Positions 1 to 64,000 of a stretch of 64,000 bases of DNA are shown piece after piece (positions within the stretch are counted from its first letter, which is position 1; every line of letters begins with the position of its first letter). This DNA is from Microbacterium endophyticum (GTDB taxonomy: Bacteria > Actinomycetota > Actinomycetes > Actinomycetales > Microbacteriaceae): contig NZ_CP049255.1 of assembly GCF_011047135.1 (NCBI RefSeq), forward strand, positions 434,001 through 498,000, written 5' to 3'. The position numbers were made by a program, and so were the translations under genes. The notes under the pieces were generated by a model that searched no databases, was not told the origin of the DNA, and saw only the letters and a program-made list of their open reading frames with translations.

Positions 1-337
1 GGTCGCCATCGACGAGCAGATCGCCCTTTTCGTAGCGGACACCGGTCGACGTGAAGGTGAACGTCGGAAAGTTCTCGGCGTCGAAGAAGTCAGCGGAGCG
101 AAGGTGCGCGTCGCGACCCTCGTCTTTGGTGTCGACCGATGCGACGTCAACCGTCGCCTCCACCTTGGTGTCGAGCGGGTTCTCACCAGCGGTGATGGTC
201 GCGCTCTTGACTCCGAAGTTGCCGCGCACCTTCGAGATCATCATGTGGCGCACCGAGAAGGTGACCTCACTGTGCGATGCGTCAAGCACCCAGGTGCCTG
301 GTTTGTAGCCGGGAAGGTCGATCGTGGTGTCGCTCAT
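1..337 (-). CDS. YceI family protein, 3' end outside window
   Basis: The N-terminal 112 residues are visible, starting MSDTTIDLPGYKPGTW; the C-terminal part lies beyond the left edge. The pattern W-x-L-D-x-S-H-S-x-V-x-F-x-V-R-H-M followed by V-R-G-N-F is the YceI signature, a lipocalin-like beta-barrel that binds long polyisoprenoid or amphiphilic ligands. No signal peptide is visible, so this copy is probably cytoplasmic, as in many actinobacteria. The ATG at 335-337 is used because the family motif begins about 15 residues later. The gene is monocistronic as far as can be seen; a strong bidirectional hairpin lies 100 bp upstream. The family call is secure; the ligand and role are unknown. 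Confidence 0.9.
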   Translation of the reverse strand, partial: MSDTTIDLPGYKPGTWVLDASHSEVTFSVRHMMISKVRGNFGVKSATITAGENPLDTKVEATVDVASVDTKDEGRDAHLRSADFFDAENFPTFTFTSTGVRYEKGDLLVDGD

Positions 338-442
338 GGTTTCTCCAAGTCTGTCGCCGCGCCGTTCGCGGCCTTCGCACAATTCAAACTCACGCGACCG
401 CGAATCTATTCCGAAGAATGAAAAATCAGCATATTCATAACC

Positions 443-474
443 AAAGAGCGGATGCCTCGGGGCATCCGCTCTTT
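443..474. terminator. Bidirectional intrinsic terminator hairpin
   Basis: A perfect 14-bp stem (443-456 with 461-474) encloses the tetraloop TCGG and is flanked by AAA and TTT, so it resembles an intrinsic terminator in both orientations. It lies downstream of the FKBP gene (stop at 492, minus strand) and upstream of the yceI promoter. Confidence 0.8.
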
Positions 475-491
475 GTCGAATCAGCAAGAAA

Positions 492-860
492 TCAGCCGAC
501 GCTGATCAAATCGATCACGAAGATCAGAGTTTTTCCACCGAGAAAGTGTCCGCCAGCCGGACCGTACGCGAGGTGCGGCGGAATGACGAGTTCGCGGCGC
601 CCGCCGGCCTTCATGCCGGGGATTCCGTCTTGCCATCCCTGGATGAGGCCACGAAGCGGGAACTGGATAGTCTCGCCACGACCCCAGGAAGAGTCGAATT
701 CTTCACCCGTGGTGTACTCGACGCCTACGTAGTGAACAGTTACGTTGTCGCCGGGCTTAGCTTCGGCGCCGTCGCCCTCGATCAGGTCGCGCACGACGAG
801 TTCGGCGGGAGCGTCACCCTCAGGAGCATCGATTTCAGGCTTAGTGCGGTTGTCAGTCAT
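492..860 (-). CDS. FKBP-type peptidyl-prolyl cis-trans isomerase (cytoplasmic, single domain)
   Basis: 122 residues forming one FKBP domain with a short acidic N-terminal extension. Family landmarks are V-x-V-H-Y-V-G at about 45-51, the F-D-S-S-W motif, F-x-L-x-x-L-I-Q-G-W-Q-D-G-I-P-G-M-K-x-G-G, and P-P-x-L-A-Y-G-P-x-G near the C-terminus. It should catalyse prolyl isomerisation in the cytoplasm, since no signal peptide is seen. The frame stays open upstream to 944, but the ATG at 858-860 gives the MTDNRTKPEID start that fits the family, so the shorter form is chosen. It is transcribed towards the hairpin at 443-474. A second, lipoprotein FKBP lies at 43570-44520. Confidence 0.93.
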   Translation of the reverse strand: MTDNRTKPEIDAPEGDAPAELVVRDLIEGDGAEAKPGDNVTVHYVGVEYTTGEEFDSSWGRGETIQFPLRGLIQGWQDGIPGMKAGGRRELVIPPHLAYGPAGGHFLGGKTLIFVIDLISVG

Positions 861-902
861 ACCTCTATCCAAGCATGACGGACAATGCGTTCCGAAGGGG
901 TC

Positions 903-931
903 TTGACAGCCTTTGTAGACGAGAGCATGCT
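903..931 (+). promoter_or_regulatory. Possible sigma-70 promoter (TTGACA with a weak -10)
   Basis: TTGACA at 903-908 is followed after 17 nt by CATGCT (926-931), a poor -10. It points towards the TetR gene, but that gene also has a better leaderless-type hexamer at 1012-1017, so this is a weak alternative. Confidence 0.25.
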
Positions 932-1011
932 TTTCATACACCAACTCAGCGCTCGGGAGTCACGCAGGCATCGCCGCGGCACCGGGCGCTGAGTCTTTTA
1001 TTGCTCGCGTC

Positions 1012-1017
1012 TATGCT
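1012..1017 (+). promoter_or_regulatory. -10 hexamer TATGCT, leaderless-type start for the TetR gene
   Basis: TATGCT ends 6 nt before the GTG at 1024, and no Shine-Dalgarno sequence precedes that GTG. This spacing places the transcription start at or within a base of the start codon. Confidence 0.5.
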
Positions 1018-1023
1018 GGGCAC

Positions 1024-1614
1024 GTGGACCGCGAGGAATACCCAGAAGCGCAGCGACTTCTCGAACGAAGCGTCGACGTCATACTCGAGCGGGGCGTGAT
1101 GAATGTCTCGCTCTCGCAATTGGCGCGCGCCGTCGGCTCAAATAACCGGATGCTGTTGTACTACTTTTCGTCAAAGGATCGCCTTTTCACGGAAGCGATT
1201 CGCGCGGCATACGACAGGTATCCACGCTTGCATGGCTTGATGCCTGGACTTCAAGAACCTGGCCCGATGAGCGACGCGCTGAAGCATGGCTGGCGTCAGC
1301 TTCGCCACGCGGAGAACCTTCCCTACATCACGCTCTTTTTCGAAGCTCTGGCTGCTGCAGCGCGCGATCCCGATGCGAACCCTGCGCACCTAGAAGTGCT
1401 GGCAACGCACTGGCCAAGCCAGATTCAATCAGCCTTCGTGCTGCGCGGGTACTCAGCGGATGCTGCAGCGACCGCGGCTGTCGAGCTCATGGCGCTCTGG
1501 CGCGGTTTGCAATTTGCGCTTATTTCGGGAACGCCCGTCGAAATACTCGACCTCGCTCAAGACTCCGCCGTCGACGCGCTCTTCGGCGACGACGGAGTCA
1601 TCTCGAACAGCTGA
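1024..1614 (+). CDS. TetR/AcrR family transcriptional regulator
   Basis: 196 residues. The N-terminal helix-turn-helix region (about 10-57) has the TetR pattern A-x-x-L-L-E-R-x-V-x-V-I-L-E-R-G, then L-S-Q-L-A-R-A-V-G and the recognition-helix end L-L-Y-Y-F-x-S-K-x-x-L. The C-terminal two-thirds is the variable ligand-binding domain, so the effector cannot be read from sequence. The GTG at 1024 is chosen because a -10 hexamer sits 6 nt upstream and the HTH begins at the expected distance. The gene converges on the monooxygenase gene with a 2-bp gap. A palindrome suited to a TetR dimer lies in the promoter of the divergently read deaminase-monooxygenase operon (4034-4049), so local control of that operon is the most economical inference. 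The motif is not seen upstream of this gene itself. Confidence 0.9.
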   Translation: MDREEYPEAQRLLERSVDVILERGVMNVSLSQLARAVGSNNRMLLYYFSSKDRLFTEAIRAAYDRYPRLHGLMPGLQEPGPMSDALKHGWRQLRHAENLPYITLFFEALAAAARDPDANPAHLEVLATHWPSQIQSAFVLRGYSADAAATAAVELMALWRGLQFALISGTPVEILDLAQDSAVDALFGDDGVISNS

Positions 1615-1616
1615 AG

Positions 1617-2987
1617 CTACGCCCTCGCAGGAAGTGGATCCGGGAGCGGTCCTGCAACCTCTCGCATGCGTTCGCGCAGCGTAGATCCGACCGGAGCCGC
1701 CAGGCGACCACGCTCGCGCAGGCGCGAAAGAACCTCTCGACCAAACACCTCGACGTCGCGTGTTCCGAACGCAGGCTCGATGAGAAAGCCATCGAGATCC
1801 GTTTCCGCAGCAAGAGCTTCGATCTGGTCGGCAACCTGATGGGGATCTCCGACAACCCGAAATCCACGAGTGCCGCGCCCGCGCAACTGGTCGAGAATCT
1901 CACGCACCGTCGGCGCAGGAGAATCTGCACTGCCCAGAAAGCGCTCGATGTTACTCGTCCCGAGCTGGCCCACAAGTCCCCCGGCGTCGATGATGTCGCG
2001 AAGAGTCCTGTCCGGATCGAGACTTAACAGGTCGATGCCGGTGTTGCCTGCGTACAGGGCCGCGACGATCTCATCGGTTTGCAGTGCGTCGAACTCTGCC
2101 TCGAGCGCACGCGCTTCTGATTCTGTCGCCGCAACGATAGCCGTCATGCCTGCCATGAGGCGCAACTGTCGCGGGTCGCGGCCGGCGTCAGCGGCACGCT
2201 GACGGATATCGGCGACGCTCCGTGCAGTGTGCGACGGGGTCGTTGCCTGAACGAAAACGCATTCGGCATGGGTCGCGGCGAAGGCGCGACCCGCGGGAGA
2301 CGTCCCGGCTTGGAAGAGCACGGGAGTTCGTTGCGGCGACGGCGGCGACGTGTAGTAACCACGTGATTGGTAGTGGGAGCCTTCGAACACCGTGCGCTGA
2401 ATCAGGTCACGGCGAACCGCAAGCTGTTGCGCGGCATCCATGACGAGTGCGCCGTCTTGCCAGCTCTCTTCCCAATACGAACGCGCGAGACGTACGTACT
2501 CGTCGGCCATGGCGTATCGCACGTCGTGAGGCACGAGCGTCTCGTGTCCAAGCAGTTCCGCTTGCGCGTTCTGCGATGCACCGGTCACGATATTCCACCC
2601 GATACGCCCAGCCGAAAGGTGATCCAGCGCAGTGAATCGACGCGCCATCTGCAGCGGGTGGTCGATCCCGGTGGTAGCCGTCACAACGAAGCCCAGGTTC
2701 TCAGTTTCGCGCAGGAGGGATGCCACGAGCACGATCGGGTCGAGAGTGGGAAAGTTGATGCCTCGTTCTACGGCCACAGTGCTGATGTCGTCGCCCACGA
2801 TCGGGTAGCCGTACTGATCGGCGAGGAACAAGAAGTCGTACCCCGTCTCGTCCATCACGCGCGCCATTCGCGCCCAGCGCTCCGGGTCAAGAAAATCTTC
2901 ACCATCGTCCAGGGGGTGTGGCCAGCTATGGGTGCCACCGGTCTGGGGTTGGAAAGACTCAAAAATTCCGAAGTGAAGTCGTGACAT
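1617..2987 (-). CDS. LLM-class flavin-dependent monooxygenase, NtaA/SnaA/DszA family
   Basis: 456 residues with the bacterial luciferase-like TIM-barrel fold of two-component, FMNH2-using monooxygenases. Diagnostic segments are the N-terminal H-F-G-I-F-E, W-A-R-x-A-R-x-M-D-E-x-G-Y-D-F-L-F-L-A-D, the A-R-R-F-T-A-L-D-H-L-S-x-G-R-I-G-W-N-I-V-T substrate/FMN region near 115-140, and the V-L-F-Q-A-G-x-S-x-x-G-R-x-F-A motif near 230. Members oxidise nitrilotriacetate, dibenzothiophene sulfone, pristinamycin and similar compounds, and need a separate flavin reductase, which is not encoded here. Its ATG overlaps the deaminase stop codon by one base (TGATG), so the two are translationally coupled. The substrate is unknown. 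Confidence 0.9.
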   Translation of the reverse strand: MSRLHFGIFESFQPQTGGTHSWPHPLDDGEDFLDPERWARMARVMDETGYDFLFLADQYGYPIVGDDISTVAVERGINFPTLDPIVLVASLLRETENLGFVVTATTGIDHPLQMARRFTALDHLSAGRIGWNIVTGASQNAQAELLGHETLVPHDVRYAMADEYVRLARSYWEESWQDGALVMDAAQQLAVRRDLIQRTVFEGSHYQSRGYYTSPPSPQRTPVLFQAGTSPAGRAFAATHAECVFVQATTPSHTARSVADIRQRAADAGRDPRQLRLMAGMTAIVAATESEARALEAEFDALQTDEIVAALYAGNTGIDLLSLDPDRTLRDIIDAGGLVGQLGTSNIERFLGSADSPAPTVREILDQLRGRGTRGFRVVGDPHQVADQIEALAAETDLDGFLIEPAFGTRDVEVFGREVLSRLRERGRLAAPVGSTLRERMREVAGPLPDPLPARA

Positions 2988-4003
2988 CAGAGATCCTCAC
3001 CTGTCGTGGCCAGCCAGCTATCGATTGCGACGCGAGCCCGCATTTTTGTTTTTTCGGATGCCAAGGTGGTCTCGATTGACGTCCACGCACACTCGGCGAG
3101 CTGTTCGTCAGTCAATCCGACCTGCTCGCGCGCTGCGATGTATTCACCGAGCAGACCCGGCCCAAACAGAATTGGGTCGTCAGCATTGATCGAGCAGCGA
3201 ACACCGGCTGCGAGGAGAGCGGGAAGCGGGTGCTGCGAAAGATCGTCTACAACACCAAGGATGACGTTCGACGTGAGGCAGACATCCAATGGAATACCGC
3301 GCTCGGCGAGTTCTGCGACAAGCGTCTCGTCTTCACTCGCGCGCACCCCGTGCAAGATTCGATCAGCGTGCAGGGATGTAAGTGCCTGCCGCACTGACTC
3401 CGGCCCGACAAGTTCTCCCGCGTGCGGGGCGGATTGGAGCCCTGCCGCCTTGGCGATATCGAATGCCGCGGCAAAGTCAGATGCAGGATAGCCGCGCTCC
3501 TCGTTCGCAAGGCCGAGAGAGACGACCCCCTGCCCGGCGCGAGACGCGGCGGCGTTGGCGAGAGCGATGGCCGCTTCGATACCGAGGGTGCGGTCAACCG
3601 TGACCATGAGCCCGATTTCGACGCCGTGGCGCTCACCCGCAGCGGCTGCATACTCGAGATGTCGATCGAGAGATGCTTCGATCGAGCCGAACGTCTCGAC
3701 GTAGTAGTCCGGACTTACTCCGAACTCTACGTAGTACGCGCCGTCTGCGGCTGCGTCAGCGACGGCTTCGTCAATGAGCCGCTCCAGGTTTTTTTCGTCG
3801 GCGAGTACCTCGAGGAGCCCTTGGTACATGCCTGCGAATGCCGAAAACCCTGAAAATCCCGCGGTAGGCGGAATAGTCACACCTTTCTGGGCGGCAAGCT
3901 CTCCCAGAGTCTCAGGCCTCATGGCTGCTTCTAGGTGCAGATGCAAGTGCCCCTTTGGCAGTGCGGCAAGGTCCCGCACCGACATCGTCTTATCGCTAGC
4001 CAT
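2987..4003 (-). CDS. Adenosine deaminase family protein
   Basis: 338 residues of the metal-dependent adenosine/adenine deaminase family. Zinc ligands and catalytic residues are visible: H21-x-H23 in the N-terminal HLHLHLE segment, the HAGE motif at 194-197, H218 in I-L-H-G-V, and the N-A-D-D-P motif at 273-277. The usual L-(D/E)-G after the first metal motif is L-E-A here. The product would be inosine or a related deaminated purine, but the exact substrate is uncertain. The frame is open to a TTG at 4030. The ATG at 4001-4003 is preferred because GGGAGG lies 7 nt upstream. It is the first gene of a two-gene operon with the monooxygenase and sits just downstream of a TetR-type palindrome. Confidence 0.88.
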   Translation of the reverse strand: MASDKTMSVRDLAALPKGHLHLHLEAAMRPETLGELAAQKGVTIPPTAGFSGFSAFAGMYQGLLEVLADEKNLERLIDEAVADAAADGAYYVEFGVSPDYYVETFGSIEASLDRHLEYAAAAGERHGVEIGLMVTVDRTLGIEAAIALANAAASRAGQGVVSLGLANEERGYPASDFAAAFDIAKAAGLQSAPHAGELVGPESVRQALTSLHADRILHGVRASEDETLVAELAERGIPLDVCLTSNVILGVVDDLSQHPLPALLAAGVRCSINADDPILFGPGLLGEYIAAREQVGLTDEQLAECAWTSIETTLASEKTKMRARVAIDSWLATTGEDL

Positions 4004-4033
4004 TTCGGCGCCTCCCGGAGAATACATCAAACA

Positions 4034-4049
4034 TGAACTGGTCAGTTCA
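4034..4049. promoter_or_regulatory. Operator-like palindrome upstream of the deaminase-monooxygenase operon
   Basis: TGAACTG-GT-CAGTTCA is a perfect inverted repeat with 7-bp arms and a 2-bp centre, 31 nt upstream of the deaminase ATG. On the minus strand it directly abuts a -10-like TAGTGT (4054 to 4049), so a bound dimer would cover the transcription start. A TetR gene lies at the other end of the same cluster. Confidence 0.6.
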
Positions 4050-4087
4050 CACTACAGCTTGCATGTTTCAGCGGTATGACGAGTTGC

Positions 4088-5320
4088 TCACAGGCTAAAG
4101 AGAGCCGCTCGCGTCGCGGTCGTTCGTGCCAGCAATGCGCGCTCGTCAGCCTGAGCGTGACTGTCGCGTCCACTCATCGCTCGCTGCCGCGCGGCAGCGA
4201 GCGAAGTGGCATCCGCGATGAATCGCTTCATGAGTGGAGTCTTGTCGCCATGCAGCGTCGCAGCCCACGCCAATGCTTTTCGCCGACCGGCCCCGGTCGC
4301 GAGCATCTCGACCTCTTCGGGCGTGAACCACCCGGCTTGGGCATACTCACCGAGACGAACCCTCGTGAGGCGGGACTCTGCGCGACGGAGAGCAATGATG
4401 CCAACGATGAAGATGACGAACAGCGGAACCTGCACGAGCGCATAAAGCACGAAGAAGTCAAAGAAGACCGCCGATGCGTTCCACAGCGCGTGAAGAAGAG
4501 TCGCACCCGCTACTCCCCCCACCCACCAGCGGAACGACTCGGCTGGTCGCGCTGCGCGCCGAGCCGCAATTCCCAGGGCAAGCCCTACGACGCTCGTGAA
4601 CATCACATGCGCGAATGGAGAAAGAATCCCCCGCATGAAGAAAGTCACGCCCGTCTGGTCGGCACCGCCCGACATGAACGCGACGGCAAAGTACTGAATG
4701 TTTTCAGTGAAAGCAAAACCCGCTCCCACCAGGGCGCCATACACGACTCCATCTATGGGCCCGTCGAAGCGGCGACGAAAGATGAAGAAGATCAGCAGAA
4801 CCCCGAGACCCTTGGCAATCTCCTCAACGACCGGTGCCTGGATGACCGTGGTCAGGGCGACGCCAAGCGCGGAATCATCGCTGCCGAAGACACGGGTGAT
4901 GACGAAATCGACTCCCAGAGCGATTCCCACGGCTCCCACCGCGCCCCATGCCACTGCGAGCGCCATGATCGCGGGCGGCTCCGGCTCCCAGCGGTCGATG
5001 ATCCGCACGGCCAAAAAAACTACGGCGAGAGGCACGAGCGCGAGCACCATACCGACGAGCGAAGCCGCGCTCCCCAACGCACTCAGAAAGTAGGCAATCA
5101 AGAGCACAAGAACAATCACGAGAGCCCCGACGAGCCAGATCGCAGGTCTCAGCCCGCCTCGTGGTGGTTGCTGCGCTGGAATCGGCGAGAGCGGCACATC
5201 CGCCGCAGGAACGGTCACGACGATGTCCTGCTGCGGTTCTGCGCGCAACTCCGAAAAGGATGGCGGAGTCAAGCTGGGCCTCGGTCGTCGGGGACGCTCG
5301 TCGTCAGACGGGAAAGTCAT
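4088..5320 (-). CDS. PrsW family intramembrane glutamic protease
   Basis: 410 residues. The N-terminal about 70 residues are proline-rich and cytoplasmic; about eight hydrophobic segments follow. The PrsW/CPBP-like catalytic motifs are present: E-E-x-x-K in P-V-V-E-E-I-A-K-G, F-A-F-T-E-N-I-x-Y in the next helix, a P-F-A-H-V-M-F-T-S helix, and L-L-H-A-L-W-N near the end. PrsW of Bacillus cleaves the anti-sigma factor RsiW; the target here is unknown and no anti-sigma gene is adjacent. The start at 5320 (MTFPSDDERPR) is preferred over an upstream in-frame start because a TAGGCT hexamer lies 7 nt before this ATG. The C-terminal 100 residues are soluble and arginine-rich. Confidence 0.88.
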   Translation of the reverse strand: MTFPSDDERPRRPRPSLTPPSFSELRAEPQQDIVVTVPAADVPLSPIPAQQPPRGGLRPAIWLVGALVIVLVLLIAYFLSALGSAASLVGMVLALVPLAVVFLAVRIIDRWEPEPPAIMALAVAWGAVGAVGIALGVDFVITRVFGSDDSALGVALTTVIQAPVVEEIAKGLGVLLIFFIFRRRFDGPIDGVVYGALVGAGFAFTENIQYFAVAFMSGGADQTGVTFFMRGILSPFAHVMFTSVVGLALGIAARRAARPAESFRWWVGGVAGATLLHALWNASAVFFDFFVLYALVQVPLFVIFIVGIIALRRAESRLTRVRLGEYAQAGWFTPEEVEMLATGAGRRKALAWAATLHGDKTPLMKRFIADATSLAAARQRAMSGRDSHAQADERALLARTTATRAALFSL

Positions 5321-5327
5321 AGCATCC

Positions 5328-5333
5328 AGCCTA
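5328..5333 (-). promoter_or_regulatory. -10 hexamer TAGGCT for the PrsW gene
   Basis: Read on the minus strand, TAGGCT ends 7 nt before the ATG at 5320, a leaderless arrangement. Confidence 0.5.
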
Positions 5334-5350
5334 AGAGTGCTCGCTGGCGC

Positions 5351-5356
5351 TAGCGT
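5351..5356 (+). promoter_or_regulatory. -10 hexamer TAGCGT for the FAH-family gene
   Basis: TAGCGT ends 6 nt before the ATG at 5363, with no ribosome-binding site between them. Confidence 0.5.
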
Positions 5357-5362
5357 GGACCT

Positions 5363-6226
5363 ATGCGCTTTGCCCATGTCTTCGGTGAAACGGCGACGAC
5401 GCCGGAACTAGTACTCGTCGATGATGAGGGTGCGACGTTTGTCGGTGACCTTTTTGCTGGAGCGCCACGCGTACTCGAGGATCTCATCGCGGGCGGTGAA
5501 GATCTGCTGCAACGAGTTGCCGATGCGGCGCCCGGTGCAAACCGACATGCCCTGGCCGACTTCGCGTTTGGTTCCGTGGTGCTTTCTCCCCCGGTCATCC
5601 TCGCGATCGGTCTCAACTATTCCGCACACTCCGGAGAGCTCGGCCTCAAAACGGATGCTACGCCCACGGTATTCACCCTCTGGCCCAACTCCCTCGCCGC
5701 GCACGGTGGCACGACATCGTGGCCTCGAACACTGAGCGAGTCGATCGACTACGAGGCCGAACTCGGCGTCATCATCGGCGCAGCGGCCAAAGACGTGACC
5801 GAAGAAGAAGCGCTCGATCATGTGTGGGGATACACAGTCGTGAACGACATCACGGCCCGGGACATCCAGTTCTCGGAAGCACAGTGGTCTCGATGCAAAT
5901 CTTTCGACGGTTTCACCCCAACTGGGCCCTTCGTCGTTACGGCCGACGAGATTCCCGACCCGCAAGATCTGCACATCTGGGCGGTCGTCGACGGACAGAC
6001 CGTGCAAGACGCATCAACCGGGCAAATGATCCGGGGTGTGGCGACACTGATCTCTCATCTATCCCGATCGGTCACTTTGCTGCCGGGAACACTGATTTCG
6101 ACGGGCAGCCCGGGCGGCGCCGGATACTCGCGCGACCCCCAGATTTTTCTGCGAGACCGCTCCTCCGTCACCGTGGGCGTCGATGGCATAGGCGAGCTAA
6201 CGACAAACTGCCGCGTCCTCGACTGA
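5363..6226 (+). CDS. Fumarylacetoacetate hydrolase family protein
   Basis: 287 residues. The C-terminal FAH fold occupies about 70-287: I-G-L-N-Y near 80, the metal-binding D-Y-E-A-E-L-G-V-I-I-G with acidic ligands near 130, V-V-N-D-I-T-A-R-D near 160, the K-S-F-D-G-F-T-P-T-G-P segment, and the T-G-S-P-G-G-A-G motif near 250. Members hydrolyse or decarboxylate 2-oxo-diacid or acylpyruvate substrates using Mg2+; this one resembles the ureidoglycolate-lyase/2-hydroxyhepta-dienedioate isomerase-like subgroup rather than true fumarylacetoacetase. No pathway genes for aromatic degradation are adjacent, so the substrate is open. The stop codon sits inside the loop of a hairpin terminator. Confidence 0.9.
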   Translation: MRFAHVFGETATTPELVLVDDEGATFVGDLFAGAPRVLEDLIAGGEDLLQRVADAAPGANRHALADFAFGSVVLSPPVILAIGLNYSAHSGELGLKTDATPTVFTLWPNSLAAHGGTTSWPRTLSESIDYEAELGVIIGAAAKDVTEEEALDHVWGYTVVNDITARDIQFSEAQWSRCKSFDGFTPTGPFVVTADEIPDPQDLHIWAVVDGQTVQDASTGQMIRGVATLISHLSRSVTLLPGTLISTGSPGGAGYSRDPQIFLRDRSSVTVGVDGIGELTTNCRVLD

Positions 6227-6241
6227 GAACGCGGCAGTTTG
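6204..6241. terminator. Hairpin at the convergent junction after the FAH-family gene
   Basis: A perfect 12-bp stem (6204-6215 with 6230-6241) whose 14-nt loop contains the TGA stop codon of the FAH-family gene. There is no long U-tract on either strand, so it may act as a weak terminator or mRNA 3'-end stabiliser between convergent genes. Confidence 0.55.
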
Positions 6242-6255
6242 AAGGCGCGAACGGG

Positions 6256-6611
6256 TTAGTTGCAGACCAGTTCTACGGTCTGTCCGCTGATTTCGTGGGT
6301 ACCGGTTCCGTACTGGGCACAAAGGTCTGCGTACGCGCCGCCTACCGTCGCAATCACGACGATCACGACAACGACGCCGAGCACCATCAGGACGGCACTG
6401 ATGATGATTGCGGCGAGCGCAAAGCTGTTCTTTTGTCCTGCTTTTCGGCTCTGCACGAGCGCGATAATGCCGAGGACGAGGGCGACGAGCTGGACGAAGA
6501 ACGCCAGGATGAACGCGACAATGCCCATGGTGCGCCCGGGGCGCTCGGTCGAAGGTGCCACCGGGGGCGGCGGAGCGTTGTAGGCGGACGGTTGAGGGCG
6601 GGGTCAGTCAT
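6256..6611 (-). pseudogene. Small DUF4190-like membrane protein, apparent frameshift after codon 5
   Basis: The main frame (GTG at 6561, 101 residues) has two hydrophobic segments (about 12-34 and 46-75 of that frame) with A-L-V-Q-S-R-K between, as in DUF4190-type proteins. An ATG at 6611 with an ideal GAGGAG ribosome site 7 nt upstream starts MTDPA in another frame. Just downstream the main frame reads QPSAYNAPPPPVAPST, the proline-rich leader expected for this family. Joining the two needs one extra C in the C-rich run around 6594-6603. Either the gene is broken, the run is phase-variable, or a base was missed in assembly. If intact, it would be a small cell-membrane protein of unknown role. 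The alternative is that translation starts at the unsupported GTG at 6561. Confidence 0.7.
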
Positions 6612-6693
6612 GATCTCTCCTCGAGCTGTGGGACGAACGTAATGAACGCTAGCGGTGCGGATGCCTCGGCCACAATCACGCCACGGGCTTTCG

Positions 6694-8157
6694 TCATTCT
6701 GCCGCGGTGTCGACGGTCGGAGCGATGATCGGGATTGCCATAGTCATCGCTTGCAACCCAGAGAGCCGGGCTGGCGACAGCTGCTTTGCAACCTCGTCAC
6801 GCGACATGAGCCCGGCCTCGATGACGAGGTCTCCGACATTGCGCCCCGTCAGCAGTGCAGTTTTCGCGAGAGCGGCCGCAGCTGCGTATCCGATGAACGG
6901 TGTCAGCGCCGTAATCACTCCGACCGAGGAGCCAACCATCGCTCCCAGTCGGTCACGGTTGGCGGTTATGCCATCGATGCAGTTGACGCGAAGAGTCCAT
7001 GTCGCCTGGCGCATCCACGTGATCGACTGAAAAATAGAGTGCGCAATCACGGGCTCAAATGCATTGAGTTGGAGCTGCCCTGACTCAACAGCCATCGTCA
7101 CCGTGGTGTCCGCCCCGGCGACGGCAAACGCAACCTGGTTCACGACCTCGGGGATCACCGGATTCACCTTGCCTGGCATGATCGATGATCCCGCCTGGCG
7201 TGCAGGCAGATTGATTTCGCCGAGGCCGGCCTGCGGTCCGCTGGAAAGCAACCGCAAATCGTTGCAGATCTTGGACAACTTGATGGCGTTGCGTTTCAAA
7301 GAGGCCGAGAACGACATGAACGAACCGGTGTCACTTGTCGATTCGACGAGGTCGCTTGCCGTTTCGAGGTCGAGACCCGTAATGGAGCGCAGATGACCGA
7401 GTACGGCCGCTCCGTACCCCCTGTGTGTCGTAATGCCGGTTCCAATCGCCGTGGCACCCATATTGATCTCCGCGAGGAGAAACGCATTTTCGCGAAGACG
7501 ATTCTCGTCCGCGCCGAGCGTCGTAGCGAAACCGTGAAACTCCTGGCCAAGTGTCATCGGTACGGCATCTTGCAACTGCGTGCGTCCGACTTTCAAGACA
7601 TCGTGAAACTCAACAGCTTTCGCGCTGAATGATCGGCGCAAGAGCGCGAGCTCGGACAGCAAGCTCTGGAGAGTAAGCGAGAGCCCCACTTTGATCGCCG
7701 TAGGATAGACGTCGTTGGTGGACTGGCTTCGATTCGTGTGATCGATTGGCGACAGAAAGTCATAGTCACCCTTCTCGCGACCAGCGATCTCGAGCGCGAT
7801 GTTCGTGATCACTTCGTTTGCATTCATATTGGTCGAGGTACCGGCACCTCCCTGAATGACTCCAACGACGAATTGGTCGTGGTGATGCCCATCGATCACT
7901 CGCTGCGCGGCTCGATCGATGAGATCGGCTTTCTCGGGCGAGACGACGCCGATGTCACGGTTCGCCCTGGCTGACGCCTGCTTCACCATCGCAAGTGCGA
8001 CGATGAGGTCGGGATACACCGAGATGGGTCGCTTACTGATCGGAAAGTTCTCAAGGGCACGCGCGGTGTGTATCCCCCAATACGCATCGGCGGGGATTTC
8101 CAACGAGCCAAGCGAGTCAGTTTCCGTGCGTGTACGCGACGTTGCGCCCGAAGCCAT
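6694..8157 (-). CDS. aspA: Aspartate ammonia-lyase
   Basis: 487 residues, full length for the aspartase/fumarase superfamily. It catalyses reversible deamination of L-aspartate to fumarate and ammonia in the cytoplasm. Evidence: the N-terminal D-A-Y-W-G-I-H-T-x-R-A-L-E-N-F, which is typical of aspartase rather than fumarase; Q-G-G-A-G-T-S-T-N-M-N-x-N-E-V near 105; and the signature loop G-S-S-I-M-P-G-K-V-N-P near 330. An AAAGGA ribosome site lies 7 nt before the ATG at 8157. A TAGGCT hexamer on the same strand (8199-8204) could start a short leader. The gene is monocistronic between two differently functioning neighbours. Confidence 0.95.
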   Translation of the reverse strand: MASGATSRTRTETDSLGSLEIPADAYWGIHTARALENFPISKRPISVYPDLIVALAMVKQASARANRDIGVVSPEKADLIDRAAQRVIDGHHHDQFVVGVIQGGAGTSTNMNANEVITNIALEIAGREKGDYDFLSPIDHTNRSQSTNDVYPTAIKVGLSLTLQSLLSELALLRRSFSAKAVEFHDVLKVGRTQLQDAVPMTLGQEFHGFATTLGADENRLRENAFLLAEINMGATAIGTGITTHRGYGAAVLGHLRSITGLDLETASDLVESTSDTGSFMSFSASLKRNAIKLSKICNDLRLLSSGPQAGLGEINLPARQAGSSIMPGKVNPVIPEVVNQVAFAVAGADTTVTMAVESGQLQLNAFEPVIAHSIFQSITWMRQATWTLRVNCIDGITANRDRLGAMVGSSVGVITALTPFIGYAAAAALAKTALLTGRNVGDLVIEAGLMSRDEVAKQLSPARLSGLQAMTMAIPIIAPTVDTAAE

Positions 8158-8205
8158 GTGGTGTCCTTTTGGGTCACAGAATGAGCAGAATAACTCCGAG
8201 CCTAG

Positions 8206-9126
8206 TCATCGCGCGGGTTTCCGCGAGAAGAGATTCAGTCGCTCCTCCGGCGTCCGCGCCGCCATCCGCTCGACCCACTCAGCCGAGAAAGTTTCGGCGG
8301 TTTCAGCATCGACAACCGGCACGACACCATGAGTAATGGTGTCGTCATAGACATGCACCAGTTGAAACGACTGCGCAGCATCCATTCCGCCCACAGTGAC
8401 CGCCGGTCGTGCGAGGTTCATGGTGTAGCACGTGGCTGAAGCAACGCTCACGGGAACACCCGCGAACATGCCACTCGTCGAATAGTGCAAGTGACCGGCC
8501 AGGATGCCGCGCACATCGCTTCCCGCGATGATCTCTGCCAATCGGCCCTGATCACGAAGTTCCAGAATGTCGAAAAACGGAATGTGGGACGGCAGCGGCG
8601 GGTGATGCATGGCGAGAAGCGTGCCGAGCGGAGCAGGAGTGGAGAGCACATCGCGGAGCCAGTCCAGCTGTTCTGCATCGAGGTCGCCGTGGTGCCAGCC
8701 CGGCACCGAGGTGTCGAGCGCGATCAGTCTGAGACCGTTGAGATCCCGGAGCTGAGTAATGGGCGACGCATCTTCGGGCGCGCGTTGTGCGTCGAACATC
8801 TCGGCACGAAGGGGCCCGCGCTCGTCGTGATTGCCCGCGACCCAGATGACCGGCGCCCCCAGTCGCTCTGCTACCGGCTCTACGATCTCTCGCAGCGCCC
8901 GATAGGCCTCCGGCTCACCGAGGTCGGTGAGGTCGCCGGTGAAGACAATCGCGTCGGGTGCGATCTGCAGCGACTCGACCGCCGCAAGTGTGCGGCGAAG
9001 ATTGTTGGCAGTGTCGTATCGACCACCAAGCGGCTCGTTGCCTGCCAGAAAGTGAGTGTCGCTCACGTGCACGAGAACGCGTTGCGCGGGCGGGTATTGG
9101 CCGAATCGCGGACTTATTTCCGACAT
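8206..9126 (-). CDS. Metallophosphoesterase, cyclic-nucleotide phosphodiesterase-like (CpdA type)
   Basis: 306 residues of the calcineurin-like class. The dimetal motifs are clear: H-V-S-D-T-H-F near 22, T-G-D-L-T-D-L-G near 70, G-N-H-D-E-R near 105, then M-H-H-P-P near 185 and G-H-L-H-Y near 225. The order and spacing match the CpdA/Rv0805 group, which hydrolyses cAMP and other phosphodiesters. The frame is open far upstream (to 9477), but the ATG at 9126 is chosen because a TAGGCT hexamer is 7 nt upstream and the family N-terminus starts here. Activity on a specific cyclic nucleotide cannot be decided from sequence. Confidence 0.9.
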   Translation of the reverse strand: MSEISPRFGQYPPAQRVLVHVSDTHFLAGNEPLGGRYDTANNLRRTLAAVESLQIAPDAIVFTGDLTDLGEPEAYRALREIVEPVAERLGAPVIWVAGNHDERGPLRAEMFDAQRAPEDASPITQLRDLNGLRLIALDTSVPGWHHGDLDAEQLDWLRDVLSTPAPLGTLLAMHHPPLPSHIPFFDILELRDQGRLAEIIAGSDVRGILAGHLHYSTSGMFAGVPVSVASATCYTMNLARPAVTVGGMDAAQSFQLVHVYDDTITHGVVPVVDAETAETFSAEWVERMAARTPEERLNLFSRKPAR

Positions 9127-9133
9127 GCTTTTC

Positions 9134-9139
9134 AGCCTA
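9134..9139 (-). promoter_or_regulatory. -10 hexamer TAGGCT for the metallophosphoesterase gene
   Basis: On the minus strand TAGGCT ends 7 nt before the ATG at 9126; leaderless arrangement. Confidence 0.5.
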
Positions 9140-9208
9140 CGTGGCCCCACCCCCATCCGAATGGGCGACCGCGCCGAACAACTCGTGACGACGACGAGAG
9201 GCATCACC

Positions 9209-10768
9209 ATGACTTCCCCACACAAGGCACGGTTCGTATGGCTTGCCACGCTCAGCGGCGTAGTCGCTGCAGCAGTTTTTCTCGCCGCGGCTGAGCTCGT
9301 CGCCCTCGCATTTAGCGCTTCGGCCAGCCCGCTGCTCGCTGTCGGAGGATTCGTGATCGATGTCGTGCCGCGACCGCTGAAAGAACTTGCCATCTCGACC
9401 TTCGGATCGTTCGATAAAGTCGCTCTTTTGCTGGGACTCGGCCTTGCCGTCGCTGTTGCGGCAGCGCTCGCCGGCATCCTTCAGTACAAGCGCCCGCCAC
9501 TGGGTCATGTGCTCTTGGGAATTGCGGCGGTGCTCGCGGGGGCTGCAGTTCTCACGCGCGCTGGGTCACAGCCGCTCGCACTTCTGGCCCCGGCGGCAGG
9601 TCTTGCCGCCGCTATCGTCGTCTTGGAAATTCTCACTCGCCGTTTAAGGGCGTGGCACGATTCGCAAACTCACAACCCCGATGATGCGGACACAACGAAG
9701 CCGAGTCGCCGCCGCTTCTTGGTGTTCGCCGGCATCTCAGCCCTCGGCGCTGTCGTCGTCGGGGTCGGTGCACGCGCCATTTCCGCAGCCACTTCATCGG
9801 TTGATGCGCTCCGCCAGGGGCTCTCACTTCCCGACCCGAAATCACGCGTGGCGGTTCCGGACGGCGCCGAACTCGATATCGACGGTCTGTCGTCGCTGTA
9901 TACGTCGAACGCGGACTTCTACCGGGTCGATACCGCACTCACTGTTCCAAGTGTTGATCCGTCGACGTGGCGGCTGGTCATCGAGGGGTTGGTGGGCGAG
10001 CGAGTGGAACTGAGCTTCGATGATCTCATTGGCATGGGACTCGACGAGTACTCGATAACCCTGACTTGCGTTTCGAACGAAGTGGGTGGCAACCTCGTCG
10101 GATCGGCAAAGTGGCTGGGAGTCCCCGTCCGCGATGTGCTCGCCAAGGCTGCACCCTCTGCCGACGCGGACATGGTGCTCTCTCGTAGCGCCGACGGCTA
10201 CACCGCCAGCACTCCCCTCGATGCGCTCACCGACGGCAACCGCGATGCTATCCTCGCCGTCGCGATGAACGGCGAACCGCTACCCGCCGAGCACGGCTTC
10301 CCGGTGCGAATGGTTGTCCCCGGTCTCTACGGGTATGTGTCCGCCACGAAGTGGTTGACGGATCTCACCGTCACTCGTTTCGACAAGGACGAGGCGTACT
10401 GGACCCCGCGCGGCTACGATGCCAAGGCTCCGATCAAGATGTCTTCTCGTATCGACACTCCGCGACCGGATGGCGCCGTCGCCGCCGGATCTATCCCGAT
10501 CGCTGGTGTCGCGTGGGCACAGCACATCGGGATCTCGCGGGTCGAGGTTTCGATCGATAACGGCGACTGGGTGGCGGCAACCCTTTCGAACCCTGTCAAT
10601 TCCGATACGTGGGTGCAGTGGTACGTCGACTGGGATGCCGCCCCGGGTACTCACTACCTTGCGGTGCGAGCTATCGACGCTGATGGTCAGATCCAGACCG
10701 AGGAACGCGCCCCCATCGCACCCAATGGCTCGAGCGGATGGCAGCGCACCCTCGTGACGGTCAAGTAG
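9209..10768 (+). CDS. Membrane-anchored molybdopterin oxidoreductase (sulfite-oxidase/MsrP fold)
   Basis: 519 residues. The first 145 hold about four hydrophobic segments (near 10-36, 68-92, 97-118 and 122-145). Then comes S-R-R-R-F-L-V-F-A-G with another hydrophobic stretch (about 162-190), resembling a twin-arginine anchor that would place the rest outside the membrane. The oxidoreductase domain follows, with the probable molybdenum-ligand cysteine in T-L-T-C-V-S-N-E-V-G-G, and a C-terminal Ig-like dimerisation domain (about 415-519). The acceptor may be a membrane quinone or cytochrome; the substrate is unknown. GAGAGG precedes the ATG at 9209; an upstream ATG (9161) and GTG (9185) are in frame but less supported. 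Confidence 0.88.
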   Translation: MTSPHKARFVWLATLSGVVAAAVFLAAAELVALAFSASASPLLAVGGFVIDVVPRPLKELAISTFGSFDKVALLLGLGLAVAVAAALAGILQYKRPPLGHVLLGIAAVLAGAAVLTRAGSQPLALLAPAAGLAAAIVVLEILTRRLRAWHDSQTHNPDDADTTKPSRRRFLVFAGISALGAVVVGVGARAISAATSSVDALRQGLSLPDPKSRVAVPDGAELDIDGLSSLYTSNADFYRVDTALTVPSVDPSTWRLVIEGLVGERVELSFDDLIGMGLDEYSITLTCVSNEVGGNLVGSAKWLGVPVRDVLAKAAPSADADMVLSRSADGYTASTPLDALTDGNRDAILAVAMNGEPLPAEHGFPVRMVVPGLYGYVSATKWLTDLTVTRFDKDEAYWTPRGYDAKAPIKMSSRIDTPRPDGAVAAGSIPIAGVAWAQHIGISRVEVSIDNGDWVAATLSNPVNSDTWVQWYVDWDAAPGTHYLAVRAIDADGQIQTEERAPIAPNGSSGWQRTLVTVK

Positions 10769-10774
10769 ACCGTC
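10756..10774. terminator. Short hairpin over the stop codon of the Mo-oxidoreductase gene
   Basis: GACGGTC-AAGTA-GACCGTC forms a perfect 7-bp stem with a 5-nt loop overlapping the TAG stop. No U-tract follows, so termination is only possible. Confidence 0.35.
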
Positions 10775-10796
10775 GCGGTTAGAGCGGCGCAGCGGG

Positions 10797-11132
10797 TCAG
10801 TGACCTACCACGATGAGTGCGAGTCCTGCGAGAACCGCGAAGCCTGACATCGCGAAGGATGCGTATGCGAAGACGAGTGCGGTTGATCTCTGACGCGCGG
10901 TGAGCGGGCTCTTTTTAGCGGCCTTCGCCGCGGCCTTCTCGGCGCGAGCGATCTCTTTCGGCTTCAGCACTGTGATCGCGTCAGTAAAATCCGCTGGTGC
11001 GACAACCGGTGCTTTGCCTGCCCGCACCAGAAGCCGCAGCCCGAGCGCATAAAAACCTACGACCAATGTCGCGCCGAGGAGCGCAGCTACGAAAACCTGC
11101 GCGAATGCGAGCCAGTCGATGGCGATGTTCAC
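10797..11132 (-). CDS. Small two-helix membrane protein encoded with the phosphate transporter
   Basis: 111 residues: one hydrophobic helix near 9-36, a central basic, alanine/lysine-rich cytoplasmic stretch (about 60-80, with repeated AAxKAAKK-type composition), and a second helix near 86-109. No enzymatic motif is seen. The ATG overlaps the transporter stop by 4 bp (ATGA), so it is almost certainly translated with it. A role as accessory or assembly subunit of the PiT transporter is an inference from context only; I do not recognise a named family. Confidence 0.75.
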   Translation of the reverse strand: MNIAIDWLAFAQVFVAALLGATLVVGFYALGLRLLVRAGKAPVVAPADFTDAITVLKPKEIARAEKAAAKAAKKSPLTARQRSTALVFAYASFAMSGFAVLAGLALIVVGH

Positions 11133-12364
11133 GAAGGATCACCTCCGTTGTGGTCCGGGTCAGTCTTCTTCTGGCGAGCAGCGCGCTGGCGTCGCGTCAA
11201 CGGCGGATTCTTTTTGACCTTAACGGCATGGCCGGAGTCGGCAACTTCGCTCATCGCGTTGTCTGCGTTCACGGTGTCACGACGTGAACGCAAGAAAAGC
11301 GCCAGCACCACGACGACGGCGGCAACAGCATCGACGGCAATTCCCCACCCGCCCCAGAGGACTACCAGCCACGCGGCGAATGCGCCTACTGCGCCGGCAG
11401 CCGGGAGTGTGAGTAACCATCCGACGGCGATTCGCCCGACTGTGCGCCAACGAACGAGCGAGCCGCGCCTTCCAAGACCGGACCCGATGACTGATCCCGA
11501 GGCAACTTGAGTCGTCGACAGTGCAAAGCCGAGCGCGCTCGAGGCCAAAATCGTCGAGGCTGTCGATGTCTCGGCCGCAAAGCCCTGCGCAGGCTTCACG
11601 TCAGTGAGCCCCTTCCCGAGCGTGCGAATGATTCGCCACCCACCCATGTAAGTGCCCAGCGCAATGGTCAACCCGCACGCGAGGATCACCCACAACTGTG
11701 GGTCGGCATCCGCAGAGTTCTGCCAACCCGCCATGATCAGTGCGAGCGTGATCACGCCCATTGTCTTCTGGGCATCGTTGGTGCCGTGAGCGAGCGCTAC
11801 CAAAGACGACGTGAAAATCTGCCCCCAGCGGAAGCCATCTCGTCCGTCAGGCTTCTTGTCGTGGCGACGGGTGACGGCGTACGCCAAGCGGGTCGTGAGG
11901 AAAGCGATGAGCCCGGCAGTGAAGGGAGCGATAACGGCGGGAAGGATCACCTTGCTCATGACGACGCCGAAATCGATGGCCATCACACCAACGCCGACCA
12001 GCGTCGCTCCGATGAGGCCGCCGAACAGCGCGTGCGACGAGCTGGATGGCAGCCCCAAAAGCCACGTGAGCATGTTCCACGTAATGGCACCGATCAGACC
12101 CGCAAAAATCAGCGGCAAAAAGAGCTCCGGAGTGATCTGGTCTTCACGAATGATCCCGTGAGAAATCGTCTTCGACACTTCCGTAGACAAAAAAGCACCC
12201 ACGAGGTTGAGCCCTGCCGCCAGAGCGACTGCGACTTTGGGTTTTAGCGCACCTGTGGCGATGGGCGTAGCCATCGCGTTGGCGGTGTCGTGAAAACCGT
12301 TCGTGAAGTCAAAAAAAAGCGCAAGGCCAATGACCAGAACGACAATGATTACTGCGGTTTCCAC
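11129..12364 (-). CDS. pit: Inorganic phosphate transporter, PiT family
   Basis: 411 residues with about ten to twelve hydrophobic segments. The duplicated PiT signature is visible: F-D-F-T-N-G-F-H-D-T-A-N-A-M-A-T near the N-terminus, and S-L-V-A-L-A-H-G-T-N-D-A-Q-K-T-M-G in the second half. The family carries phosphate (often as a metal complex) with protons or sodium at low affinity. The frame extends to an ATG at 12391, but the GTG at 12364 gives the V-E-T-A-V-I-I-V-V-L start expected for relatives and has GGAAAG 6 nt upstream. Three tandem PHO-box-like repeats lie 62-94 nt further upstream, suggesting phosphate-dependent control. Confidence 0.93.
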   Translation of the reverse strand: METAVIIVVLVIGLALFFDFTNGFHDTANAMATPIATGALKPKVAVALAAGLNLVGAFLSTEVSKTISHGIIREDQITPELFLPLIFAGLIGAITWNMLTWLLGLPSSSSHALFGGLIGATLVGVGVMAIDFGVVMSKVILPAVIAPFTAGLIAFLTTRLAYAVTRRHDKKPDGRDGFRWGQIFTSSLVALAHGTNDAQKTMGVITLALIMAGWQNSADADPQLWVILACGLTIALGTYMGGWRIIRTLGKGLTDVKPAQGFAAETSTASTILASSALGFALSTTQVASGSVIGSGLGRRGSLVRWRTVGRIAVGWLLTLPAAGAVGAFAAWLVVLWGGWGIAVDAVAAVVVVLALFLRSRRDTVNADNAMSEVADSGHAVKVKKNPPLTRRQRAARQKKTDPDHNGGDPS

Positions 12365-12425
12365 CGTTCGCTTTCCGTAGATGCCAGGCAAGAGATGCCG
12401 AGTGATTCGGCAGCGCGAACGGACA

Positions 12426-12458
12426 GTTCACCGTGGGTTCATGATGTGTTCATGTGAC
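12426..12458 (+). promoter_or_regulatory. Three tandem 11-nt repeats resembling a PhoP (PHO) box
   Basis: GTTCACCGTGG, GTTCATGATGT and GTTCATGTGAC lie head to tail at 12426-12436, 12437-12447 and 12448-12458. Each begins with the GTTCA core known from actinobacterial PHO boxes, at the same 11-nt period. The element lies between the divergent pit and oligopeptidase genes, 62 nt upstream of pit. Confidence 0.65.
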
Positions 12459-12535
12459 CCTGGGAAATCTTTCCACCGTGGCTCGCCTCGGTCAAGCTGG
12501 AGGGCCCAGGCGGACGAGTATCAACGCCGCTCGGT

Positions 12536-12541
12536 TAGCGT
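12536..12541 (+). promoter_or_regulatory. -10 hexamer TAGCGT for the oligopeptidase gene
   Basis: TAGCGT ends 6 nt before the ATG at 12548; there is no ribosome site in between, so the mRNA is probably leaderless. Confidence 0.5.
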
Positions 12542-12547
12542 TGATCT

Positions 12548-14701
12548 ATGACTTCGAACGATTCCGCTCACGCGCCATCTGCCCCAGTAGCATCCCGCGT
12601 TCCTCTCATCAGGCTGCACCACGATGACGAAGTCAGTGACAGCTACGAATGGCTGCGATCCAAAGACGATCCGACAGTTCGCGCTCACCTCGAGGCAGAG
12701 AATGAGTACACATCGGCGCGAATGGCTCACCTCTCGCCAATGCAGGAGCGAATCTATCAAGAGATAAAGAGCCGCACACTCGAAACCGACCTCTCTCTGC
12801 CCGTGCGAAGGGGCGAGTGGTGGTATTACGGACGCACAGTCGAAGGCAAGCAGTACGGTATCCAGTGTCGTGCGCCGCTTGCGTCCGCCGATGATTGGAC
12901 CCCACCAGTACTCTCCCCCGACGTCGACGTTCCCGGTGAAGAGGTTTTGCTCGATGGGAACGTCGAAGCTGACGGCGAAGAATTCTTCTCGTTGGGAAGC
13001 TTCGAAGTCTCAAACGACGGCAATCTGCTTCTCTACGGTGTCGATACCGAAGGGGATGAGCGGTACACACTTCGCGTGCGCGATCTGCGAACCGGCGAGA
13101 ACATCGCCGAAGAAATTCCCGGCACTTCCGCGGGAGCAAACTTTTCACCGGACGCCCGCTTCATCGTGTACTCGACGGTCGACGATGCCTGGCGCCCCGA
13201 CACCGTATGGCTGCACGAGATGGGCGCCGACGTCGCCTCAGACGTCAAACTCTTTCACGAGCCCGACGATCGCTACTGGGTCGGCGCCGGGTTCACCCGG
13301 AGCGACAAATACCTTGTCATTGGCATCGGCTCCTCGATCACATCAGAAGAGTGGTTGATCGACGCGGACGATCTGCGCTCCGAACCTCGGGTGGTGTGGC
13401 CACGCCGCGAAGGGATCGAGTACGACAGCGATCACGCAGTTGTCGACGGCGAGGACGTCCTGTACATCCTGCATAACGATAAGGCTCTCGACTTTGAACT
13501 CGTCAAGGTGTCAGCGGCCGATCCTCTCGGTCAACGGCAGACGGTGCTGGCCCACGAGCCAGGGCGGCGCCTACTCGGCGTCTCGACCTTTCGCGACTGG
13601 GCCGTCGTCGGATACCGCCGTGCCGGCCTTCCGCGACTCGGGCTGCTGGATTACGCAACGAGCGCTGTAAAAGAGCTGCTATTCGACGAGCCGCTTTATG
13701 CCGCCGGCGCTGGGTCAAACCCGGAATGGGCACCGCCCCTCCTTCGCATCGGATTCACGTCTTTCATTACACCGAGCACAGTCTTCGACTATGTGATTGA
13801 TTCAGGCGAGCTGCTACCGCGCAAGCAGCAGGTCGTGCTGGGCGACTTCGACTCAGCTGACTACGCGCAGGAGCGGGTATGGGTTACGGCCGCAGACGGC
13901 GCGAAGATTCCGATGTCGCTCGTCTGGAAGCGTTCGTTCGGTGACGCCGGAGAAAGCCCCCGTCCCGTGCACCTGTACGGGTACGGATCCTATGAGCACT
14001 CGATAGACCCGGGCTTCTCGATCGCTCGACTTTCGATGCTCGACCGAGGCGTCATTTTCGCCGTCGCGCATGTTCGCGGTGGTGGCGAAATGGGACGTCA
14101 GTGGTACGAAGACGGCAAGCTGCTCGCCAAGCGCAATACCTTTACAGACTTCGTCGAGTGCGCACGATTCCTCGTGGATGCTGGTTACACCACTCCCGCT
14201 CAGTTGGTCGCTGAGGGCGGATCGGCCGGCGGACTGCTGATGGGAGCCGTGGCCAACCTCGCGCCAGAGCTCTTCGCCGGAATCTTGGCGGATGTACCAT
14301 TTGTCGACGCGCTGACGACGATTCTTGATCCCTCGCTTCCGCTGACAGTGATCGAGTGGGATGAATGGGGAGACCCAGTGCACAACGCCGATGTCTACGA
14401 ATACATGAAGTCGTATTCGCCCTACGAGAACGTGCGCGACGGAGTCGACTATCCGCGAATTCTCGCGGTCACGTCACTCAACGACACCCGCGTGCTGTAC
14501 GTCGAGCCTGCGAAATGGGTCGCGAGACTTCGTGAAGTCGGTGCTGACGCACTCCTGAAGTGCGAGATGGTCGCCGGACACGGTGGCGTCAGTGGTCGTT
14601 ACAACGCGTGGCGCGAACGCGCCGGCGAACTCGCCTGGCTTCTCGATGTCGTCGGTATCGCCGACGAGGATCAGCCGAAAAGAGCCGCTGCCTCTTCGTA
14701 G
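12548..14701 (+). CDS. Oligopeptidase B / prolyl oligopeptidase family serine peptidase (S9A)
   Basis: 717 residues, the full S9A architecture: an N-terminal beta-propeller (about 70-420) followed by an alpha/beta-hydrolase domain. The catalytic serine is in E-G-G-S-A-G-G (about residue 559). The aspartate is in L-N-D-T-R-V (about 646) and the histidine in G-H-G-G-V-S-G-R (about 678). The propeller start Y-E-W-L-R-S and the D-D-P-T-V region match oligopeptidase B, which cuts short peptides after basic residues in the cytoplasm. No signal peptide is present. The 3' end overlaps the convergent phosphofructokinase gene by 31 bp, so the last ten residues are encoded antisense to the kinase C-terminus. 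Confidence 0.93.
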   Translation: MTSNDSAHAPSAPVASRVPLIRLHHDDEVSDSYEWLRSKDDPTVRAHLEAENEYTSARMAHLSPMQERIYQEIKSRTLETDLSLPVRRGEWWYYGRTVEGKQYGIQCRAPLASADDWTPPVLSPDVDVPGEEVLLDGNVEADGEEFFSLGSFEVSNDGNLLLYGVDTEGDERYTLRVRDLRTGENIAEEIPGTSAGANFSPDARFIVYSTVDDAWRPDTVWLHEMGADVASDVKLFHEPDDRYWVGAGFTRSDKYLVIGIGSSITSEEWLIDADDLRSEPRVVWPRREGIEYDSDHAVVDGEDVLYILHNDKALDFELVKVSAADPLGQRQTVLAHEPGRRLLGVSTFRDWAVVGYRRAGLPRLGLLDYATSAVKELLFDEPLYAAGAGSNPEWAPPLLRIGFTSFITPSTVFDYVIDSGELLPRKQQVVLGDFDSADYAQERVWVTAADGAKIPMSLVWKRSFGDAGESPRPVHLYGYGSYEHSIDPGFSIARLSMLDRGVIFAVAHVRGGGEMGRQWYEDGKLLAKRNTFTDFVECARFLVDAGYTTPAQLVAEGGSAGGLLMGAVANLAPELFAGILADVPFVDALTTILDPSLPLTVIEWDEWGDPVHNADVYEYMKSYSPYENVRDGVDYPRILAVTSLNDTRVLYVEPAKWVARLREVGADALLKCEMVAGHGGVSGRYNAWRERAGELAWLLDVVGIADEDQPKRAAASS

Positions 14702-15699
14702 CGGTACTGCGGCACCGTGTTGAGCTCGCCGAGCGCTTCCGCGAACGGCACACGCACGATATCGGTGCCGCGTAGCGCCACCATCTGGCCCCAGGAGCCC
14801 TCAACGACCGCATCGGCGGCGTGGAGACCAAGCCGGGTTGCGAGTACGCGGTCAAAACCTGACGGCGAGCCACCGCGCTGAATATGGCCGAGCACGGTTG
14901 CACGTGTCTCAACACCGGTGATCCGTTCGATCTCAGGAGCCAGCACTTCGCTGATACCACCCAAGCGAGGGCGGTTATAGGCGTCGAGACCCTTGTCACT
15001 GAATGCTTCGTCCATGCCGGTGATGGTGAATCCCTCTGACACCACTACGAGTGGTGCCCGACCGCGGTCATGTGCACTCGTGACCTGCTCGCAAATTTCG
15101 TCGATCGACATCGGAACTTCTGGGATGCAGATGACGTGAGCACCGGAGGCGATACCCGCGTGCAACGCGATCCAGCCAACGTGACGTCCCATGACCTCGG
15201 CCACCATGCATCGTTGGTGCGAGTCACCAGTGGTGCGAAGGCGATCCATCGCATCGGTGGCGATGTTCACTGCGGTATCGAAGCCGAACGAGTAGTCGGT
15301 GGCTCGCAGGTCGTTGTCGATCGTCTTCGGTACACCAATGACGTTAATACCGTCGTTCGCGAGGCGGTTCGCAGCAGCGAGAGTACCTTCCCCACCGATC
15401 GCCAAAATGGCATCGATTCGGTGCCCGTACATCGTTTTGGCGATGTTCTCAGCGCCGCCGCGTGGACCTTCATAAGGGTTTGTGCGGCTAGTCCCGAGGA
15501 TCGTTCCGCCGACCTTTGAGAGCCCTTTGACCTCGTGACGGGTGAGCGGGAAAAAGTCACCATCGACAAGTCCCCGCCATCCGTCGCGGATCCCTACGAA
15601 CTCGAGGTCGTAGTTTGTCGTGCCTTTGAGCACAACGCCGCGGATAACCGCGTTCAGTCCGGGGCAGTCGCCCCCGCTGGTGAGGATGCCGATCTTCAT
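14671..15699 (-). CDS. pfkA: 6-phosphofructokinase (group III PFK, predicted ATP-dependent)
   Basis: 342 residues. It phosphorylates fructose-6-phosphate to the 1,6-bisphosphate in glycolysis. Motifs: S-G-G-D-C-P-G-L-N-A-V-I-R-G at 8-21, the G-G-E-G-T loop at 102-106, P-K-T-I-D-N-D-L at 124-131, and M-G-R-H-V-G-W near 175. Glycine at 105 (E. coli Gly104) favours ATP. Lysine at 125 (E. coli Gly124) is usual in pyrophosphate-dependent enzymes, so this is the mixed group III type known from actinobacteria. The ATG at 15699 is chosen over an upstream frame extension because M-K-I-G-I-L is the family start. It overlaps the convergent oligopeptidase gene by 31 bp. Confidence 0.94.
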   Translation of the reverse strand: MKIGILTSGGDCPGLNAVIRGVVLKGTTNYDLEFVGIRDGWRGLVDGDFFPLTRHEVKGLSKVGGTILGTSRTNPYEGPRGGAENIAKTMYGHRIDAILAIGGEGTLAAANRLANDGINVIGVPKTIDNDLRATDYSFGFDTAVNIATDAMDRLRTTGDSHQRCMVAEVMGRHVGWIALHAGIASGAHVICIPEVPMSIDEICEQVTSAHDRGRAPLVVVSEGFTITGMDEAFSDKGLDAYNRPRLGGISEVLAPEIERITGVETRATVLGHIQRGGSPSGFDRVLATRLGLHAADAVVEGSWGQMVALRGTDIVRVPFAEALGELNTVPQYRYEEAAALFG

Positions 15700-15804
15700 G
15701 GCGTGAATCCTTGCTGTCGGGTGGAAAAGCATGGCGACGCTGCCACCACGACACTATCGCCGGATGCCGAGCGGTGCCACTGGGGAGGACCGTGGCTAAT
15801 ACAA

Positions 15805-17964
15805 TTATCCGCCGAGCGCGCGGCGAGTGAGGTGCATCAAAGCTGACAACTGCACCGAGTCGCTCGATGCCGGATCAACGGCTTCGCCATCGAGAGCTCG
15901 GGCGGCGAGGCCCTGCTTCGAGTCGATGAGCTCGGCGATCTTCGTGTCGATTGTGTGCGCCGCGATTATGCGCCAGGCGGTCACCGGCTCATCCTGACCG
16001 ATGCGGTGCACGCGGTCGATGGCCTGCGTTTGCTCAGCCGCCGTCCAGCTCAGTTCGGCGAGGACCACGTTGGAGGCAACCTGCAGGTTGACACCGACGC
16101 CGGCTGCGGTCAGCGAACAAACTGCTACGCCGACCGTCGGGTCGTTGTTGAACGCGTCGATCGCGCCTTGACGCACAGCTGTTGTTTGCTCACCGCGAAT
16201 CGAGACACTCTTCATGCCTGCTGCAGCGAAGTGGGCTTCGGCCGCATCCATCACATCGATGTGCTTGGCGAAGAAAACGACCTTGCCGACCGAACGCTGC
16301 AATTGGGCCGCGTAATCAGCCGCGAGTACCGCCTTGGCCTGCCCGATACGGCGCACCATGCTGAAGACGTTTTCTGAACCTGTGCCAGAAGCCTTCGACT
16401 CCTCAAGCTCATTGTGAGCGACCAAGCGCACGATATCTTCGTCGATCTCGCCGGGAGCGAGACCTCGATCACCACGTGCTTCGATAATGCGTCGATAGCG
16501 TGCCGCAAGACGCTCACCGAGCTCACGTTCTGCCTGGCGGATAGAGCGACCGAAGTCATCATCAAGTTGCACGGGCAGATCGGCGACGAGCTTATCCGGC
16601 AGGTCCGCCGCGACGTCTTTCTTCTTCCGCCGCACAATTCCCATCGAGATGACTGCCTCGCGAGCCTCGGGATAGAAAGCTTTGTCCGCGGGAGTAAGTC
16701 CTGTGGCGTCCAGCTTTTCCATCAGCTCCGCACCCGGCTTTTCACCGTTCGTCCACCCCAGAAAACGCCAGATTGCGTCAAAATCTTCAACGTCGTTGAT
16801 AAGCGGTGTCCCGGTCAGCGCGAGCAAAAGCGGGTCGCGCACCTGTTCCCGGATGCGCGCCGCCAGTGCAAGCACGTTCTTGGAGCGCTGTGAGGTGAGG
16901 TTCTTGATGAAGTGAGCTTCGTCCACAACCAGCCCCTTGAGCCCCAGTGAGGACAGCCAAGAGAGGTGCCGATCGAGAATCTCGTAGTTGACGATGAAGA
17001 CATCGGCGAAAGCGTCGATGGTCTCGCCGTCGCCCTGGATGACCGTCGCGCGGCGATGAGGAGTCCAGCGTTCGACTTCGCGTGCCCAGTTCATCTTCAC
17101 GACGTTCGGAACAACTGCCAGCAAGGGGTACGCGTCGGCGACGGATGCCGCAAGCACAGATTCTGCAGTCTTACCAAGGCCGGGCTCGTCGGCGAGGAGA
17201 AAAGCCCTGTGGCCCTCACGCACAGCTTCGAGGAATCGTGACTGGTGTGGCATCACGTCGAGGCCCTTGGGCGAGAGCCGGTCGTACTCGGGCACTTCAG
17301 GAAGGGGCATCGTTGCCGCTGTTCCGCCAGCGCCCATCTCGAAAGCTTTGTACAGGGGGCCCATGAGTTCCCACCCGTCGAGCCTGCGACGCGGCGCATC
17401 CTTCGGAGCGCGCGGAGTCAGGTCGGGAGCAAGGAAAGGATTCGACATCTGCCGAAGCTCGACCTGCGGGGGCCTGACCTGACGTTCGGCGAGCGCGGCA
17501 GGAACAACCTCGGTCGGTGCGGGAGCGGCATCCGTGATGATCAACTCATCGGGAGCAAGCTCCGCACCTGACTCGAGGAGCCAGTCACGGCGCATCCGCC
17601 GGGCGACCGGTGAGGCAGCGTGATCGACTTCGAGAAGCTGGATGAGGGAAGTGTCGCGCGCAGCGGTCTTCGCCAGGATTGTCGCGACGCCATCGAGCCT
17701 TTTGAGCAGCTCGGCCCGCGCGGAGTCAGTGATCTCGCTGTCGGCTTTGACGCGGGCGCGCTCTTCGCGCACCAAGAATGCGATGACCTGAAATTTCACA
17801 CGGTTGGTCGGTCCGAGTTTTCCACGCTGTGCTTTTGCCTCGACCTCCCGCACCTTGCGAGCAAGGATGGGGATCAGCGGAGCTTCTTCGTCACGACGAT
17901 TCGTCGACGAAGAACGCCGACGACGCGGCGAAGAGTTCTGGGTGGCGGTTGCCGTGGACGGCAT
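15805..17964 (-). CDS. SNF2-family DEAD/DEAH-box helicase-like ATPase
   Basis: 719 residues. The N-terminal 230 residues are basic and unrelated to catalysis. The SNF2 ATPase spans about 240-719: Q-S-R-F-L-E-A-V-R near motif Q, A-D-E-P-G-L-G-K-T (Walker A), V-V-D-E-A-H-F-I-K-N (Walker B, DEAH), L-T-G-T-P-L-I-N (motif III), then a helicase C half with S-L-T-A-A-G-V-G-V-N-L-Q and Q-A-I-D-R-V-H-R-I-G-Q (motif VI). The compact core without a large insertion resembles SMARCAL1/RapA-like DNA translocases; whether it remodels DNA or RNA-polymerase complexes is unknown. The ATG at 17964 is preferred over an open upstream extension because AGGAGG lies just before it. Confidence 0.88.
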   Translation of the reverse strand: MPSTATATQNSSPRRRRSSSTNRRDEEAPLIPILARKVREVEAKAQRGKLGPTNRVKFQVIAFLVREERARVKADSEITDSARAELLKRLDGVATILAKTAARDTSLIQLLEVDHAASPVARRMRRDWLLESGAELAPDELIITDAAPAPTEVVPAALAERQVRPPQVELRQMSNPFLAPDLTPRAPKDAPRRRLDGWELMGPLYKAFEMGAGGTAATMPLPEVPEYDRLSPKGLDVMPHQSRFLEAVREGHRAFLLADEPGLGKTAESVLAASVADAYPLLAVVPNVVKMNWAREVERWTPHRRATVIQGDGETIDAFADVFIVNYEILDRHLSWLSSLGLKGLVVDEAHFIKNLTSQRSKNVLALAARIREQVRDPLLLALTGTPLINDVEDFDAIWRFLGWTNGEKPGAELMEKLDATGLTPADKAFYPEAREAVISMGIVRRKKKDVAADLPDKLVADLPVQLDDDFGRSIRQAERELGERLAARYRRIIEARGDRGLAPGEIDEDIVRLVAHNELEESKASGTGSENVFSMVRRIGQAKAVLAADYAAQLQRSVGKVVFFAKHIDVMDAAEAHFAAAGMKSVSIRGEQTTAVRQGAIDAFNNDPTVGVAVCSLTAAGVGVNLQVASNVVLAELSWTAAEQTQAIDRVHRIGQDEPVTAWRIIAAHTIDTKIAELIDSKQGLAARALDGEAVDPASSDSVQLSALMHLTRRALGG

Positions 17965-18146
17965 GCTCCTCCTGAGCGTCAATACCGGCGCGACTGCAGA
18001 TTTCGGTCGCACCGAATGTCCGGGATCCTGCGGGCGGCGCAAATGCTGAGGCCGGCAGGGGCGGAAGATCGCGATGTGGCCACAAGCTCACGAGACGACT
18101 CATGGTCGTCGCGATGTTCCCCACGCACAGTCTAGGGCATGCGAGG

Positions 18147-18785
18147 TCAGGGCCACAGCGTCGTTGCAATGTCTTCCGTGTAACCGTCGGGAAGCGCGCC
18201 GACCCATGATGTGGAAACCCAGCCATTTGCCCGCAGAAAGTGACTTTCGCCGCGCGCGACAGTGTTGCCATCGAGGTCGACGACTTCAGACTGCGCGGAG
18301 CACAGTGTTCCGCCTGCAGTCTCACTGCAGGTCAGACCCGCGGAGGTGAGCGCATCAACAACTGTCGCGTTTTGTTCAGCCGAGACGATAGAGACGTTCG
18401 TAGCGAGACCGAGCGTACCGGGACCGCCCCACGTGCAGCGGAGCGTCGGCACCCCCGAATCGAGGATCTCCAGCGCCGGGACAATCTGAGTTGAGTACAG
18501 ATCGACTTCACTGTCGTTCAGAGGAGGCAGGTCCGACTGAAGCGTTGCAAGCATTGGGGCTGAGTACAGCGCCTCACATGACTCGGGCAGCGCCACATCG
18601 TCGGTCGGATTTGAATTCGACGGCGTTGGAGAGCTCGTCGGCGTCGCAGCATCCCCCGACGGTGATGCGGAAGCTGATGCAGACGCGGATGGCTCAGGCG
18701 CACACGCGGTGGCGACCGCTGGCACGGCGGCCACAATAACGACTGCCGCTGCTATACGAACGAGCGATTGAATCTGGAACGACAT
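18147..18785 (-). CDS. Predicted secreted lipoprotein, unknown function
   Basis: 212 residues. A signal peptide (about 1-27) ends in a lipobox V-A-T-A-C, predicting lipidation at Cys28. A serine/alanine/proline-rich linker (about 30-65) follows, then a globular domain with paired cysteines: E-S-C-E-A-L-Y near 70, L-R-C-T-W-G-G near 115, G-L-T-C and T-L-C near 150. The cysteine placement and the C-x-W-G pattern recur in the lipoprotein at 31646-32692, suggesting a shared fold. GGAGG lies 6 nt before the ATG, and a TAGGCT hexamer (18812-18817, minus strand) could begin a leader of about 20 nt. The function is unknown. Confidence 0.8.
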   Translation of the reverse strand: MSFQIQSLVRIAAAVVIVAAVPAVATACAPEPSASASASASPSGDAATPTSSPTPSNSNPTDDVALPESCEALYSAPMLATLQSDLPPLNDSEVDLYSTQIVPALEILDSGVPTLRCTWGGPGTLGLATNVSIVSAEQNATVVDALTSAGLTCSETAGGTLCSAQSEVVDLDGNTVARGESHFLRANGWVSTSWVGALPDGYTEDIATTLWP

Positions 18786-18858
18786 CGAAACCTCCGAATG
18801 GGAACACTCGGAGCCTAATCGGCATCGCGGCAGTGCGACGAAGGCAACGCCGCGGGCC

Positions 18859-18864
18859 TACGCT
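18859..18864 (+). promoter_or_regulatory. -10 hexamer TACGCT for deoC
   Basis: TACGCT ends 6 nt before the ATG at 18871; leaderless arrangement. Confidence 0.5.
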
Positions 18865-18870
18865 TGTTCT

Positions 18871-19590
18871 ATGCCTTCGCTCCCCTCTGAAGCGGCTGTC
18901 GCCGCGATGATCGATCACGCAATCCTGAAGCCCGAGTTCACACGTGCCGACGTCGACGTCGAGCTCGATATCGCCGCCGAGTGGCGTGTATTCAGCGTGT
19001 GTGTGCGCCCGTCTGATATTTCCCACGCAGTGGAGCGCCTCGCAGGCACCGAAGTCGCCGTCGGCACTGTCATCGGCTTCCCTCATGGCACCACCTCAAC
19101 TGCTGCCAAGGTTGCCGAGGTGCGTCAAGCTATCGCTGACGGAGCGGCCGAGGTCGACATGGTCGTCAACATAGGCGCGCTGCGCTCAGGTTTCGACGAT
19201 GCGGTCGTCGCCGATATTCGAGCGGTGAAGGACGCAGCTGGCGACCACATCACGAAAGTGATCCTCGAGACGAGTCTCCTCGATGATGAGCAGATCGCCC
19301 GTGGCAGTCGGCTCGTTGAAGCGGGCGGTGCTGATTTCGTGAAGACCTCAACAGGATTCGCGGGCGGCGGTGCAACTGTGCCGGACGTGGCCCTCATGCA
19401 CGCAAATGTCTCCAGCGCGATCGCTGTCAAGGCTTCAGGTGGCGTACGGGGCCTCAGTACGGCGCTCGAAATGATCGAAGCCGGCGCAACCCGCTTGGGG
19501 ACAAGCGCGAGCGCGACAATTCTCGGCGAGTTGCGCGCTTTGCACGCGGGTGAAGCCATCAGCGGAATTACCGACGAATCTTCCTACTGA
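18871..19590 (+). CDS. deoC: Deoxyribose-phosphate aldolase
   Basis: 239 residues, a class I aldolase that splits 2-deoxyribose-5-phosphate into glyceraldehyde-3-phosphate and acetaldehyde in nucleoside catabolism. Motifs: I-D-H-A-I-L-K-P near the start, V-x-V-I-G-F-P-H-G near 68, E-V-D-M-V-V-N-I-G near 92, the Schiff-base lysine in F-V-K-T-S-T-G-F-A near 152, and V-K-A-S-G-G-V-R near 190. It ends 4 bp before the convergent ribF stop. Its product path fits purine nucleoside salvage, which the distant deaminase at 2987 could also serve, but nothing in the sequence links them. Confidence 0.96.
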   Translation: MPSLPSEAAVAAMIDHAILKPEFTRADVDVELDIAAEWRVFSVCVRPSDISHAVERLAGTEVAVGTVIGFPHGTTSTAAKVAEVRQAIADGAAEVDMVVNIGALRSGFDDAVVADIRAVKDAAGDHITKVILETSLLDDEQIARGSRLVEAGGADFVKTSTGFAGGGATVPDVALMHANVSSAIAVKASGGVRGLSTALEMIEAGATRLGTSASATILGELRALHAGEAISGITDESSY

Positions 19591-19594
19591 CTTC

Positions 19595-20554
19595 TTAGCT
19601 CAGCGCCGAACGGACGTGGGAAACGTCTTTCGTCATCTGCTCAATGAGTGCTTCGATCCCATTGAAAGCGATCATTCCGCGGACCCGCTCGACAAACTGC
19701 ACCTCAACGCGGTGACCATAAAGATCTAGATCAGTTTCGTCGAGAACGTACGCCTCGACCTGACGCTTGTGTACGTCATCGAATGTCGGGTTCGTGCCGA
19801 CGCTGATAGCTGCGGGGTATCGAGTGCCACTTCGCAGCCCGTCGGCCGACCCTTCGTCGACAAGCCATCCCGCGTACACGCCGTCTGCCGGCACGAAGCC
19901 CTCAAGTTCGGGCGACAGGTTCGCCGTCGGAAAGCCAAGCTCTCGACCGCGCTTCAGCCCGTGAACCACCTCGCCCCATACGGATGCTGGGCGCCCTAGA
20001 AGTTTCGCCGCATCCGTCACGTCACCCTCGGCCAGAAGCTCGCGAATCCAGGTTGAGGACACCCGGCGATCGACGTCGATCGCTCGAACGTCTTCAACGA
20101 CATCAACGCGGAAACCGAACTCCTCACCGAGCTGCGCGAGGACTTCAGGCGTTCCTGCTCCCCCACGTCCGAATCGAAAGTCCTGGCCGACAAGCACAGT
20201 ACGCGTGCGAAGCGGCTGCACCAGCACACGCTCGACGAACTCGCGCGGCTCCCACTCAGCGAGTTCCTCATCGAAGGTCAACATGAGCGTCGCGTCCACT
20301 CCGGTTTCAGCCAGCTGCTGAATTTTTTGCGTCACACCCGAGACGTCGCGCGGGCAAAGATCGGGACGCAAGAGACTCAGCGGATTGCGGTCGAACGTCA
20401 CAGCAACCACCTTGCGATGGGCAGAAGCGGCGTCTACTCGCGCACGCTCGATAACGGCCCTGTGACCGGCGTGCACACCATCGAATTTTCCGATGGCAAC
20501 GACTGACGGACCAAAATCGACGGGAATCTCCGAGGGGTCGCGAAAAAGAATCAT
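19595..20554 (-). CDS. ribF: Bifunctional riboflavin kinase / FAD synthetase
   Basis: 319 residues with the two usual domains. The N-terminal adenylyltransferase (about 1-180) shows V-A-I-G-K-F-D-G-V-H-x-G-H and the S-S-T-W-I-R-E-L-L motif. The C-terminal riboflavin kinase (about 185-310) shows G-F-P-T-A-N-L and the E-A-Y-V-L-D segment. It makes FMN and then FAD from riboflavin and ATP in the cytoplasm. The start overlaps the upstream membrane-protein stop by 4 bp, so it is the last gene of a truB-led operon. Confidence 0.96.
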   Translation of the reverse strand: MILFRDPSEIPVDFGPSVVAIGKFDGVHAGHRAVIERARVDAASAHRKVVAVTFDRNPLSLLRPDLCPRDVSGVTQKIQQLAETGVDATLMLTFDEELAEWEPREFVERVLVQPLRTRTVLVGQDFRFGRGGAGTPEVLAQLGEEFGFRVDVVEDVRAIDVDRRVSSTWIRELLAEGDVTDAAKLLGRPASVWGEVVHGLKRGRELGFPTANLSPELEGFVPADGVYAGWLVDEGSADGLRSGTRYPAAISVGTNPTFDDVHKRQVEAYVLDETDLDLYGHRVEVQFVERVRGMIAFNGIEALIEQMTKDVSHVRSALS

Positions 20555-21003
20555 CCGCGCACCGCAGCAGCGGGCTCAGCATCCGTCGTCAGCGCGACCG
20601 TAGGACGATGCGTAGCCAACCACCATAGGCCGAAAAACGGCAACACCAACGGGATGAACAGATAACCACTACCGAAGACGGACCAAACTGTCGGGTGGTT
20701 GAAAAGCTCCGGAAGAAAGATGCTGAGGGTTCCCACCACGATGACGCCCACCAGCTCGAACACGATTGCCGTCCACGCCACGCGGTACCACCCACGAGAG
20801 CCCGCGAAAACGAGGGCTAGAGTCGCAACGATGTACACAACAGCGGCGAGGGCTGACAGCGTGTAGGCCAAAGGGGCATCCGAATACGCGCGCACGATCT
20901 GCACGAAGGACCTACCGGTAGCGGCGAGAGCCATGATCGCGTAAACGACCACGAGAACTCGGCCAATGCCAGTCATGCGGCGGGGACGGATGGGGTCTGT
21001 CAT
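20551..21003 (-). CDS. Four-helix integral membrane protein between truB and ribF
   Basis: 150 residues: a short basic N-terminus and four hydrophobic helices (about 12-34, 44-66, 70-95 and 105-130), then an alanine-rich tail. No catalytic motif or recognised domain name. It overlaps the ribF start by 4 bp (ATGA) and lies 33 bp after the preceding membrane protein, so it is part of the same transcript. Its role is unknown. Confidence 0.72.
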   Translation of the reverse strand: MTDPIRPRRMTGIGRVLVVVYAIMALAATGRSFVQIVRAYSDAPLAYTLSALAAVVYIVATLALVFAGSRGWYRVAWTAIVFELVGVIVVGTLSIFLPELFNHPTVWSVFGSGYLFIPLVLPFFGLWWLATHRPTVALTTDAEPAAAVRG

Positions 21004-21036
21004 AGCTTCACTATTCTAGGTGCGGCAGCGAGAGGA

Positions 21037-21405
21037 TCACGCGAGTTGCACAGTCCAGATGGCGTGCATTCGCCAGAGCATGATCGCGACAGCGACGGCT
21101 GCGATTCCCATGATCACGGTGCTCCATCGGCTCCGTTCGATGAGAGCCCACGCAACACCGGCAGGCGGCAGGATCACGGCAGATACGAGATACACCCAGT
21201 ACTCGAGCAGGCTTCCAGTTGGCGGGTTACCGGCGGCTGGAGAGACCAGTGCGACCACGACTTGAGCGATCAACAACACTTCGACGAGAGCAAGCGAACC
21301 CACCGAAAGGTCGCTGGGTCGCCGCCCCACCAGCCCCAGAACGACGCAGAGCACGGCAGCGGCTGAGGCGATGACGACCTGCGTGAGCGTGAACCACAGG
21401 ATCAT
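21037..21405 (-). CDS. Small integral membrane protein overlapping truB
   Basis: 122 residues with four hydrophobic segments (about 4-27, 37-58, 69-87 and 94-113). No recognised domain. Its ATG overlaps the truB stop by 4 bp, so translation is coupled to truB. Together with the next gene it forms a pair of small membrane proteins inserted between truB and ribF; the sequences do not look like duplicates of each other. Confidence 0.72.
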   Translation of the reverse strand: MILWFTLTQVVIASAAAVLCVVLGLVGRRPSDLSVGSLALVEVLLIAQVVVALVSPAAGNPPTGSLLEYWVYLVSAVILPPAGVAWALIERSRWSTVIMGIAAVAVAIMLWRMHAIWTVQLA

Positions 21406-22298
21406 GCGTTGTCCCCGGTCGGCATGTTCATGGCACTCTTCAAATCTTTACCGCGCGCCTCGACGATCCCGATGAGAGCCCCGTCAGGATCGACTGCCGC
21501 AGCGCGAGCTGAGGCTAGTCGCCCAGCAGCGCCGGTGATGCGCTTTCCGTCGCGAAGATCTCGAGCTTCGTCGGCGTCAACGTCAACTCTGCCGAGCACC
21601 TTTGCCGCGGCTGTGGGGGCATCGATGAGAGCAACGTCGACGAGGTCATCAGCTCCCGGCGCGCCGTCAACAACGAACGGCCCGATACGTGTGCGCCGAA
21701 GTGTCGTCAGATGACCGCCGACACCGAGTCGTTCGCCGAGGTCGCGCGCGAGAGCTCGCACGTACGTGCCGCTTGAGCAGTCAACGACAACACCGACCTC
21801 AACGACGGTCTCCCCGGTCCGAATTGACGTCACATCGAACCGCGACACCGTCACCGGTCGCGCGGCGAGCGTGATCTCTTCGCCAGCGCGGACACGATCG
21901 TATGCGCGCCGCCCATCGACCTTGATCGCGGAAACCTTGCTCGGGACCTGAGAAATATCTCCCGTCAGTTCCGCGATGCCCGCAGTGATCTCATCGATGT
22001 CGAGAGACGTGGCATCCGTCGTTTCGATCACCACACCGTCGGCGTCATCACTGTCTGTGCTCACGCCGAGGCGGATGGTTGCTTCATAGGTCTTGTCGAG
22101 CCCAACGATAAAGGTCAGCAGTCGTGTGGCGGGGCCGACACCGAGCACGAGCAGCCCGGTTGCCATCGGATCAAGCGTGCCGGCGTGACCGACCTTGCGC
22201 ATATTCAGCGCCTTACGTGTGCGCGAAACGACGTCGTGGCTTGTGATTCCGGTGGGTTTGTCGACCAGCAAGATGCCAGAGGCAGAGGTCGTCACCAT
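21402..22298 (-). CDS. truB: tRNA pseudouridine(55) synthase
   Basis: 298 residues. It converts U55 to pseudouridine in the T-loop of tRNAs. The catalytic aspartate sits in G-H-A-G-T-L-D-P-M-A-T-G-L-L near residue 44. G-I-L-L-V-D-K-P-x-G-I-T-S-H-D at the N-terminus and K-x-D-G-R-R-A-Y-D-R-V-R-A-G near 135 complete the family signature, and a PUA-like tail ends the protein. A TAGGCT hexamer 6 nt upstream implies a leaderless mRNA that continues through two membrane-protein genes into ribF. It is separated from rbfA by mutY on the other strand. Confidence 0.96.
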   Translation of the reverse strand: MVTTSASGILLVDKPTGITSHDVVSRTRKALNMRKVGHAGTLDPMATGLLVLGVGPATRLLTFIVGLDKTYEATIRLGVSTDSDDADGVVIETTDATSLDIDEITAGIAELTGDISQVPSKVSAIKVDGRRAYDRVRAGEEITLAARPVTVSRFDVTSIRTGETVVEVGVVVDCSSGTYVRALARDLGERLGVGGHLTTLRRTRIGPFVVDGAPGADDLVDVALIDAPTAAAKVLGRVDVDADEARDLRDGKRITGAAGRLASARAAAVDPDGALIGIVEARGKDLKSAMNMPTGDNA

Positions 22299-22304
22299 CC
22301 CTCC

Positions 22305-22310
22305 AGCCTA
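22305..22310 (-). promoter_or_regulatory. -10 hexamer TAGGCT for the truB operon
   Basis: On the minus strand TAGGCT ends 6 nt before the truB ATG at 22298. Confidence 0.5.
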
Positions 22311-22405
22311 CGACTCTCAACCACCTATCGGTATCGGAGCGCGAAGAACCAGCGTGCGGGTGTGAGCTCCTCCGCCAGGCGCATCTCCTCCCCCCGGTCG
22401 CGGCG

Positions 22406-22411
22406 TAGGCT
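22406..22411 (+). promoter_or_regulatory. -10 hexamer TAGGCT for mutY
   Basis: TAGGCT ends 6 nt before the GTG at 22418; this and the truB promoter form a divergent leaderless pair. Confidence 0.5.
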
Positions 22412-22417
22412 GATCCG

Positions 22418-23284
22418 GTGTCAGATCTGGCGACGCCCCTCATCGCGTGGTACCGCGAGACAGCTCGAGATCTCCCCTGGCGTGATCCCGATTTCGGCGC
22501 GTGGGGAATTCTCGTCAGCGAATTTATGCTGCAGCAAACGCCAGTTGCGCGCGTGATTCCGCGACTCGAGGCATGGTTGGAACGGTGGCCGACGCCGGCA
22601 GCGCTCGCGAAAGCCTCCCCTGGAGCCGCCGTCGAGCAGTGGGCGAACCTTGGCTATCCGAGACGTGCACTCTGGCTGCACCGTGCGGCAGTTCAAATCG
22701 CGGAACAGCATGGTGGGGTTGTTCCACGCGACGTCGATTCACTGCTCGCACTAACGGGAGTCGGCGACTACACGGCGCGCGCAGTCGCTGTATTCGCTTA
22801 CGGCGACCGGCATCCTGTCGTCGATACGAACACACGCCGCGTGCTCGCTCGATCACTCGACGGGCAGTCGCAGCCCGGGCCGCCTTCGCCGAACGACCTT
22901 GCAGCGATGGCCGAGGTGTTGCCACGTGACGAAGAACCTGCCGCAGTTTTCAACGCCGCGGCAATGGAGCTCGGAGCTGTGGTGTGCACCGCGCGCGCGG
23001 CGAAATGCGAATCATGCCCGATCGCGCATATCTGCGCCTGGCGAAACGCTGGTTACCCAGACACCGGGGACCGCCGACGCCGGCAAGCGGCCTACGCCGG
23101 TAGCGACCGGCAGGCTCGTGGAGCCGTGCTCCAGCATCTGAGGGCAGCATCGTCACACGAGTCAGCGATCGAAACCGTTGCAGCGATGTGGCCCGATGCG
23201 CTGCAGCGGGACCGAGCAATCGACTCACTCATCGCGGACGGACTTGCTGAAGCGTCGGATGGGATGCTTCGGCTCCCCCGTTAG
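22418..23284 (+). CDS. mutY: A/G-specific adenine DNA glycosylase, compact form
   Basis: 288 residues. It removes adenine mispaired with 8-oxoguanine. Evidence: the catalytic glutamate in S-E-F-M-L-Q-Q-T near residue 35, the helix-hairpin-helix L-T-G-V-G-D-Y-T-A near 112, the aspartate in V-V-D-T-N-T-R-R near 130, and the [4Fe-4S] pattern Cys-x6-Cys-x2-Cys-x5-Cys near 190-207. The usual C-terminal MutT-like 8-oxoG recognition domain is absent; instead a winged-helix-like tail of about 60 residues follows, so the protein is shorter than E. coli MutY (about 350). It lies on the opposite strand between rbfA (3-bp gap) and truB. Confidence 0.93.
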   Translation: MSDLATPLIAWYRETARDLPWRDPDFGAWGILVSEFMLQQTPVARVIPRLEAWLERWPTPAALAKASPGAAVEQWANLGYPRRALWLHRAAVQIAEQHGGVVPRDVDSLLALTGVGDYTARAVAVFAYGDRHPVVDTNTRRVLARSLDGQSQPGPPSPNDLAAMAEVLPRDEEPAAVFNAAAMELGAVVCTARAAKCESCPIAHICAWRNAGYPDTGDRRRRQAAYAGSDRQARGAVLQHLRAASSHESAIETVAAMWPDALQRDRAIDSLIADGLAEASDGMLRLPR

Positions 23285-23287
23285 TTT

Positions 23288-23713
23288 CTATTCTTCTTCG
23301 CGCGGCTTGACGTAGGGGTCAGCATCGCCCGCGTAGGTGGCACTCGATGCAAGGCCCGCAACGCTCTCGTCGCGCTCGCGCGCTTCGCGAAGAAGCTCTG
23401 CGATGTGGTCAGCGTTCTCCGGAATTGCATCCGGGATGAACTCGAGCGTGGGGGTGAGTCGCACGCCGAGCTGGCGACCAACATCGCTCCGCAACAAGCC
23501 CGTCGCAGCCTTCAGCGCCGCAGCAGAGTCGTTTCGCTCCTGCTCGTTGCCGAGCACTGTGAAGAAGACCGATGCGTGCTGCAGGTCACCGGTCACACGA
23601 ACATCTGTGATGGTGACGAATCCGAGTCTTGGGTCACGGAGGCCCTTTTCAAGGCGCTCCGCAATGAGAACACGGATGCGGTCGGCCATTCTGGCTTGAC
23701 GTTCACTGCCCAT
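23288..23713 (-). CDS. rbfA: 30S ribosome-binding factor A
   Basis: 141 residues, KH-domain protein needed for late 16S rRNA processing and cold adaptation. Family features: M-A-D-R-I-R-x-L-I-A-E-R-L near the start, the D-P-R-L-G-F-V-T-I-T-D-V-x-V-T-x-D-L segment, and L-R-x-x-x-G-x-x-L-x-V-R-x-T-P near 85. The ATG at 23713 has AAGGAA 6 nt upstream and is used instead of the open extension to 23770. It follows infB by 93 bp, with a hairpin between. Confidence 0.94.
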   Translation of the reverse strand: MGSERQARMADRIRVLIAERLEKGLRDPRLGFVTITDVRVTGDLQHASVFFTVLGNEQERNDSAAALKAATGLLRSDVGRQLGVRLTPTLEFIPDAIPENADHIAELLREARERDESVAGLASSATYAGDADPYVKPREEE

Positions 23714-23751
23714 CTTCGTTCCTTCTTTCTCTCCCCGCAGGAAGATACCTC

Positions 23752-23795
23752 GATGCCGGGCGCTTCCCACTTTTCAGTGGAGAACGCCCGGCATC
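23752..23795 (-). terminator. Hairpin between infB and rbfA
   Basis: An 11-bp perfect stem (23752-23762 with 23785-23795) with a further CCAC/GTGG inside the loop. No U-tract follows on the minus strand, so it may only attenuate or process the transcript, lowering rbfA relative to infB. Confidence 0.5.
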
Positions 23796-23806
23796 TGAAG
23801 GTGTTC

Positions 23807-26614
23807 TTAGCCGCGAGGCTTTTCGACGAGTTCGGTGGTTTCGATCTCGTCGCCGATCTGAATGTCGTTGAACTTACCGAGGCCGATACCGGCTTCGTAG
23901 TCAGTCCGAACTTCGGTGACGTCGTCCTTGAAGCGACGCAACGACTCGATGGCGAGGCCATCGGCGAGAACGACGCCGTCGCGGATGACGCGTGCCTTTG
24001 CGTTTCGTGTGATCGTGCCACTTCGAACAACAACACCGGCGATGTTTCCGAACTTGGAGGAACGGAACACCTCGCGGATCTCGGCAACGCCGGAACGAAC
24101 CTCTTCGTATTCCGGCTTGAGGAGACCCTTGAGTGACTGCTCAACGTCATCGATCGCGTTGTAGATGACCGAGTAGAAGCGCGTGTCGACGCCCTCACGG
24201 GAGGCACGTTCGCGAGCCTTCGCGTCGGGACGCACGTTGAATCCGATGATGATCGCGTTGTCGATCGTCGCCAGGTTCACGTCAGACTCGGTGATCGCAC
24301 CCACACCGCGGTGGATGATGCGCAGCTGCACACTGTCATCAACCTCGATCTTGAGGAGCGACTCTTCGAGCGCTTCAACAGCACCGGAAACGTCACCCTT
24401 GATGATGAGGTTGAGCGACTCGACCTTGCCCTCTTGCAGCGCACGGGTGAAGTCCTCGAGCGAGATACGCTTGCGCGCCTTGGCGAGCTGAGCGTTGCGC
24501 TCCGCCGCTTCACGCTTTTCAGCGATCTGGCGGGCGAGTCGGTCTTCTTCCGTCACGATGAACGTGTCGCCGGCGCGAGGCACAGAGTTGAGACCCTGCA
24601 CCTGAACCGGACGAGAAGGCCATGCTTCCTGTACAGCGTCACCGTTCTCATCGACCATGGCACGCACGCGCCCATAGGCGGTGCCAGCAACGATCGCGTC
24701 TCCAACGCGGAGAGTTCCCGACTGGATGAGCACTGTTGCTACCGAACCGCGGCCCTTGTCGAGCTTGGCTTCGATTGCGACGCCACGGGCTGCCTTGTTC
24801 GGGTTGGCCGTGAGGTCAAGACCCGCGTCAGCAACGAGGAGGACTGCGTCAAGCAGGTCCTGGATTCCGATGTTCTGGCGCGCCGACACGTCGACGAACA
24901 TGACGTCGCCGCCGTACTCCTCCGACACGAGACCGTATTCGGTGAGCTGCTGGCGAACCTTGGCGGGGTTGGCGTCTGGCTTGTCAACCTTGTTGACCGC
25001 GACGACTACCGGAACACCGGCGGCCTGAGCGTGGTTGAGCGCCTCAACCGTCTGGGGCATGATGCCGTCATCGGCTGCTACCACGAGGATTGCGAGGTCA
25101 GTGACCTGCGCGCCTCGAGCACGCATAGCGGTGAACGCCTCGTGACCGGGGGTGTCGATGAACGTGATCGCGCGTTCGTGGCCATCGTGCTCGGTCCACA
25201 CCTGGTAGGCACCAATGTGCTGCGTGATGCCACCCGCTTCGCCGCCAACAACGTTGGTCTGACGAATCGCGTCGAGAAGTCGCGTCTTACCGTGGTCAAC
25301 GTGACCCATGACGGTGACAACGGGAGGACGGATTTCGAGATCGCTCTCGTCTTCTGCCTCAAGCTCGGCCTCAAGGTCGAGACCGAAGCCTTCGAGAAGC
25401 TCCTTGTCTTCGTCCTCGGGCGAAACCATCTGAATCTTGTATCCAAGTTCTTCGCCGAGCACCTCGAAGGTTGCCTCGTCAAGTGACTCGGTGGCCGTAG
25501 CCATCTCACCAAGGTTGAAGAGAATCGTTACGAGCGTTCCCGGCTGAACCGTGTAGCCCGTGATCGACTCGATCTTGTCGGCGAAGTCAGAAATGGATGC
25601 TCCGCGACGCATCCGGATCGTCTGGCCATTGCCCTTCTGGACGTTGACGCCACCAACGATCGGTGCGGACCGCATTTCAAACTCTTGGCGCTTCGCCCGA
25701 CGCGACTTACGCTGCTTCGACTTTCCGCCGCCCTTACCGAAGGCACCAGCGGTACCACCGCCGGGGCCACGACCCCGACCGCCGCCACCACCGGGACGAC
25801 CACCGAAACCGCCGGGTGCCGGAGCACCACCGGGACGACCACCGAAACCGCCGCCAGCGCCACCGCCGCCACCGGGGCGACCTGCGCCACCGGGACGCTG
25901 CTGGAACGGCGCGCCACCGCGACCGCCGCCACCACCGGGGCGACCCGCGCCGCCGGGACGCGGTGCGCCGGGGCGAGGAGCGCCGGGGCGAGGAGCCTGC
26001 GGACGCGGAATGTTGCCGGGAGACGGGCGCTGACCCATACCCTGCGCCGAAGCGAAGGGATTGTTACCGGGACGAGGACCAGACGGACGCTGGCCCATAC
26101 CCTGCGCCGAAGCGAAGGGGTTGTTCCCCGGACGCGACGAGCCACCGGGACGCGGCGGCTGGGGTGTAGCGCCTCCGTTGCCTGGCTTGGGGGCGGCAGA
26201 TGTCTTCTCAGCCGCGGGAGCTTCGGATGCGGCCGGAGCCGTAGCCTCGGGTGCGCTTGCCGCAGGCGCTGCGGGAGCCTCTGGCTCCGGCGCGGCCTTG
26301 GCGGGCTCGACCGGTCCTGGCTTTGGGCCGGGGGTTGCCGCAGCGGGGCGAGCGGGCCCGGGACGAGCCGACGAGCGGGCGGGAGTTCCGCTGCCCGCAG
26401 GCTTTGACGAGCTCGGGGTCTTTGCCGGAGCCGGTGCAGCGGGCTTTGATGCACCCTCTGCTTCGAGAGCTGCCCGGAGCTTTCGAGCTACCGGGGGCTC
26501 GATAGTTGAGGAAGGGCTCTTGACGAATTCGCCAAGTTCCTTCAGCTTCGCAAGCGCGACTTTGCTGTCAACGCCGAGCTCCGAAGCGATTTCGTGCACG
26601 CGTGGTTTTGCCAC
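23807..26614 (-). CDS. infB: Translation initiation factor IF-2
   Basis: 935 residues. It brings initiator tRNA to the 30S subunit and drives GTP-dependent subunit joining. The N-terminus has the IF2_N helix bundle (A-S-E-L-G-V-D-S-K). A long low-complexity alanine/proline/glycine/arginine region (about 55-300) follows, with a perfect 20-residue tandem duplication near 161-200. The basic IF2_N 2 segment comes next. The G domain has G-H-V-D-H-G-K-T near 435, D-T-P-G-H-E-A-F and N-K-V-D-K. Domains II-IV complete the protein. Start is GTG at 26614 with AGGAGA upstream, partly inside a hairpin (26621-26646). Confidence 0.97.
26026..26132 (-). repeat. Tandem 60-bp coding repeat in the infB N-terminal region
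   Basis: Two copies offset by exactly 60 bp (anchored at 26041 and 26101) encode the 20-residue unit beginning [16 protein letters not shown]. The flanking DNA is also rich in imperfect GGCGGTGG-type repeats. Confidence 0.85.
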
Positions 26615-26620
26615 AATTCT

Positions 26621-26646
26621 CCTGTCTGAGGCCTACCCCAGACAGG
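26621..26646 (-). promoter_or_regulatory. Hairpin overlapping the infB ribosome-binding site
   Basis: CCTGTCTG and CAGACAGG pair perfectly over 8 bp with a 10-nt loop. The 3' arm ends in AGG, the first half of the AGGAGA Shine-Dalgarno located 4 nt before the GTG start, so the stem could mask it. Function is inferred. Confidence 0.45.
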
Positions 26647-26671
26647 GCAGACCGTTAAATGCGGACGGGTC

Positions 26672-26944
26672 TCATTTCGAGCCGTTCACTTCTTGTCCAT
26701 AGCCGTTCAGCCGTTTCTCGATGGTCTGCGTGTCAAGCGGGCCTGACACACGCAATGCCCGTACGAACGCGCGGCGCCGAAGAGCGGCATCCACGCACTT
26801 GTGTGTCTCGTGTACCCACGCACCGCGACCCGGCATTGTCGCGCGCTCATCTGGGATGATGTTCGCTTCGACTGCCACCACTCTCAAGAGGGTGGACCGG
26901 GGCGCACGCGTGCGACAACCGACGCACATTCGTACTGGGTTCAT
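26672..26944 (-). CDS. ylxR: YlxR family RNA-binding protein (DUF448)
   Basis: 90 residues. The motif R-M-C-V-G-C-R near the N-terminus and P-G-R-G-A-W-V near 45 are diagnostic of YlxR, a small basic protein always found between nusA and infB; relatives bind RNA and influence RNase P and gene expression. The ATG at 26944 lies 34 bp after the nusA stop; an open frame continues upstream into nusA but has no family similarity. It precedes infB by 57 bp. Confidence 0.92.
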   Translation of the reverse strand: MNPVRMCVGCRTRAPRSTLLRVVAVEANIIPDERATMPGRGAWVHETHKCVDAALRRRAFVRALRVSGPLDTQTIEKRLNGYGQEVNGSK

Positions 26945-26978
26945 CGTACACCTCGCAACTGGGCGAGCGCCCCGTCGC

Positions 26979-27980
26979 CTAACCCTCTTCGAGAATACTG
27001 TCGGGCTGAATGTCGATCTTGGCCCCGGTGAGCTTGGCGGCAAGACGCGCATTTTGGCCTTCTTTTCCGATCGCCAACGAGAGCTGGTAGTCGGGAACGA
27101 GGGCGCGCACGGCCTTGGTGTTGGCATCGAGAATGAAGCTCGATGTCACCTTCGCGGGCGAAAGTGCGTTGGCGACGAAGGGAGCAAGCTCGGCGTCATA
27201 GTCGACGATGTCGATCTTTTCGCCACCCAGCTCTTCGGTGACGGCACGCACACGCCGACCCATTTCGCCGATACACGCCCCCTTGGCATTAACCGACGGA
27301 TCGCTTGCACGCACCGCCATCTTCGTGCGATGGCCCGCTTCCCGTGCCAATGCGACGATCTCAACGAGACCAGAGGCGATTTCGGGAACCTCGAGCGCGA
27401 ACAGTTTCCGTACCAGCCCGGGGTGCGTACGAGACACAGTGATCGAGGGGCCTTTTGCGCCCTTCGAAACGGAAGTGACATAGACGCGAAGGCGCGTACC
27501 GTGCGGATAGAGCTCGCCCGGGACCTGCTCTTCGGGCGGAAGAATTGCTTCGACTGTTCCCAGGTCAACGTGGATCATCCGCGGGTTCGGACCCTGCTGG
27601 ATCATGCCGGCGACGATATCGCCTTCTTTGCCACGAAATTCTCCGAGCACTGCGTCGTCGGCAATATCACGCAAACGCTGACCGATGACCTGCTTGGCGG
27701 CGAACGCCGCGATACGACCGAAGTCGTCGGGCGTGCTCTCTTCCTCACCGATGACAGCACCCTCTTCGTCAAGAAGGGGAATCATCACAGCGACATGTCC
27801 GGTCTTGCGGTCGAGTTCCGCGCGTGCACCTGAAGGCAGCTCGCCGGTGGGCGACGTGTGCTTCGCATACGCAGTCAGAATCGCCTGTTCGATGATTCGA
27901 GCGAGTTCGTCGAAGGGAATTTCCTTCTCCCGCTCGACCGTGCGCAGCAGTCCGAGATCGATATCCACGGGGGCCTCCAT
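26979..27980 (-). CDS. nusA: Transcription termination/antitermination factor NusA
   Basis: 333 residues: the N-terminal RNA-polymerase-binding domain (about 1-105), S1 domain (G-D-I-V-A-G-M-I-Q-Q-G near 130) and two KH domains (G-A-C-I-G-E-M-G-R-R-V-R near 240; L-A-I-G-K-E-G-Q-N-A-R-L-A near 305). The C-terminal acidic repeats of the E. coli protein are absent, as usual in actinobacteria. The ATG at 27980 starts M-E-A-P-V-D-I-D-L. It heads the nusA-ylxR-infB-rbfA operon; rimP, normally directly upstream, is missing here and the adjacent gene is a divergent symporter. Confidence 0.96.
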   Translation of the reverse strand: MEAPVDIDLGLLRTVEREKEIPFDELARIIEQAILTAYAKHTSPTGELPSGARAELDRKTGHVAVMIPLLDEEGAVIGEEESTPDDFGRIAAFAAKQVIGQRLRDIADDAVLGEFRGKEGDIVAGMIQQGPNPRMIHVDLGTVEAILPPEEQVPGELYPHGTRLRVYVTSVSKGAKGPSITVSRTHPGLVRKLFALEVPEIASGLVEIVALAREAGHRTKMAVRASDPSVNAKGACIGEMGRRVRAVTEELGGEKIDIVDYDAELAPFVANALSPAKVTSSFILDANTKAVRALVPDYQLSLAIGKEGQNARLAAKLTGAKIDIQPDSILEEG

Positions 27981-28120
27981 ATTTAGCTCTCGCCGGCAAC
28001 GCCGACATCCCCACAACGATACCGGATGCGGGCTGGATGCCAACCGGCATCGCCACGAAACAACATCACCCCGCAAAGTCGCGCTGGTGAAACAGGGCGG
28101 TTGCTCTCCATACTGGTGCG

Positions 28121-29617
28121 ATGGATGCTGCGAATGATTTTCTGTTGACGTGGGGCGATTACCTCTGGACCTGGCTCGTTCTCCCCGTGCTTGTCGTGCT
28201 GGGGCTCTACTTCACCGCGCGGTCGGGCGTCGTGCAGTTCCGACTCATACCCGAGATGTTTCGCACGCTCACCGATAAAACACCGCAGACGACCGACGGT
28301 AAGCCGCAGTCGGTTTCCGCATTCCAGGCCTTCACGATTTCGGCAGCGTCTCGCGTCGGTGTCGGCAACATCGCGGGTGTCGGTACCGCTATCGCCATGG
28401 GCGGCCCGGGCGCGATCTTCTGGATGTGGCTCATGGCGTTCGTCGGTGGAGCATCGAGCTTCATCGAATCCTCGCTCGCTCAGCTCTTCAAGATCCGCGA
28501 CAAAGACGGCTTTCGCGGTGGCCCGGCGTACTACATGCAGCGTGGATTGAAAGCGCGCTGGATGGGGATCGTCTTCGCAATTGTCCTGATCATCTGTTTC
28601 CCCTTCGCATTCAGCTCACTGCAGGCAAACACGATCGCCGCGACCGTCACGAGCACTCTCAATACCGAGCTTTCGTGGCTACCCTGGGCCATCGGCATCG
28701 CCGTCGCCCTTCTGACAGCACTCGTGGTGTTCGGCGGCGTGCGCCGCATCGCCTCGGTCACACAGACGCTCGTACCACTGATGGCGCTGGGATATCTCTT
28801 GCTCGGCCTCATCGTCGTGGGCATGAACATCACTCGACTTCCCGAGGTTTTCACCGCCATCTTCACGCAGGCATTCGGCTACAACGAAGTTCTCAGCGCC
28901 GCGTTCGGCTACATCGTGTTGACCGGGGTAAAGCGCGGGATGTTCTCGAACGAAGCGGGGCTTGGGTCCGCACCTAACGCGGGCGCAAGCGCCGCAGTGA
29001 CCCACCCGGTCAAGCAGGGCCTCGTGCAAACACTTGGCGTCTACTTCGACACCTTCCTCGTCTGCACGATCACGGCGTTCATTATTTTGATCTCGCAGCC
29101 TGATCTTGCTTCCGCGGAACGTGGAATCGGGCTCACCCAGGGAGCGCTCACCGGAATGCTCGGGGACTGGGCCGGGATCGCGCTGAGCGTCATCATTTTC
29201 CTGCTCGCGTTTTCATCAATTCTCGGAAATTACTACTACGGCGAATCGAACATCGAATTCATCACCGGTTCGCGACCAGTCCTTGCCGCCTACCGCATCC
29301 TGGTGGTACTTGCCGTACTTGCAGGATCCGTAGCATCCGCCGATCTTGTCTGGAACTTCGCTGACGGCGTGATGGGTCTCATGGCGCTCATCAACCTAAT
29401 TGCCATCGCGCTGCTGTCGGGTGTGGCGTTCCGACTCCTCAAGGACTACACGGCACAGCGGCGGGCGGGCCGCGACCCGGTCTTCACCCGAGATCTCCTT
29501 CCCGGCGTCACCGGCATCGAATGCTGGGAAGACGAACTCACCGTCACGGGTCCAATCGACGTCAACGTTCAAAAGCACCAGGCGGAAAAGCACCGCGATC
29601 ACCTGCACGATCACTAG
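28121..29617 (+). CDS. Alanine/glycine:cation symporter, AGCS family
   Basis: 498 residues with about eleven hydrophobic segments. The AGCS family pattern is clear: G-V-V-Q-F-R-x-I-x-E-M at the N-terminus, S-R-V-G-V-G-N-I-A-G-V-x-x-A-I-x-x-G-G-P-G-A-x-F-W-M-W near 75-100, G-G-P-A-Y-Y-M near 125, and G-M-F-S-N-E-A-G-L-G-S near 270. It should import alanine, glycine or similar amino acids with Na+ or H+. The C-terminal 40 residues are soluble and histidine-rich. It is divergent from nusA and ends 16 bp before the convergent lipase gene. Confidence 0.93.
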   Translation: MDAANDFLLTWGDYLWTWLVLPVLVVLGLYFTARSGVVQFRLIPEMFRTLTDKTPQTTDGKPQSVSAFQAFTISAASRVGVGNIAGVGTAIAMGGPGAIFWMWLMAFVGGASSFIESSLAQLFKIRDKDGFRGGPAYYMQRGLKARWMGIVFAIVLIICFPFAFSSLQANTIAATVTSTLNTELSWLPWAIGIAVALLTALVVFGGVRRIASVTQTLVPLMALGYLLLGLIVVGMNITRLPEVFTAIFTQAFGYNEVLSAAFGYIVLTGVKRGMFSNEAGLGSAPNAGASAAVTHPVKQGLVQTLGVYFDTFLVCTITAFIILISQPDLASAERGIGLTQGALTGMLGDWAGIALSVIIFLLAFSSILGNYYYGESNIEFITGSRPVLAAYRILVVLAVLAGSVASADLVWNFADGVMGLMALINLIAIALLSGVAFRLLKDYTAQRRAGRDPVFTRDLLPGVTGIECWEDELTVTGPIDVNVQKHQAEKHRDHLHDH

Positions 29618-29633
29618 GCGAAAGCCCAGCTCC

Positions 29634-31496
29634 CTAGGGCTGACAGCCAACCAGAGAATACGGGGTCGACTGCTCGATCTGCTCGGGGGTGGACGTCATC
29701 GCAGCATCCGCCCACCTCAGAAACGGTTGCAGCGCGTCCGAACCGGGTTGCAGGATGTCTTGGTGTCCACGATCTGAAACTTCACGAGTTCGCACGAGCT
29801 CGCCCTCTTCGCACAGATTTTCGGTGAATGTCCGCTGGGCCTCGGGTGGGATGACGTCGTCTTCGGCACCCCAAGCAAAGAACATGGGTGAGCCCCACGG
29901 ACCCGTCGGCACGTTTTCGGCGAGGCGGCGACCGAAAGCACCGACAGTTAGGTCTCGCGTGCGCACAGGAGAATCTTCGGATAGCCCAAGCGCTGTCAGC
30001 GCGGAGACCATGAGGCCCGGCTCGCTCAGGCAACGCTGCGACATTTCTCGGATTATCGATCGCGCCCCGGTTGCGACGTAACGCGACAGCTCAATGTCGG
30101 GGTAGGTCTCGGCGTAAGGAACCAGAACCCAGGACATCATGATCGTCAAAAGTGCGCCGGCATCGTCGGATGTCAAGCGTTCGGCGAGGTCGAGAGGGTC
30201 TGCCGCGGGTGCAAACGCGGCGGTGCCGACAATGTCGAGCCCCGGGGTGTACTCCTCGACAATCTGCGACGTCCACAGTGCTGCATGCCCGCCCTGTGAG
30301 TGGCCCGCTGAGATCGTGGTCGGCGAGAGCGTCAAATCGCTGAGCTCTCCGGCCGCTAGCACAGCGTCCAACGCCGACCGGGCCTCGCCCACACCGATTA
30401 GGTAGGGAAAATGGCCCTCTGCGCCCTGCCCCGAGTAGTCGGGTGCGACAACAATCCATCCTCGCGCCAGCATCTCTTCGAGAGCGGGTATCGCCCATTT
30501 TGTGGCGGTACCGTCGCTCAGACTCGGCGCGCAGCCCTGCGCGATGCCGGTCGTACCATGGTTCCAGATCACCACTTTGTGGGGACCTGGACTGAGTTCG
30601 GTGGGCTGAATGACCATCGCGCTCGCAATAGCCGCATCCCCCGCCTCATCTTCAGTCGTGTAGAGGATCCTTCGCACTTCGCCGGAGCTCGGCGCGCGCC
30701 CAGCGTAGTCGCCCTCACGAATGAGTCGTCCGTGGCCTTCGGGCACGTCGCTTGGCGGATCATAAAAACTGTCGACGACCGGGGCACCGTCGGCGAGCCA
30801 GTCGTTGAGTTGCCAACCGGTGACCATCGTCACCACAAGCAACATCGCGAGCCCGTAGCGGCCGAGAGCAACCCATATCTTGACCCGACTAGACCTCACC
30901 GGCGGTGCGGCATCCGCTTCGCGTGATCGGCGACGCTTTTCGATCAGGCCGCGCACACCGGTGATGATGAGCTCGATACCGAAGATGATCGTTCGTACAC
31001 CGAAAAGCACAGCCACGGCAAGCAGCGTGACGTCTGGCCAGCTCAGCGAGAGCACTCCGAACAGAATCTGCGCCGTGCCCCAAACCAGTGCGAGCACACG
31101 TGCGCTCAACGCTCGAGGCGACAGGGCGTCGCCCACCGAGGCGAGACCTGCGATGACCAACAGCACAGCGAGCGCGACCGGGAGAAGTTCGATGCTTCGA
31201 CCCAGCCAGACCAAAATCAGGATGCCGCCGGTGATCCATGCTGTCGCGAGCACGCGCCGCCACCAACGCCCACCCGGGTGGCGCGAGACCAGCTCGATCA
31301 GGCCCGAAGCGATTGCGCTCAGGCTTACGTATATGCCGAGAAGCACGAGTGACGCCAGCGGCTTGAACACCACAAGCCCGCCGAGGAGCGCGACCCCAAT
31401 TCCGACCAGCACAATGACGCGCGCGGGCGCGGCTTGCAGCAATCCCGGCAGAGCGCTCCAGCGCAGCCGTCGCGCACGTGGAGCGGTTGAGGTCAC
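29634..31496 (-). CDS. Fusion of a DUF308 (HdeD-like) membrane domain to a secretory-lipase-type hydrolase
   Basis: 620 residues in two parts. Residues about 20-190 carry six hydrophobic helices in three hairpins, the HdeD/DUF308 pattern. A seventh helix near 205-225 is followed by an extracytoplasmic alpha/beta hydrolase (about 235-620). Catalytic signs: nucleophile S in A-G-H-S-Q-G-G-H near 400, an acid in W-G-A-E-D-D-V near 555, and H in D-R-G-H-Q-D near 590; W-N-H-G-T-T near 310 contributes the oxyanion hole. This matches the secreted LIP lipase/esterase family. The substrate is unknown. Fusion of these two domains in one chain is unusual. The ATG at 31496 begins MTSTAPRARR. Confidence 0.85.
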   Translation of the reverse strand: MTSTAPRARRLRWSALPGLLQAAPARVIVLVGIGVALLGGLVVFKPLASLVLLGIYVSLSAIASGLIELVSRHPGGRWWRRVLATAWITGGILILVWLGRSIELLPVALAVLLVIAGLASVGDALSPRALSARVLALVWGTAQILFGVLSLSWPDVTLLAVAVLFGVRTIIFGIELIITGVRGLIEKRRRSREADAAPPVRSSRVKIWVALGRYGLAMLLVVTMVTGWQLNDWLADGAPVVDSFYDPPSDVPEGHGRLIREGDYAGRAPSSGEVRRILYTTEDEAGDAAIASAMVIQPTELSPGPHKVVIWNHGTTGIAQGCAPSLSDGTATKWAIPALEEMLARGWIVVAPDYSGQGAEGHFPYLIGVGEARSALDAVLAAGELSDLTLSPTTISAGHSQGGHAALWTSQIVEEYTPGLDIVGTAAFAPAADPLDLAERLTSDDAGALLTIMMSWVLVPYAETYPDIELSRYVATGARSIIREMSQRCLSEPGLMVSALTALGLSEDSPVRTRDLTVGAFGRRLAENVPTGPWGSPMFFAWGAEDDVIPPEAQRTFTENLCEEGELVRTREVSDRGHQDILQPGSDALQPFLRWADAAMTSTPEQIEQSTPYSLVGCQP

Positions 31497-31557
31497 TACG
31501 AAAGGATAATTGCGTCAGGAACGTGCCCGGCGCACCGCAGCGAGGGTGCCGGCGTTC

Positions 31558-31625
31558 CGTCGGAGAATTCCACTCCGTCGGAGCCTTTGGTCATATTGAC
31601 TCCGACCGAACGCGATTCTCCGACG
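31558..31625. repeat. Short direct and inverted repeats in the gap after the lipoprotein gene
   Basis: CCGTCGGAG occurs at 31557-31565 and 31575-31583, and CGTCGGAGAAT (31558-31568) has an exact inverted copy at 31615-31625. The 46-nt loop makes a stable hairpin unlikely; nothing else is seen in this 149-bp gap. Confidence 0.35.
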
Positions 31626-31645
31626 CTACGAGCGCAATCGAGGCG

Positions 31646-32692
31646 CTACTGGAGCTGCTCAAGCACCGCAGTTGCAACGGCGCTGAGACCCGCGGGGTCT
31701 CCGTCGAGGCCATACACCTGCATGACGTTCGGGCCGTCAATCACATAAAGACTCGTGTACGTGCCGGAGTACGCGAGCCCCGGGCCGATGAAGGCACTAT
31801 CGGCACCAGTGACATCGATGGGCTCGATACCCTCAACCGCGATCAGCTTTTGCATCGCATCGGTGTCAGCAGCCCCCGGCCACATCTCGATTTCGACGAC
31901 CTTCGATTCGGTGTCGTATGGTGACCCGTCACTCACCGTCCACGGACACCACTGCGTGCGGCCGGCGCCCTCGAGCAGATCCCACGTTGGTCCTGAGGGA
32001 ATGTTGTCTGAGTGATATGCAGGTTCAGACGCTGCGCGGCCAAGGATAGCTGCCATGTCCAGGCGCGAATCAAGTTCGTCGCAGGACGGCAACGACCACC
32101 AGTCTTTTTCGGTCTTGAGTGCCACAGGCTGCGGGTAATTGTGGGATGCCGATTCAACGTATTCAAGGGCCGTGTTCGCGCGTTGCAGGTCGGCGGCCGA
32201 ATCGCTGCTGACCAGTGTTGCGACAAGGATCCACGTTTCAGAGTCTCCGCCGACCGCGCCGCAGTAGTAGTAGCCGGCCGACCCGCAATCGCTCATGACG
32301 TAACGATCGAGCGGAAAATTAACGACACTGTCGGCCGGAGCAACAATCGCCTCGAGTGTCGATAGCTCACCGTTCCATCTGCACGACAGCAGGCCCAGGG
32401 TCTCCTCGGGAGGCAAATCTGCTCCCCAAGGCTCATCGAGTTCGGCCTCGCCGACTAGTTCATTCAATTGTTCGGCAGCGAACACCGAGTTGCAATCGCC
32501 GGCGAACGGCAATTGCATCGACGCGCGGGTCGCTGTTGGAGTTGGCTCCGGTGTTGGCTTCGCAGTCGCAGTCTCAGTCGGCAAGCTCGTCTCAGTCGCG
32601 GTAGGAGCCGCGCTCGCGCATCCGGCGAGCAAAAGTGCTGCAGTCAACGTCACGAAAGAGAGAGTCGAAATTCGTCGCCGGGATGCAGTCAT
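31646..32692 (-). CDS. Predicted lipoprotein, unknown function
   Basis: 348 residues. A signal peptide with lipobox L-L-A-G-C (Cys25) and a threonine/proline/glutamate-rich linker (about 28-58) lead to a two-lobed extracytoplasmic region. Cysteines recur as C-N-S-V-F near 68, L-S-C-R-W-N-G-E near 107, Y-Y-C-G near 145, C-D-E-L near 205 and Q-W-C-P-W near 255. The C-x-L/V...C-x-W arrangement resembles the lipoprotein at 18147-18785, duplicated in two lobes. It lies 17 bp downstream of proS on the same strand and may be cotranscribed. No enzymatic motif is seen. Confidence 0.82.
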   Translation of the reverse strand: MTASRRRISTLSFVTLTAALLLAGCASAAPTATETSLPTETATAKPTPEPTPTATRASMQLPFAGDCNSVFAAEQLNELVGEAELDEPWGADLPPEETLGLLSCRWNGELSTLEAIVAPADSVVNFPLDRYVMSDCGSAGYYYCGAVGGDSETWILVATLVSSDSAADLQRANTALEYVESASHNYPQPVALKTEKDWWSLPSCDELDSRLDMAAILGRAASEPAYHSDNIPSGPTWDLLEGAGRTQWCPWTVSDGSPYDTESKVVEIEMWPGAADTDAMQKLIAVEGIEPIDVTGADSAFIGPGLAYSGTYTSLYVIDGPNVMQVYGLDGDPAGLSAVATAVLEQLQ

Positions 32693-32709
32693 CCCAGAAC
32701 CCTATGAGA

Positions 32710-34476
32710 CTACGAGCGCAGACGAGCCACCGCTTCTGCGACCGTTACGACATCGCGATCTCCAGAGCGGCGATCCCACAACTCAACGTTGCCTTCAACG
32801 GCGCCTCGTCCGACGATGACGATCTTCGGCACACCGACAAGCTCGGCGTCAGCGAACTTCACGCCCGGTGAGACCTTCGGCCGGTCATCGAGCAACACAT
32901 CCAAACCGGATGCCTCCAGCTCGCTCGACAGCGTTTCGGCGAGTTCGAATGCTGTCACATCGCGGCCGGTGGCCACGACCTGCACGTCGAACGGCGCAAC
33001 GGCTGCGGGCCAGATGAGTCCCTTGTCGTCGTGGTTGAGTTCCGCGATGTTGGCGAGGATTCGGGTTACGCCGATGCCGTAAGAGCCCATTGTGACGGTG
33101 GTCAACTTGCCGTTCTCATCGAGCACCTTGAGCCCCAGGGCTTCGGCGTACTTGCGTCCGAGCTGGAAGACATGACCGATCTCCATGCCTCGGGCAAGGC
33201 TAACGGTCCCCGAACCGTCGGGTGCCTCATCGCCTTCGCGCACACTTGCCACCTCAACGAAGCCATCGCCGAAGAAGTCACGGCCAGCCACGAGCGAATG
33301 CACGTGCTTTTGGTCCACGTTCGCGCCAGTGATCCAGCTCGTGCCGTCGACAACGCGTGGGTCGAGGAAATAGCGGATGCCGGTGGCAGACTCCTCACCG
33401 AGCACAGCACCGGTCGGTGACCACGGGCCGATGTAGCCCTTCACGAGCGACGGGTACGCGAGGAAATCCTCTTCGGTCGCGGGTTCTACCTCGGCGGGTG
33501 CAAATGCGACTTCAACACGCTTGTCGTCAACCTCGCGGTCGCCGGGGATACCTACGACCACGAGCTCGCGAGTGCCGTCCAGGTGCGTGAGTGCGAGCAC
33601 GACGTTCTTCAACGTGTGCGCTGCAGTCCATTCCCCCGCTTCGGGCAGCTCGAGCACCGCATTGACGTGGGCGACAAGCGTTGAAATTGTCGGCGTGTTT
33701 GGCGAGTCGAAGATCTGCGCCTCGGGCTGACCCTCGACCGGAAACGGGTCGGGCGCGACAGTCGTGAACGCTTCGACGTTGGCCGCGTAGCCACCTTCGG
33801 ATCGCACGAAAGTGTCTTCACCCACGGCGGTGGGATGCAGAAACTCTTCGCTTCTCGATCCGCCCATGGCGCCGGCATCCGCCTGAACGATGACGTATTC
33901 GAGTCCGAGGCGCTGGAAGATCCGCTCGTACGCGTCACGCTGAGCCTGATAAGAGGCATCCAGGCCCGCATCGGTGTAATCGAAGGAGTAGGCGTCCTTC
34001 ATCGTGAACTCCCGCCCGCGCAGGAGGCCGGCGCGGGGACGTGCCTCATCGCGGTACTTGTCTTGAATCTGGAAGATCGTCAGTGGCAGATCTTTGTAAG
34101 ACGAGTACAGATCTTTGACGAGCAGCGTGAAGACCTCTTCGTGCGTGGGGGCAAGCAAGTAGTCGGCACCCTTGCGGTCCTGGAGCCGAAAAAGGGCGTC
34201 GCCGTACTCCTCCCAACGACCAGTGACCTCGTAAGGCTCGCGCGGGAGCAGAGCCGGAAAATGCACTTCGTACGCGCCAGCATTCGCCATTTCTTCGCGA
34301 ATGATCGTCTCGATCTTGTTCTTCACTCGAAGCCCGATTGGCAGCCACGCGAAAACACCTGGCGCTTGGCGCCGGATGTAGCCGGCTCGCACCAGCACCT
34401 TGTGGCTGGCGACCTCGGCTTCGGCCGGGTCGTCGCGGAGCGTGCGGAGGAAGAAGTGCGAAAGACGTGTGACCAC
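32710..34476 (-). CDS. proS: Prolyl-tRNA synthetase, bacterial type
   Basis: 588 residues. Class II synthetase that charges tRNA-Pro. Motifs: L-S-x-F-F-L-R-T-L-R at the N-terminus, [17 protein letters not shown] motif 1 region near 30-45, [23 protein letters not shown] motif 2 near 135-155, a full INS editing domain (about 225-400), and [11 protein letters not shown] motif 3 near 440. The GTG at 34476 fits the family N-terminus; the frame runs open to 34584 but crosses a large palindrome. It follows ispG on the same strand. Confidence 0.95.
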
Positions 34477-34534
34477 GAGGCCCAATTCTACGCGCGGCGT
34501 CGAGGCCTTCCGCGCGGTGCCCCGCAAAACTCCA

Positions 34535-34609
34535 CCGCGAGGGGTCGCAACAAGCCGCAAAGGCGCATCGCCGCACGACATCATGCGGCGTGTTGCGACC
34601 CCTCGGCGG
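34535..34609. repeat. Long nested palindrome between ispG and proS (REP-like)
   Basis: A perfect 15-bp arm pair (34538-34552 with 34591-34605) is extended outward by three pairs across a one-base bulge. Inward lies a second 6-bp pair, GCCGCA/TGCGGC (34554-34559 with 34584-34589). The whole covers nearly the entire gap between the ispG stop and proS start. No U-tract adjoins it, so a REP/intergenic palindromic element is at least as likely as a terminator. Confidence 0.6.
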
Positions 34610-34613
34610 GCGA

Positions 34614-35765
34614 CTACGCGGTGATGACCTGCGCGGTGCCGGGTGCGGCGTTCGGACCCATCGCGTCGGCGATGCGATTAGCCTCTTCGATCAAAGTCTG
34701 GACGATTTCGGACTCAGGCACGGTTTTGACGACCTCGCCCTTGACGAAGATCTGACCCTTACCGTTACCGGAGGCAACGCCGAGGTCAGCGTCGCGAGCT
34801 TCACCGGGGCCGTTCACAACGCAACCCATGACGGCCACTCGCAGTGGAACTGTCATGTCTTTCAGGCCCTCGGTGACGTTGTCTGCAAGGGAGTAGACGT
34901 CAACCTGGGCGCGACCGCACGAGGGGCACGAGACAATCTCGAGCTTGCGCTCACGCAGGTTGAGCGACTGCAGAATCTGGTGGCCGACTTTAACTTCTTC
35001 GGCGGGAGGCGCAGACAACGACACACGAATCGTGTCGCCGATGCCTTCAGAAAGCAGGATGCCGAAGGCCGTTGCCGACTTGATCGTGCCTTGGAAGGCG
35101 GGGCCAGCTTCGGTGACTCCGAGGTGAAGTGGCCAGTCCCCTCGCTCGGCCAACAGGCGGTAGGCCTTGACCATGATCACCGGGTCGTTGTGCTTGACCG
35201 AGATCTTGAAGTCGTGAAAATCATGCTCTTCAAAGAGCGAGGCTTCCCATACCGCACTCTCTGCAAGCGCCTCGGGGGTGGCTTTGCCGTACTTTTCCAG
35301 TAGTCGGCGATCGAGGGAACCGGCGTTGACACCGATACGAAGTGACACACCGGCGGCTTTCGCGGCTGCCGCGATTGATCCGACCTGGTCGTCGAATTTG
35401 CGAATGTTGCCGGGGTTGACGCGCACAGCGGCGCAGCCCGCATCGATCGCCTGGTACACGTACTTCGGTTGGAAGTGAATGTCGGCGATGACGGGGATCT
35501 GGCTCTTCTTCGCGATGATGTGCAGAACGTCTGCATCTTCTTGTGTCGGCACGGCGACGCGCACGATTTCGCACCCAGATGCTGTGAGCTCGGCGATCTG
35601 CTGCAGAGTCGCGTTGATGTTTGTTGTCGGTGTTGTCGTCATCGACTGCACGCTGACGGGAGCGTCCCCTCCCACGAGCACTTTGCCGACCTTGATCTGG
35701 CGACTCTTACGACGCGGGGCTAGTGTTTCGGGGACTTTGGGCATCCCGATATTGACTGCTGGCAC
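34614..35765 (-). CDS. ispG: 4-hydroxy-3-methylbut-2-enyl-diphosphate synthase
   Basis: 383 residues. Penultimate enzyme of the MEP isoprenoid pathway, reducing the cyclodiphosphate with a [4Fe-4S] cluster. The cluster cysteines are visible in S-C-P-S-C-G-R near 282 and [10 protein letters not shown] near 315; the TIM-barrel part has V-Q-S-M-T-T-T-P-T near 40 and A-D-I-H-F near 95. Start is GTG at 35765 with a TAGGCT hexamer 6 nt upstream, so the transcript is probably leaderless. It works in the same pathway as dxr at 42474-43559; the usual dxr-rseP-ispG run is interrupted here. Confidence 0.96.
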
Positions 35766-35771
35766 GTCATT

Positions 35772-35777
35772 AGCCTA
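35772..35777 (-). promoter_or_regulatory. -10 hexamer TAGGCT for ispG
   Basis: On the minus strand TAGGCT ends 6 nt before the GTG at 35765; leaderless arrangement. Confidence 0.5.
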
Positions 35778-35875
35778 CGCCGGTCAGCGCTCTTGAGGCC
35801 CTGATACGAGCAGCCAGACGTGAAAACAAACGCCAACCGCACGAAGCGCGGCGAAACGGCGGTGAGTGTATGTGG

Positions 35876-35881
35876 TAATTT
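35876..35881 (+). promoter_or_regulatory. -10 hexamer TAATTT upstream of the trp leader peptide
   Basis: TAATTT ends 7 nt before the leader ATG at 35889, with no ribosome site between, so the leader mRNA would start at or next to its first codon. No good -35 element is visible. Confidence 0.45.
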
Positions 35882-35888
35882 TCACGGC

Positions 35889-35930
35889 ATGCACGCGAAC
35901 CAATCCTGGTGGACCGCCCTCGGGCGGTGA
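35889..35930 (+). CDS. trpL: Tryptophan leader peptide (13 residues)
   Basis: The reading frame MHANQSWWTALGR followed by TGA has adjacent Trp codons at 35907-35912. It resembles the W-W-T-A core of known actinobacterial trp leaders. It sits directly before a four-segment attenuator and 89 bp before the trpE-trpG fusion. The peptide itself is presumably a sensor only: a ribosome starved of Trp-tRNA stalls on the TGG codons. No Shine-Dalgarno is present, and a -10 hexamer 7 nt upstream suggests leaderless translation. Confidence 0.85.
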   Translation: MHANQSWWTALGR

Positions 35931-35975
35931 GTTCGCGTTTCCACGAATCCAGGCCGCCGAAACAGGCGGCCTTTT
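35913..35975 (+). promoter_or_regulatory. Ribosome-mediated transcription attenuator for trpE
   Basis: Segment 1 ACCGCC (35913-35918) pairs with segment 2 GGCGGT (35923-35928) across CTCG. Segment 2 can instead pair with segment 3 GCCGCC (35953-35958). Segment 3, as AGGCCGCC (35951-35958), pairs with segment 4 GGCGGCCT (35965-35972), which is followed by TTTC. Stalling on the Trp codons covers segment 1, frees 2 for 3, and prevents terminator 3:4. When tryptophan is plentiful, 1:2 and 3:4 form and transcription stops before trpE. Confidence 0.85.
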
Positions 35976-36019
35976 CTCGTGAACGGCGGCCAAGGGCGGA
36001 CGAGAAGTAAGGACCGATC

Positions 36020-37951
36020 ATGACCGACGATGTCTCTTCAGCAACGGGCATTGCACTGCTCGAACGTCTGCGAGCTGCGGCATCCGATCAGCCCCTTGTG
36101 CTGCTCGCGCGCGAGGGCGGCGATGTCGAGGTACTCACCGGTGCTGTCGTCGATGTCGATGCGCTCGCTGACATCCCCCTGCTCGATGCCTCCGGCACCC
36201 CGCAGGAAGTGCTTGCCCTCGTGCCTTACCGGCAGGTGCGCGAGCGCGGTTTCGAATGTCACGATGACGGCGCACCACTGCGCTGTGTCGTCGTTGGCGA
36301 GCGCGCGCTGATTACTCGGGAGGATGCACTCGGTGCACTTCCGACACGAGAGATTGCGCTGACCGGAGCCGGCTTCGACATTCCTGATGCCGAATACGCC
36401 GACATCGTGCGGCGCGTGATTGCTGACGAGATTGGTCGCGGCGAAGGTGCCAACTTCGTGATTCGTCGCGACTTCACTGCGCGCATTGATTCTTCCGAGC
36501 TTGAAGCGGCGCTCACCTGGTTCCGTGCGCTTCTGAGTCAAGAACGCGGCGCCTACTGGACCTTCCTGATTGCCACGGACGGCCACATCGCCGTCGGAGC
36601 AAGCCCTGAAGCCCACGTCAGCGCCCGCGACGGCGTTGTGACGATGAACCCGATCTCTGGCACATTCCGTCATCCGGTTGGCGGCGCGACGGCCGAAACG
36701 CTCACCGAATTTCTTGAGTCGACCAAAGAGACTGAAGAGCTCTTCATGGTGGTTGATGAAGAGCTAAAGATGATGAGCGCCGTGTGCTCGGATGGTGGCC
36801 GGATTACGGGCCCCCGGCTCAAGGAGATGTCGAGACTCACACACACCGAGTATGTCCTTGAGGGGCACAGCACACTGGATCCGCGCGCCATCTTGCGCGA
36901 GACGATGTTTGCGCCAACCGTCACGGGTTCTCCCATGCAGAACGCGTGCACCGTCATTACACGCCACGAACGCGGTCCCCGCGGCTACTACTCCGGAGTT
37001 GCGGCACTCTTCACTCCGCGCGAGCACGTCGCCGACGGCGAATCGACGCACGATCTCGATGCACCCATTCTTATCCGCACCGCGTATCTGGTTGACGGCA
37101 CGCTGCGAGTTCCGGTCGGGGCAACCCTCGTGCGCCACTCGGACCCGATGGGAGAAGTCAGCGAGACTCACGGTAAAGCGGCGGGAGTGCTCGGCGCGAT
37201 CGGTGCAATTGCCCGCGACGAACCTGCAGTCGATCCCGATGCTCCCGCTCTCGATCGTCCGCCGCTTGCCGAAGACCCGGCGATCGCGCAATTGCTTGCC
37301 TCGCGAAACGCGCGACTGGCCGCTTTCTGGTTGGAGCCGCAGGGATCTGGTGTCGAGGGGCCGTTCATCGGGCTGAGCGCCGTCGTCGTGGATGCCGAAG
37401 ATCGCTTCACGACAATGCTCACGCACCAGTTGCGACACCTCGGCCTCGACGCCCGCATTGTGCCGTGGAATGAGGTCACCGAAGAGCAACTCGATGCGGC
37501 CGATATCGTCGTGGCGGGACCTGGCCCGGGTGACCCGCGCGATGCGAACTCTGCGCGAATGGAGCGCATGAGAGAAATCGTCGCTCGTCGCGTCGAACAG
37601 CGTCGGCCGCTTCTTGCGGTGTGCCTGTCGCACCAGATACTCGCGCATCTGCTCGGCATCGAACTCGCACCGCTGGCGCACCCACACCAGGGCTTGCAAC
37701 TCGAGGTCGACGTGTTTGGTCAGAAGGCATCCATCGGGTTTTACAACACGTTCACCGCGCACGTCGAGCCAGGTACGACGTCGACTTCGCGCGCATCCGT
37801 GTCAGCCGATACCCGGTCGGGAGATGTCTATGCGCTGCGTGGTCCCGGTTTCGCTTCGGTGCAGGGCCATCTCGAGTCGATACTTTCCCGAGATGGCATG
37901 CGCACTCTGCAGCAATTGATCGCCGACGCATTACACCCAGCGGAAGCGTAG
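36020..37951 (+). CDS. trpE: Anthranilate synthase, TrpE-TrpG fusion (PhzE-like organisation)
   Basis: 643 residues. The chorismate-utilising domain (about 20-425) contains G-A-Y-W-T-F-L-I near 180, S-P-E-A-H-V near 197, M-N-P-I-S-G-T-F-R-H near 212 and the T-V-T-G-S-P-M-Q-N region near 308. A class I glutamine amidotransferase domain (about 445-640) contains V-A-G-P-G-P-G-D-P near 495, the nucleophile cysteine in A-V-C-L-S-H-Q near 535, F-Y-N-T-F, and H-x-E in G-H-L-E-S. The fused layout is shared by phenazine PhzE and actinobacterial TrpE(G). The Trp-codon attenuator upstream favours anthranilate and tryptophan synthesis. AAGGA precedes the ATG. Confidence 0.9.
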   Translation: MTDDVSSATGIALLERLRAAASDQPLVLLAREGGDVEVLTGAVVDVDALADIPLLDASGTPQEVLALVPYRQVRERGFECHDDGAPLRCVVVGERALITREDALGALPTREIALTGAGFDIPDAEYADIVRRVIADEIGRGEGANFVIRRDFTARIDSSELEAALTWFRALLSQERGAYWTFLIATDGHIAVGASPEAHVSARDGVVTMNPISGTFRHPVGGATAETLTEFLESTKETEELFMVVDEELKMMSAVCSDGGRITGPRLKEMSRLTHTEYVLEGHSTLDPRAILRETMFAPTVTGSPMQNACTVITRHERGPRGYYSGVAALFTPREHVADGESTHDLDAPILIRTAYLVDGTLRVPVGATLVRHSDPMGEVSETHGKAAGVLGAIGAIARDEPAVDPDAPALDRPPLAEDPAIAQLLASRNARLAAFWLEPQGSGVEGPFIGLSAVVVDAEDRFTTMLTHQLRHLGLDARIVPWNEVTEEQLDAADIVVAGPGPGDPRDANSARMERMREIVARRVEQRRPLLAVCLSHQILAHLLGIELAPLAHPHQGLQLEVDVFGQKASIGFYNTFTAHVEPGTTSTSRASVSADTRSGDVYALRGPGFASVQGHLESILSRDGMRTLQQLIADALHPAEA

Positions 37952-37967
37952 AAAGCCGCGAGCTCGT

Positions 37968-39242
37968 CTAAAAGATCGAAAGCGGGTTCACAAGGTCGGC
38001 AACGATGAGGATTGCTCCCATCGCAAACAGCAGAATTACGACCACGAATGTCACCGGAACAAGCTTTGTGGCATCGACCGGCTTCGGCGCCGGGCGAGCA
38101 AAAAGCTTGGCCCACGTTTTCTTGATGCCGTCCCACAGCGCGACTGCGATGTGGCCGCCGTCGAGGGGAAGCAACGGAATCAGGTTGAAGACGAACAGGG
38201 CGATATTGAGGGACGCAAGAAGCTGAATGATGCCGGCAACCCGGTTGAGAATCGGTGCGTCCGCCGAGGCCACTTCACCGGCAATCACGCCAGCGCCCAC
38301 GATTGACAGTGGGCCGTCCGGATCACGATCCGCTCCAGTGAACAACGACACGGCCGTGTCGTAGACCTTCACGGGTAGTTGGGCGACGACGCCGATAACG
38401 GCTCCGGTGTTTTCCACCGCTGCGGCGGCTCCGGTCCACACTGGTTGACGAACGTAGTCGACCTGCGAAGTAATTCCGGCGAAACCGACTTCTTCCCCAT
38501 CCACCTCTCGCACGGCGGGAGTGAGCGTAAGTGTCTGGGTCGCGCCGTCGCGCTCGACGACGACCGCTACCGCGCGCCCGGGGGAATCCTGAATGATCGC
38601 GGATGCCTCGGCAAAATCTGTCACGCTCGTCCCGTCTACCGACAGGATCACGTCTCCCGCTTCGAAACCTGCCGCCCCAGCAGGCGCTACGGGGTCTGTC
38701 GCGGCGCACTCGCTTGCGCCCTCTGCCGGCACACAGGCGCTGACGGAGGCGACCGTTGTCGTTGCCGTCTGCACGCCGATCCCGGAGTACAGGATCGTCA
38801 ACAGCAGAACAGCCATCACGAGATTCATGAACGGGCCGCCGAGCATAACGACGACGCGCTTCCACACCGGAAGCTTGTAGAACACGCGGTTGTCGTCGCC
38901 GAGAGTCTCGTCGTTCGCCATCCGCGCTTCTTGCACCATCGTCGAAAAGAAACGCGTCTTGCGGGCTGGCTTCGCGGCTGCTTCGCGCTCCCGTTCCGCG
39001 GGAGATGGCGGATACATGCCCGCCATGGAGATGTATCCGCCGAGCGGGAGTGCTTTGAACCCGTACTCGGTCTCGCCCTTCCGACGCGACCACAGGGTGG
39101 GGCCGAACCCGATCATGTACTGGCCGACGCGCACCCCGAAAGCCTTCGCCGGGGCAAGATGGCCCAGCTCGTGAACGGCAATCGACACAGCAAGTCCGAC
39201 GACGAGCACAACGATGCCGATAACAAAGGCGATGACAGTCAC
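37968..39242 (-). CDS. rseP: Site-2 intramembrane metalloprotease, RseP/Rip1 type (M50)
   Basis: 424 residues. The zinc-binding H-E-x-x-H is in V-H-E-L-G-H-L within the first membrane helix (near 24-30). A PDZ domain spans about 185-270 and a membrane segment precedes it near 140. The third catalytic region is L-P-L-D-G-G-H near 375, where the aspartate is a metal ligand. The last helix follows at about 400-420. Such proteases cleave anti-sigma factors or clear signal-peptide remnants within the membrane. The context dxr...rseP...ispG is the common bacterial arrangement, here broken by opposite-strand genes. It ends 16 bp from the convergent trpE stop. Confidence 0.94.
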   Translation of the reverse strand: MTVIAFVIGIVVLVVGLAVSIAVHELGHLAPAKAFGVRVGQYMIGFGPTLWSRRKGETEYGFKALPLGGYISMAGMYPPSPAEREREAAAKPARKTRFFSTMVQEARMANDETLGDDNRVFYKLPVWKRVVVMLGGPFMNLVMAVLLLTILYSGIGVQTATTTVASVSACVPAEGASECAATDPVAPAGAAGFEAGDVILSVDGTSVTDFAEASAIIQDSPGRAVAVVVERDGATQTLTLTPAVREVDGEEVGFAGITSQVDYVRQPVWTGAAAAVENTGAVIGVVAQLPVKVYDTAVSLFTGADRDPDGPLSIVGAGVIAGEVASADAPILNRVAGIIQLLASLNIALFVFNLIPLLPLDGGHIAVALWDGIKKTWAKLFARPAPKPVDATKLVPVTFVVVILLFAMGAILIVADLVNPLSIF

Positions 39243-39335
39243 AGAGCCACGGTAGCGGTGGATGCCTTTGAACGAGCCGTGACTGTATCGGTAACGCGAT
39301 TAGGATCGTCGAGAACCCCGATCGAGGAGCCCGCT

Positions 39336-39947
39336 GTGACAGTTCGCCAATTGCGAGCGCTTCGCGGTGCGCTTGCGGCGATCATCTCGGTGATCCTGGC
39401 CTCGGTATCCCATACTGTCGGTGGTGGCGAGCCGCCCTCGGCCGCCCTCGTGTGCGCCACAATTCTCTTGGCCTGGCCTGTTGCGACGTTTGCTGTCGGT
39501 CGCACCCGCGGGGTGTTCGGCACCTCGGCCGCGGTGTTGAGCGCGCAAGCGCTCCTGCATATCGCGTTCGCGATGACCGCGGGTGTAACGCTCGACAGCA
39601 CCCTCGTTCCACCCGGAATGCACCAACATCACGAAATGGTCGAGCTACTCGCACCGGCGACCGAGATGTCGATGGGCTGGCCAGACACTCCCATGCTGAC
39701 CGCGCACGTCGTCGCGGCCATCGCGGCCTTCGCCGCTCTTCGTCACGGCGAGTCGGTCGTAGCTCTCGTTCTCGTTGCGCTGTGGCAGGTCGCTGCGCGC
39801 GCCGGCGCAGTGCCGTCCTTTCCGGCACACGCGGCACCGAGCGCCCCCGTCGGTGCTGTCGAATTCACCCTGGCACGCATCCTTGCCGATGCACCTTTCA
39901 CACCCCGCGGTCCGCCGTCTCTTCTCGGCGATTCTCGTATCGCCTGA
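39336..39947 (+). CDS. Membrane protein with a His-rich loop, next to YcnI
   Basis: 203 residues with about five hydrophobic segments (near 9-22, 36-54, 60-78, 117-135 and 140-160). The loop near 93-100 reads M-H-Q-H-H-E-M, a methionine/histidine cluster of the kind that binds copper. The start is GTG at 39336, with GAGGAG 6 nt upstream; the frame is open far upstream but in the shadow of rseP. It lies 114 bp before a YcnI homologue on the same strand. A copper-related role is an inference from the residues and neighbour; the family is not recognised. Confidence 0.72.
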   Translation: MTVRQLRALRGALAAIISVILASVSHTVGGGEPPSAALVCATILLAWPVATFAVGRTRGVFGTSAAVLSAQALLHIAFAMTAGVTLDSTLVPPGMHQHHEMVELLAPATEMSMGWPDTPMLTAHVVAAIAAFAALRHGESVVALVLVALWQVAARAGAVPSFPAHAAPSAPVGAVEFTLARILADAPFTPRGPPSLLGDSRIA

Positions 39948-40061
39948 TTCGTGGCGTTGATTCCTCACAACGTCTCATCAGTTGCGCGCATAGAAAAATT
40001 TGCACGCGCATCCGCTTTCATGGCGCTCTTTGGCGCCGCAAAACACAGAAGAGAAACTTTT

Positions 40062-40757
40062 ATGCACACTCCCACATCACGTCGCCGCCGCATCGGTTCA
40101 GCGATCGCTGGCACCGCTCTGGCCGCCGGGCTTGTTCTCGCAGCGCCGCTTGCTGCGAGCGCTCACGTCACGGTAGCCCCCGACACGGATGCCGTTGCCG
40201 GCGGGTACGGCGTTCTCACTTTCGCGTTCAGCCACGGCTGCGACGGTTCTCCGACGACGTCGCTCGACATCGAGATTCCCGATGGTCTCGCCTCGGTTTC
40301 GCCGACGATCGAGGCCGGTTGGTCAATTGATGTCACGCGCGACGGCGAAGACGGACTCGTAAAGCGCGTCGTCTACACCGCCGAAGAGCCCGTGGAATCT
40401 GGCCTGCGCGCCACCATTTCGCTGGGCGTGAAGTACGAAGACGATACGGCAGGGCAGACCCTTGCGTTCCCCGTTACCCAGGTCTGCGAATCAGGTTCGA
40501 CCGAGTGGACTCAGGTTCCGGCGGATGGCCAGGACGCCGAAGAGCTCGAAAGCCCCGCCCCGGCTGTGACTGTTGGCGAAGCGACGGCTGAATCAAGCGG
40601 CGAGCACAGTCACGATGCCGATGCCGACACTGAAGACGACACCGCTTCCGCTGATGCCGCTTCGGCGGTCGGAATCGGGCTCGGGTCTGCCGGCTTCGTG
40701 CTCGGGGCTGCGGCTCTTGTCGTCGCCACCGTCGCCCTGCGGCGTAAGAAGGCATAA
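40062..40757 (+). CDS. ycnI: YcnI family copper-binding protein (DUF1775)
   Basis: 231 residues. A signal peptide (about 1-34) ends at A-S-A-H-V, leaving a mature N-terminal histidine, the residue that with a nearby glutamate/tryptophan binds Cu(II) in YcnI. Family features: H-V-T-V-A-P-D near 35, G-x-Y-x-V-L-T-F-x-x-x-H-G-C-D near 52, and I-P-D-G-L near 78. An acidic, histidine-containing linker (about 165-205) and a single C-terminal helix with R-R-K-K-A anchor it to the membrane. AGAGA precedes the ATG at 40062. It likely works with the preceding membrane protein in copper handling. Confidence 0.9.
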   Translation: MHTPTSRRRRIGSAIAGTALAAGLVLAAPLAASAHVTVAPDTDAVAGGYGVLTFAFSHGCDGSPTTSLDIEIPDGLASVSPTIEAGWSIDVTRDGEDGLVKRVVYTAEEPVESGLRATISLGVKYEDDTAGQTLAFPVTQVCESGSTEWTQVPADGQDAEELESPAPAVTVGEATAESSGEHSHDADADTEDDTASADAASAVGIGLGSAGFVLGAAALVVATVALRRKKA

Positions 40758-40770
40758 CACGCGACGACAC

Positions 40771-40805
40771 GGGGGATGCCGCGCTGCAACTCCGCGGTAT
40801 CCCCC
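40771..40805. terminator. Hairpin after ycnI
   Basis: A 13-bp stem (40771-40783 with 40793-40805) with one G-U pair and a 9-nt loop. No U-tract follows, but its stability and position 13 bp after the ycnI stop suit transcription termination or 3'-end protection. Confidence 0.55.
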
Positions 40806-40831
40806 GCTGTCATCTGGTTGAATGAGTTGCA

Positions 40832-42466
40832 ATGATGACGCCAAAATCCGCGCACGAACCGGCGCCGAATCTTCCTCCCGTACTACGACCTGAAAAGCCG
40901 CAGTCACGTGCTCTTACCGACCTTGCCGCCCGCTTTGGCAGCGAGGTCCGAGGTGAGATCACCGGCGTCTCGCTGACGGGAGTCACCCTGGCAACAGCTG
41001 ATCTTCGCGCGGGCGAAGCCTTCGTCGCTATGCAGGGCGTCAACCGCCACGGCGCCGAATTCGCGCCAATCGCGGCCGACCGCGGCGCGGTTGCCATCGT
41101 GACTGATGCTGCCGGCGCGGAGATCGCGGCGGACGCTGGTCTCCCCGTGATCATCGTCGAAAACCCCAGAGCCCAGCTCGGCGATATCTCGGCGTGGGTA
41201 TACGGTACCGGCCCAGACGACGACCTTCCGCTGCTTTTCGCGACAACGGGCACCAACGGAAAAACCAGCGTGTCGCACATCCTCGAGGGCATCTTGACGC
41301 AGCTCGGCGTGTCCACCGGTCTTTCTTCGACCGCCGAAAGGCACATCGCTGGGCAAGTCATCGTGTCACGCCTCACGACACCCGAGGCATCCGAGTTCCA
41401 CGCGTTACTCGCACTCATGCGCGAGCGTGGCGTCGAGGCTGTTGCCGTCGAAGTTAGCGCTCAGGCTCTCAGCCGTCACCGTGTTGACGGCATGATGTTC
41501 GATGTCGCGGGCTTCACTAATTTGAGCCACGACCACCTTGACGACTACGCAGATATGGCGGAGTACTTTCAAGCCAAACTTCCTCTTTTCCACGCTGACC
41601 GGTCACGGCGGGCCGTCATTTGCCTTGACTCCGCAGCAGGTGCCGACGTCGTCGCGGCGTGCGAAGTGCCGTGCGTGACCGTTGCTACCCCCGATATCGC
41701 CGAGGATCCAGAAGCGGCAGCGGCAGCTGATTGGGTGGTTGCGATTGATGAAGAGCGGCCCGATGGCACCACATTCACCCTGAGCGGCGCGGCCGGGTCA
41801 CTTACGACGACAGTGCCCGTGATTGGCCGCCACATGGCGGCCAATTCCGCCCTCGCGATCGTCATGCTCTTGGAAGGCGGCTACGAGTGGGCAGATCTCC
41901 GGGCCGCGCTCGACGGGCGACGCATCGAGGCTCATCTTCCTGGCCGTACTCAGTTGGTATCAGGGCTCACGGGTCCCGCCGTCTACGTGGACTTCGGCCA
42001 CTCCCCCGACGCATTTGAAAAGACCCTCGCGGCGATTCGGCGAGTTACGCCGGGGCGAGTGCTGATGCTCTTCGGAGCTGACGGCGACCGTGACGCTACC
42101 AAGCGGCTCGACATGGGTCGAACTGCTGTTGAAGGTAGCGATATCTTGGTGATCACAGACCACCATCCGCGATTCGAGGATCCTGAAGGGATCAGATCCG
42201 TTCTCCTCAAGGGTGCTCGACAGGCTCGTCCTGACGCTGAGATCTACGAGTTTTCACCACCGGAACGTGCCATCGTCGAGGCCGTCGGTCTCGTGTCGGA
42301 TGGTGACGCGATTCTGTGGGCGGGTCCAGGACACCAGGACTACCGCGACATTCGTGGCCAGCGCACACCGTATTCGGCGCGGGAACTCGCCAGACGAGCT
42401 TTGCGCAACGCAGGGTGGCCCGTGCCAAATCCGTCGTGGGCCGTACCCTATTCCGACGAAGAGTAA
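40832..42466 (+). CDS. MurE-like Mur ligase with altered specificity motifs
   Basis: 544 residues with the three Mur ligase domains. The P-loop T-T-G-T-N-G-K-T is at 138-145. T-T-P-E at 182-185 and E-V-S-A-Q-A-L near 207-213 correspond to the UDP-MurNAc-dipeptide site, where MurE normally reads E-V-S-S-H-A-L. Lys249 in Y-F-Q-A-K-L is the usual carbamylated lysine, and G-D-R-D near 418 is in the ADP site. The amino-acid specificity motif, D-N-P-R in diaminopimelate-adding MurE, reads H-H-P-R at 444-447. The ligase fold and UDP-substrate are likely retained but the added residue is uncertain. It stands alone, outside a division cluster. The gene begins with two ATG codons; the first is used. 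Confidence 0.82.
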   Translation: MMTPKSAHEPAPNLPPVLRPEKPQSRALTDLAARFGSEVRGEITGVSLTGVTLATADLRAGEAFVAMQGVNRHGAEFAPIAADRGAVAIVTDAAGAEIAADAGLPVIIVENPRAQLGDISAWVYGTGPDDDLPLLFATTGTNGKTSVSHILEGILTQLGVSTGLSSTAERHIAGQVIVSRLTTPEASEFHALLALMRERGVEAVAVEVSAQALSRHRVDGMMFDVAGFTNLSHDHLDDYADMAEYFQAKLPLFHADRSRRAVICLDSAAGADVVAACEVPCVTVATPDIAEDPEAAAAADWVVAIDEERPDGTTFTLSGAAGSLTTTVPVIGRHMAANSALAIVMLLEGGYEWADLRAALDGRRIEAHLPGRTQLVSGLTGPAVYVDFGHSPDAFEKTLAAIRRVTPGRVLMLFGADGDRDATKRLDMGRTAVEGSDILVITDHHPRFEDPEGIRSVLLKGARQARPDAEIYEFSPPERAIVEAVGLVSDGDAILWAGPGHQDYRDIRGQRTPYSARELARRALRNAGWPVPNPSWAVPYSDEE

Positions 42467-42473
42467 CCGTCGC

Positions 42474-43559
42474 TCAGCTTCGGGCGATTAGTTCGTCGGC
42501 CCTTCGGCGGGCCCAAGCTTCGGCATCCGCGAGGCTATCGAGGCTGAGGGATGCTGGAGCTTCGTGGGCGTCGACTGTCCGCTGCACCGTCTCGATGATG
42601 CCGGGAAACGATAGCCGTCCCTCATGAAAAGCGTCAACCGCCTGCTCATTGGCCGCATTGAAAACGGCCGGAAAAGTCTTTCCCGCTCGGCCCACTTCTT
42701 TCGCGAGGGAAACCGCGGGGAAGGCACCTTCGTCGAGCGGCTCGAACACCCATGTCGATGCCATCGCCCAGTCGAGCGGCGCTCCCACGCCACTGACTCG
42801 ATCGGGCCATGCCAAGCCCAGCGAGATCGGTAGTCGCATGTCGGGCGGGGAAGCCTGAGCAATCGTTGAGCCGTCCCAGAACTCCACCATCGAGTGCACT
42901 ATCGACTGAGGGTGGACCACGACGTCGATGTGGTCATAGTCAACGTCGAAAAGCAGGTGGGCTTCGATGACTTCCAAACCTTTGTTGACCAGTGTCGCCG
43001 AGTTCGTTGTGACGACCCGTCCCATGTCCCACGTCGGGTGTGCAAGTGCCTGGGCGGGAGTCACGTCTTCAAGCTGCGCGGCTGATCGACCGCGAAAAGG
43101 CCCACCGGATGCGGTTAAAACCAGGCGCCGCACCTCACCGGTGTCGCCCGATCGAAGGCACTGGGCGATTGCGGAGTGCTCCGAATCGACCGGAACGATC
43201 TGCCCGGGAGCGGCTTTCGCTTTCACGAGTTCGCCACCGACGATCAACGACTCTTTGTTTGCCAGAGCAAGCGTTCTACCCATCTCCAAGGCTGCGAGCG
43301 TTGGTCCAAGCCCGACCGAGCCGGTGATGCCGTTCAGTACGACGTCAGCATCGACATGCCGCACAAGCTGCTCTGCCTCAGCCACGCCGAGAGCTGTGTG
43401 CTCAACGCCGAAGGCTGCAGCCTGAGCGTCGAGCTGGCCACGGTTGGTACCCGCGGCCAGCCCGACGACTTGGAATTGTTCACGACGCTCGGCGATGACA
43501 TCCAGCGCCTGGGTGCCGATCGATCCCGTGGAGCCAAGAATGACAATGCGCCGAGGCAT
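42474..43559 (-). CDS. dxr: 1-deoxy-D-xylulose-5-phosphate reductoisomerase
   Basis: 361 residues. Second step of the MEP isoprenoid pathway: NADPH-dependent rearrangement to 2-C-methylerythritol-4-phosphate. Motifs: G-S-T-G-S-I-G near 8-14 for NADPH, A-N-K-E-S-L-I near 105, V-D-S-E-H-S-A-I near 127 for the metal, S-G-G-P-F-R near 162, and H-P-T-W-x-M-G near 185. The ATG at 43559 is used instead of the open extension to 43655. It lies 10 bp downstream of the FKBP lipoprotein gene on the same strand and ends 7 bp from the convergent Mur ligase stop. Confidence 0.96.
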
Positions 43560-43569
43560 CCGAACGTCC

Positions 43570-44520
43570 TTACTCGGTAGTCGCGTGCTGCGTGCCGAGA
43601 ATGTCGACCACAAAAACGAGGGTTTCACCAGCGAGTGCGTTGGTGTTGTCCTCACTCGCTTCGCCGTAGCCGTACTCCGGTGGGATCACAACCAAAACCT
43701 GCGACCCAACGGTCTGGCCCTCGAGCGCCTGCTGGAAGCCCGGCACAACCTGGGTCGTCACAAAGCTCGTGGGTGTCCCGCTTTCCCAGCTGGAGTCGAA
43801 GACGGTTCCATCCGACCACTGCACACCCGTGTACTGCACCAATACCGTGTCGCCGGATTCGACGACCGGGCCGTCACCGAGCTTCAGCGTGTCGAGCTCG
43901 ACATCTGTCGGAGCGTCGGAGTCCGGAAGAGTAATAGTCGGAGCACCGTCGTCGTCGAGAACGACAGTCGGGAATCCGTCGGCGGGCGTCTGCTCTTCGC
44001 CCCATGCTGCGGTAGGAACGATTTCGAGAGAGTCGATGACGTACACACCGGCGGCGCTCGAATCGGTTTCAGGGAAAGTCGCAACCGCCCGCGTGCCGAT
44101 AGGAGCGCACCCGAAAATCTGACCGAATGCGGCATCAGGAGAAACCTGCTGCGGCAGGAACTCGCCGGGCTCGTAGCCGACACTGTCAACCAACTCGCCG
44201 GTGTCTGCGTTGTAGACGGCAATTCCGTACGACACGAAGTCACCGGCCGAAACTGTCTCGCCGGTTCCCTCTGTCACAATTGTGGACTCAAGTTCGCTGA
44301 TGTCGAGAGGTGTGTCGAAAGTTACGTCTTCAGGCATCGAGCCGAAGTCGCCCGAAACAGAGACGGCATCAGATGCGGTACCTGAGTCGACAGCAGCGCT
44401 ACAGAGGTCTGAAACCTCGGCGCTGGGGCTGGCCTCGGAGTCGCCGGAGCCGGAGCACCCAGCAAGGGATAGAGCGGCGATAGCCGTAATGGACAAAGCT
44501 GCGAGCGAACGAATGCGCAC
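43570..44520 (-). CDS. Lipoprotein with two FKBP-type isomerase domains
   Basis: 316 residues. The GTG at 44520 starts a signal peptide with lipobox L-S-L-A-G-C (Cys22), predicting a membrane-tethered extracytoplasmic protein. A degenerate first FKBP unit (about 70-190) keeps G-D-F-V-S-Y-G-I and the hydrophobic core but lacks the usual Y-G-x-G pattern. The second unit (about 210-310) is canonical: [26 protein letters not shown] and P-P-E-Y-G-Y-G. It should fold or chaperone secreted proteins. The frame runs open to 44721, but the signal peptide fixes this start. It lies 10 bp upstream of dxr. Confidence 0.9.
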
Positions 44521-44650
44521 GGAGGACCTCAATCGGTGTCGGGCGGGAGTACGACTATCCTCCCCCATCAGGATATCGACTAGCTGAGTGCCGCGCCGGA
44601 ACGCACGGACCCGCGCGGTACCTATGCAAGGGGGAGCATAAAGATCGGAG

Positions 44651-44656
44651 TAGCCT
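44651..44656 (+). promoter_or_regulatory. -10 hexamer TAGCCT for the acyltransferase gene
   Basis: TAGCCT ends 6 nt before the GTG at 44663; leaderless arrangement. Confidence 0.5.
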
Positions 44657-44662
44657 CGTCTG

Positions 44663-45442
44663 GTGACCTCCGACGAGACGCCCGATGACTCCGCGCGCCC
44701 CGAAGACGCGACGCCGGTCAAAAATGTGGGCTTCGCATATTTCTTCAGCCGACGTATCGTCGCGCCGCTCGCGAGGGTCGTCTACCGGCCCCGCATCGAG
44801 GGCCGGCACCACGTACCGCGCCAGGGTCCGGTGATCTTCGCGAGCAATCACCTGTCGTTCATCGACTCGTTCGCAATCCCCATGTCGGCACCTCGTCAGG
44901 TGCATTTCCTTGCCAAGGCAAGCTACTTCGACGGCCCAGGTCTTCGCGGCCGCATATCTCGCGAGTTCTTCACCGCGCTCGGCGCGAGTCCGGTTGAGCG
45001 AGGTGCTGGCCAGGCAGCACTCGACGCCCTCGACGCCCAAGAGCGAATGTTGAAAGCCGGCAAAGCCATCGCCCTCTACCCCGAGGGCACTAGATCCCTC
45101 GACGGCAGACTCTATAAGGGCCGCACGGGGGTCGCTTTCCTCGCGCTCCAAACCGGAGCTCCGGTCGTACCCGTTGGTCTCGCTGGAACCAACGAAGCAA
45201 TGCCCGTTGGGGCAAAATTTCCGCGGCTTCATCCGCGCATTGCAGTGCGATTCGGTGAGCCCCTCGATCTCAGCCACCATGGCCCGGCAACCTCCGGAAA
45301 AGCGCGCCGACTTGCCACCGATGAGATCATGGCTGCGATCCATGAACTTTCCGGCCAAGAGCTAGCGGGCACCTATAACGAGGTTCCTGCCCACAACCCG
45401 ATCGAGCGGATCAGACAGGTATTCCCCCACGAGCGGCGCTGA
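44663..45442 (+). CDS. 1-acyl-sn-glycerol-3-phosphate acyltransferase (PlsC type)
   Basis: 259 residues. The catalytic N-H-x-x-x-x-D motif reads N-H-L-S-F-I-D near 75, and the substrate-binding P-E-G-T-R-S near 147 completes the PlsC/LPLAT signature, with G-R-T-G-V-A-F-L-A near 160. It acylates lysophosphatidate in phospholipid synthesis at the inner face of the membrane. The N-terminal 20 residues are hydrophilic; a hydrophobic stretch near the V-I-F-A-S region anchors it. It starts divergently from the FKBP lipoprotein and converges on osmC. Confidence 0.92.
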   Translation: MTSDETPDDSARPEDATPVKNVGFAYFFSRRIVAPLARVVYRPRIEGRHHVPRQGPVIFASNHLSFIDSFAIPMSAPRQVHFLAKASYFDGPGLRGRISREFFTALGASPVERGAGQAALDALDAQERMLKAGKAIALYPEGTRSLDGRLYKGRTGVAFLALQTGAPVVPVGLAGTNEAMPVGAKFPRLHPRIAVRFGEPLDLSHHGPATSGKARRLATDEIMAAIHELSGQELAGTYNEVPAHNPIERIRQVFPHERR

Positions 45443-45457
45443 GGTTGATTTTTCGGC

Positions 45458-45934
45458 CTACGTGTTGGAAACGAGAATCGTCGCCTCGTGCAGCACCGGA
45501 AAGTTCACCGAGTTCGCGATAAAACAGCGGTCGTGCGCGGTTGCGTGCGCTGCGAGAGCTGCATCCACCATGCTCGCGTCCGCCACTGTGACAACCGGGT
45601 GCAGCACCACCTCGACAAAAGCTCCCGAGGCCTTGCCGTGTTCGCGCATCGTTGCCGTCGCTTTGTCGCGGTATCCGGTGACAACCACGCCCGCCTCGAC
45701 GCACGCGTGAAGGTACGACAGTAGATGGCACTCTACGAGTGAACCGATCAACAGGTCTTCCGGGTTCCAGCGCGCGGCATCGCCGCGAAACGGCACATCG
45801 GCGGATGCAGCGACGTCCGGCTTGCCGTTCACGCTGAGGGTGACATCGCGACCGTACTCGCGGTAACCGCTCGTGCCGGTACCGCGATCCCCCGTCCATG
45901 TGGCCGTCAAGACGTAGTGATGTTCTCCGAGCAT
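45458..45934 (-). CDS. OsmC family protein
   Basis: 158 residues, the OsmC/YhfA-like alpha+beta fold. Landmarks: W-x-G-D-R-G-T-G-T-x-G-Y-R-E-Y near the N-terminus, R-W-N-P-E-D-L-L-I-G-S-L-V-E-C-H near 55-70 with one thiol, and H-D-R-C-F-I-A-N-S-V-N-F near 133-144 with the second. The pair C70 and C136 (approximate) suits peroxidatic chemistry on organic hydroperoxides. Cytoplasmic. It is read convergently with the acyltransferase gene with a 15-bp gap and divergently from asparaginase. Confidence 0.9.
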   Translation of the reverse strand: MLGEHHYVLTATWTGDRGTGTSGYREYGRDVTLSVNGKPDVAASADVPFRGDAARWNPEDLLIGSLVECHLLSYLHACVEAGVVVTGYRDKATATMREHGKASGAFVEVVLHPVVTVADASMVDAALAAHATAHDRCFIANSVNFPVLHEATILVSNT

Positions 45935-45976
45935 CTCATCAGTGTGCCACGCTCCGATTCAGGTCTCACCGGTCGG

Positions 45977-45982
45977 TAGTCT
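45977..45982 (+). promoter_or_regulatory. -10 hexamer TAGTCT for the asparaginase gene
   Basis: TAGTCT ends 6 nt before the ATG at 45989; leaderless arrangement. Confidence 0.5.
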
Positions 45983-45988
45983 GGACGG

Positions 45989-46978
45989 ATGCCGCACACA
46001 ATCGCCGCAGCAGATGCCGCTGAACTTGCCGTTGTCGAACGAAGTGGCTTCGTCGAGTCTCGCCATGTCGGATCAGCGATCGTGCTCGCGCCCGACGGAA
46101 CTGTCGCACGCACGATCGGAGATGTGGGCGCTCTCATTTTGCCGCGATCAAGCTTCAAGCCGATTCAAGCGCTCGGTAGCCTGGCAGCGGGAGCATGGCT
46201 TGACGCGGAACGACTCGCTGTAGCGACCGCAAGCCACTCCGGTACCGATCGACATGTCGAAGTCGTGCGCGAGATACTCGAGACGGCACGACTCAACGAA
46301 GACGCGCTCGGTTGCCCTCCCGCCTGGCCTACCGACAACGCAACACGCGCCGAGATGGTCCGCGATCGCGCCGAGCCAGCGCGAATTCGCATGAACTGCT
46401 CTGGCAAGCACGCCGCGATGCTTTTAGCTTGCTCTGTAAACGGCTGGGATACGAGCACGTATCTCGAGCTATCGCACCCGCTCCAGGTGCAAATTCGCGA
46501 AGTTGCCGAACGGCTGACGGGCGAAAAAATGGCGCATGCTGCGATCGATGGTTGCGGCGCACCTGTTTACGCCGTCAGCTTGTCCGCCCTGGCACGCGCG
46601 GCTCACCGAATCGCAACCTCCTCGACGACTTCGCCATTCGCACTGCACCGAAATGCTGGCGCGCTCGTTCAGGCGGTACGCGATAACCCGTGGGCGATTC
46701 AGGGCCCCGGGCAGCCCGACACAATCGCGATCGAACGCTCTGGCGTTTTTTCTAAGTATGGCGCCGAAGGAGTCATCATCATGACGGCACCGAACGGCAC
46801 AACGGTTGCAGCCAAAACTCTAGACGGCAGCAATCGCGTCAGCCATGTTGTCGCACTCGCGCTACTCGAGCAGGCCGGAGCGCTTCCGGCATCTGATGTT
46901 GCAGCGGTGACTTCCCAACTTCCGCTGACCATCTCTGGCGGAAGTCACGATGTGGGAGTCATTCGGCCGGTCGTTTAA
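45989..46978 (+). CDS. Asparaginase, L-asparaginase II family (rhizobial-type)
   Basis: 329 residues. It matches the thermolabile Rhizobium etli-type asparaginase family rather than the classical AnsA/AnsB fold. Evidence: E-R-S-G-F-V-E-S-x-H at the N-terminus, R-S-S-F-K-P-I-Q near 52 (the S-x-x-K pair typical of a serine-lysine centre), S-H-S-G-T-x-x-H-V near 78, N-C-S-G-K-H-A near 132, D-G-C-G-A-P near 185 and I-S-G-G-S-H near 317. It would release ammonia from asparagine in the cytoplasm. Its stop overlaps the stop region of the convergent EccC-like gene by 4 bp. Confidence 0.9.
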   Translation: MPHTIAAADAAELAVVERSGFVESRHVGSAIVLAPDGTVARTIGDVGALILPRSSFKPIQALGSLAAGAWLDAERLAVATASHSGTDRHVEVVREILETARLNEDALGCPPAWPTDNATRAEMVRDRAEPARIRMNCSGKHAAMLLACSVNGWDTSTYLELSHPLQVQIREVAERLTGEKMAHAAIDGCGAPVYAVSLSALARAAHRIATSSTTSPFALHRNAGALVQAVRDNPWAIQGPGQPDTIAIERSGVFSKYGAEGVIIMTAPNGTTVAAKTLDGSNRVSHVVALALLEQAGALPASDVAAVTSQLPLTISGGSHDVGVIRPVV

Positions 46979-49812
46979 CCTGCGAGCTGTGCTCCGGGCC
47001 CTGCATCGACTTTCGACATGCGCACTCGCCGCGGCTGCTCGCCCCGACTGAGGAGCCAGGCTCGCTGGGCTCCGGGCTTGCAGTACGGGGGAAGTTCACG
47101 GATGCCGGTGAGTACGCGAAGCTCCGCCGCACACCCGGCGTCGACAACGAAGTCGTGATTCTCGCGCACCGCTGACAGCGTGCGCCATGAACGTTGCCAC
47201 TGTTCTCCGTCGCCAACGATGACGAGTGCTCGTTCTCCGACATCTGTGATCGATGTGAGGCTATTCGCCTCTTCAACGCTGAGGACTCGACAGCCTGCCT
47301 GGGTCCACGAGGTCGAGAGTCGTCGGGCAGCTGCTCCGGGACGGAGGACAAAACCAGTTATTGGAGCAGTCGGACGCCACACCGACGGTTCGCTCGCGGA
47401 AGAGTTGCCGGGCATGCCCCTCGGGCGCGCAAACTGCACGAGTGTGCCGTCCAGTCGTGCGCGTCCCGGCGGGCGCCGCTCGGAGAACGTCGCCGAGTCT
47501 CCCCCGGCTGCAACGTAATCCTGACGCGACGGCATTGCGAGAAGGGCTCGACGCGGCAGTAAATCGGCTACCCGCGAGACCGCACCGGTGAAGCGTTGCG
47601 CGGCAACGACAACCCGGTATTTTCCGGCTGCACGCAATACATGTTCAAGGTTGTGAACCGCTTCAAGGGCATATTCACTCGGAAGCTGCGCCAGCACTGA
47701 GTCGAGATCGTCGATGAGCACGATGGCACCATCGGGCGGATCATCGACAAGGCTCGAAAGCGTGTCCCACGCACCTTCGACTTCGCGTGGAACCCATACG
47801 AGACGTGGGCTCGGGGATTGCTCCGCGATGAGCGCCAGCACCGACGTCTTGCCGCTACCTCCGCCGCCAATGACCAGAAGGCCGCGGTCTTCCGCCTTCA
47901 GCGTCGCTGTGCACTGCCTCTGCTGATCCGGTTCATCCGCGAGCCCCAGCACGATGTCCCCCATAACCGGGGATGTCTGCAGGGAGGATCTGTCGAGATC
48001 ACTAGGAAGCGCCGGCAGCCAGGGACGCCGAGGTGCCGGCCCACGCGAGGTCTTGGCCAGCCGTGCGATGTCTTCGCCTGTCGTCAGCGCAATTCGCGTC
48101 GACGACGGCAACGCGTCCCCCGAGCGCTTGATCATCGCGAATCCGCGGGCCTCCGGTGTGCCGGCCAGCCTAAACGCGTGATCAGTACCTACGACTGACT
48201 TACTATCGGCCGGGTCGGTGACTCTCAGACTCATCCGAAGCGGACAGTTTGCCAGCAATGAATCTCGCACAACGCCAGCCACCCGCTGTGTACCAAGGAC
48301 GAGATGCATACCCAGGGCCCGTCCGCGCGCGGCCACATCGACGAAGGTCTCGTGAAGCTCGGGGTGTGCCGAGACGAGAGCCGCAAACTCGTCGACCACG
48401 ATGACGAGGCGCGGAAACGTTGCGCGTTCGTCGCCGATCTCGCGTGCTCCGACTTCGCCGAGGGCACGTTCGCGCCATTGGACTTCTGCGCGGAGGCTCT
48501 TAAGCGCGCGCCGGGCGCCAGTGGCGTCGAGGTCGGTTATCACTCCAGCGACATGCGGCAGCGCGCGCAAGGCGTCAAACGCCGTACCCCCTTTGAAATC
48601 GACGAGCAGAAAGCTCACCGAGGTGGTGTCAAACCTTGCGCATAGCGCAGTAATCCACGTAATCAGTAATTCGCTCTTGCCTGACCCGGTGACGCCCGCG
48701 ACGATCGCGTGTGGACCGTCGGCGACCAGATCGATCCACGTCGTCATATGTCCGTCGTGTCCGATCGGAACGCGCAACGGCACTGGGACGTTCTCAGCTG
48801 AGCGCGGTAACAGCTCGCCGAGTGCGACCAGCGGCGGCCCAGGGTCGGCTGTAAATGCACAAGCACGCGTGCTGAGATCGCCCGCAATATCGAGTGCTTG
48901 AGCCGAAGCGAGCATCTCTACGGTGACGGCAGTTGAATGGGCGCGCTCATCGACACGCGCGCTGGTTAGGCCAGTCAAAGTCACGACGCAAGCGCATCCG
49001 GGCGGAATCGGCGCGCCCGGTTCAACGCACGCAATCAGGATGTCGCAGTCTCCATCAAGCGGCACGCTAGCTTCGCACACGCTCAACGTCCGGGCCGCGC
49101 CGCTGTTCCAGTGTGGAAGAGCAAGCGTCCAGTCCGCCGGTTTTGCTGACGTAACGCTCAGACGCGTCGGGGGTACCGCGAGGCATAGCTGAATGACGAG
49201 TGCGCGAACGACGGCAGCCGCTAGGTGCTGCGGACCCACGACAGCAATCCCTCCGCCACCAGCCACGATCACCGGTGCATCAGCCAAGTGACGCGCGCGC
49301 TCACGAAGAGCATCGGCCTCCGCGCCTTCACCACCGGTGACCTGCACGCTACTTGTCATGATCCCTCGACCGACAACTATGTCGGGAGCGCTGCTGCTCC
49401 TGTCTCGCCAAACGGCCGTATCGTCCGCAAGAAACCGGATGACATCAGGATGCTGGCTATCGAGCTGTTTACGCTCCCGGTCATGGCGTTCATCGACAAG
49501 ACGTGACGTTTCGGCGATAGCCGTACTCAGCGTGTGCCGTGCGACTCGACGTTGTTTACGGGCGGCACGGCCCGCATCGAGTGCGCTGGCACCGGCAATC
49601 AACGGGCCAAGAGCCGCAAACCAGAGCGCGAAGATCGAACCTGTAAACAACCACAGAGCGACCGCTCCGAATACCGGCACGAATGCGGCAAGAATCGGCA
49701 CGCTTTGGCGGCGCGGCATCAGATCAGCGACAGGGAGCCTCAGTGGTTCCCCGGAATGCGAAGTGGCCGCACGGGAGTCGATGTCAAAGAGGCGATCCGA
49801 TGTCTGCGGCAT
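46975..49812 (-). CDS. EccC-like FtsK/SpoIIIE ATPase, orphan
   Basis: 945 residues. Two adjacent helices (about 38-58 and 60-80) anchor it. A first FtsK/SpoIIIE domain (about 340-560) has G-V-T-G-S-G-K-S near 378, F-P-R-L-V-I-V-V-D-E-F-A near 475 and an L-G-T-Q-R sensor. A second ATPase-like domain (about 620-830) has G-G-G-G-S-G-K-T and A-I-V-L-I-D-D-L-D-S. The layout is that of type VII secretion EccC, but with two rather than three ATPase modules, and no WXG100, EccB, EccD or EccE gene lies nearby. It may secrete substrates encoded elsewhere or move DNA. The PP2C gene lies 92 bp upstream on the same strand. Confidence 0.85.
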   Translation of the reverse strand: MPQTSDRLFDIDSRAATSHSGEPLRLPVADLMPRRQSVPILAAFVPVFGAVALWLFTGSIFALWFAALGPLIAGASALDAGRAARKQRRVARHTLSTAIAETSRLVDERHDRERKQLDSQHPDVIRFLADDTAVWRDRSSSAPDIVVGRGIMTSSVQVTGGEGAEADALRERARHLADAPVIVAGGGGIAVVGPQHLAAAVVRALVIQLCLAVPPTRLSVTSAKPADWTLALPHWNSGAARTLSVCEASVPLDGDCDILIACVEPGAPIPPGCACVVTLTGLTSARVDERAHSTAVTVEMLASAQALDIAGDLSTRACAFTADPGPPLVALGELLPRSAENVPVPLRVPIGHDGHMTTWIDLVADGPHAIVAGVTGSGKSELLITWITALCARFDTTSVSFLLVDFKGGTAFDALRALPHVAGVITDLDATGARRALKSLRAEVQWRERALGEVGAREIGDERATFPRLVIVVDEFAALVSAHPELHETFVDVAARGRALGMHLVLGTQRVAGVVRDSLLANCPLRMSLRVTDPADSKSVVGTDHAFRLAGTPEARGFAMIKRSGDALPSSTRIALTTGEDIARLAKTSRGPAPRRPWLPALPSDLDRSSLQTSPVMGDIVLGLADEPDQQRQCTATLKAEDRGLLVIGGGGSGKTSVLALIAEQSPSPRLVWVPREVEGAWDTLSSLVDDPPDGAIVLIDDLDSVLAQLPSEYALEAVHNLEHVLRAAGKYRVVVAAQRFTGAVSRVADLLPRRALLAMPSRQDYVAAGGDSATFSERRPPGRARLDGTLVQFARPRGMPGNSSASEPSVWRPTAPITGFVLRPGAAARRLSTSWTQAGCRVLSVEEANSLTSITDVGERALVIVGDGEQWQRSWRTLSAVRENHDFVVDAGCAAELRVLTGIRELPPYCKPGAQRAWLLSRGEQPRRVRMSKVDAGPGAQLAG

Positions 49813-49904
49813 GTCCCCAGTAGACGCCGACCATCAATTTCAGCGTGCGGCTCGTTGACACTGTGTGAGAAATGTCAGCCCCTGCGCCATTGTGCAGACG
49901 ACGC

Positions 49905-50681
49905 TTAATTCGCTCCCGGCAGCGCCACATCGAGGACAATGATTGTCACGTTGTCGCGGCCACCGTTTTCGAGCGCAGCGTCCAACATTGCCGATACAGC
50001 CGCTGCGGGATCGCGGTGTTCGTCCAAGAAGTGCTGAATTCCGAAATCAGTAAGTTCTTTCGTCAATCCGTCAGAACAGATCACGAACCTGTCACCGTCG
50101 ATGAGGTCGAGGCGCACATAGTCAGGTTTGACGCTCTCTGTCGGTCCGACGGCTCGCGTGATGACGTTCCCGTACGGATGGTTCTCGGCTTCTTCAGGAC
50201 TCAGCCGTCCAGCCGCGATGAGCTCCTGCACGACTGAATGATCGGTCGTAATCTGCACGAGCGAACCATCGCGAGACAAGTAGACACGTGAATCGCCGAT
50301 GTTCAACGTCACCCAATGCGGCTCCGGCGTGGTCACGTCGAGGTACACGCCTGTCACTGTCGTGCCCGTTCCCTCATCGGTTGCCTCGGGGTGAGATGCG
50401 ATGTCTTTCACGGCGCGCGTGAGGGCCTTCTCGATGATGCGCGGCGTCATTTTGGCACCATCGAGCGTCGCGGTCAGGCGCGTGATCGTGCTCGCGCTGG
50501 CGATCTCGCCTCCGATATGTCCGCCCATGCCATCTGCAACGATGAAGAGCGGAAAATCGGCCAGCACAGCGTCCTGGTTAATTTCACGACGACGACCGGT
50601 GTCTGTGACTGCTGCCCAGGTGAGGGTGAGTTCGCCGTGAGGCAGCGTCACAGAGTGAGTTCGGGTGGATACTTCGGGCAC
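49905..50681 (-). CDS. PP2C-family serine/threonine phosphatase
   Basis: 258 residues. All metal-binding motifs of the PPM family are present: R-x-x-N-Q-D near 32, V-A-D-G-M-G-G-H near 48, G-T-T-V near 105, I-G-D-S-R-V-Y near 125, S-D-G-L-T near 200 and G-G-R-D-N-V-T near 240. It is soluble and resembles the PstP/Stp phosphatases that reverse Ser/Thr kinases, although it lacks a membrane anchor and no kinase or FHA gene is adjacent. It is 92 bp upstream of the EccC-like gene and may share its transcript. Confidence 0.93.
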   Translation of the reverse strand: MPEVSTRTHSVTLPHGELTLTWAAVTDTGRRREINQDAVLADFPLFIVADGMGGHIGGEIASASTITRLTATLDGAKMTPRIIEKALTRAVKDIASHPEATDEGTGTTVTGVYLDVTTPEPHWVTLNIGDSRVYLSRDGSLVQITTDHSVVQELIAAGRLSPEEAENHPYGNVITRAVGPTESVKPDYVRLDLIDGDRFVICSDGLTKELTDFGIQHFLDEHRDPAAAVSAMLDAALENGGRDNVTIIVLDVALPGAN

Positions 50682-50783
50682 GCCCTGTCCTCCCCGCCAG
50701 TTGGCGGTCGTTGCAGCGCCGTGGTCACGGCGTTTTCACATCTTAGTAGACGTGAACGGGCGAGCTTCGCGGGGCGCGCGGCA

Positions 50784-50825
50784 ACAGAAAACGCGCCTTC
50801 ACATCAGCGAAGGCGCGTTTTCTGT
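50784..50825. terminator. Strong intrinsic terminator hairpin
   Basis: A perfect 17-bp stem (50784-50800 with 50809-50825) with an 8-nt loop and T-rich 3' arms on both strands. It lies 7 bp after the stop of the gene ending at 50833 (minus strand) and isolates it from the PP2C gene. Confidence 0.85.
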
Positions 50826-50832
50826 CACGGGG

Positions 50833-51456
50833 CTAGGCGCGCGGAGCGTCCGGGCCACCAGCAGGAGGTGCGGGAGGAGCCGGCGGAGTGTAAGAACCTG
50901 GCGCGGGTGGCATGGGTGATGCGCCGCCTTGCTGAGGGGGCACGCCCTCCCAAACGGTGTTGTCCGCAAGGAAGCTGCGGCTCCACGGGGCCGGGCGGAT
51001 CGCCGTTGACCAGCGGGAGGAATCGAACGCCAAGATAGCGAGCCAAATGAGAGTACCGAGGCCCGGAATCAGGAATAGCAGAAGCAGGTACCATTCACGC
51101 CCGAGCTTGAGCCCGACACGCCAGGAATACATGATGCCGAGCACAAGCGGAGCGAACGCAAGAATCCATCCCACAGCCGGAATCGAAGACAACGCGCTCG
51201 CTCCGATAGCGACGCCGAGCACCCACCACGGCGACATGTCACCGAGCTTCGCAAAAATCAGGTAGTTATAGATCGGGATCCATGCACGCCACTTGCCCCG
51301 TACTCCCGCCTTGTCGAAGATCTTCATCAACAAGAACGAGCCGATGACGTATCCGGCGATCGCGAAGAGGAACAAAATAGGAAGAATGATCAGGAGGAAG
51401 GCGAGCACTATGCCCGCGCCACTTCCATCGTTGTCGTAATTCATACCAGGAACCAT
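50833..51456 (-). CDS. Membrane protein, DUF5684-like
   Basis: 207 residues. A short acidic N-terminus, then about four hydrophobic helices (near 15-45, 72-93, 94-113 and 123-145) and a proline/alanine/glycine-rich cytoplasmic tail (about 160-207). The loop K-A-G-V-R-G-K-W-R-A-W-I-P-I-Y-N near 50-65 is characteristic of a family of actinobacterial membrane proteins whose function is not known. The ATG at 51456 is preferred to an internal ATG at 51444 because AAGGA lies 8 nt upstream. It ends just before a strong terminator, so it is probably monocistronic. Confidence 0.82.
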   Translation of the reverse strand: MVPGMNYDNDGSGAGIVLAFLLIILPILFLFAIAGYVIGSFLLMKIFDKAGVRGKWRAWIPIYNYLIFAKLGDMSPWWVLGVAIGASALSSIPAVGWILAFAPLVLGIMYSWRVGLKLGREWYLLLLFLIPGLGTLIWLAILAFDSSRWSTAIRPAPWSRSFLADNTVWEGVPPQQGGASPMPPAPGSYTPPAPPAPPAGGPDAPRA

Positions 51457-51569
51457 CGTTTCATCCTTGATCGGGTGTCAGCTTGGGTAACGGAATATGT
51501 CACAACGTACCCGCACGCTCATGATAGCGATCCTTTCGGCATTCTCACAGGAACCGTGTGGCGACGCGC

Positions 51570-52322
51570 CTAGCTGACTGCCAAATCCCAGGAGCCGTCG
51601 CCACACTCGCGCACGTCGAATCCTGCACCCAAGGCCCAATTCAAGAGCGTATCGAGGGAATCCAATGCAGGTTGCGCTTTCGCAAGAGCGCGAACAAACG
51701 CACCTTTGGCGTGCTTGTTGAAGTGATTAAGCGCGCGTACAGCTCCGTCGTCCGACGTGACGACTACACGAACGTAGACGCTCGGCGTGGTCAGCGGGGT
51801 CGGTCCCAGCGCCACATACGCCTGCGATCGCAGATCGAGGATGAACGGCGGCGCAGCTGCGACCAGCGCGTCAGATACCGGGTCAGCCCATGTCTTACGC
51901 AACGACGCTATGCCCGGTAGCGAAGCTGCAGCGCCCAGACGATATGCCGGAATCGGGTCGAGCGCACGCACCAACCCCAAGGGCGCTGTGTGGATGACGA
52001 CGTTGTCTCCCAACCAGCGGCGGGCAGAGTCGTCAAGATCGTGCGTGCCTAGCGCGTCGTAAAGGACCCCGGTATACCGGTCAATCGCCGGCATCGTTGG
52101 AGAAACATAGACGTCAGCGTTTACAACGATCTCGCTCCGCTGTCGTGCACTGAGCTTCAGCACACGCGCGGCTGCATCTGGACTGGACGAGAGCGTGACC
52201 AATGCGTCGAGCACGTTCATGCGGACGGGAGTGAGTTTTGCGAACGCCAGTGAAGCGAGGCTAAGCGGCTCCGCAACGCCACCTGGGCGTTTCGTCTCAG
52301 AGGGCGGAAGAAGAATCATCAT
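51570..52322 (-). CDS. yaaA: YaaA family protein (peroxide-stress resistance)
   Basis: 250 residues. L-L-P-P-S-E-T-K at the very start is the YaaA signature, followed by R-Y-T-G-V-L-Y-D-A-L near 90, P-L-G-L-V-R-A-L-D-P-I-P-A-Y-R near 120, I-L-D-L-R-S-Q-A-Y near 170 and F-N-K-H-A-K-G near 205. In E. coli, YaaA lowers free iron during peroxide stress and binds DNA; the cytoplasmic role here is assumed similar. Start is ambiguous among ATGs at 52331, 52322 and 52319; the first falls inside the ATP-synthase terminator stem, so 52322 is preferred. Confidence 0.9.
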   Translation of the reverse strand: MMILLPPSETKRPGGVAEPLSLASLAFAKLTPVRMNVLDALVTLSSSPDAAARVLKLSARQRSEIVVNADVYVSPTMPAIDRYTGVLYDALGTHDLDDSARRWLGDNVVIHTAPLGLVRALDPIPAYRLGAAASLPGIASLRKTWADPVSDALVAAAPPFILDLRSQAYVALGPTPLTTPSVYVRVVVTSDDGAVRALNHFNKHAKGAFVRALAKAQPALDSLDTLLNWALGAGFDVRECGDGSWDLAVS

Positions 52323-52328
52323 GAAAAA

Positions 52329-52364
52329 CATCGCGCGCCGCCCGAAATCGGGCAGCGCGCGATG
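52329..52364 (-). terminator. Intrinsic terminator of the ATP synthase operon
   Basis: A 17-bp stem with one mismatch (52329-52345 with 52348-52364) is followed on the minus strand by TTTTT (52328 to 52324). It lies 10 bp after the atpC stop and immediately before the yaaA start codons. Confidence 0.88.
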
Positions 52365-52374
52365 TGAATGTTCG

Positions 52375-52635
52375 TCAGGAGACGAGCGCTGCGTTTCCGG
52401 CAACGATCGTCAGAACGTTGCCTTCCATCGACAAAAAGCCATCCTGAGCACTTGCGAGAACCTTCTCACCATCGAGAGTGGTGATGCGCACCTGACCCTC
52501 GGCAAGAATTGCCAGGACAGGTTCGTGATCAGCCATCAAACCGATCTCACCCTCGACGGTCTTCGCGACCACGAGCGACGCATCGCCCGTCCAAACCTCG
52601 GCGTCGGCCGAGACGAGGCTCACGTGCAGGGGCAT
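52375..52635 (-). CDS. atpC: ATP synthase epsilon subunit, short form
   Basis: 86 residues. The beta-sandwich domain is complete: L-H-V-S-L-V-S-A-D near the start, the G-E-I-G-L-M-A-D-H-E-P-V-L-A-I-L segment near 33-48, and G-F-L-S-M-E-G-N-V-L-T-I near 68. The C-terminal two-helix hairpin that inhibits ATP hydrolysis in E. coli (about 135-residue protein) is missing, so that form of autoinhibition cannot operate. The ATG at 52635 is 2 bp from the atpD stop. Last gene of the operon. Confidence 0.94.
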   Translation of the reverse strand: MPLHVSLVSADAEVWTGDASLVVAKTVEGEIGLMADHEPVLAILAEGQVRITTLDGEKVLASAQDGFLSMEGNVLTIVAGNAALVS

Positions 52636-52636
52636 G

Positions 52637-55010
<2,374 letters not shown>

Positions 55011-55029
55011 TAGTCGTCGTCTCTGTTAT

Positions 55030-56670
55030 CTAGCCGCGACGGCCCTTGACGATCTTCTCCTGGTTGACGTCGGTTTCCGCCGCCGCCGCCACCTCCTCGC
55101 GTCCTGGAGCGTCAATGGCCTGGCCTTTGCCCCCCTGGAACTCGAGGATGAAATCGTCAGTGACCTTTTCCATCTCGGCGACAATGTCGTCGCTCAGCGC
55201 GTTTGTTTCACGAAGCGTGTCGAGGATTGACGTGTTGCGACGCATGTAGTCGAGTAGTTCGCGCTCAAAACGCAAGACGTCTTCGACCTCGATCGAGTCA
55301 AGCTTGCCCTTGGTGCCTGCCCAAATCGAGACGACCTGCTCTTCAACGGGGTATGGCGAGTACTGCGGCTGCTTCAGCAGCTCAGTCAGGCGCTCACCGC
55401 GAGAGAGCTGACGACGCGAAGCGGCATCGAGGTCCGACGCGAACATCGCAAAGGCCTGCAGCGAACGATACTGAGCGAGCTCGAGCTTGAGCGTTCCCGA
55501 AACCTTCTTGATGGACTTCACCTGCGCGTCACCACCAACACGCGACACCGAAATTCCAACGTCGACAGCAGGACGCTGGTTGGAGTTGAAGAGGTCGGAC
55601 TGGAGGAAGATCTGTCCGTCAGTGATCGAGATCACGTTGGTCGGGATGTACGCCGAAACGTCATTCGCCTTGGTCTCGATGATCGGGAGACCCGTCATCG
55701 AACCAGCACCAAGCTCATCCGAGAGCTTGGCGCAACGCTCGAGCAGACGCGAGTGCAGGTAGAAGACGTCACCCGGGTATGCCTCGCGCCCCGGCGGACG
55801 ACGCAGGAGAAGCGATACGGCGCGGTAGGCCTCGGCCTGCTTCGACAGGTCATCGAAGATGATGAGAACGTGCTTGCCCTCGTACATCCAGTGCTGGCCG
55901 ATAGCCGAGCCGGTGTACGGTGCCAGGTATTTGAAGCCTGCGGGGTCGGATGCGGGAGCCGCGACGATGGTCGTGTACTCCATAGCGCCGGCGTCTTCCA
56001 GAGCGCCCTTGACCGAAGCGATCGTGGAACCCTTCTGGCCGATTGCCACGTAGATGCAGCGCACCTGCTTGTTGGTGTCGCCGGACTCCCAGTTCGCCTT
56101 CTGGTTAATGATCGTGTCGATAGCGATCGCGGTTTTACCCGTCTGACGGTCACCGATGATGAGCTGACGCTGGCCGCGACCGACAGGGATCATGGCGTCG
56201 ATTGCCTTGATACCGGTCTGGAGCGGCTCGTGCACACTCTTACGCTGCATGACGCCGGGCGCCTGGAGCTCAAGCGCGCGACGACCGGTCGTTGCGATCT
56301 CGCCGAGTCCATCGATGGGCGCGCCGAGCGTGTCAACGACGCGACCGAGGTAGCCGTCACCGACAGGAACCGAAAGCACTTCACCTGTGCGGGTGACCTG
56401 CTGGCCGGCTTCGACGCCGGCGAACTCACCGAGAACGACGACACCGATGACGTGCTCATCGAGGCTCAGAGCGAGGCCGAGCGTGCCGTCAGCGAACTTG
56501 ACGAGCTCGTTGGCCATAACGCCCGGCAAACCCTCGACGTGAGCGATGCCGTCTGCGGCGTCGACGACCGTGCCGACCTCAGCGGCAGCAGAGCCGGTGG
56601 GCTCGTACGCGGCTACGAAGTCTTTCAGCGCGTCACGAATGACGTCGGGGCTGATGGAGATTTCTGCCAT
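55030..56670 (-). CDS. atpA: ATP synthase alpha subunit
   Basis: 546 residues. Non-catalytic nucleotide-binding subunit. Walker A is G-D-R-Q-T-G-K-T near 172; the L-I-I-F-D-D-L-S-K segment near 270 is Walker B; the arginine finger is in the S-V-G-like [11 protein letters not shown] near 375. The C-terminus is extended by about 30 residues ([10 protein letters not shown]) relative to E. coli, a common actinobacterial feature. It follows atpH by 65 bp and precedes atpG. Confidence 0.97.
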
Positions 56671-56735
56671 TGTCTTCCTTCGTGTTTGTGGGGCCTCGGC
56701 CCCGAAGTCTCCGCCGTACAGCGGGAAGTCTGTGA

Positions 56736-57527
56736 TCAGCCAGCGAGGCGCTGGCGAAGATCTGCCAATCGGGTGGAAACGCTCGCGTCGATCAGCTCAT
56801 CGCCGATGGCGACTCGAAGGCCGCCAACAACAGTCGCGTCAATGACCACGTTGATAGAAACGTCGGTCCCGTAGCGAGCACTCAGAACAGATCGCAGGCG
56901 ATCGATCTGATTCGGACCGAGATCGTGAGCCGTCGTAACCGTTGCGACAGTTCGGCCGCGCTGGCGCGCGGCGATGTCGAGCGCCTGACTCAAGATTGCG
57001 CGAACACGACGTTCGCCGGGCTGGCGAACGATCGACGAGATAATCAAGCTCGTAGCGGCGCTCACCTTGCCCTGAACGAGCGACTCGACGAGTGTCCCTT
57101 TCGCGGAGGCATCCCCCAGTCGGCTTCCGAGAGCAAGCTCGAGTTCTGGATTATCCGCAACGACGCGGGAGAACCAGAACAGCTCGCTTTCAACGTCGGT
57201 CGATGAGTCGGCGGCAACTGATGCGCGTACTGCGAGCTCTTCAACACCAGCGACCAGGTCGGCATCCGAAGACCACCTCTGCTCGACCGCCGCGTTCAAC
57301 AGCGACACCGCAGCTGGCGCGAATTCACTAGCGAAGACTGCCTTGACAACTGCCGTGCGTGCTGACGGAGCCGCAGCACCGTCAGCAAGAGCACTGCGCA
57401 ATTGCACCGAGTCAGCAAGAGTGCGCGCCGCGGTAAACAGCTGCCTTGCGACGTCGAGGTCGACGCCGGATGCAGCATCGAGTGCCGCCGACGTCGCCGC
57501 GAGTGCCTGCGTGGTCGCGCTGCCCAT
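56736..57527 (-). CDS. atpH: ATP synthase delta subunit
   Basis: 263 residues, longer than the E. coli protein (about 177) because of an N-terminal alanine-rich extension of about 80 residues typical of actinobacteria. The conserved C-terminal region reads [10 protein letters not shown] and [22 protein letters not shown] near 225-250. It forms the peripheral stalk connection to F1. Its first base is shared with the last base of atpF. Confidence 0.95.
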
Positions 57528-58093
57528 TACTTCGACGCCTTTTCTACTGCGTCTGATTCTTCAAGCTCCGCGAGGAACCGGTCGACAACGGCCTGTGCCT
57601 TTGCATCGTCAGAGAGTGTCTCTCCGATTACGCCACCAGCAAGGTCGAGAGCAAGGGTGCCCACTTCGGACCGCAGGGAGACAAGAGCAGTCTGACGCTC
57701 GGCCTCGATCTGCGACTGTGCAGCCGCCGTGACGCGAGCGGCCTCAGTGGTTGCTGTCTCTTTCGCTTCGGCGACAATCTTCTTGCCGTCGTCGCGAGCC
57801 GCTTCCCGGATCTCTCCAGCCTCTTTGCGAGCCTCGGCGAGCTGAGCGGTGTACTCCTCGAGAGCAGCCTCCGCCTGACGCTGAGCCTCGTCGGCCTTCG
57901 CAATGTTGCCTTCGATGGCAGTTGCACGCTCATCGAGCATCGCCTGCATCTTGGGCAGAACAACGCGCCAGAAGACGAAGAGGATGACAACAAAGCACAC
58001 TGCCGACCACACGATGTCGTATGTCGCAGGCAACAGCGGGTTTGGCGCCGCCTCAGTCTCTTCGGCAGCGCGGGTGACAAGAGCGGATAGCAT
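57527..58093 (-). CDS. atpF: ATP synthase b subunit
   Basis: 188 residues. One membrane helix near 22-45 (Y-D-I-V-W-S-A-V-C-F-V-V-I-L-F-V-F) is followed by a long charged, alanine/glutamate-rich helix (about 48-165) that forms the peripheral stalk. The pattern A-x-A-x-L-E-E-Y-x-x-Q-L-A-E-A-R-x-E-A near 95 is typical. It overlaps atpH by one base and follows atpE by 29 bp. Confidence 0.95.
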   Translation of the reverse strand: MLSALVTRAAEETEAAPNPLLPATYDIVWSAVCFVVILFVFWRVVLPKMQAMLDERATAIEGNIAKADEAQRQAEAALEEYTAQLAEARKEAGEIREAARDDGKKIVAEAKETATTEAARVTAAAQSQIEAERQTALVSLRSEVGTLALDLAGGVIGETLSDDAKAQAVVDRFLAELEESDAVEKASK

Positions 58094-58122
58094 CCTGTCT
58101 CCTTACTTGTATAGGTGGGGAA

Positions 58123-58362
<240 letters not shown>

Positions 58363-58403
58363 TTATTTCCTTTCGTTGGGTGGGCAGGCGAAAGCCAGCC
58401 CGC

Positions 58404-59216
58404 TCAGTGCTCTTCCGCGACCGCGAGCTGAATATAAACCGCGGTGAGGATGGTGAAAACGTAGGCCTGGAGAACTGCCACCAGGATTTCGAAGAGGGTG
58501 AAGACAAGACCGAAGGCGAGGGTTCCCGCTCCCAGAAGCGACCAGAAGCCGCCGAGGGTGAAGATGAAGAACTGTGTTGCCGAGAAGAACAGCACCAGCA
58601 TGAGGTGTCCGACGATCATGTTCATCAGCAGACGAAGCGTGAGCGTCACCGGGCGAATGATGAACGTCGACAAGAACTCGAGCGGGATGATGATGATGTA
58701 GAGCGGCCACGGCACGCCCGACGGCATCAACGAGTTCTTGAAGAAGTTGCCGGGGTTCTTCTTCACTCCGGCATAAATGAACGTGATGTACGCCACCGCA
58801 GCCAAAAGAAGTGGCACTGCGATAACGCTTGTTCCGGCGATGTTGAGTCCCGGAATGATTCCCGTCAAGTTCATGAAGAGAATCATGAAGAAGAGCGTTG
58901 TCAGGATCGGCAGAAAGCGTTTGCCATCTTTCTTGCCCAGCAGGTCTTCCGCGATGTTGACCCGAACGAAATCAAGTCCCATCTCGATGATGCTCTGAAA
59001 ACGAGTCGGAATGAGGCGCATGCGCCGTGTTCCGATAACGAACAGAACGACGAGCACCGCAGTAGCGAGCATCTGGATGAGGTTGATACGCGTGATCGCG
59101 AAATCTGTGCCCTCGAAGAACACCGCGTCCGGGAAGAACTCCCAAATTGTGGGCGCGTGAAACTCGTCAGAGGACGATGCGTTAGCGATCAGTGTCGCAG
59201 CTTGAGTAAACAGCAC
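58404..59216 (-). CDS. atpB: ATP synthase a subunit
   Basis: 270 residues with about six membrane helices. The essential arginine is in L-T-L-R-L-L-M-N-M-I-V-G-H near 205, and the C-terminal helix carries L-Q-A-Y-V-F-T-I-L-T near 250. The extracytoplasmic N-terminus has the W-E-F-F-P segment usual in actinobacteria. Start is GTG at 59216 with GGAG 6 nt upstream. It forms the proton half-channels with the c ring. Confidence 0.96.
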   Translation of the reverse strand: MLFTQAATLIANASSSDEFHAPTIWEFFPDAVFFEGTDFAITRINLIQMLATAVLVVLFVIGTRRMRLIPTRFQSIIEMGLDFVRVNIAEDLLGKKDGKRFLPILTTLFFMILFMNLTGIIPGLNIAGTSVIAVPLLLAAVAYITFIYAGVKKNPGNFFKNSLMPSGVPWPLYIIIIPLEFLSTFIIRPVTLTLRLLMNMIVGHLMLVLFFSATQFFIFTLGGFWSLLGAGTLAFGLVFTLFEILVAVLQAYVFTILTAVYIQLAVAEEH

Positions 59217-59352
59217 TGGCTCCAGCTTCGGGGCATCGGTGGGGACCGTTGCGACGATGGTCGATGAGCGGAAATCCGCGCCAGAAGGTAAAGCTGGGCG
59301 GTCGCGTGTTCAGCCTATCAAACTCAGGGCGTCTGAGTGGCGCTTGGTGACC

Positions 59353-59835
59353 TCAATCTGTCTTCTCACCCTCATCGGCAGATGTGGGGAGCGAAACGTT
59401 CACGCGCGGGACGCGCATACGCACGAGAGTTACGACGTCAACGGCGAGTGCCGCAATCACGCTCACAACGAGAGTGACGAAGAAAACCGTCGGATCGACC
59501 CAGGCCTGCCCGCGCAGGATGACGAGCGCGACGATGAAGATCACGAGCTTGAGAATCCAGCCACCCAGCACTATCGCGAAGAAGATCGGGACGTACAGCG
59601 GGTCTCCGAACCAGCGGTTGGAGATGAGGATGCTGAGACCCGTAATACCGAGGAAGACTGTGGCAACCACCACCCCGACAAGGCCGCTCCACATTCCGTC
59701 GGTGCCCGAAACAGCGAACCCGACGATGCCCGCTATCACAGCGAGCAACACCGCTACGGCGCTTGACCACACCAGGGTGGCACGCAGCAGCGGAGCGCTT
59801 GTCACAGAACGGGAGGCATCGGCTTCAAAAGTCAT
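59353..59835 (-). CDS. Membrane protein upstream of atpB (AtpI-like)
   Basis: 160 residues with four hydrophobic helices (about 18-42, 48-70, 84-106 and 111-135) and an acidic tail. Position directly before atpB and the four-helix layout match AtpI, the protein assisting c-ring assembly, although sequence similarity in this family is low. The ATG at 59835 overlaps the preceding transferase stop by 4 bp. It is separated from atpB by 136 bp, where an internal promoter may lie. Confidence 0.8.
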   Translation of the reverse strand: MTFEADASRSVTSAPLLRATLVWSSAVAVLLAVIAGIVGFAVSGTDGMWSGLVGVVVATVFLGITGLSILISNRWFGDPLYVPIFFAIVLGGWILKLVIFIVALVILRGQAWVDPTVFFVTLVVSVIAALAVDVVTLVRMRVPRVNVSLPTSADEGEKTD

Positions 59836-60995
59836 GAGGTTTCTTTCGTCGTCTGTGTACGCGTATGAGCGCTCGAGCGGCGGGCGGGTAGAAGCGTGAC
59901 AACCAGGCAGGCGGCAACACCGACGACGCCAAAGGCGACGCCGATCCAATACTCGCCGTACCAGTCGAGTTTCGTAGCGATGTACATCAACAGCACAGCG
60001 ATACCGACGATGGCGGTCCATGCATAGAAAATGAGCACGGCATCCCGGTCGGAGTGCCCCATATCGAGCATTCGGTGGTGAAGGTGCTTCCGGTCCGGCG
60101 AGAACGGAGACTTGCCAGCGCGAATTCGGCGAATGACGGCGAGGCCGAAATCGAGCAGCGGCAACAGCACCACCACAATCGGCAGAAGAATCGGGATGAA
60201 GGCACCCAGTAGCTGCGAACGACCGAACTGGTCCGGGTCAAGCATTGAGGGCTCAATCTGACCGGTGATCGCGATGGCGCTCGTAGCCATGAGCAGGCCC
60301 AGCATGAGAGCGCCGGAATCGCCCATGAACATCTTCGCCGGACTCCAGTTCAACGGCAGGAATCCGAGGCACGCCCCCACGAGAACAACCGCAATGAGCG
60401 AAGCCAGGTTGAAGTATGTGCTCGCGCCAGTGTCGCGCACCAGAATGTAGGAGTACGCGAAGAAGATACCGTTCGCGATGAGGCAGACCCCCGCGACGAG
60501 CCCGTCGAGACCGTCTATGAAGTTGACGGCGTTCATCACCACGACGATGGCGAACATGGTCAAGATCAGACTCATCCAGCTTGAACCGACAGTCATCCCG
60601 CCGATGGGAAGCGACGAGATCTGCAGCTCGCCGAACCAGACGATGATTCCCGCCGCAAGAAATTGCGCGCCGAGTTTGATCATCCAGTCAAGATCCCAGA
60701 GGTCATCAGCGACACCGATGAGCACGATCACGAGTGTCGCAGCGAGGATAGCCAGCACCTGCTGCGGGTGCCCCCAGACGATGGCAAAAAACTCTTGTTG
60801 GGACGAGACGGCGAAGGCGACAACAACACCGAGGAACATCGCCACTCCCCCGAGCCGTGGCGTCGGCGTTTTGTGAACGTCACGCTCACGGATCGCGGGA
60901 TAGAGCTTGTAGCGCAGGCTCAGTCGCCACACAGCCCAAGAAAAAAAGAGTGTCACGAGGGCCGTGACGATCGTGATCAGCAGATATTGCTTCAC
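59832..60995 (-). CDS. UDP-GlcNAc/undecaprenyl-phosphate transferase, WecA/MraY-type
   Basis: 387 residues with about eleven membrane helices. Family motifs: D-V-H-K-T-P-T-P-R-L-G-G near 40, V-A-D-D-L-W-D-L near 95 (metal-binding D-D-x-x-D), N-F-I-D-G-L-D-G near 155, and K-H-L-H-H-R-M-L-D-M-G-H-S near 300, which favours WecA-like GlcNAc-1-phosphate transfer over MraY. It would start a lipid-linked wall polymer such as the arabinogalactan/teichoic-type linkage unit. Start GTG at 60995 overlaps the preceding stop by 4 bp (GTGA). Typical position upstream of the atp operon in actinobacteria. Confidence 0.93.
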   Translation of the reverse strand: MKQYLLITIVTALVTLFFSWAVWRLSLRYKLYPAIRERDVHKTPTPRLGGVAMFLGVVVAFAVSSQQEFFAIVWGHPQQVLAILAATLVIVLIGVADDLWDLDWMIKLGAQFLAAGIIVWFGELQISSLPIGGMTVGSSWMSLILTMFAIVVVMNAVNFIDGLDGLVAGVCLIANGIFFAYSYILVRDTGASTYFNLASLIAVVLVGACLGFLPLNWSPAKMFMGDSGALMLGLLMATSAIAITGQIEPSMLDPDQFGRSQLLGAFIPILLPIVVVLLPLLDFGLAVIRRIRAGKSPFSPDRKHLHHRMLDMGHSDRDAVLIFYAWTAIVGIAVLLMYIATKLDWYGEYWIGVAFGVVGVAACLVVTLLPARRSSAHTRTQTTKETS

Positions 60996-61726
60996 GCGCC
61001 GCCGCCCGCTGCCTGGGCATCGTCGCCCTGCTCGCGGTCGGATTCGGCGTCTTCCGTTCCCGGGTCGGCCTCGAGCAGGTCTCCGAGAACACGTCGGAGG
61101 GCATCACGGTCGACAGCTCCGTCGCGAAGCACTCTTACTTTGCGGTCCGCGCCGTGGGCCAGGCCGGTTGCATCGATGATCGTGGAGGGAATTCCGGTCG
61201 AAGAAGCACCGTCGTCCAAATAGACCTCGACGCTGTCGCCGAGCATCCTCTCGGCATCCACGGCTTCGATTGCCGCGGCCTTTCCTGTGAGGTTCGCGCT
61301 GGACACCGCCAACGGGCCGGTCTCTTCAAGAAGTTCCAGCACCATCGGGTGCGCAGGCATCCGCACCGCAACCGTGCCGTGGGTGTCTCCGAGGTCCCAG
61401 GACAGCGATGGTTGCGCAGGAAGCACGATCGTTAGCCCGCCCGGCCAGAACTCTTCAACGAGTCGCTCTACCGCCTCAGGCACTTCGGAGGCCAAAGCAC
61501 GAAGCGTGTTGATGCCGGGTACGAGCACGGGCGGCGGTGACTGGCGCCCGCGGCCCTTCGCCGCCAACAGCCGCGCGACGGCAGCTGGGCTGAAAGCATC
61601 GGCGGCGACGCCATAAACAGTGTCCGTCGGCACGACGATGAGCTCGCCGCGAGCGATGGCTTGTCGCGCCCGACGCATTCCGGCTAACAGCTGGGCGTCG
61701 TCACGGCAGTCGAAGAGTGATGACAT
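60992..61726 (-). CDS. L-threonylcarbamoyladenylate synthase (Sua5/YwlC)
   Basis: 244 residues. First step of the N6-threonylcarbamoyladenosine modification at position 37 of tRNAs. The YrdC fold shows G-E-L-I-V-V-P-T-D-T-V-Y-G-V near 25-38, A-A-K-G-R near 54, W-P-G-G-L-T-I-V near 95 and S-S-A-N-L-T-G near 145. A charged low-complexity tail of about 25 residues follows, and the Sua5 C-terminal domain is absent. The ATG at 61726 (MSSLFDCRDD) is preferred to a GTG at 61735. It follows prmC by 38 bp and overlaps the transferase gene by 4 bp. Confidence 0.94.
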   Translation of the reverse strand: MSSLFDCRDDAQLLAGMRRARQAIARGELIVVPTDTVYGVAADAFSPAAVARLLAAKGRGRQSPPPVLVPGINTLRALASEVPEAVERLVEEFWPGGLTIVLPAQPSLSWDLGDTHGTVAVRMPAHPMVLELLEETGPLAVSSANLTGKAAAIEAVDAERMLGDSVEVYLDDGASSTGIPSTIIDATGLAHGADRKVRVLRDGAVDRDALRRVLGDLLEADPGTEDAESDREQGDDAQAAGGGA

Positions 61727-61764
61727 GACTGCCACAGTCTACCGGCGGCAAGATGCTTCTTCGC

Positions 61765-62655
61765 TCAGGGACGCAGCCCTGTTGTCACCCGGTCACGAAG
61801 AGTGAGGTCAGGATGCGTCGCTGTGGCGCGCCACCCGGCATCCGCCAAGATCGATCGCACCTCAGGGCCTTGCCATTCCCCATGCTCGATGGCGATCATT
61901 CCGCCCGGATGAGCGAGCCTCATCCCGACAGCACTCAAGATACGCACGACATCAAGACCGTCAGGCCCACCATAGAGCGCCTGCGGGGGGTCGTAGCGCC
62001 GCACCTCCGCGTCTCGCGGGATCGCCCCGTCCGGAACGTAGGGCGGGTTGGATGCCACAACGCTCACCGTTCCGTCGAGTTCGGGAAAGGCGTTTTCGAG
62101 ATCGATGAAAGCGAGACGGAGATTGTCGCCTGCAAGCCGTGCCGCATTCTGTCGCGCCCAGATGAAAGCGTCGACAGAGTTTTCGGCGGCGAAAACGCGC
62201 GAGTGGGGTACCTCAGTCGCCATTGAAATCGCGACTGCACCGGAGCCGGTACCGAGGTCGACACCGATGGGCGCCGGCGATGCGGATGACTGCAACCCGT
62301 CAATCGCGATCTGTGCCAGCAGCTCCGTCTCGGGTCGCGGCACGAAGACTCCCGGGCCCACAGCGAGTTCCACCTGCCGAAACGGCGCAACCCCTGTGAT
62401 GTGCTGCAGCGGCTCGCGTCGTGCTCGACGCTCAATCGCATCGGCGAATAAGGCCCGTCGCGCGGAATCAATATCTACCCCGCGGATCATGGCCGACTGC
62501 AGACCGCCGCGAGACGTTTCGAGCACATGCGCGGCCAGAAGCTCAGCGTCTACCTGGGGATCGGTGACGCCCGCATTCTGGAGAGTTTCGGACGCGCCAC
62601 GCACGATCGCGGCGAGAGAGAAGGAAAGAGGCGGAGTATCGGGAGAATCGGTCAT
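61765..62655 (-). CDS. prmC: Release factor glutamine methyltransferase
   Basis: 296 residues. It methylates the GGQ glutamine of peptide release factors 1 and 2. The N-terminal helical domain (about 1-85) is followed by the SAM-binding Rossmann fold: F-V-P-R-P-E-T-E near 105, D-L-G-T-G-S-G-A-V-A near 130, and the catalytic N-P-P-Y-V-P near 205. The ATG at 62655 is used; the frame is open to 62757 without family similarity. It heads the transcription unit running into the atp operon. The partner prfA, often directly upstream, is not present; cysK is divergent instead. Confidence 0.95.
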   Translation of the reverse strand: MTDSPDTPPLSFSLAAIVRGASETLQNAGVTDPQVDAELLAAHVLETSRGGLQSAMIRGVDIDSARRALFADAIERRARREPLQHITGVAPFRQVELAVGPGVFVPRPETELLAQIAIDGLQSSASPAPIGVDLGTGSGAVAISMATEVPHSRVFAAENSVDAFIWARQNAARLAGDNLRLAFIDLENAFPELDGTVSVVASNPPYVPDGAIPRDAEVRRYDPPQALYGGPDGLDVVRILSAVGMRLAHPGGMIAIEHGEWQGPEVRSILADAGWRATATHPDLTLRDRVTTGLRP

Positions 62656-62718
62656 GATCGGCGTCAAGCCTAACCGGGTGGATTCGTCATATTCGGCGAT
62701 GACCCTGGATTGCTCGCC

Positions 62719-62724
62719 TAGGCT
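62719..62724 (+). promoter_or_regulatory. -10 hexamer TAGGCT upstream of cysK
   Basis: TAGGCT lies 36 nt before the ATG at 62761, predicting a short leader of about 30 nt rather than a leaderless mRNA; an AAAGG sequence is in that leader. Confidence 0.4.
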
Positions 62725-62760
62725 GGTGGACCGTTGAGACTTCCCCGCGAAAGGCATGGC

Positions 62761-63699
62761 ATGTCAGGCATTCACTCCGACATCACGACAGCATTTGGCA
62801 ATACTCCCCTGGTACGACTCAATCGCGTCGCCGAAGACGTTGAAGGCAACATTGTTGCCAAGCTCGAGTTTTACAACCCGGCTTCGAGCGTGAAAGACCG
62901 TCTCGGTGTCGCGATCGTCAACGCAGCCGAGGCATCCGGGGCGCTACAGCCCGGTGGCACGATCGTCGAAGGCACAAGCGGCAACACCGGTATCGCGCTG
63001 GCGATGGTCGGTGCGGCTCGCGGCTACCGCGTCATTCTGACGATGCCTTCATCGATGTCCCATGAGCGCAAAATGCTCCTCAAGGCATATGGCGCAGAGC
63101 TGGTCCTGACTGAGCCTTCCCTCGGAATGAAGGGCGCTGTCTCACGGGCCGAAGAGATCGCGGCCGAAACCCCCGGCGCAGTGTTGGCCAAGCAGTTCGC
63201 CAACGAGGCGAACCCCGCAATCCACCGCGCCACAACGGCGGAGGAAATCCTCCGTGACACCGATGGCCAGGTGGACTACTTCGTCGCCGGGATCGGAACA
63301 GGCGGCACGATCACGGGTGTCGGACAGGTACTGAAAGAGCGCGTCCCCGGGGTCAAGGTCATCGCTGTCGAGCCCGCCGACTCACCCCTCCTCACAAAGG
63401 GCACCCCCGGCCCTCACAAGATTCAGGGCATTGGCCCGAACTTCGTGCCCGAGATTCTCGATCAGGACATCATCGACGAGGTCATCGACGTCGAGTTCGA
63501 CGATGCGATCTCGACGGCCCGAGATGTGGGAACGAAAGATGGCATCCTGGTCGGAATCTCCAGCGGCGCGGCGGTGTGGGCAGCACTGCAGGTCGCAGCC
63601 CGTCCCGAGGCCGCAGGCAAGAACATCGTCGTGATCATCCCTTCCTTCGGAGAGCGCTACCTGTCGACCCCGCTGTACGCAGACCTCAAAGAAGACTGA
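62761..63699 (+). CDS. cysK: Cysteine synthase A (O-acetylserine sulfhydrylase)
   Basis: 312 residues, PLP-dependent. It makes cysteine from O-acetylserine and sulfide. The PLP lysine is in N-P-A-S-S-V-K-D-R near 44; E-G-T-S-G-N-T-G-I near 72 binds substrate; [10 protein letters not shown] near 180 is the phosphate loop; G-I-S-S-G-A near 265 closes the PLP site. The ATG at 62761 fits the family N-terminus; the frame opens earlier at 62734. It is followed 2 bp later by cysE, whose product supplies its substrate and normally binds it in a complex. Confidence 0.96.
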
Positions 63700-63701
63700 C
63701 G

Positions 63702-64000
63702 ATGGCGGTATGGGTCCACGTCCGTGAAGACATTGCTGCCGCGAAACTGAGGGACCCCGCTGCGCGCAGCAATCTCGAAATCGCGCTCATGTACCCCGGG
63801 CTGCACGCAATCTGGGCGCATCGCGTCAACCACTGGCTGTGGAAACGTGGGGCTCGTTTTCTCGCGCGCGCTGGCTCGCAGCTGATGCGCTGGCTCACCG
63901 GCATCGAGATTCACCCTGGCGCAACGATCGGTAGACGATTCTTCATCGACCACGGCATGGGCGTTGTCGTCGGCGAAACAGCTGAAGTCGGTAACGACGT
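63702..64000 (+). CDS. cysE: Serine O-acetyltransferase, 3' end outside window
   Basis: The first 99 residues are visible, ending in the left-handed beta-helix region at [13 protein letters not shown]. The N-terminal helices ([16 protein letters not shown]) and [20 protein letters not shown] identify CysE, which acetylates serine for cysteine synthesis. The short N-terminus is the compact type found beside cysK in many bacteria. It starts 2 bp after the cysK stop, so the two are cotranscribed. Confidence 0.95.

Follow-up and report, generated by a model that had tools for sequence, protein, structure and literature searches.

We propose that the fused, PhzE-type anthranilate synthase TrpEG of Microbacterium endophyticum is controlled by ribosome-mediated trp attenuation through a leader peptide, trpL, that is probably leaderless, and we hold this reading with high confidence. 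Sequence evidence from the window (the whole 64,000-nucleotide stretch analyzed here) and its relatives points to it in several ways: the anatomy of the leader region, its conservation, covariation in the terminator, the spacing of the -10 box, a fixed distance from the Trp codons to segment 2, and a genomic context in which TrpEG is the only candidate anthranilate synthase. The original prediction for this DNA had described a 13-codon ORF with adjacent Trp codons (WW) and three competing pairings ahead of the gene, and all were recovered base for base (Table 1).

Table 1. Features of the trpL-trpEG region, in window coordinates.
Feature	Position	Strand	Remarks
-10 box TAATTT	35876..35881	+	Preceded by TGG, a TGn extended -10; would put the transcription start at about 35889
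trpL leader ORF MHANQSWWTALGR*	35889..35930	+	13 codons; ATG 35889-35891, TGA 35928-35930; probably leaderless
Basal "lock" helix, 5' arm ACGCGAAC	35893..35900	+	Starts 4 nt downstream of the A of the leader ATG
Tandem Trp codons TGG TGG	35907..35912	+	Sensor; read directly
Segment 1 ACCGCC	35913..35918	+	Would lie under a ribosome stalled at the Trp codons
Segment 2 GGCGGU	35923..35928	+	Partner is 1 or 3; 13 nt past the start of the last Trp codon
Basal "lock" helix, 3' arm GTTCGCGT	35931..35938	+	Perfect 8-bp pairing with 35893-35900
Segment 3 AGGCCGCC	35951..35958	+	Antiterminator with 2 through 35953-35958; terminator with 4 through the full arm
Segment 4 GGCGGCCT	35965..35972	+	3' arm of terminator
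Short U-run, UUU then CUCGU	35973..35975	+	Directly after terminator stem
AAGGA, probable ribosome binding site of structural gene	36009..36013	+	6 nt before ATG; by eye
Fused PhzE-type anthranilate synthase TrpEG, 643 aa	36020..37951	+	Chorismate-binding domain 124-386, GATase domain 455-633

The pairings 1:2, 2:3, and 3:4 are mutually exclusive, and the last is the terminator. Pairing 1:2 is exact (35913-18:35923-28, ACCGCC/GGCGGT), 2:3 consists of six pairs including one U.G (35923-28:35953-58), and 3:4 comprises eight exact pairs (35951-58:35965-72); covariation backs 3:4 only. The 92-nt RNA from 35889 to 35980 folds at -45.8 kcal/mol relative to a shuffle mean of -31.1 (z -4.5; 0/200 shuffles as good), and the terminator is the sole one detected within 35760-36040 (shuffles 0.3 +/- 0.6). 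Rfam returned 0 matches at the gathering threshold over the whole window, and thus none to a T-box or other riboswitch family. Hairpins arise easily in G+C-rich DNA, and a WW micro-ORF beside GC-rich hairpins could be a chance product of a GC-rich intergenic region; this explanation has a negligible likelihood, as it is refuted by conservation and also by the folding relative to shuffles, the invariant WW codons, the terminator covariation, and the Trp-to-segment-2 distance described below.

Conservation was assessed in two sets of gene copies. Set 1 holds 81 rows (the window and 80 relatives), two of which have too little upstream DNA (103 and 1 nt), leaving 79 judgeable; a WW leader ORF precedes the gene in 78 of these, the window counted, and is missing from one (L082). 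All six bases of the tandem Trp codons are invariant across the 52 sequences of alignment A1. Loss of the WW codons and alternative pairings in close relatives, which the original prediction had named as telling against itself, was looked for, and the reading held up. Set 2 is comprised of 104 of the 106 matches from a class-wide draw of 246 genomes: 70 copies have a WW leader with a proper -10, one has a WW ORF without it, and 33 have no WW leader, meaning that the roughly 560 nt upstream contain no WW ORF of 40 codons or fewer. The attenuator is therefore not universal; copies lacking any WW ORF include 12/12 examined from one genus (f29/g44) and 7/7 from one family (f21). Where a set-2 genome has two examined copies, exactly one bears the leader (9/9 genomes), as expected if the second copy serves another pathway.

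Measured from where the last Trp codon begins, a GGCGG-type segment 2, located by a search pattern that was picked with segment 2 already known, lies 14 nt away in 121/146 leaders and 13-15 nt away in 136/146. This distance is kept despite differing leader lengths and numbers of Trp codons, and we regard this 14-nt ruler as a readout of the leading edge of the ribosome. Together with the conserved WW codons and a conserved terminator with compensatory changes, the fixed distance upholds the earlier view of classical ribosome-mediated attenuation.

Evidence for base pairing is concentrated in the terminator. Its stem is paired in 98.6% of cells of the alignment, shows changes on both sides at 3/8 pairs, and covaries more than all 500 shuffles; compared with the 51 other aligned sequences, the window shows a double change from A-U to G-C at 35953:35970. 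The antiterminator is 96.4% paired and nearly invariant, and it is without covariation support because it shows no double change and all 500 shuffles match the observed pairing. Pairing tests for 2:3 and 3:4 in individual sequences located the segments through GGCG/CCGCC-type motifs, so that much of the pairing they count is built in. The U-run that had been predicted after the stem is present but short and weak in the window, with 3 U past the stem (T35973-T35975). This is one ground for a different reading, namely Rho-dependent termination, or control of translation or stability, in which the hairpins would be accessory; another is that Seliverstov 2005 proposes Rho for terminator-less actinobacterial cys leaders (PMC1262725). 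We consider this reading improbable, since compensatory changes keep the terminator stem also beyond the part in common with the antiterminator, and an automatic terminator pick gave a stem with a T-rich tail in 68/78 leaders, although some of its stems are wrong. The pick found nothing in 10/78, and its failures are due to long loops or short T-runs beyond its limits.

Folding with a ribosome footprint masked out, assumed to be 31 nt, reproduces the switch expected for attenuation. For RNA ending at 35964, pairing 2:3 has a probability of 0.86 when the first Trp codon occupies the A site and 0.98 when the second does, relative to 0.00 when no ribosome is present, when it sits on the start codon, or when the stop codon has reached its A site. 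Geometry and masked folding agree that a Trp-stalled ribosome masks segment 1 and spares segment 2, and that a ribosome at the stop codon masks segment 2. When segment 4 is included, equilibrium folding prefers 3:4 in every ribosome state (P 0.98-0.99), and the switch must therefore be kinetic.

The leader peptide of the window is probably leaderless. Direct reading confirms that its ATG has no Shine-Dalgarno sequence upstream and that TAATTT ends 7 nt before it (spacer 35882-35888). Across set 1, TAnnnT ends 6-8 nt ahead of the start codon in 78/78 leaders (69 ATG, 9 GTG); the background for this motif at a 5-8 nt spacing, taken over any ATG or GTG of the same loci, is 320/31,955, or about 1%. 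Set 2 has TAnnnT at the 6-8 nt spacing in 70/71 WW leaders, and the merged sets, in which the window and one relative (L010 = L111) occur twice, have the -10 spacing in 146/147 distinct WW leaders. This suggests that attenuators of this kind before PhzE-type TrpEG usually have a leaderless start, and the fixed distance from -10 to start codon supports the leaderless leader put forward in the original prediction. Transcription would begin at or within 1-2 bases of the A of the leader ATG, and we infer that translation of the leader depends on 70S initiation. Alternatively, the same attenuator might not be leaderless, with a start farther upstream and the leader ATG behind a 5' UTR without Shine-Dalgarno. 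The -10 box is the one recognizable promoter element, as a scanner found no sigma-70 -35/-10 pair, which leaves some room for an upstream start; we judge it very unlikely given the TAnnnT spacing in both sets, a sequence farther upstream of the -10 box that varies between leaders by eye, SD-like motifs in 0/78 set-1 leaders (five 5-base motifs, 4-20 nt upstream), and the RNA-seq of Streptomyces lividans discussed below.

The hairpin anatomy first described was correct in its pairings and incomplete, as it overlooked an 8-bp helix, 35893-35900:35931-35938. The pairing of ACGCGAAC with GTTCGCGT gives the 1:2 hairpin a long basal stem that adjoins the start codon. An alignment-based count finds the combined 1:2 and basal structure no better than shuffles (75.0% vs 74.5%, with 97/500 as high; covariation 209/500), and support for the helix therefore comes from alignment-free permutation tests. 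These indicate that it varies by compensation, in tests that ignore phylogeny save for runs on 15 hand-picked representatives and on 18 non-Microbacterium leaders. By a count without a null of its own, 129/142 leaders have a basal helix of at least 5 bp; its 5' arm begins at nt 1-11 of the message, and at nt 1-3 in 40/129. The sequence of the helix differs by lineage, with CGCGAAC:GTTCGCG in many Microbacterium, CGTCGA:TCGACG in Agromyces, GTACGCGA:TCGCGTAC in Jiangella and similar set-2 leaders, and TTCGCG:CGCGAA in Streptomyces-like leaders. We tentatively suggest, at slightly under an even chance, that a "start-codon lock" is common to the leaderless trp leaders of Actinomycetes. The first codons would pair just downstream of segment 2, closing behind a departing ribosome or without one and shutting the sole ribosome entry point, so that each transcript would undergo one sensing event and terminate by default. 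The helix thus makes a testable prediction of one-ribosome-per-transcript sensing. It is the least documented part of the attenuator: the literature searched, as far as its text was accessible, does not mention a start-codon helix in leaderless trp leaders, and because the original Streptomyces venezuelae attenuator paper lies outside that search, we do not claim that it is unpublished.

In the mechanism we propose, the trpL attenuator would control TrpEG, which would catalyze the first step of the Trp branch. RNA polymerase would start at the leader ATG, and the ribosome would therefore enter a leaderless message at its 5' end. With ample Trp-tRNA, it would reach the TGA at 35928, cover segment 2, and depart; the 1:2 hairpin and the basal helix would then close, and 3:4 would end transcription near 35975. 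With scarce Trp-tRNA, the ribosome would wait at 35907-35912, on top of segment 1 and the 5' arm of the basal helix. Segment 2 could then pair with 3 while 4 is still unmade, and transcription would enter trpEG. If no ribosome loads, 1:2 and the basal helix would form at once and hide the start-codon region, making termination the default. The response to tryptophan and the role of the basal helix are what we infer from this layout.

The structural gene had been called a trpE-trpG fusion; it is indeed fused, but of PhzE type. TrpEG matches PDB 3r74 with 529 bits (E 1.3e-157, residues 32-638) vs 54 bits for the best TrpE chain; we take 3r74, tabulated as "Anthranilate/para-aminobenzoate synthases component I," to be PhzE. 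The NCBIfam fused-TrpE model TIGR01815, presumably the Sinorhizobium meliloti type, gives 131 bits vs a 739-bit cut-off. Of the two further chorismate-binding proteins encoded in the genome, one is PabB-like and one an isochorismate synthase, making TrpEG its only candidate anthranilate synthase. Its neighbors in the window are, by eye, ispG, proS, and an RseP-like protease, and the neighboring reading frames of the window gave no indication of a phz-type secondary-metabolite cluster. The gene of L082, the relative without a leader, follows a dhbA-type dehydrogenase (355 bits, over the cut-off) and a hydrolase of isochorismatase-related type, the latter by weak matches of at most 47 bits. Presence of the attenuator may thus aid annotation by hinting at whether a PhzE-like copy serves tryptophan or another pathway.

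The four-segment logic is that of the Escherichia coli trp attenuator, which differs in having a leader with a Shine-Dalgarno sequence and additional repression by TrpR. Closer counterparts are found in other bacteria. For example, Streptomyces lividans TK24 has trpL1 (MFAHSTRNWWWTAHPAAH*) before trpE (SLIV_27120), reported as leaderless from RNA-seq and, like the window, a Trp-rich leader ORF with two hairpins and a U-rich stretch before a monocistronic anthranilate synthase gene (PMC8079986). Its peptide is longer, with WWW and an ORF that continues past segment 2, whereas the window has WW and an ORF that stops at the end of segment 2; near-identical leaders (MFAHSTQNWWWTAHPAAH) belong to set 2 and share the -10 spacing and the pairings. 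Streptomyces venezuelae likewise has a Trp attenuator before its trpEG gene (cited in PMC1262725, PMC4833913), and its SvTrpEG, fused and PhzE-like as in the window, is reported to be an anthranilate synthase rather than an ADIC synthase (Ashenafi 2008, quoted in PMC3111181). The trpL of Sinorhizobium meliloti encodes a 14-aa leader before trpE(G), and its transcript starts at the ATG (PMC7298713). Mycobacterial poly-Cys ORFs are also leaderless short ORFs that sense an amino acid for an attenuator in Actinomycetes (Canestrari 2020, cited in PMC9031893), but they sense cysteine rather than Trp and are described in that review as acting on translation of downstream genes. A leaderless sensor was originally offered as a variant of mechanistic interest; with leaderless trp (S. 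lividans, S. meliloti) and poly-Cys leaders in print, the attenuator of the window is not new as a kind. It is of textbook type and its value is comparative. A text search for literature joining Microbacterium, attenuator, tryptophan, and leader peptide found none.

Finally, the trp genes are scattered, with trpEG at 470 kb, trpD at 202 kb, and a TIGR02234-like gene with trpC, trpB, and trpA at about 90-94 kb; of these genes, trpEG alone was found to have a Trp leader. The arrangement resembles that of S. meliloti, where trpE(G) alone of three trp operons is attenuated (PMC7298713), and it raises the alternative that the leader RNA or peptide also acts in trans, coordinating unlinked trpD and trpCBA like rnTrpL/peTrpL. 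Roles in trans are demonstrated for S. meliloti, an Alphaproteobacterium, and would be putative here. Predicted duplexes between the leader RNA and the 5' regions of five genes are energetically unconvincing: random windows with energies as low or lower number 5 for trpS, 18 for trpC, 193 for trpD, 215 for a membrane protein, and 273 for trpB, each per 300, in five uncorrected tests that leave out accessibility. We therefore give an additional role in trans little credence. A covariance model trained on 52 sequences, including that of the window, returned 8 matches at E<=1 across the 2.9-Mb genome, namely the window's own, at 79.7 bits by construction, and seven others; none is a convincing second attenuator, the next best having 19.4 bits (E 0.05). 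The stretches scanned before the trpC cluster, trpD, and trpS gave no leaderless W-bearing short ORF; the W-bearing reading frames matched there have at least 153 codons. Beyond the terminator, a GGCGG/CCGCC element appears in 45/76 rows by a loose pattern, in many of them running into the gene.

The gene behind the leader is fused, as the original prediction had it, but its product is of PhzE type rather than a classical TrpE-TrpG. The closest solved structure is 3r74, which we take to be PhzE (529 bits, residues 32-638), versus 54 bits for the top chain named anthranilate synthase component I; none of the 25 NCBIfam models listed (of 41 matching) reached its own cut-off. At 2.92 Mb in one contig (99.95% complete), the genome encodes only two other chorismate-binding proteins. 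Because their best matches are PabB (312 bits, just below the cut-off of 328.4) and isochorismate synthase (249 bits, above cut-off), the fused gene is, on sequence comparison, the genome's only candidate anthranilate synthase, and it appears to have replaced classical TrpE. The genes trpA, trpD, and trpC lie elsewhere in the genome, with trpB placed by eye between trpC and trpA. A sample of 80 genomes of the family includes 72 with a classical TrpE (a match above 500 bits) and 11 with the PhzE-type gene; the latter occurs in 5 of the 8 genomes without such a match versus 6 of the 72 with one. This distribution fits a replacement of TrpE by the PhzE-type gene in some lineages of the family. 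The S. venezuelae protein SvTrpEG is likewise PhzE-like, and it has been reported as an anthranilate synthase (as quoted in PMC3111181).

Features of the fused gene and its leader region (window positions)
Feature	Position	Strand	Description
PhzE-type fused gene, 643 aa	36020-37951	+	chorismate-binding and class-I amidotransferase domains
Leader ORF MHANQSWWTALGR*	35889-35930	+	read from sequence
TAATTT box, preceded by TGG	ends 7 nt 5' of leader ATG	+	read from sequence
Basal helix	ACGCGAAC 35893-35900 pairs with GTTCGCGT 35931-35938	+	read from sequence

The leader region occupies the gap between divergent genes, the fused gene and a reverse-strand frame (5' end 35765) that by eye resembles IspG. 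The predicted -10 box is present, with no Shine-Dalgarno-like sequence between it and the leader ATG. All three pairings proposed for the attenuator were also recovered, namely the segment 1/2 hairpin (1:2), the antiterminator (2:3), and the terminator (3:4); the anatomy had overlooked a fourth, longer pairing, the basal helix. In its default fold, 35889-35980 forms the basal helix and the 1:2 hairpin and then the terminator, at -45.8 kcal/mol (z -4.5). The window's leader ORF is two codons longer than the 11 usual in Microbacterium relatives and stops at the end of segment 2 rather than at its start, which would place the terminating ribosome further downstream.

Conservation was examined in two sets. 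The best-80 set comprises the best 80 of 582 confirmed relatives from one scan of public genomes, plus the window (81 rows); it is mostly Microbacterium, with Agromyces, Jiangella, Blastococcus, Kutzneria, Embleya, Yinghuangia, Rhodococcus, Scrofimicrobium, and a few draft genomes. Two rows (L037 and L052), in which only 103 and 1 nt precede the match, were left out of judgement. The upstream comparison suggested with the original prediction bore it out, as the tandem Trp (WW) codons are kept in a short ORF in 78 of the 79 judgeable rows. In the best-80 set, all 78 leaders (69 ATG, 9 GTG starts) have a TAnnnT box ending 6-8 nt 5' of the start codon, and none has any of five Shine-Dalgarno-like motifs 4-20 nt upstream. 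The choice of start favored candidates with a -10 box, yet only one such candidate existed per locus; the background for TAnnnT at 5-8 nt before any ATG or GTG in the same loci is 320/31,955. The sole judgeable row without a leader (L082) has its gene after a dehydrogenase of dhbA type and an isochorismatase-related hydrolase, and thus probably belongs to secondary metabolism.

For the class-wide set, 246 genomes were drawn from across the class; 96 of them contained a total of 106 matches, and 104 of these were examined. The window and one best-80 sequence (L010 = L111) recur among them. Of the 104 copies, 70 follow a WW leader whose TAnnnT box is 6-8 nt from the start codon (64 ATG, 6 GTG), and one follows a WW ORF that lacks the box. 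The remaining 33 lack a WW leader among ORFs of up to 40 codons within about 560 nt upstream, a criterion that would overlook leaders whose Trp codons are single or not adjacent; the device is thus common, but not universal, with the PhzE-type gene. In all nine genomes with two examined copies (e.g., G195, G035, and G222) exactly one copy has the leader; the attenuator could help tell tryptophan copies of the PhzE-type gene from others. The other 24 copies without it include all 12 examined from one genus (f29/g44; e.g., L182, L188), all 7 from one family (f21; e.g., L147, L153), and 5 that are scattered.

Across 146 leaders (both sets minus the two recurrences), segment 2 begins 14 nt after the first base of the last Trp codon in 121 leaders and 13-15 nt after it in 136; the spacing is 11 or 12 nt in 4, and at least 39 nt or not found in 6. 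In the window it is 13 nt. Segment 2 starts where a ribosome with the last Trp codon in its A site would be expected to end. When RNA made to 35964 was folded with a ribosome mask of 31 nt (an assumed footprint), the modeled probability of 2:3 was 0.86 with the ribosome stalled at the first Trp codon and 0.98 at the second; 2:3 was absent without a ribosome or with one at the start or stop codon. Once segment 4 is included, 3:4 is the equilibrium outcome whatever the modeled ribosome state, so the decision between 2:3 and 3:4 would have to be taken before segment 4 is transcribed.

Segments 2, 3, and 4 were located by GGCG- and CCGCC-type motifs, and part of the following pairing is thereby built in: at least 5 bp of 2:3 in 76/78 best-80 and 61/66 class-wide leaders (2 of 68 not locatable), and at least 6 bp of 3:4 in 74/78 and 63/66. 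In a 52-sequence alignment, terminator covariation is 0.104; shuffles reach 0.048 ± 0.008 (0/500 as high), slid versions 0.047 or less. Double changes occur at three terminator pairs (11 cells). The antiterminator is nearly invariant in this alignment, as a segment that must pair with two partners would be, and covariation gave it no support. By a loose pattern, the window (35985-35999) and some relatives also have GGCGG or CCGCC elements, copies or complements of the terminator arms, in the stretch leading from the terminator to trpEG.

The measure of the basal helix was the longest run of perfect complementarity that the first codons share with the stretch separating segment 2 from segment 3. 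In the 78 best-80 leaders it averages 5.94 bp versus 3.92 with the second stretch shuffled, and for 39 of them no more than 5 in 100 shuffles do as well. It also exceeds exchange of partners between leaders: a sum of 463 versus 394 ± 9 in the best-80 set (0/2000), 6.28 versus 4.78 bp in 18 non-Microbacterium leaders (0/5000), 6.53 versus 4.67 bp in 15 hand-picked representatives (0/5000), and 6.27 versus 5.33 bp in 66 class-wide leaders (0/2000). As a count without a null, 129 of 142 leaders reach at least 5 bp, the 5' arm starting at nt 1-3 in 40 of the 129. Two results count against the helix. With a MAFFT alignment, 1:2 plus the basal stem was no better than shuffles, though with 75% of its cells paired it stays ahead of slid versions (at most 49%). 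The helix is also missing (3 bp) in some Microbacterium (L005, L014, L056) and Blastococcus (L070).

The window's attenuator is of a known kind, given the trp attenuators and leaderless leaders reported elsewhere. Actinobacterial trp attenuators were predicted in Corynebacterium and Streptomyces in 2005 (PMC1262725), and transcription of the C. glutamicum trp operon is described as presumably starting before trpL (PMC11995493). The S. lividans leader trpL1, which precedes trpE and has hairpins and a U-rich stretch, is reported as leaderless; in that species leaderless messages make up 17% of primary transcripts, and the -10 averages 6.3 nt from the transcription start (PMC8079986). The first bases of S. 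meliloti rnTrpL are the ATG of trpL (PMC7298713), and leaderless poly-Cys attenuators are cited in PMC9031893. A leaderless sensor peptide, originally flagged as an interesting variant, is thus already in print, which removes its novelty.

Finally, no Trp leader peptide was found before trpS (L138) or trpD (L098) in the upstream DNA covered. TAnnnT boxes lie 6 nt before the GTG start of trpS (near 1495) and, for trpD (near 4409-4415, reverse strand), 8 nt upstream of an ATG that is either its start or two codons past it, so both messages may be leaderless.
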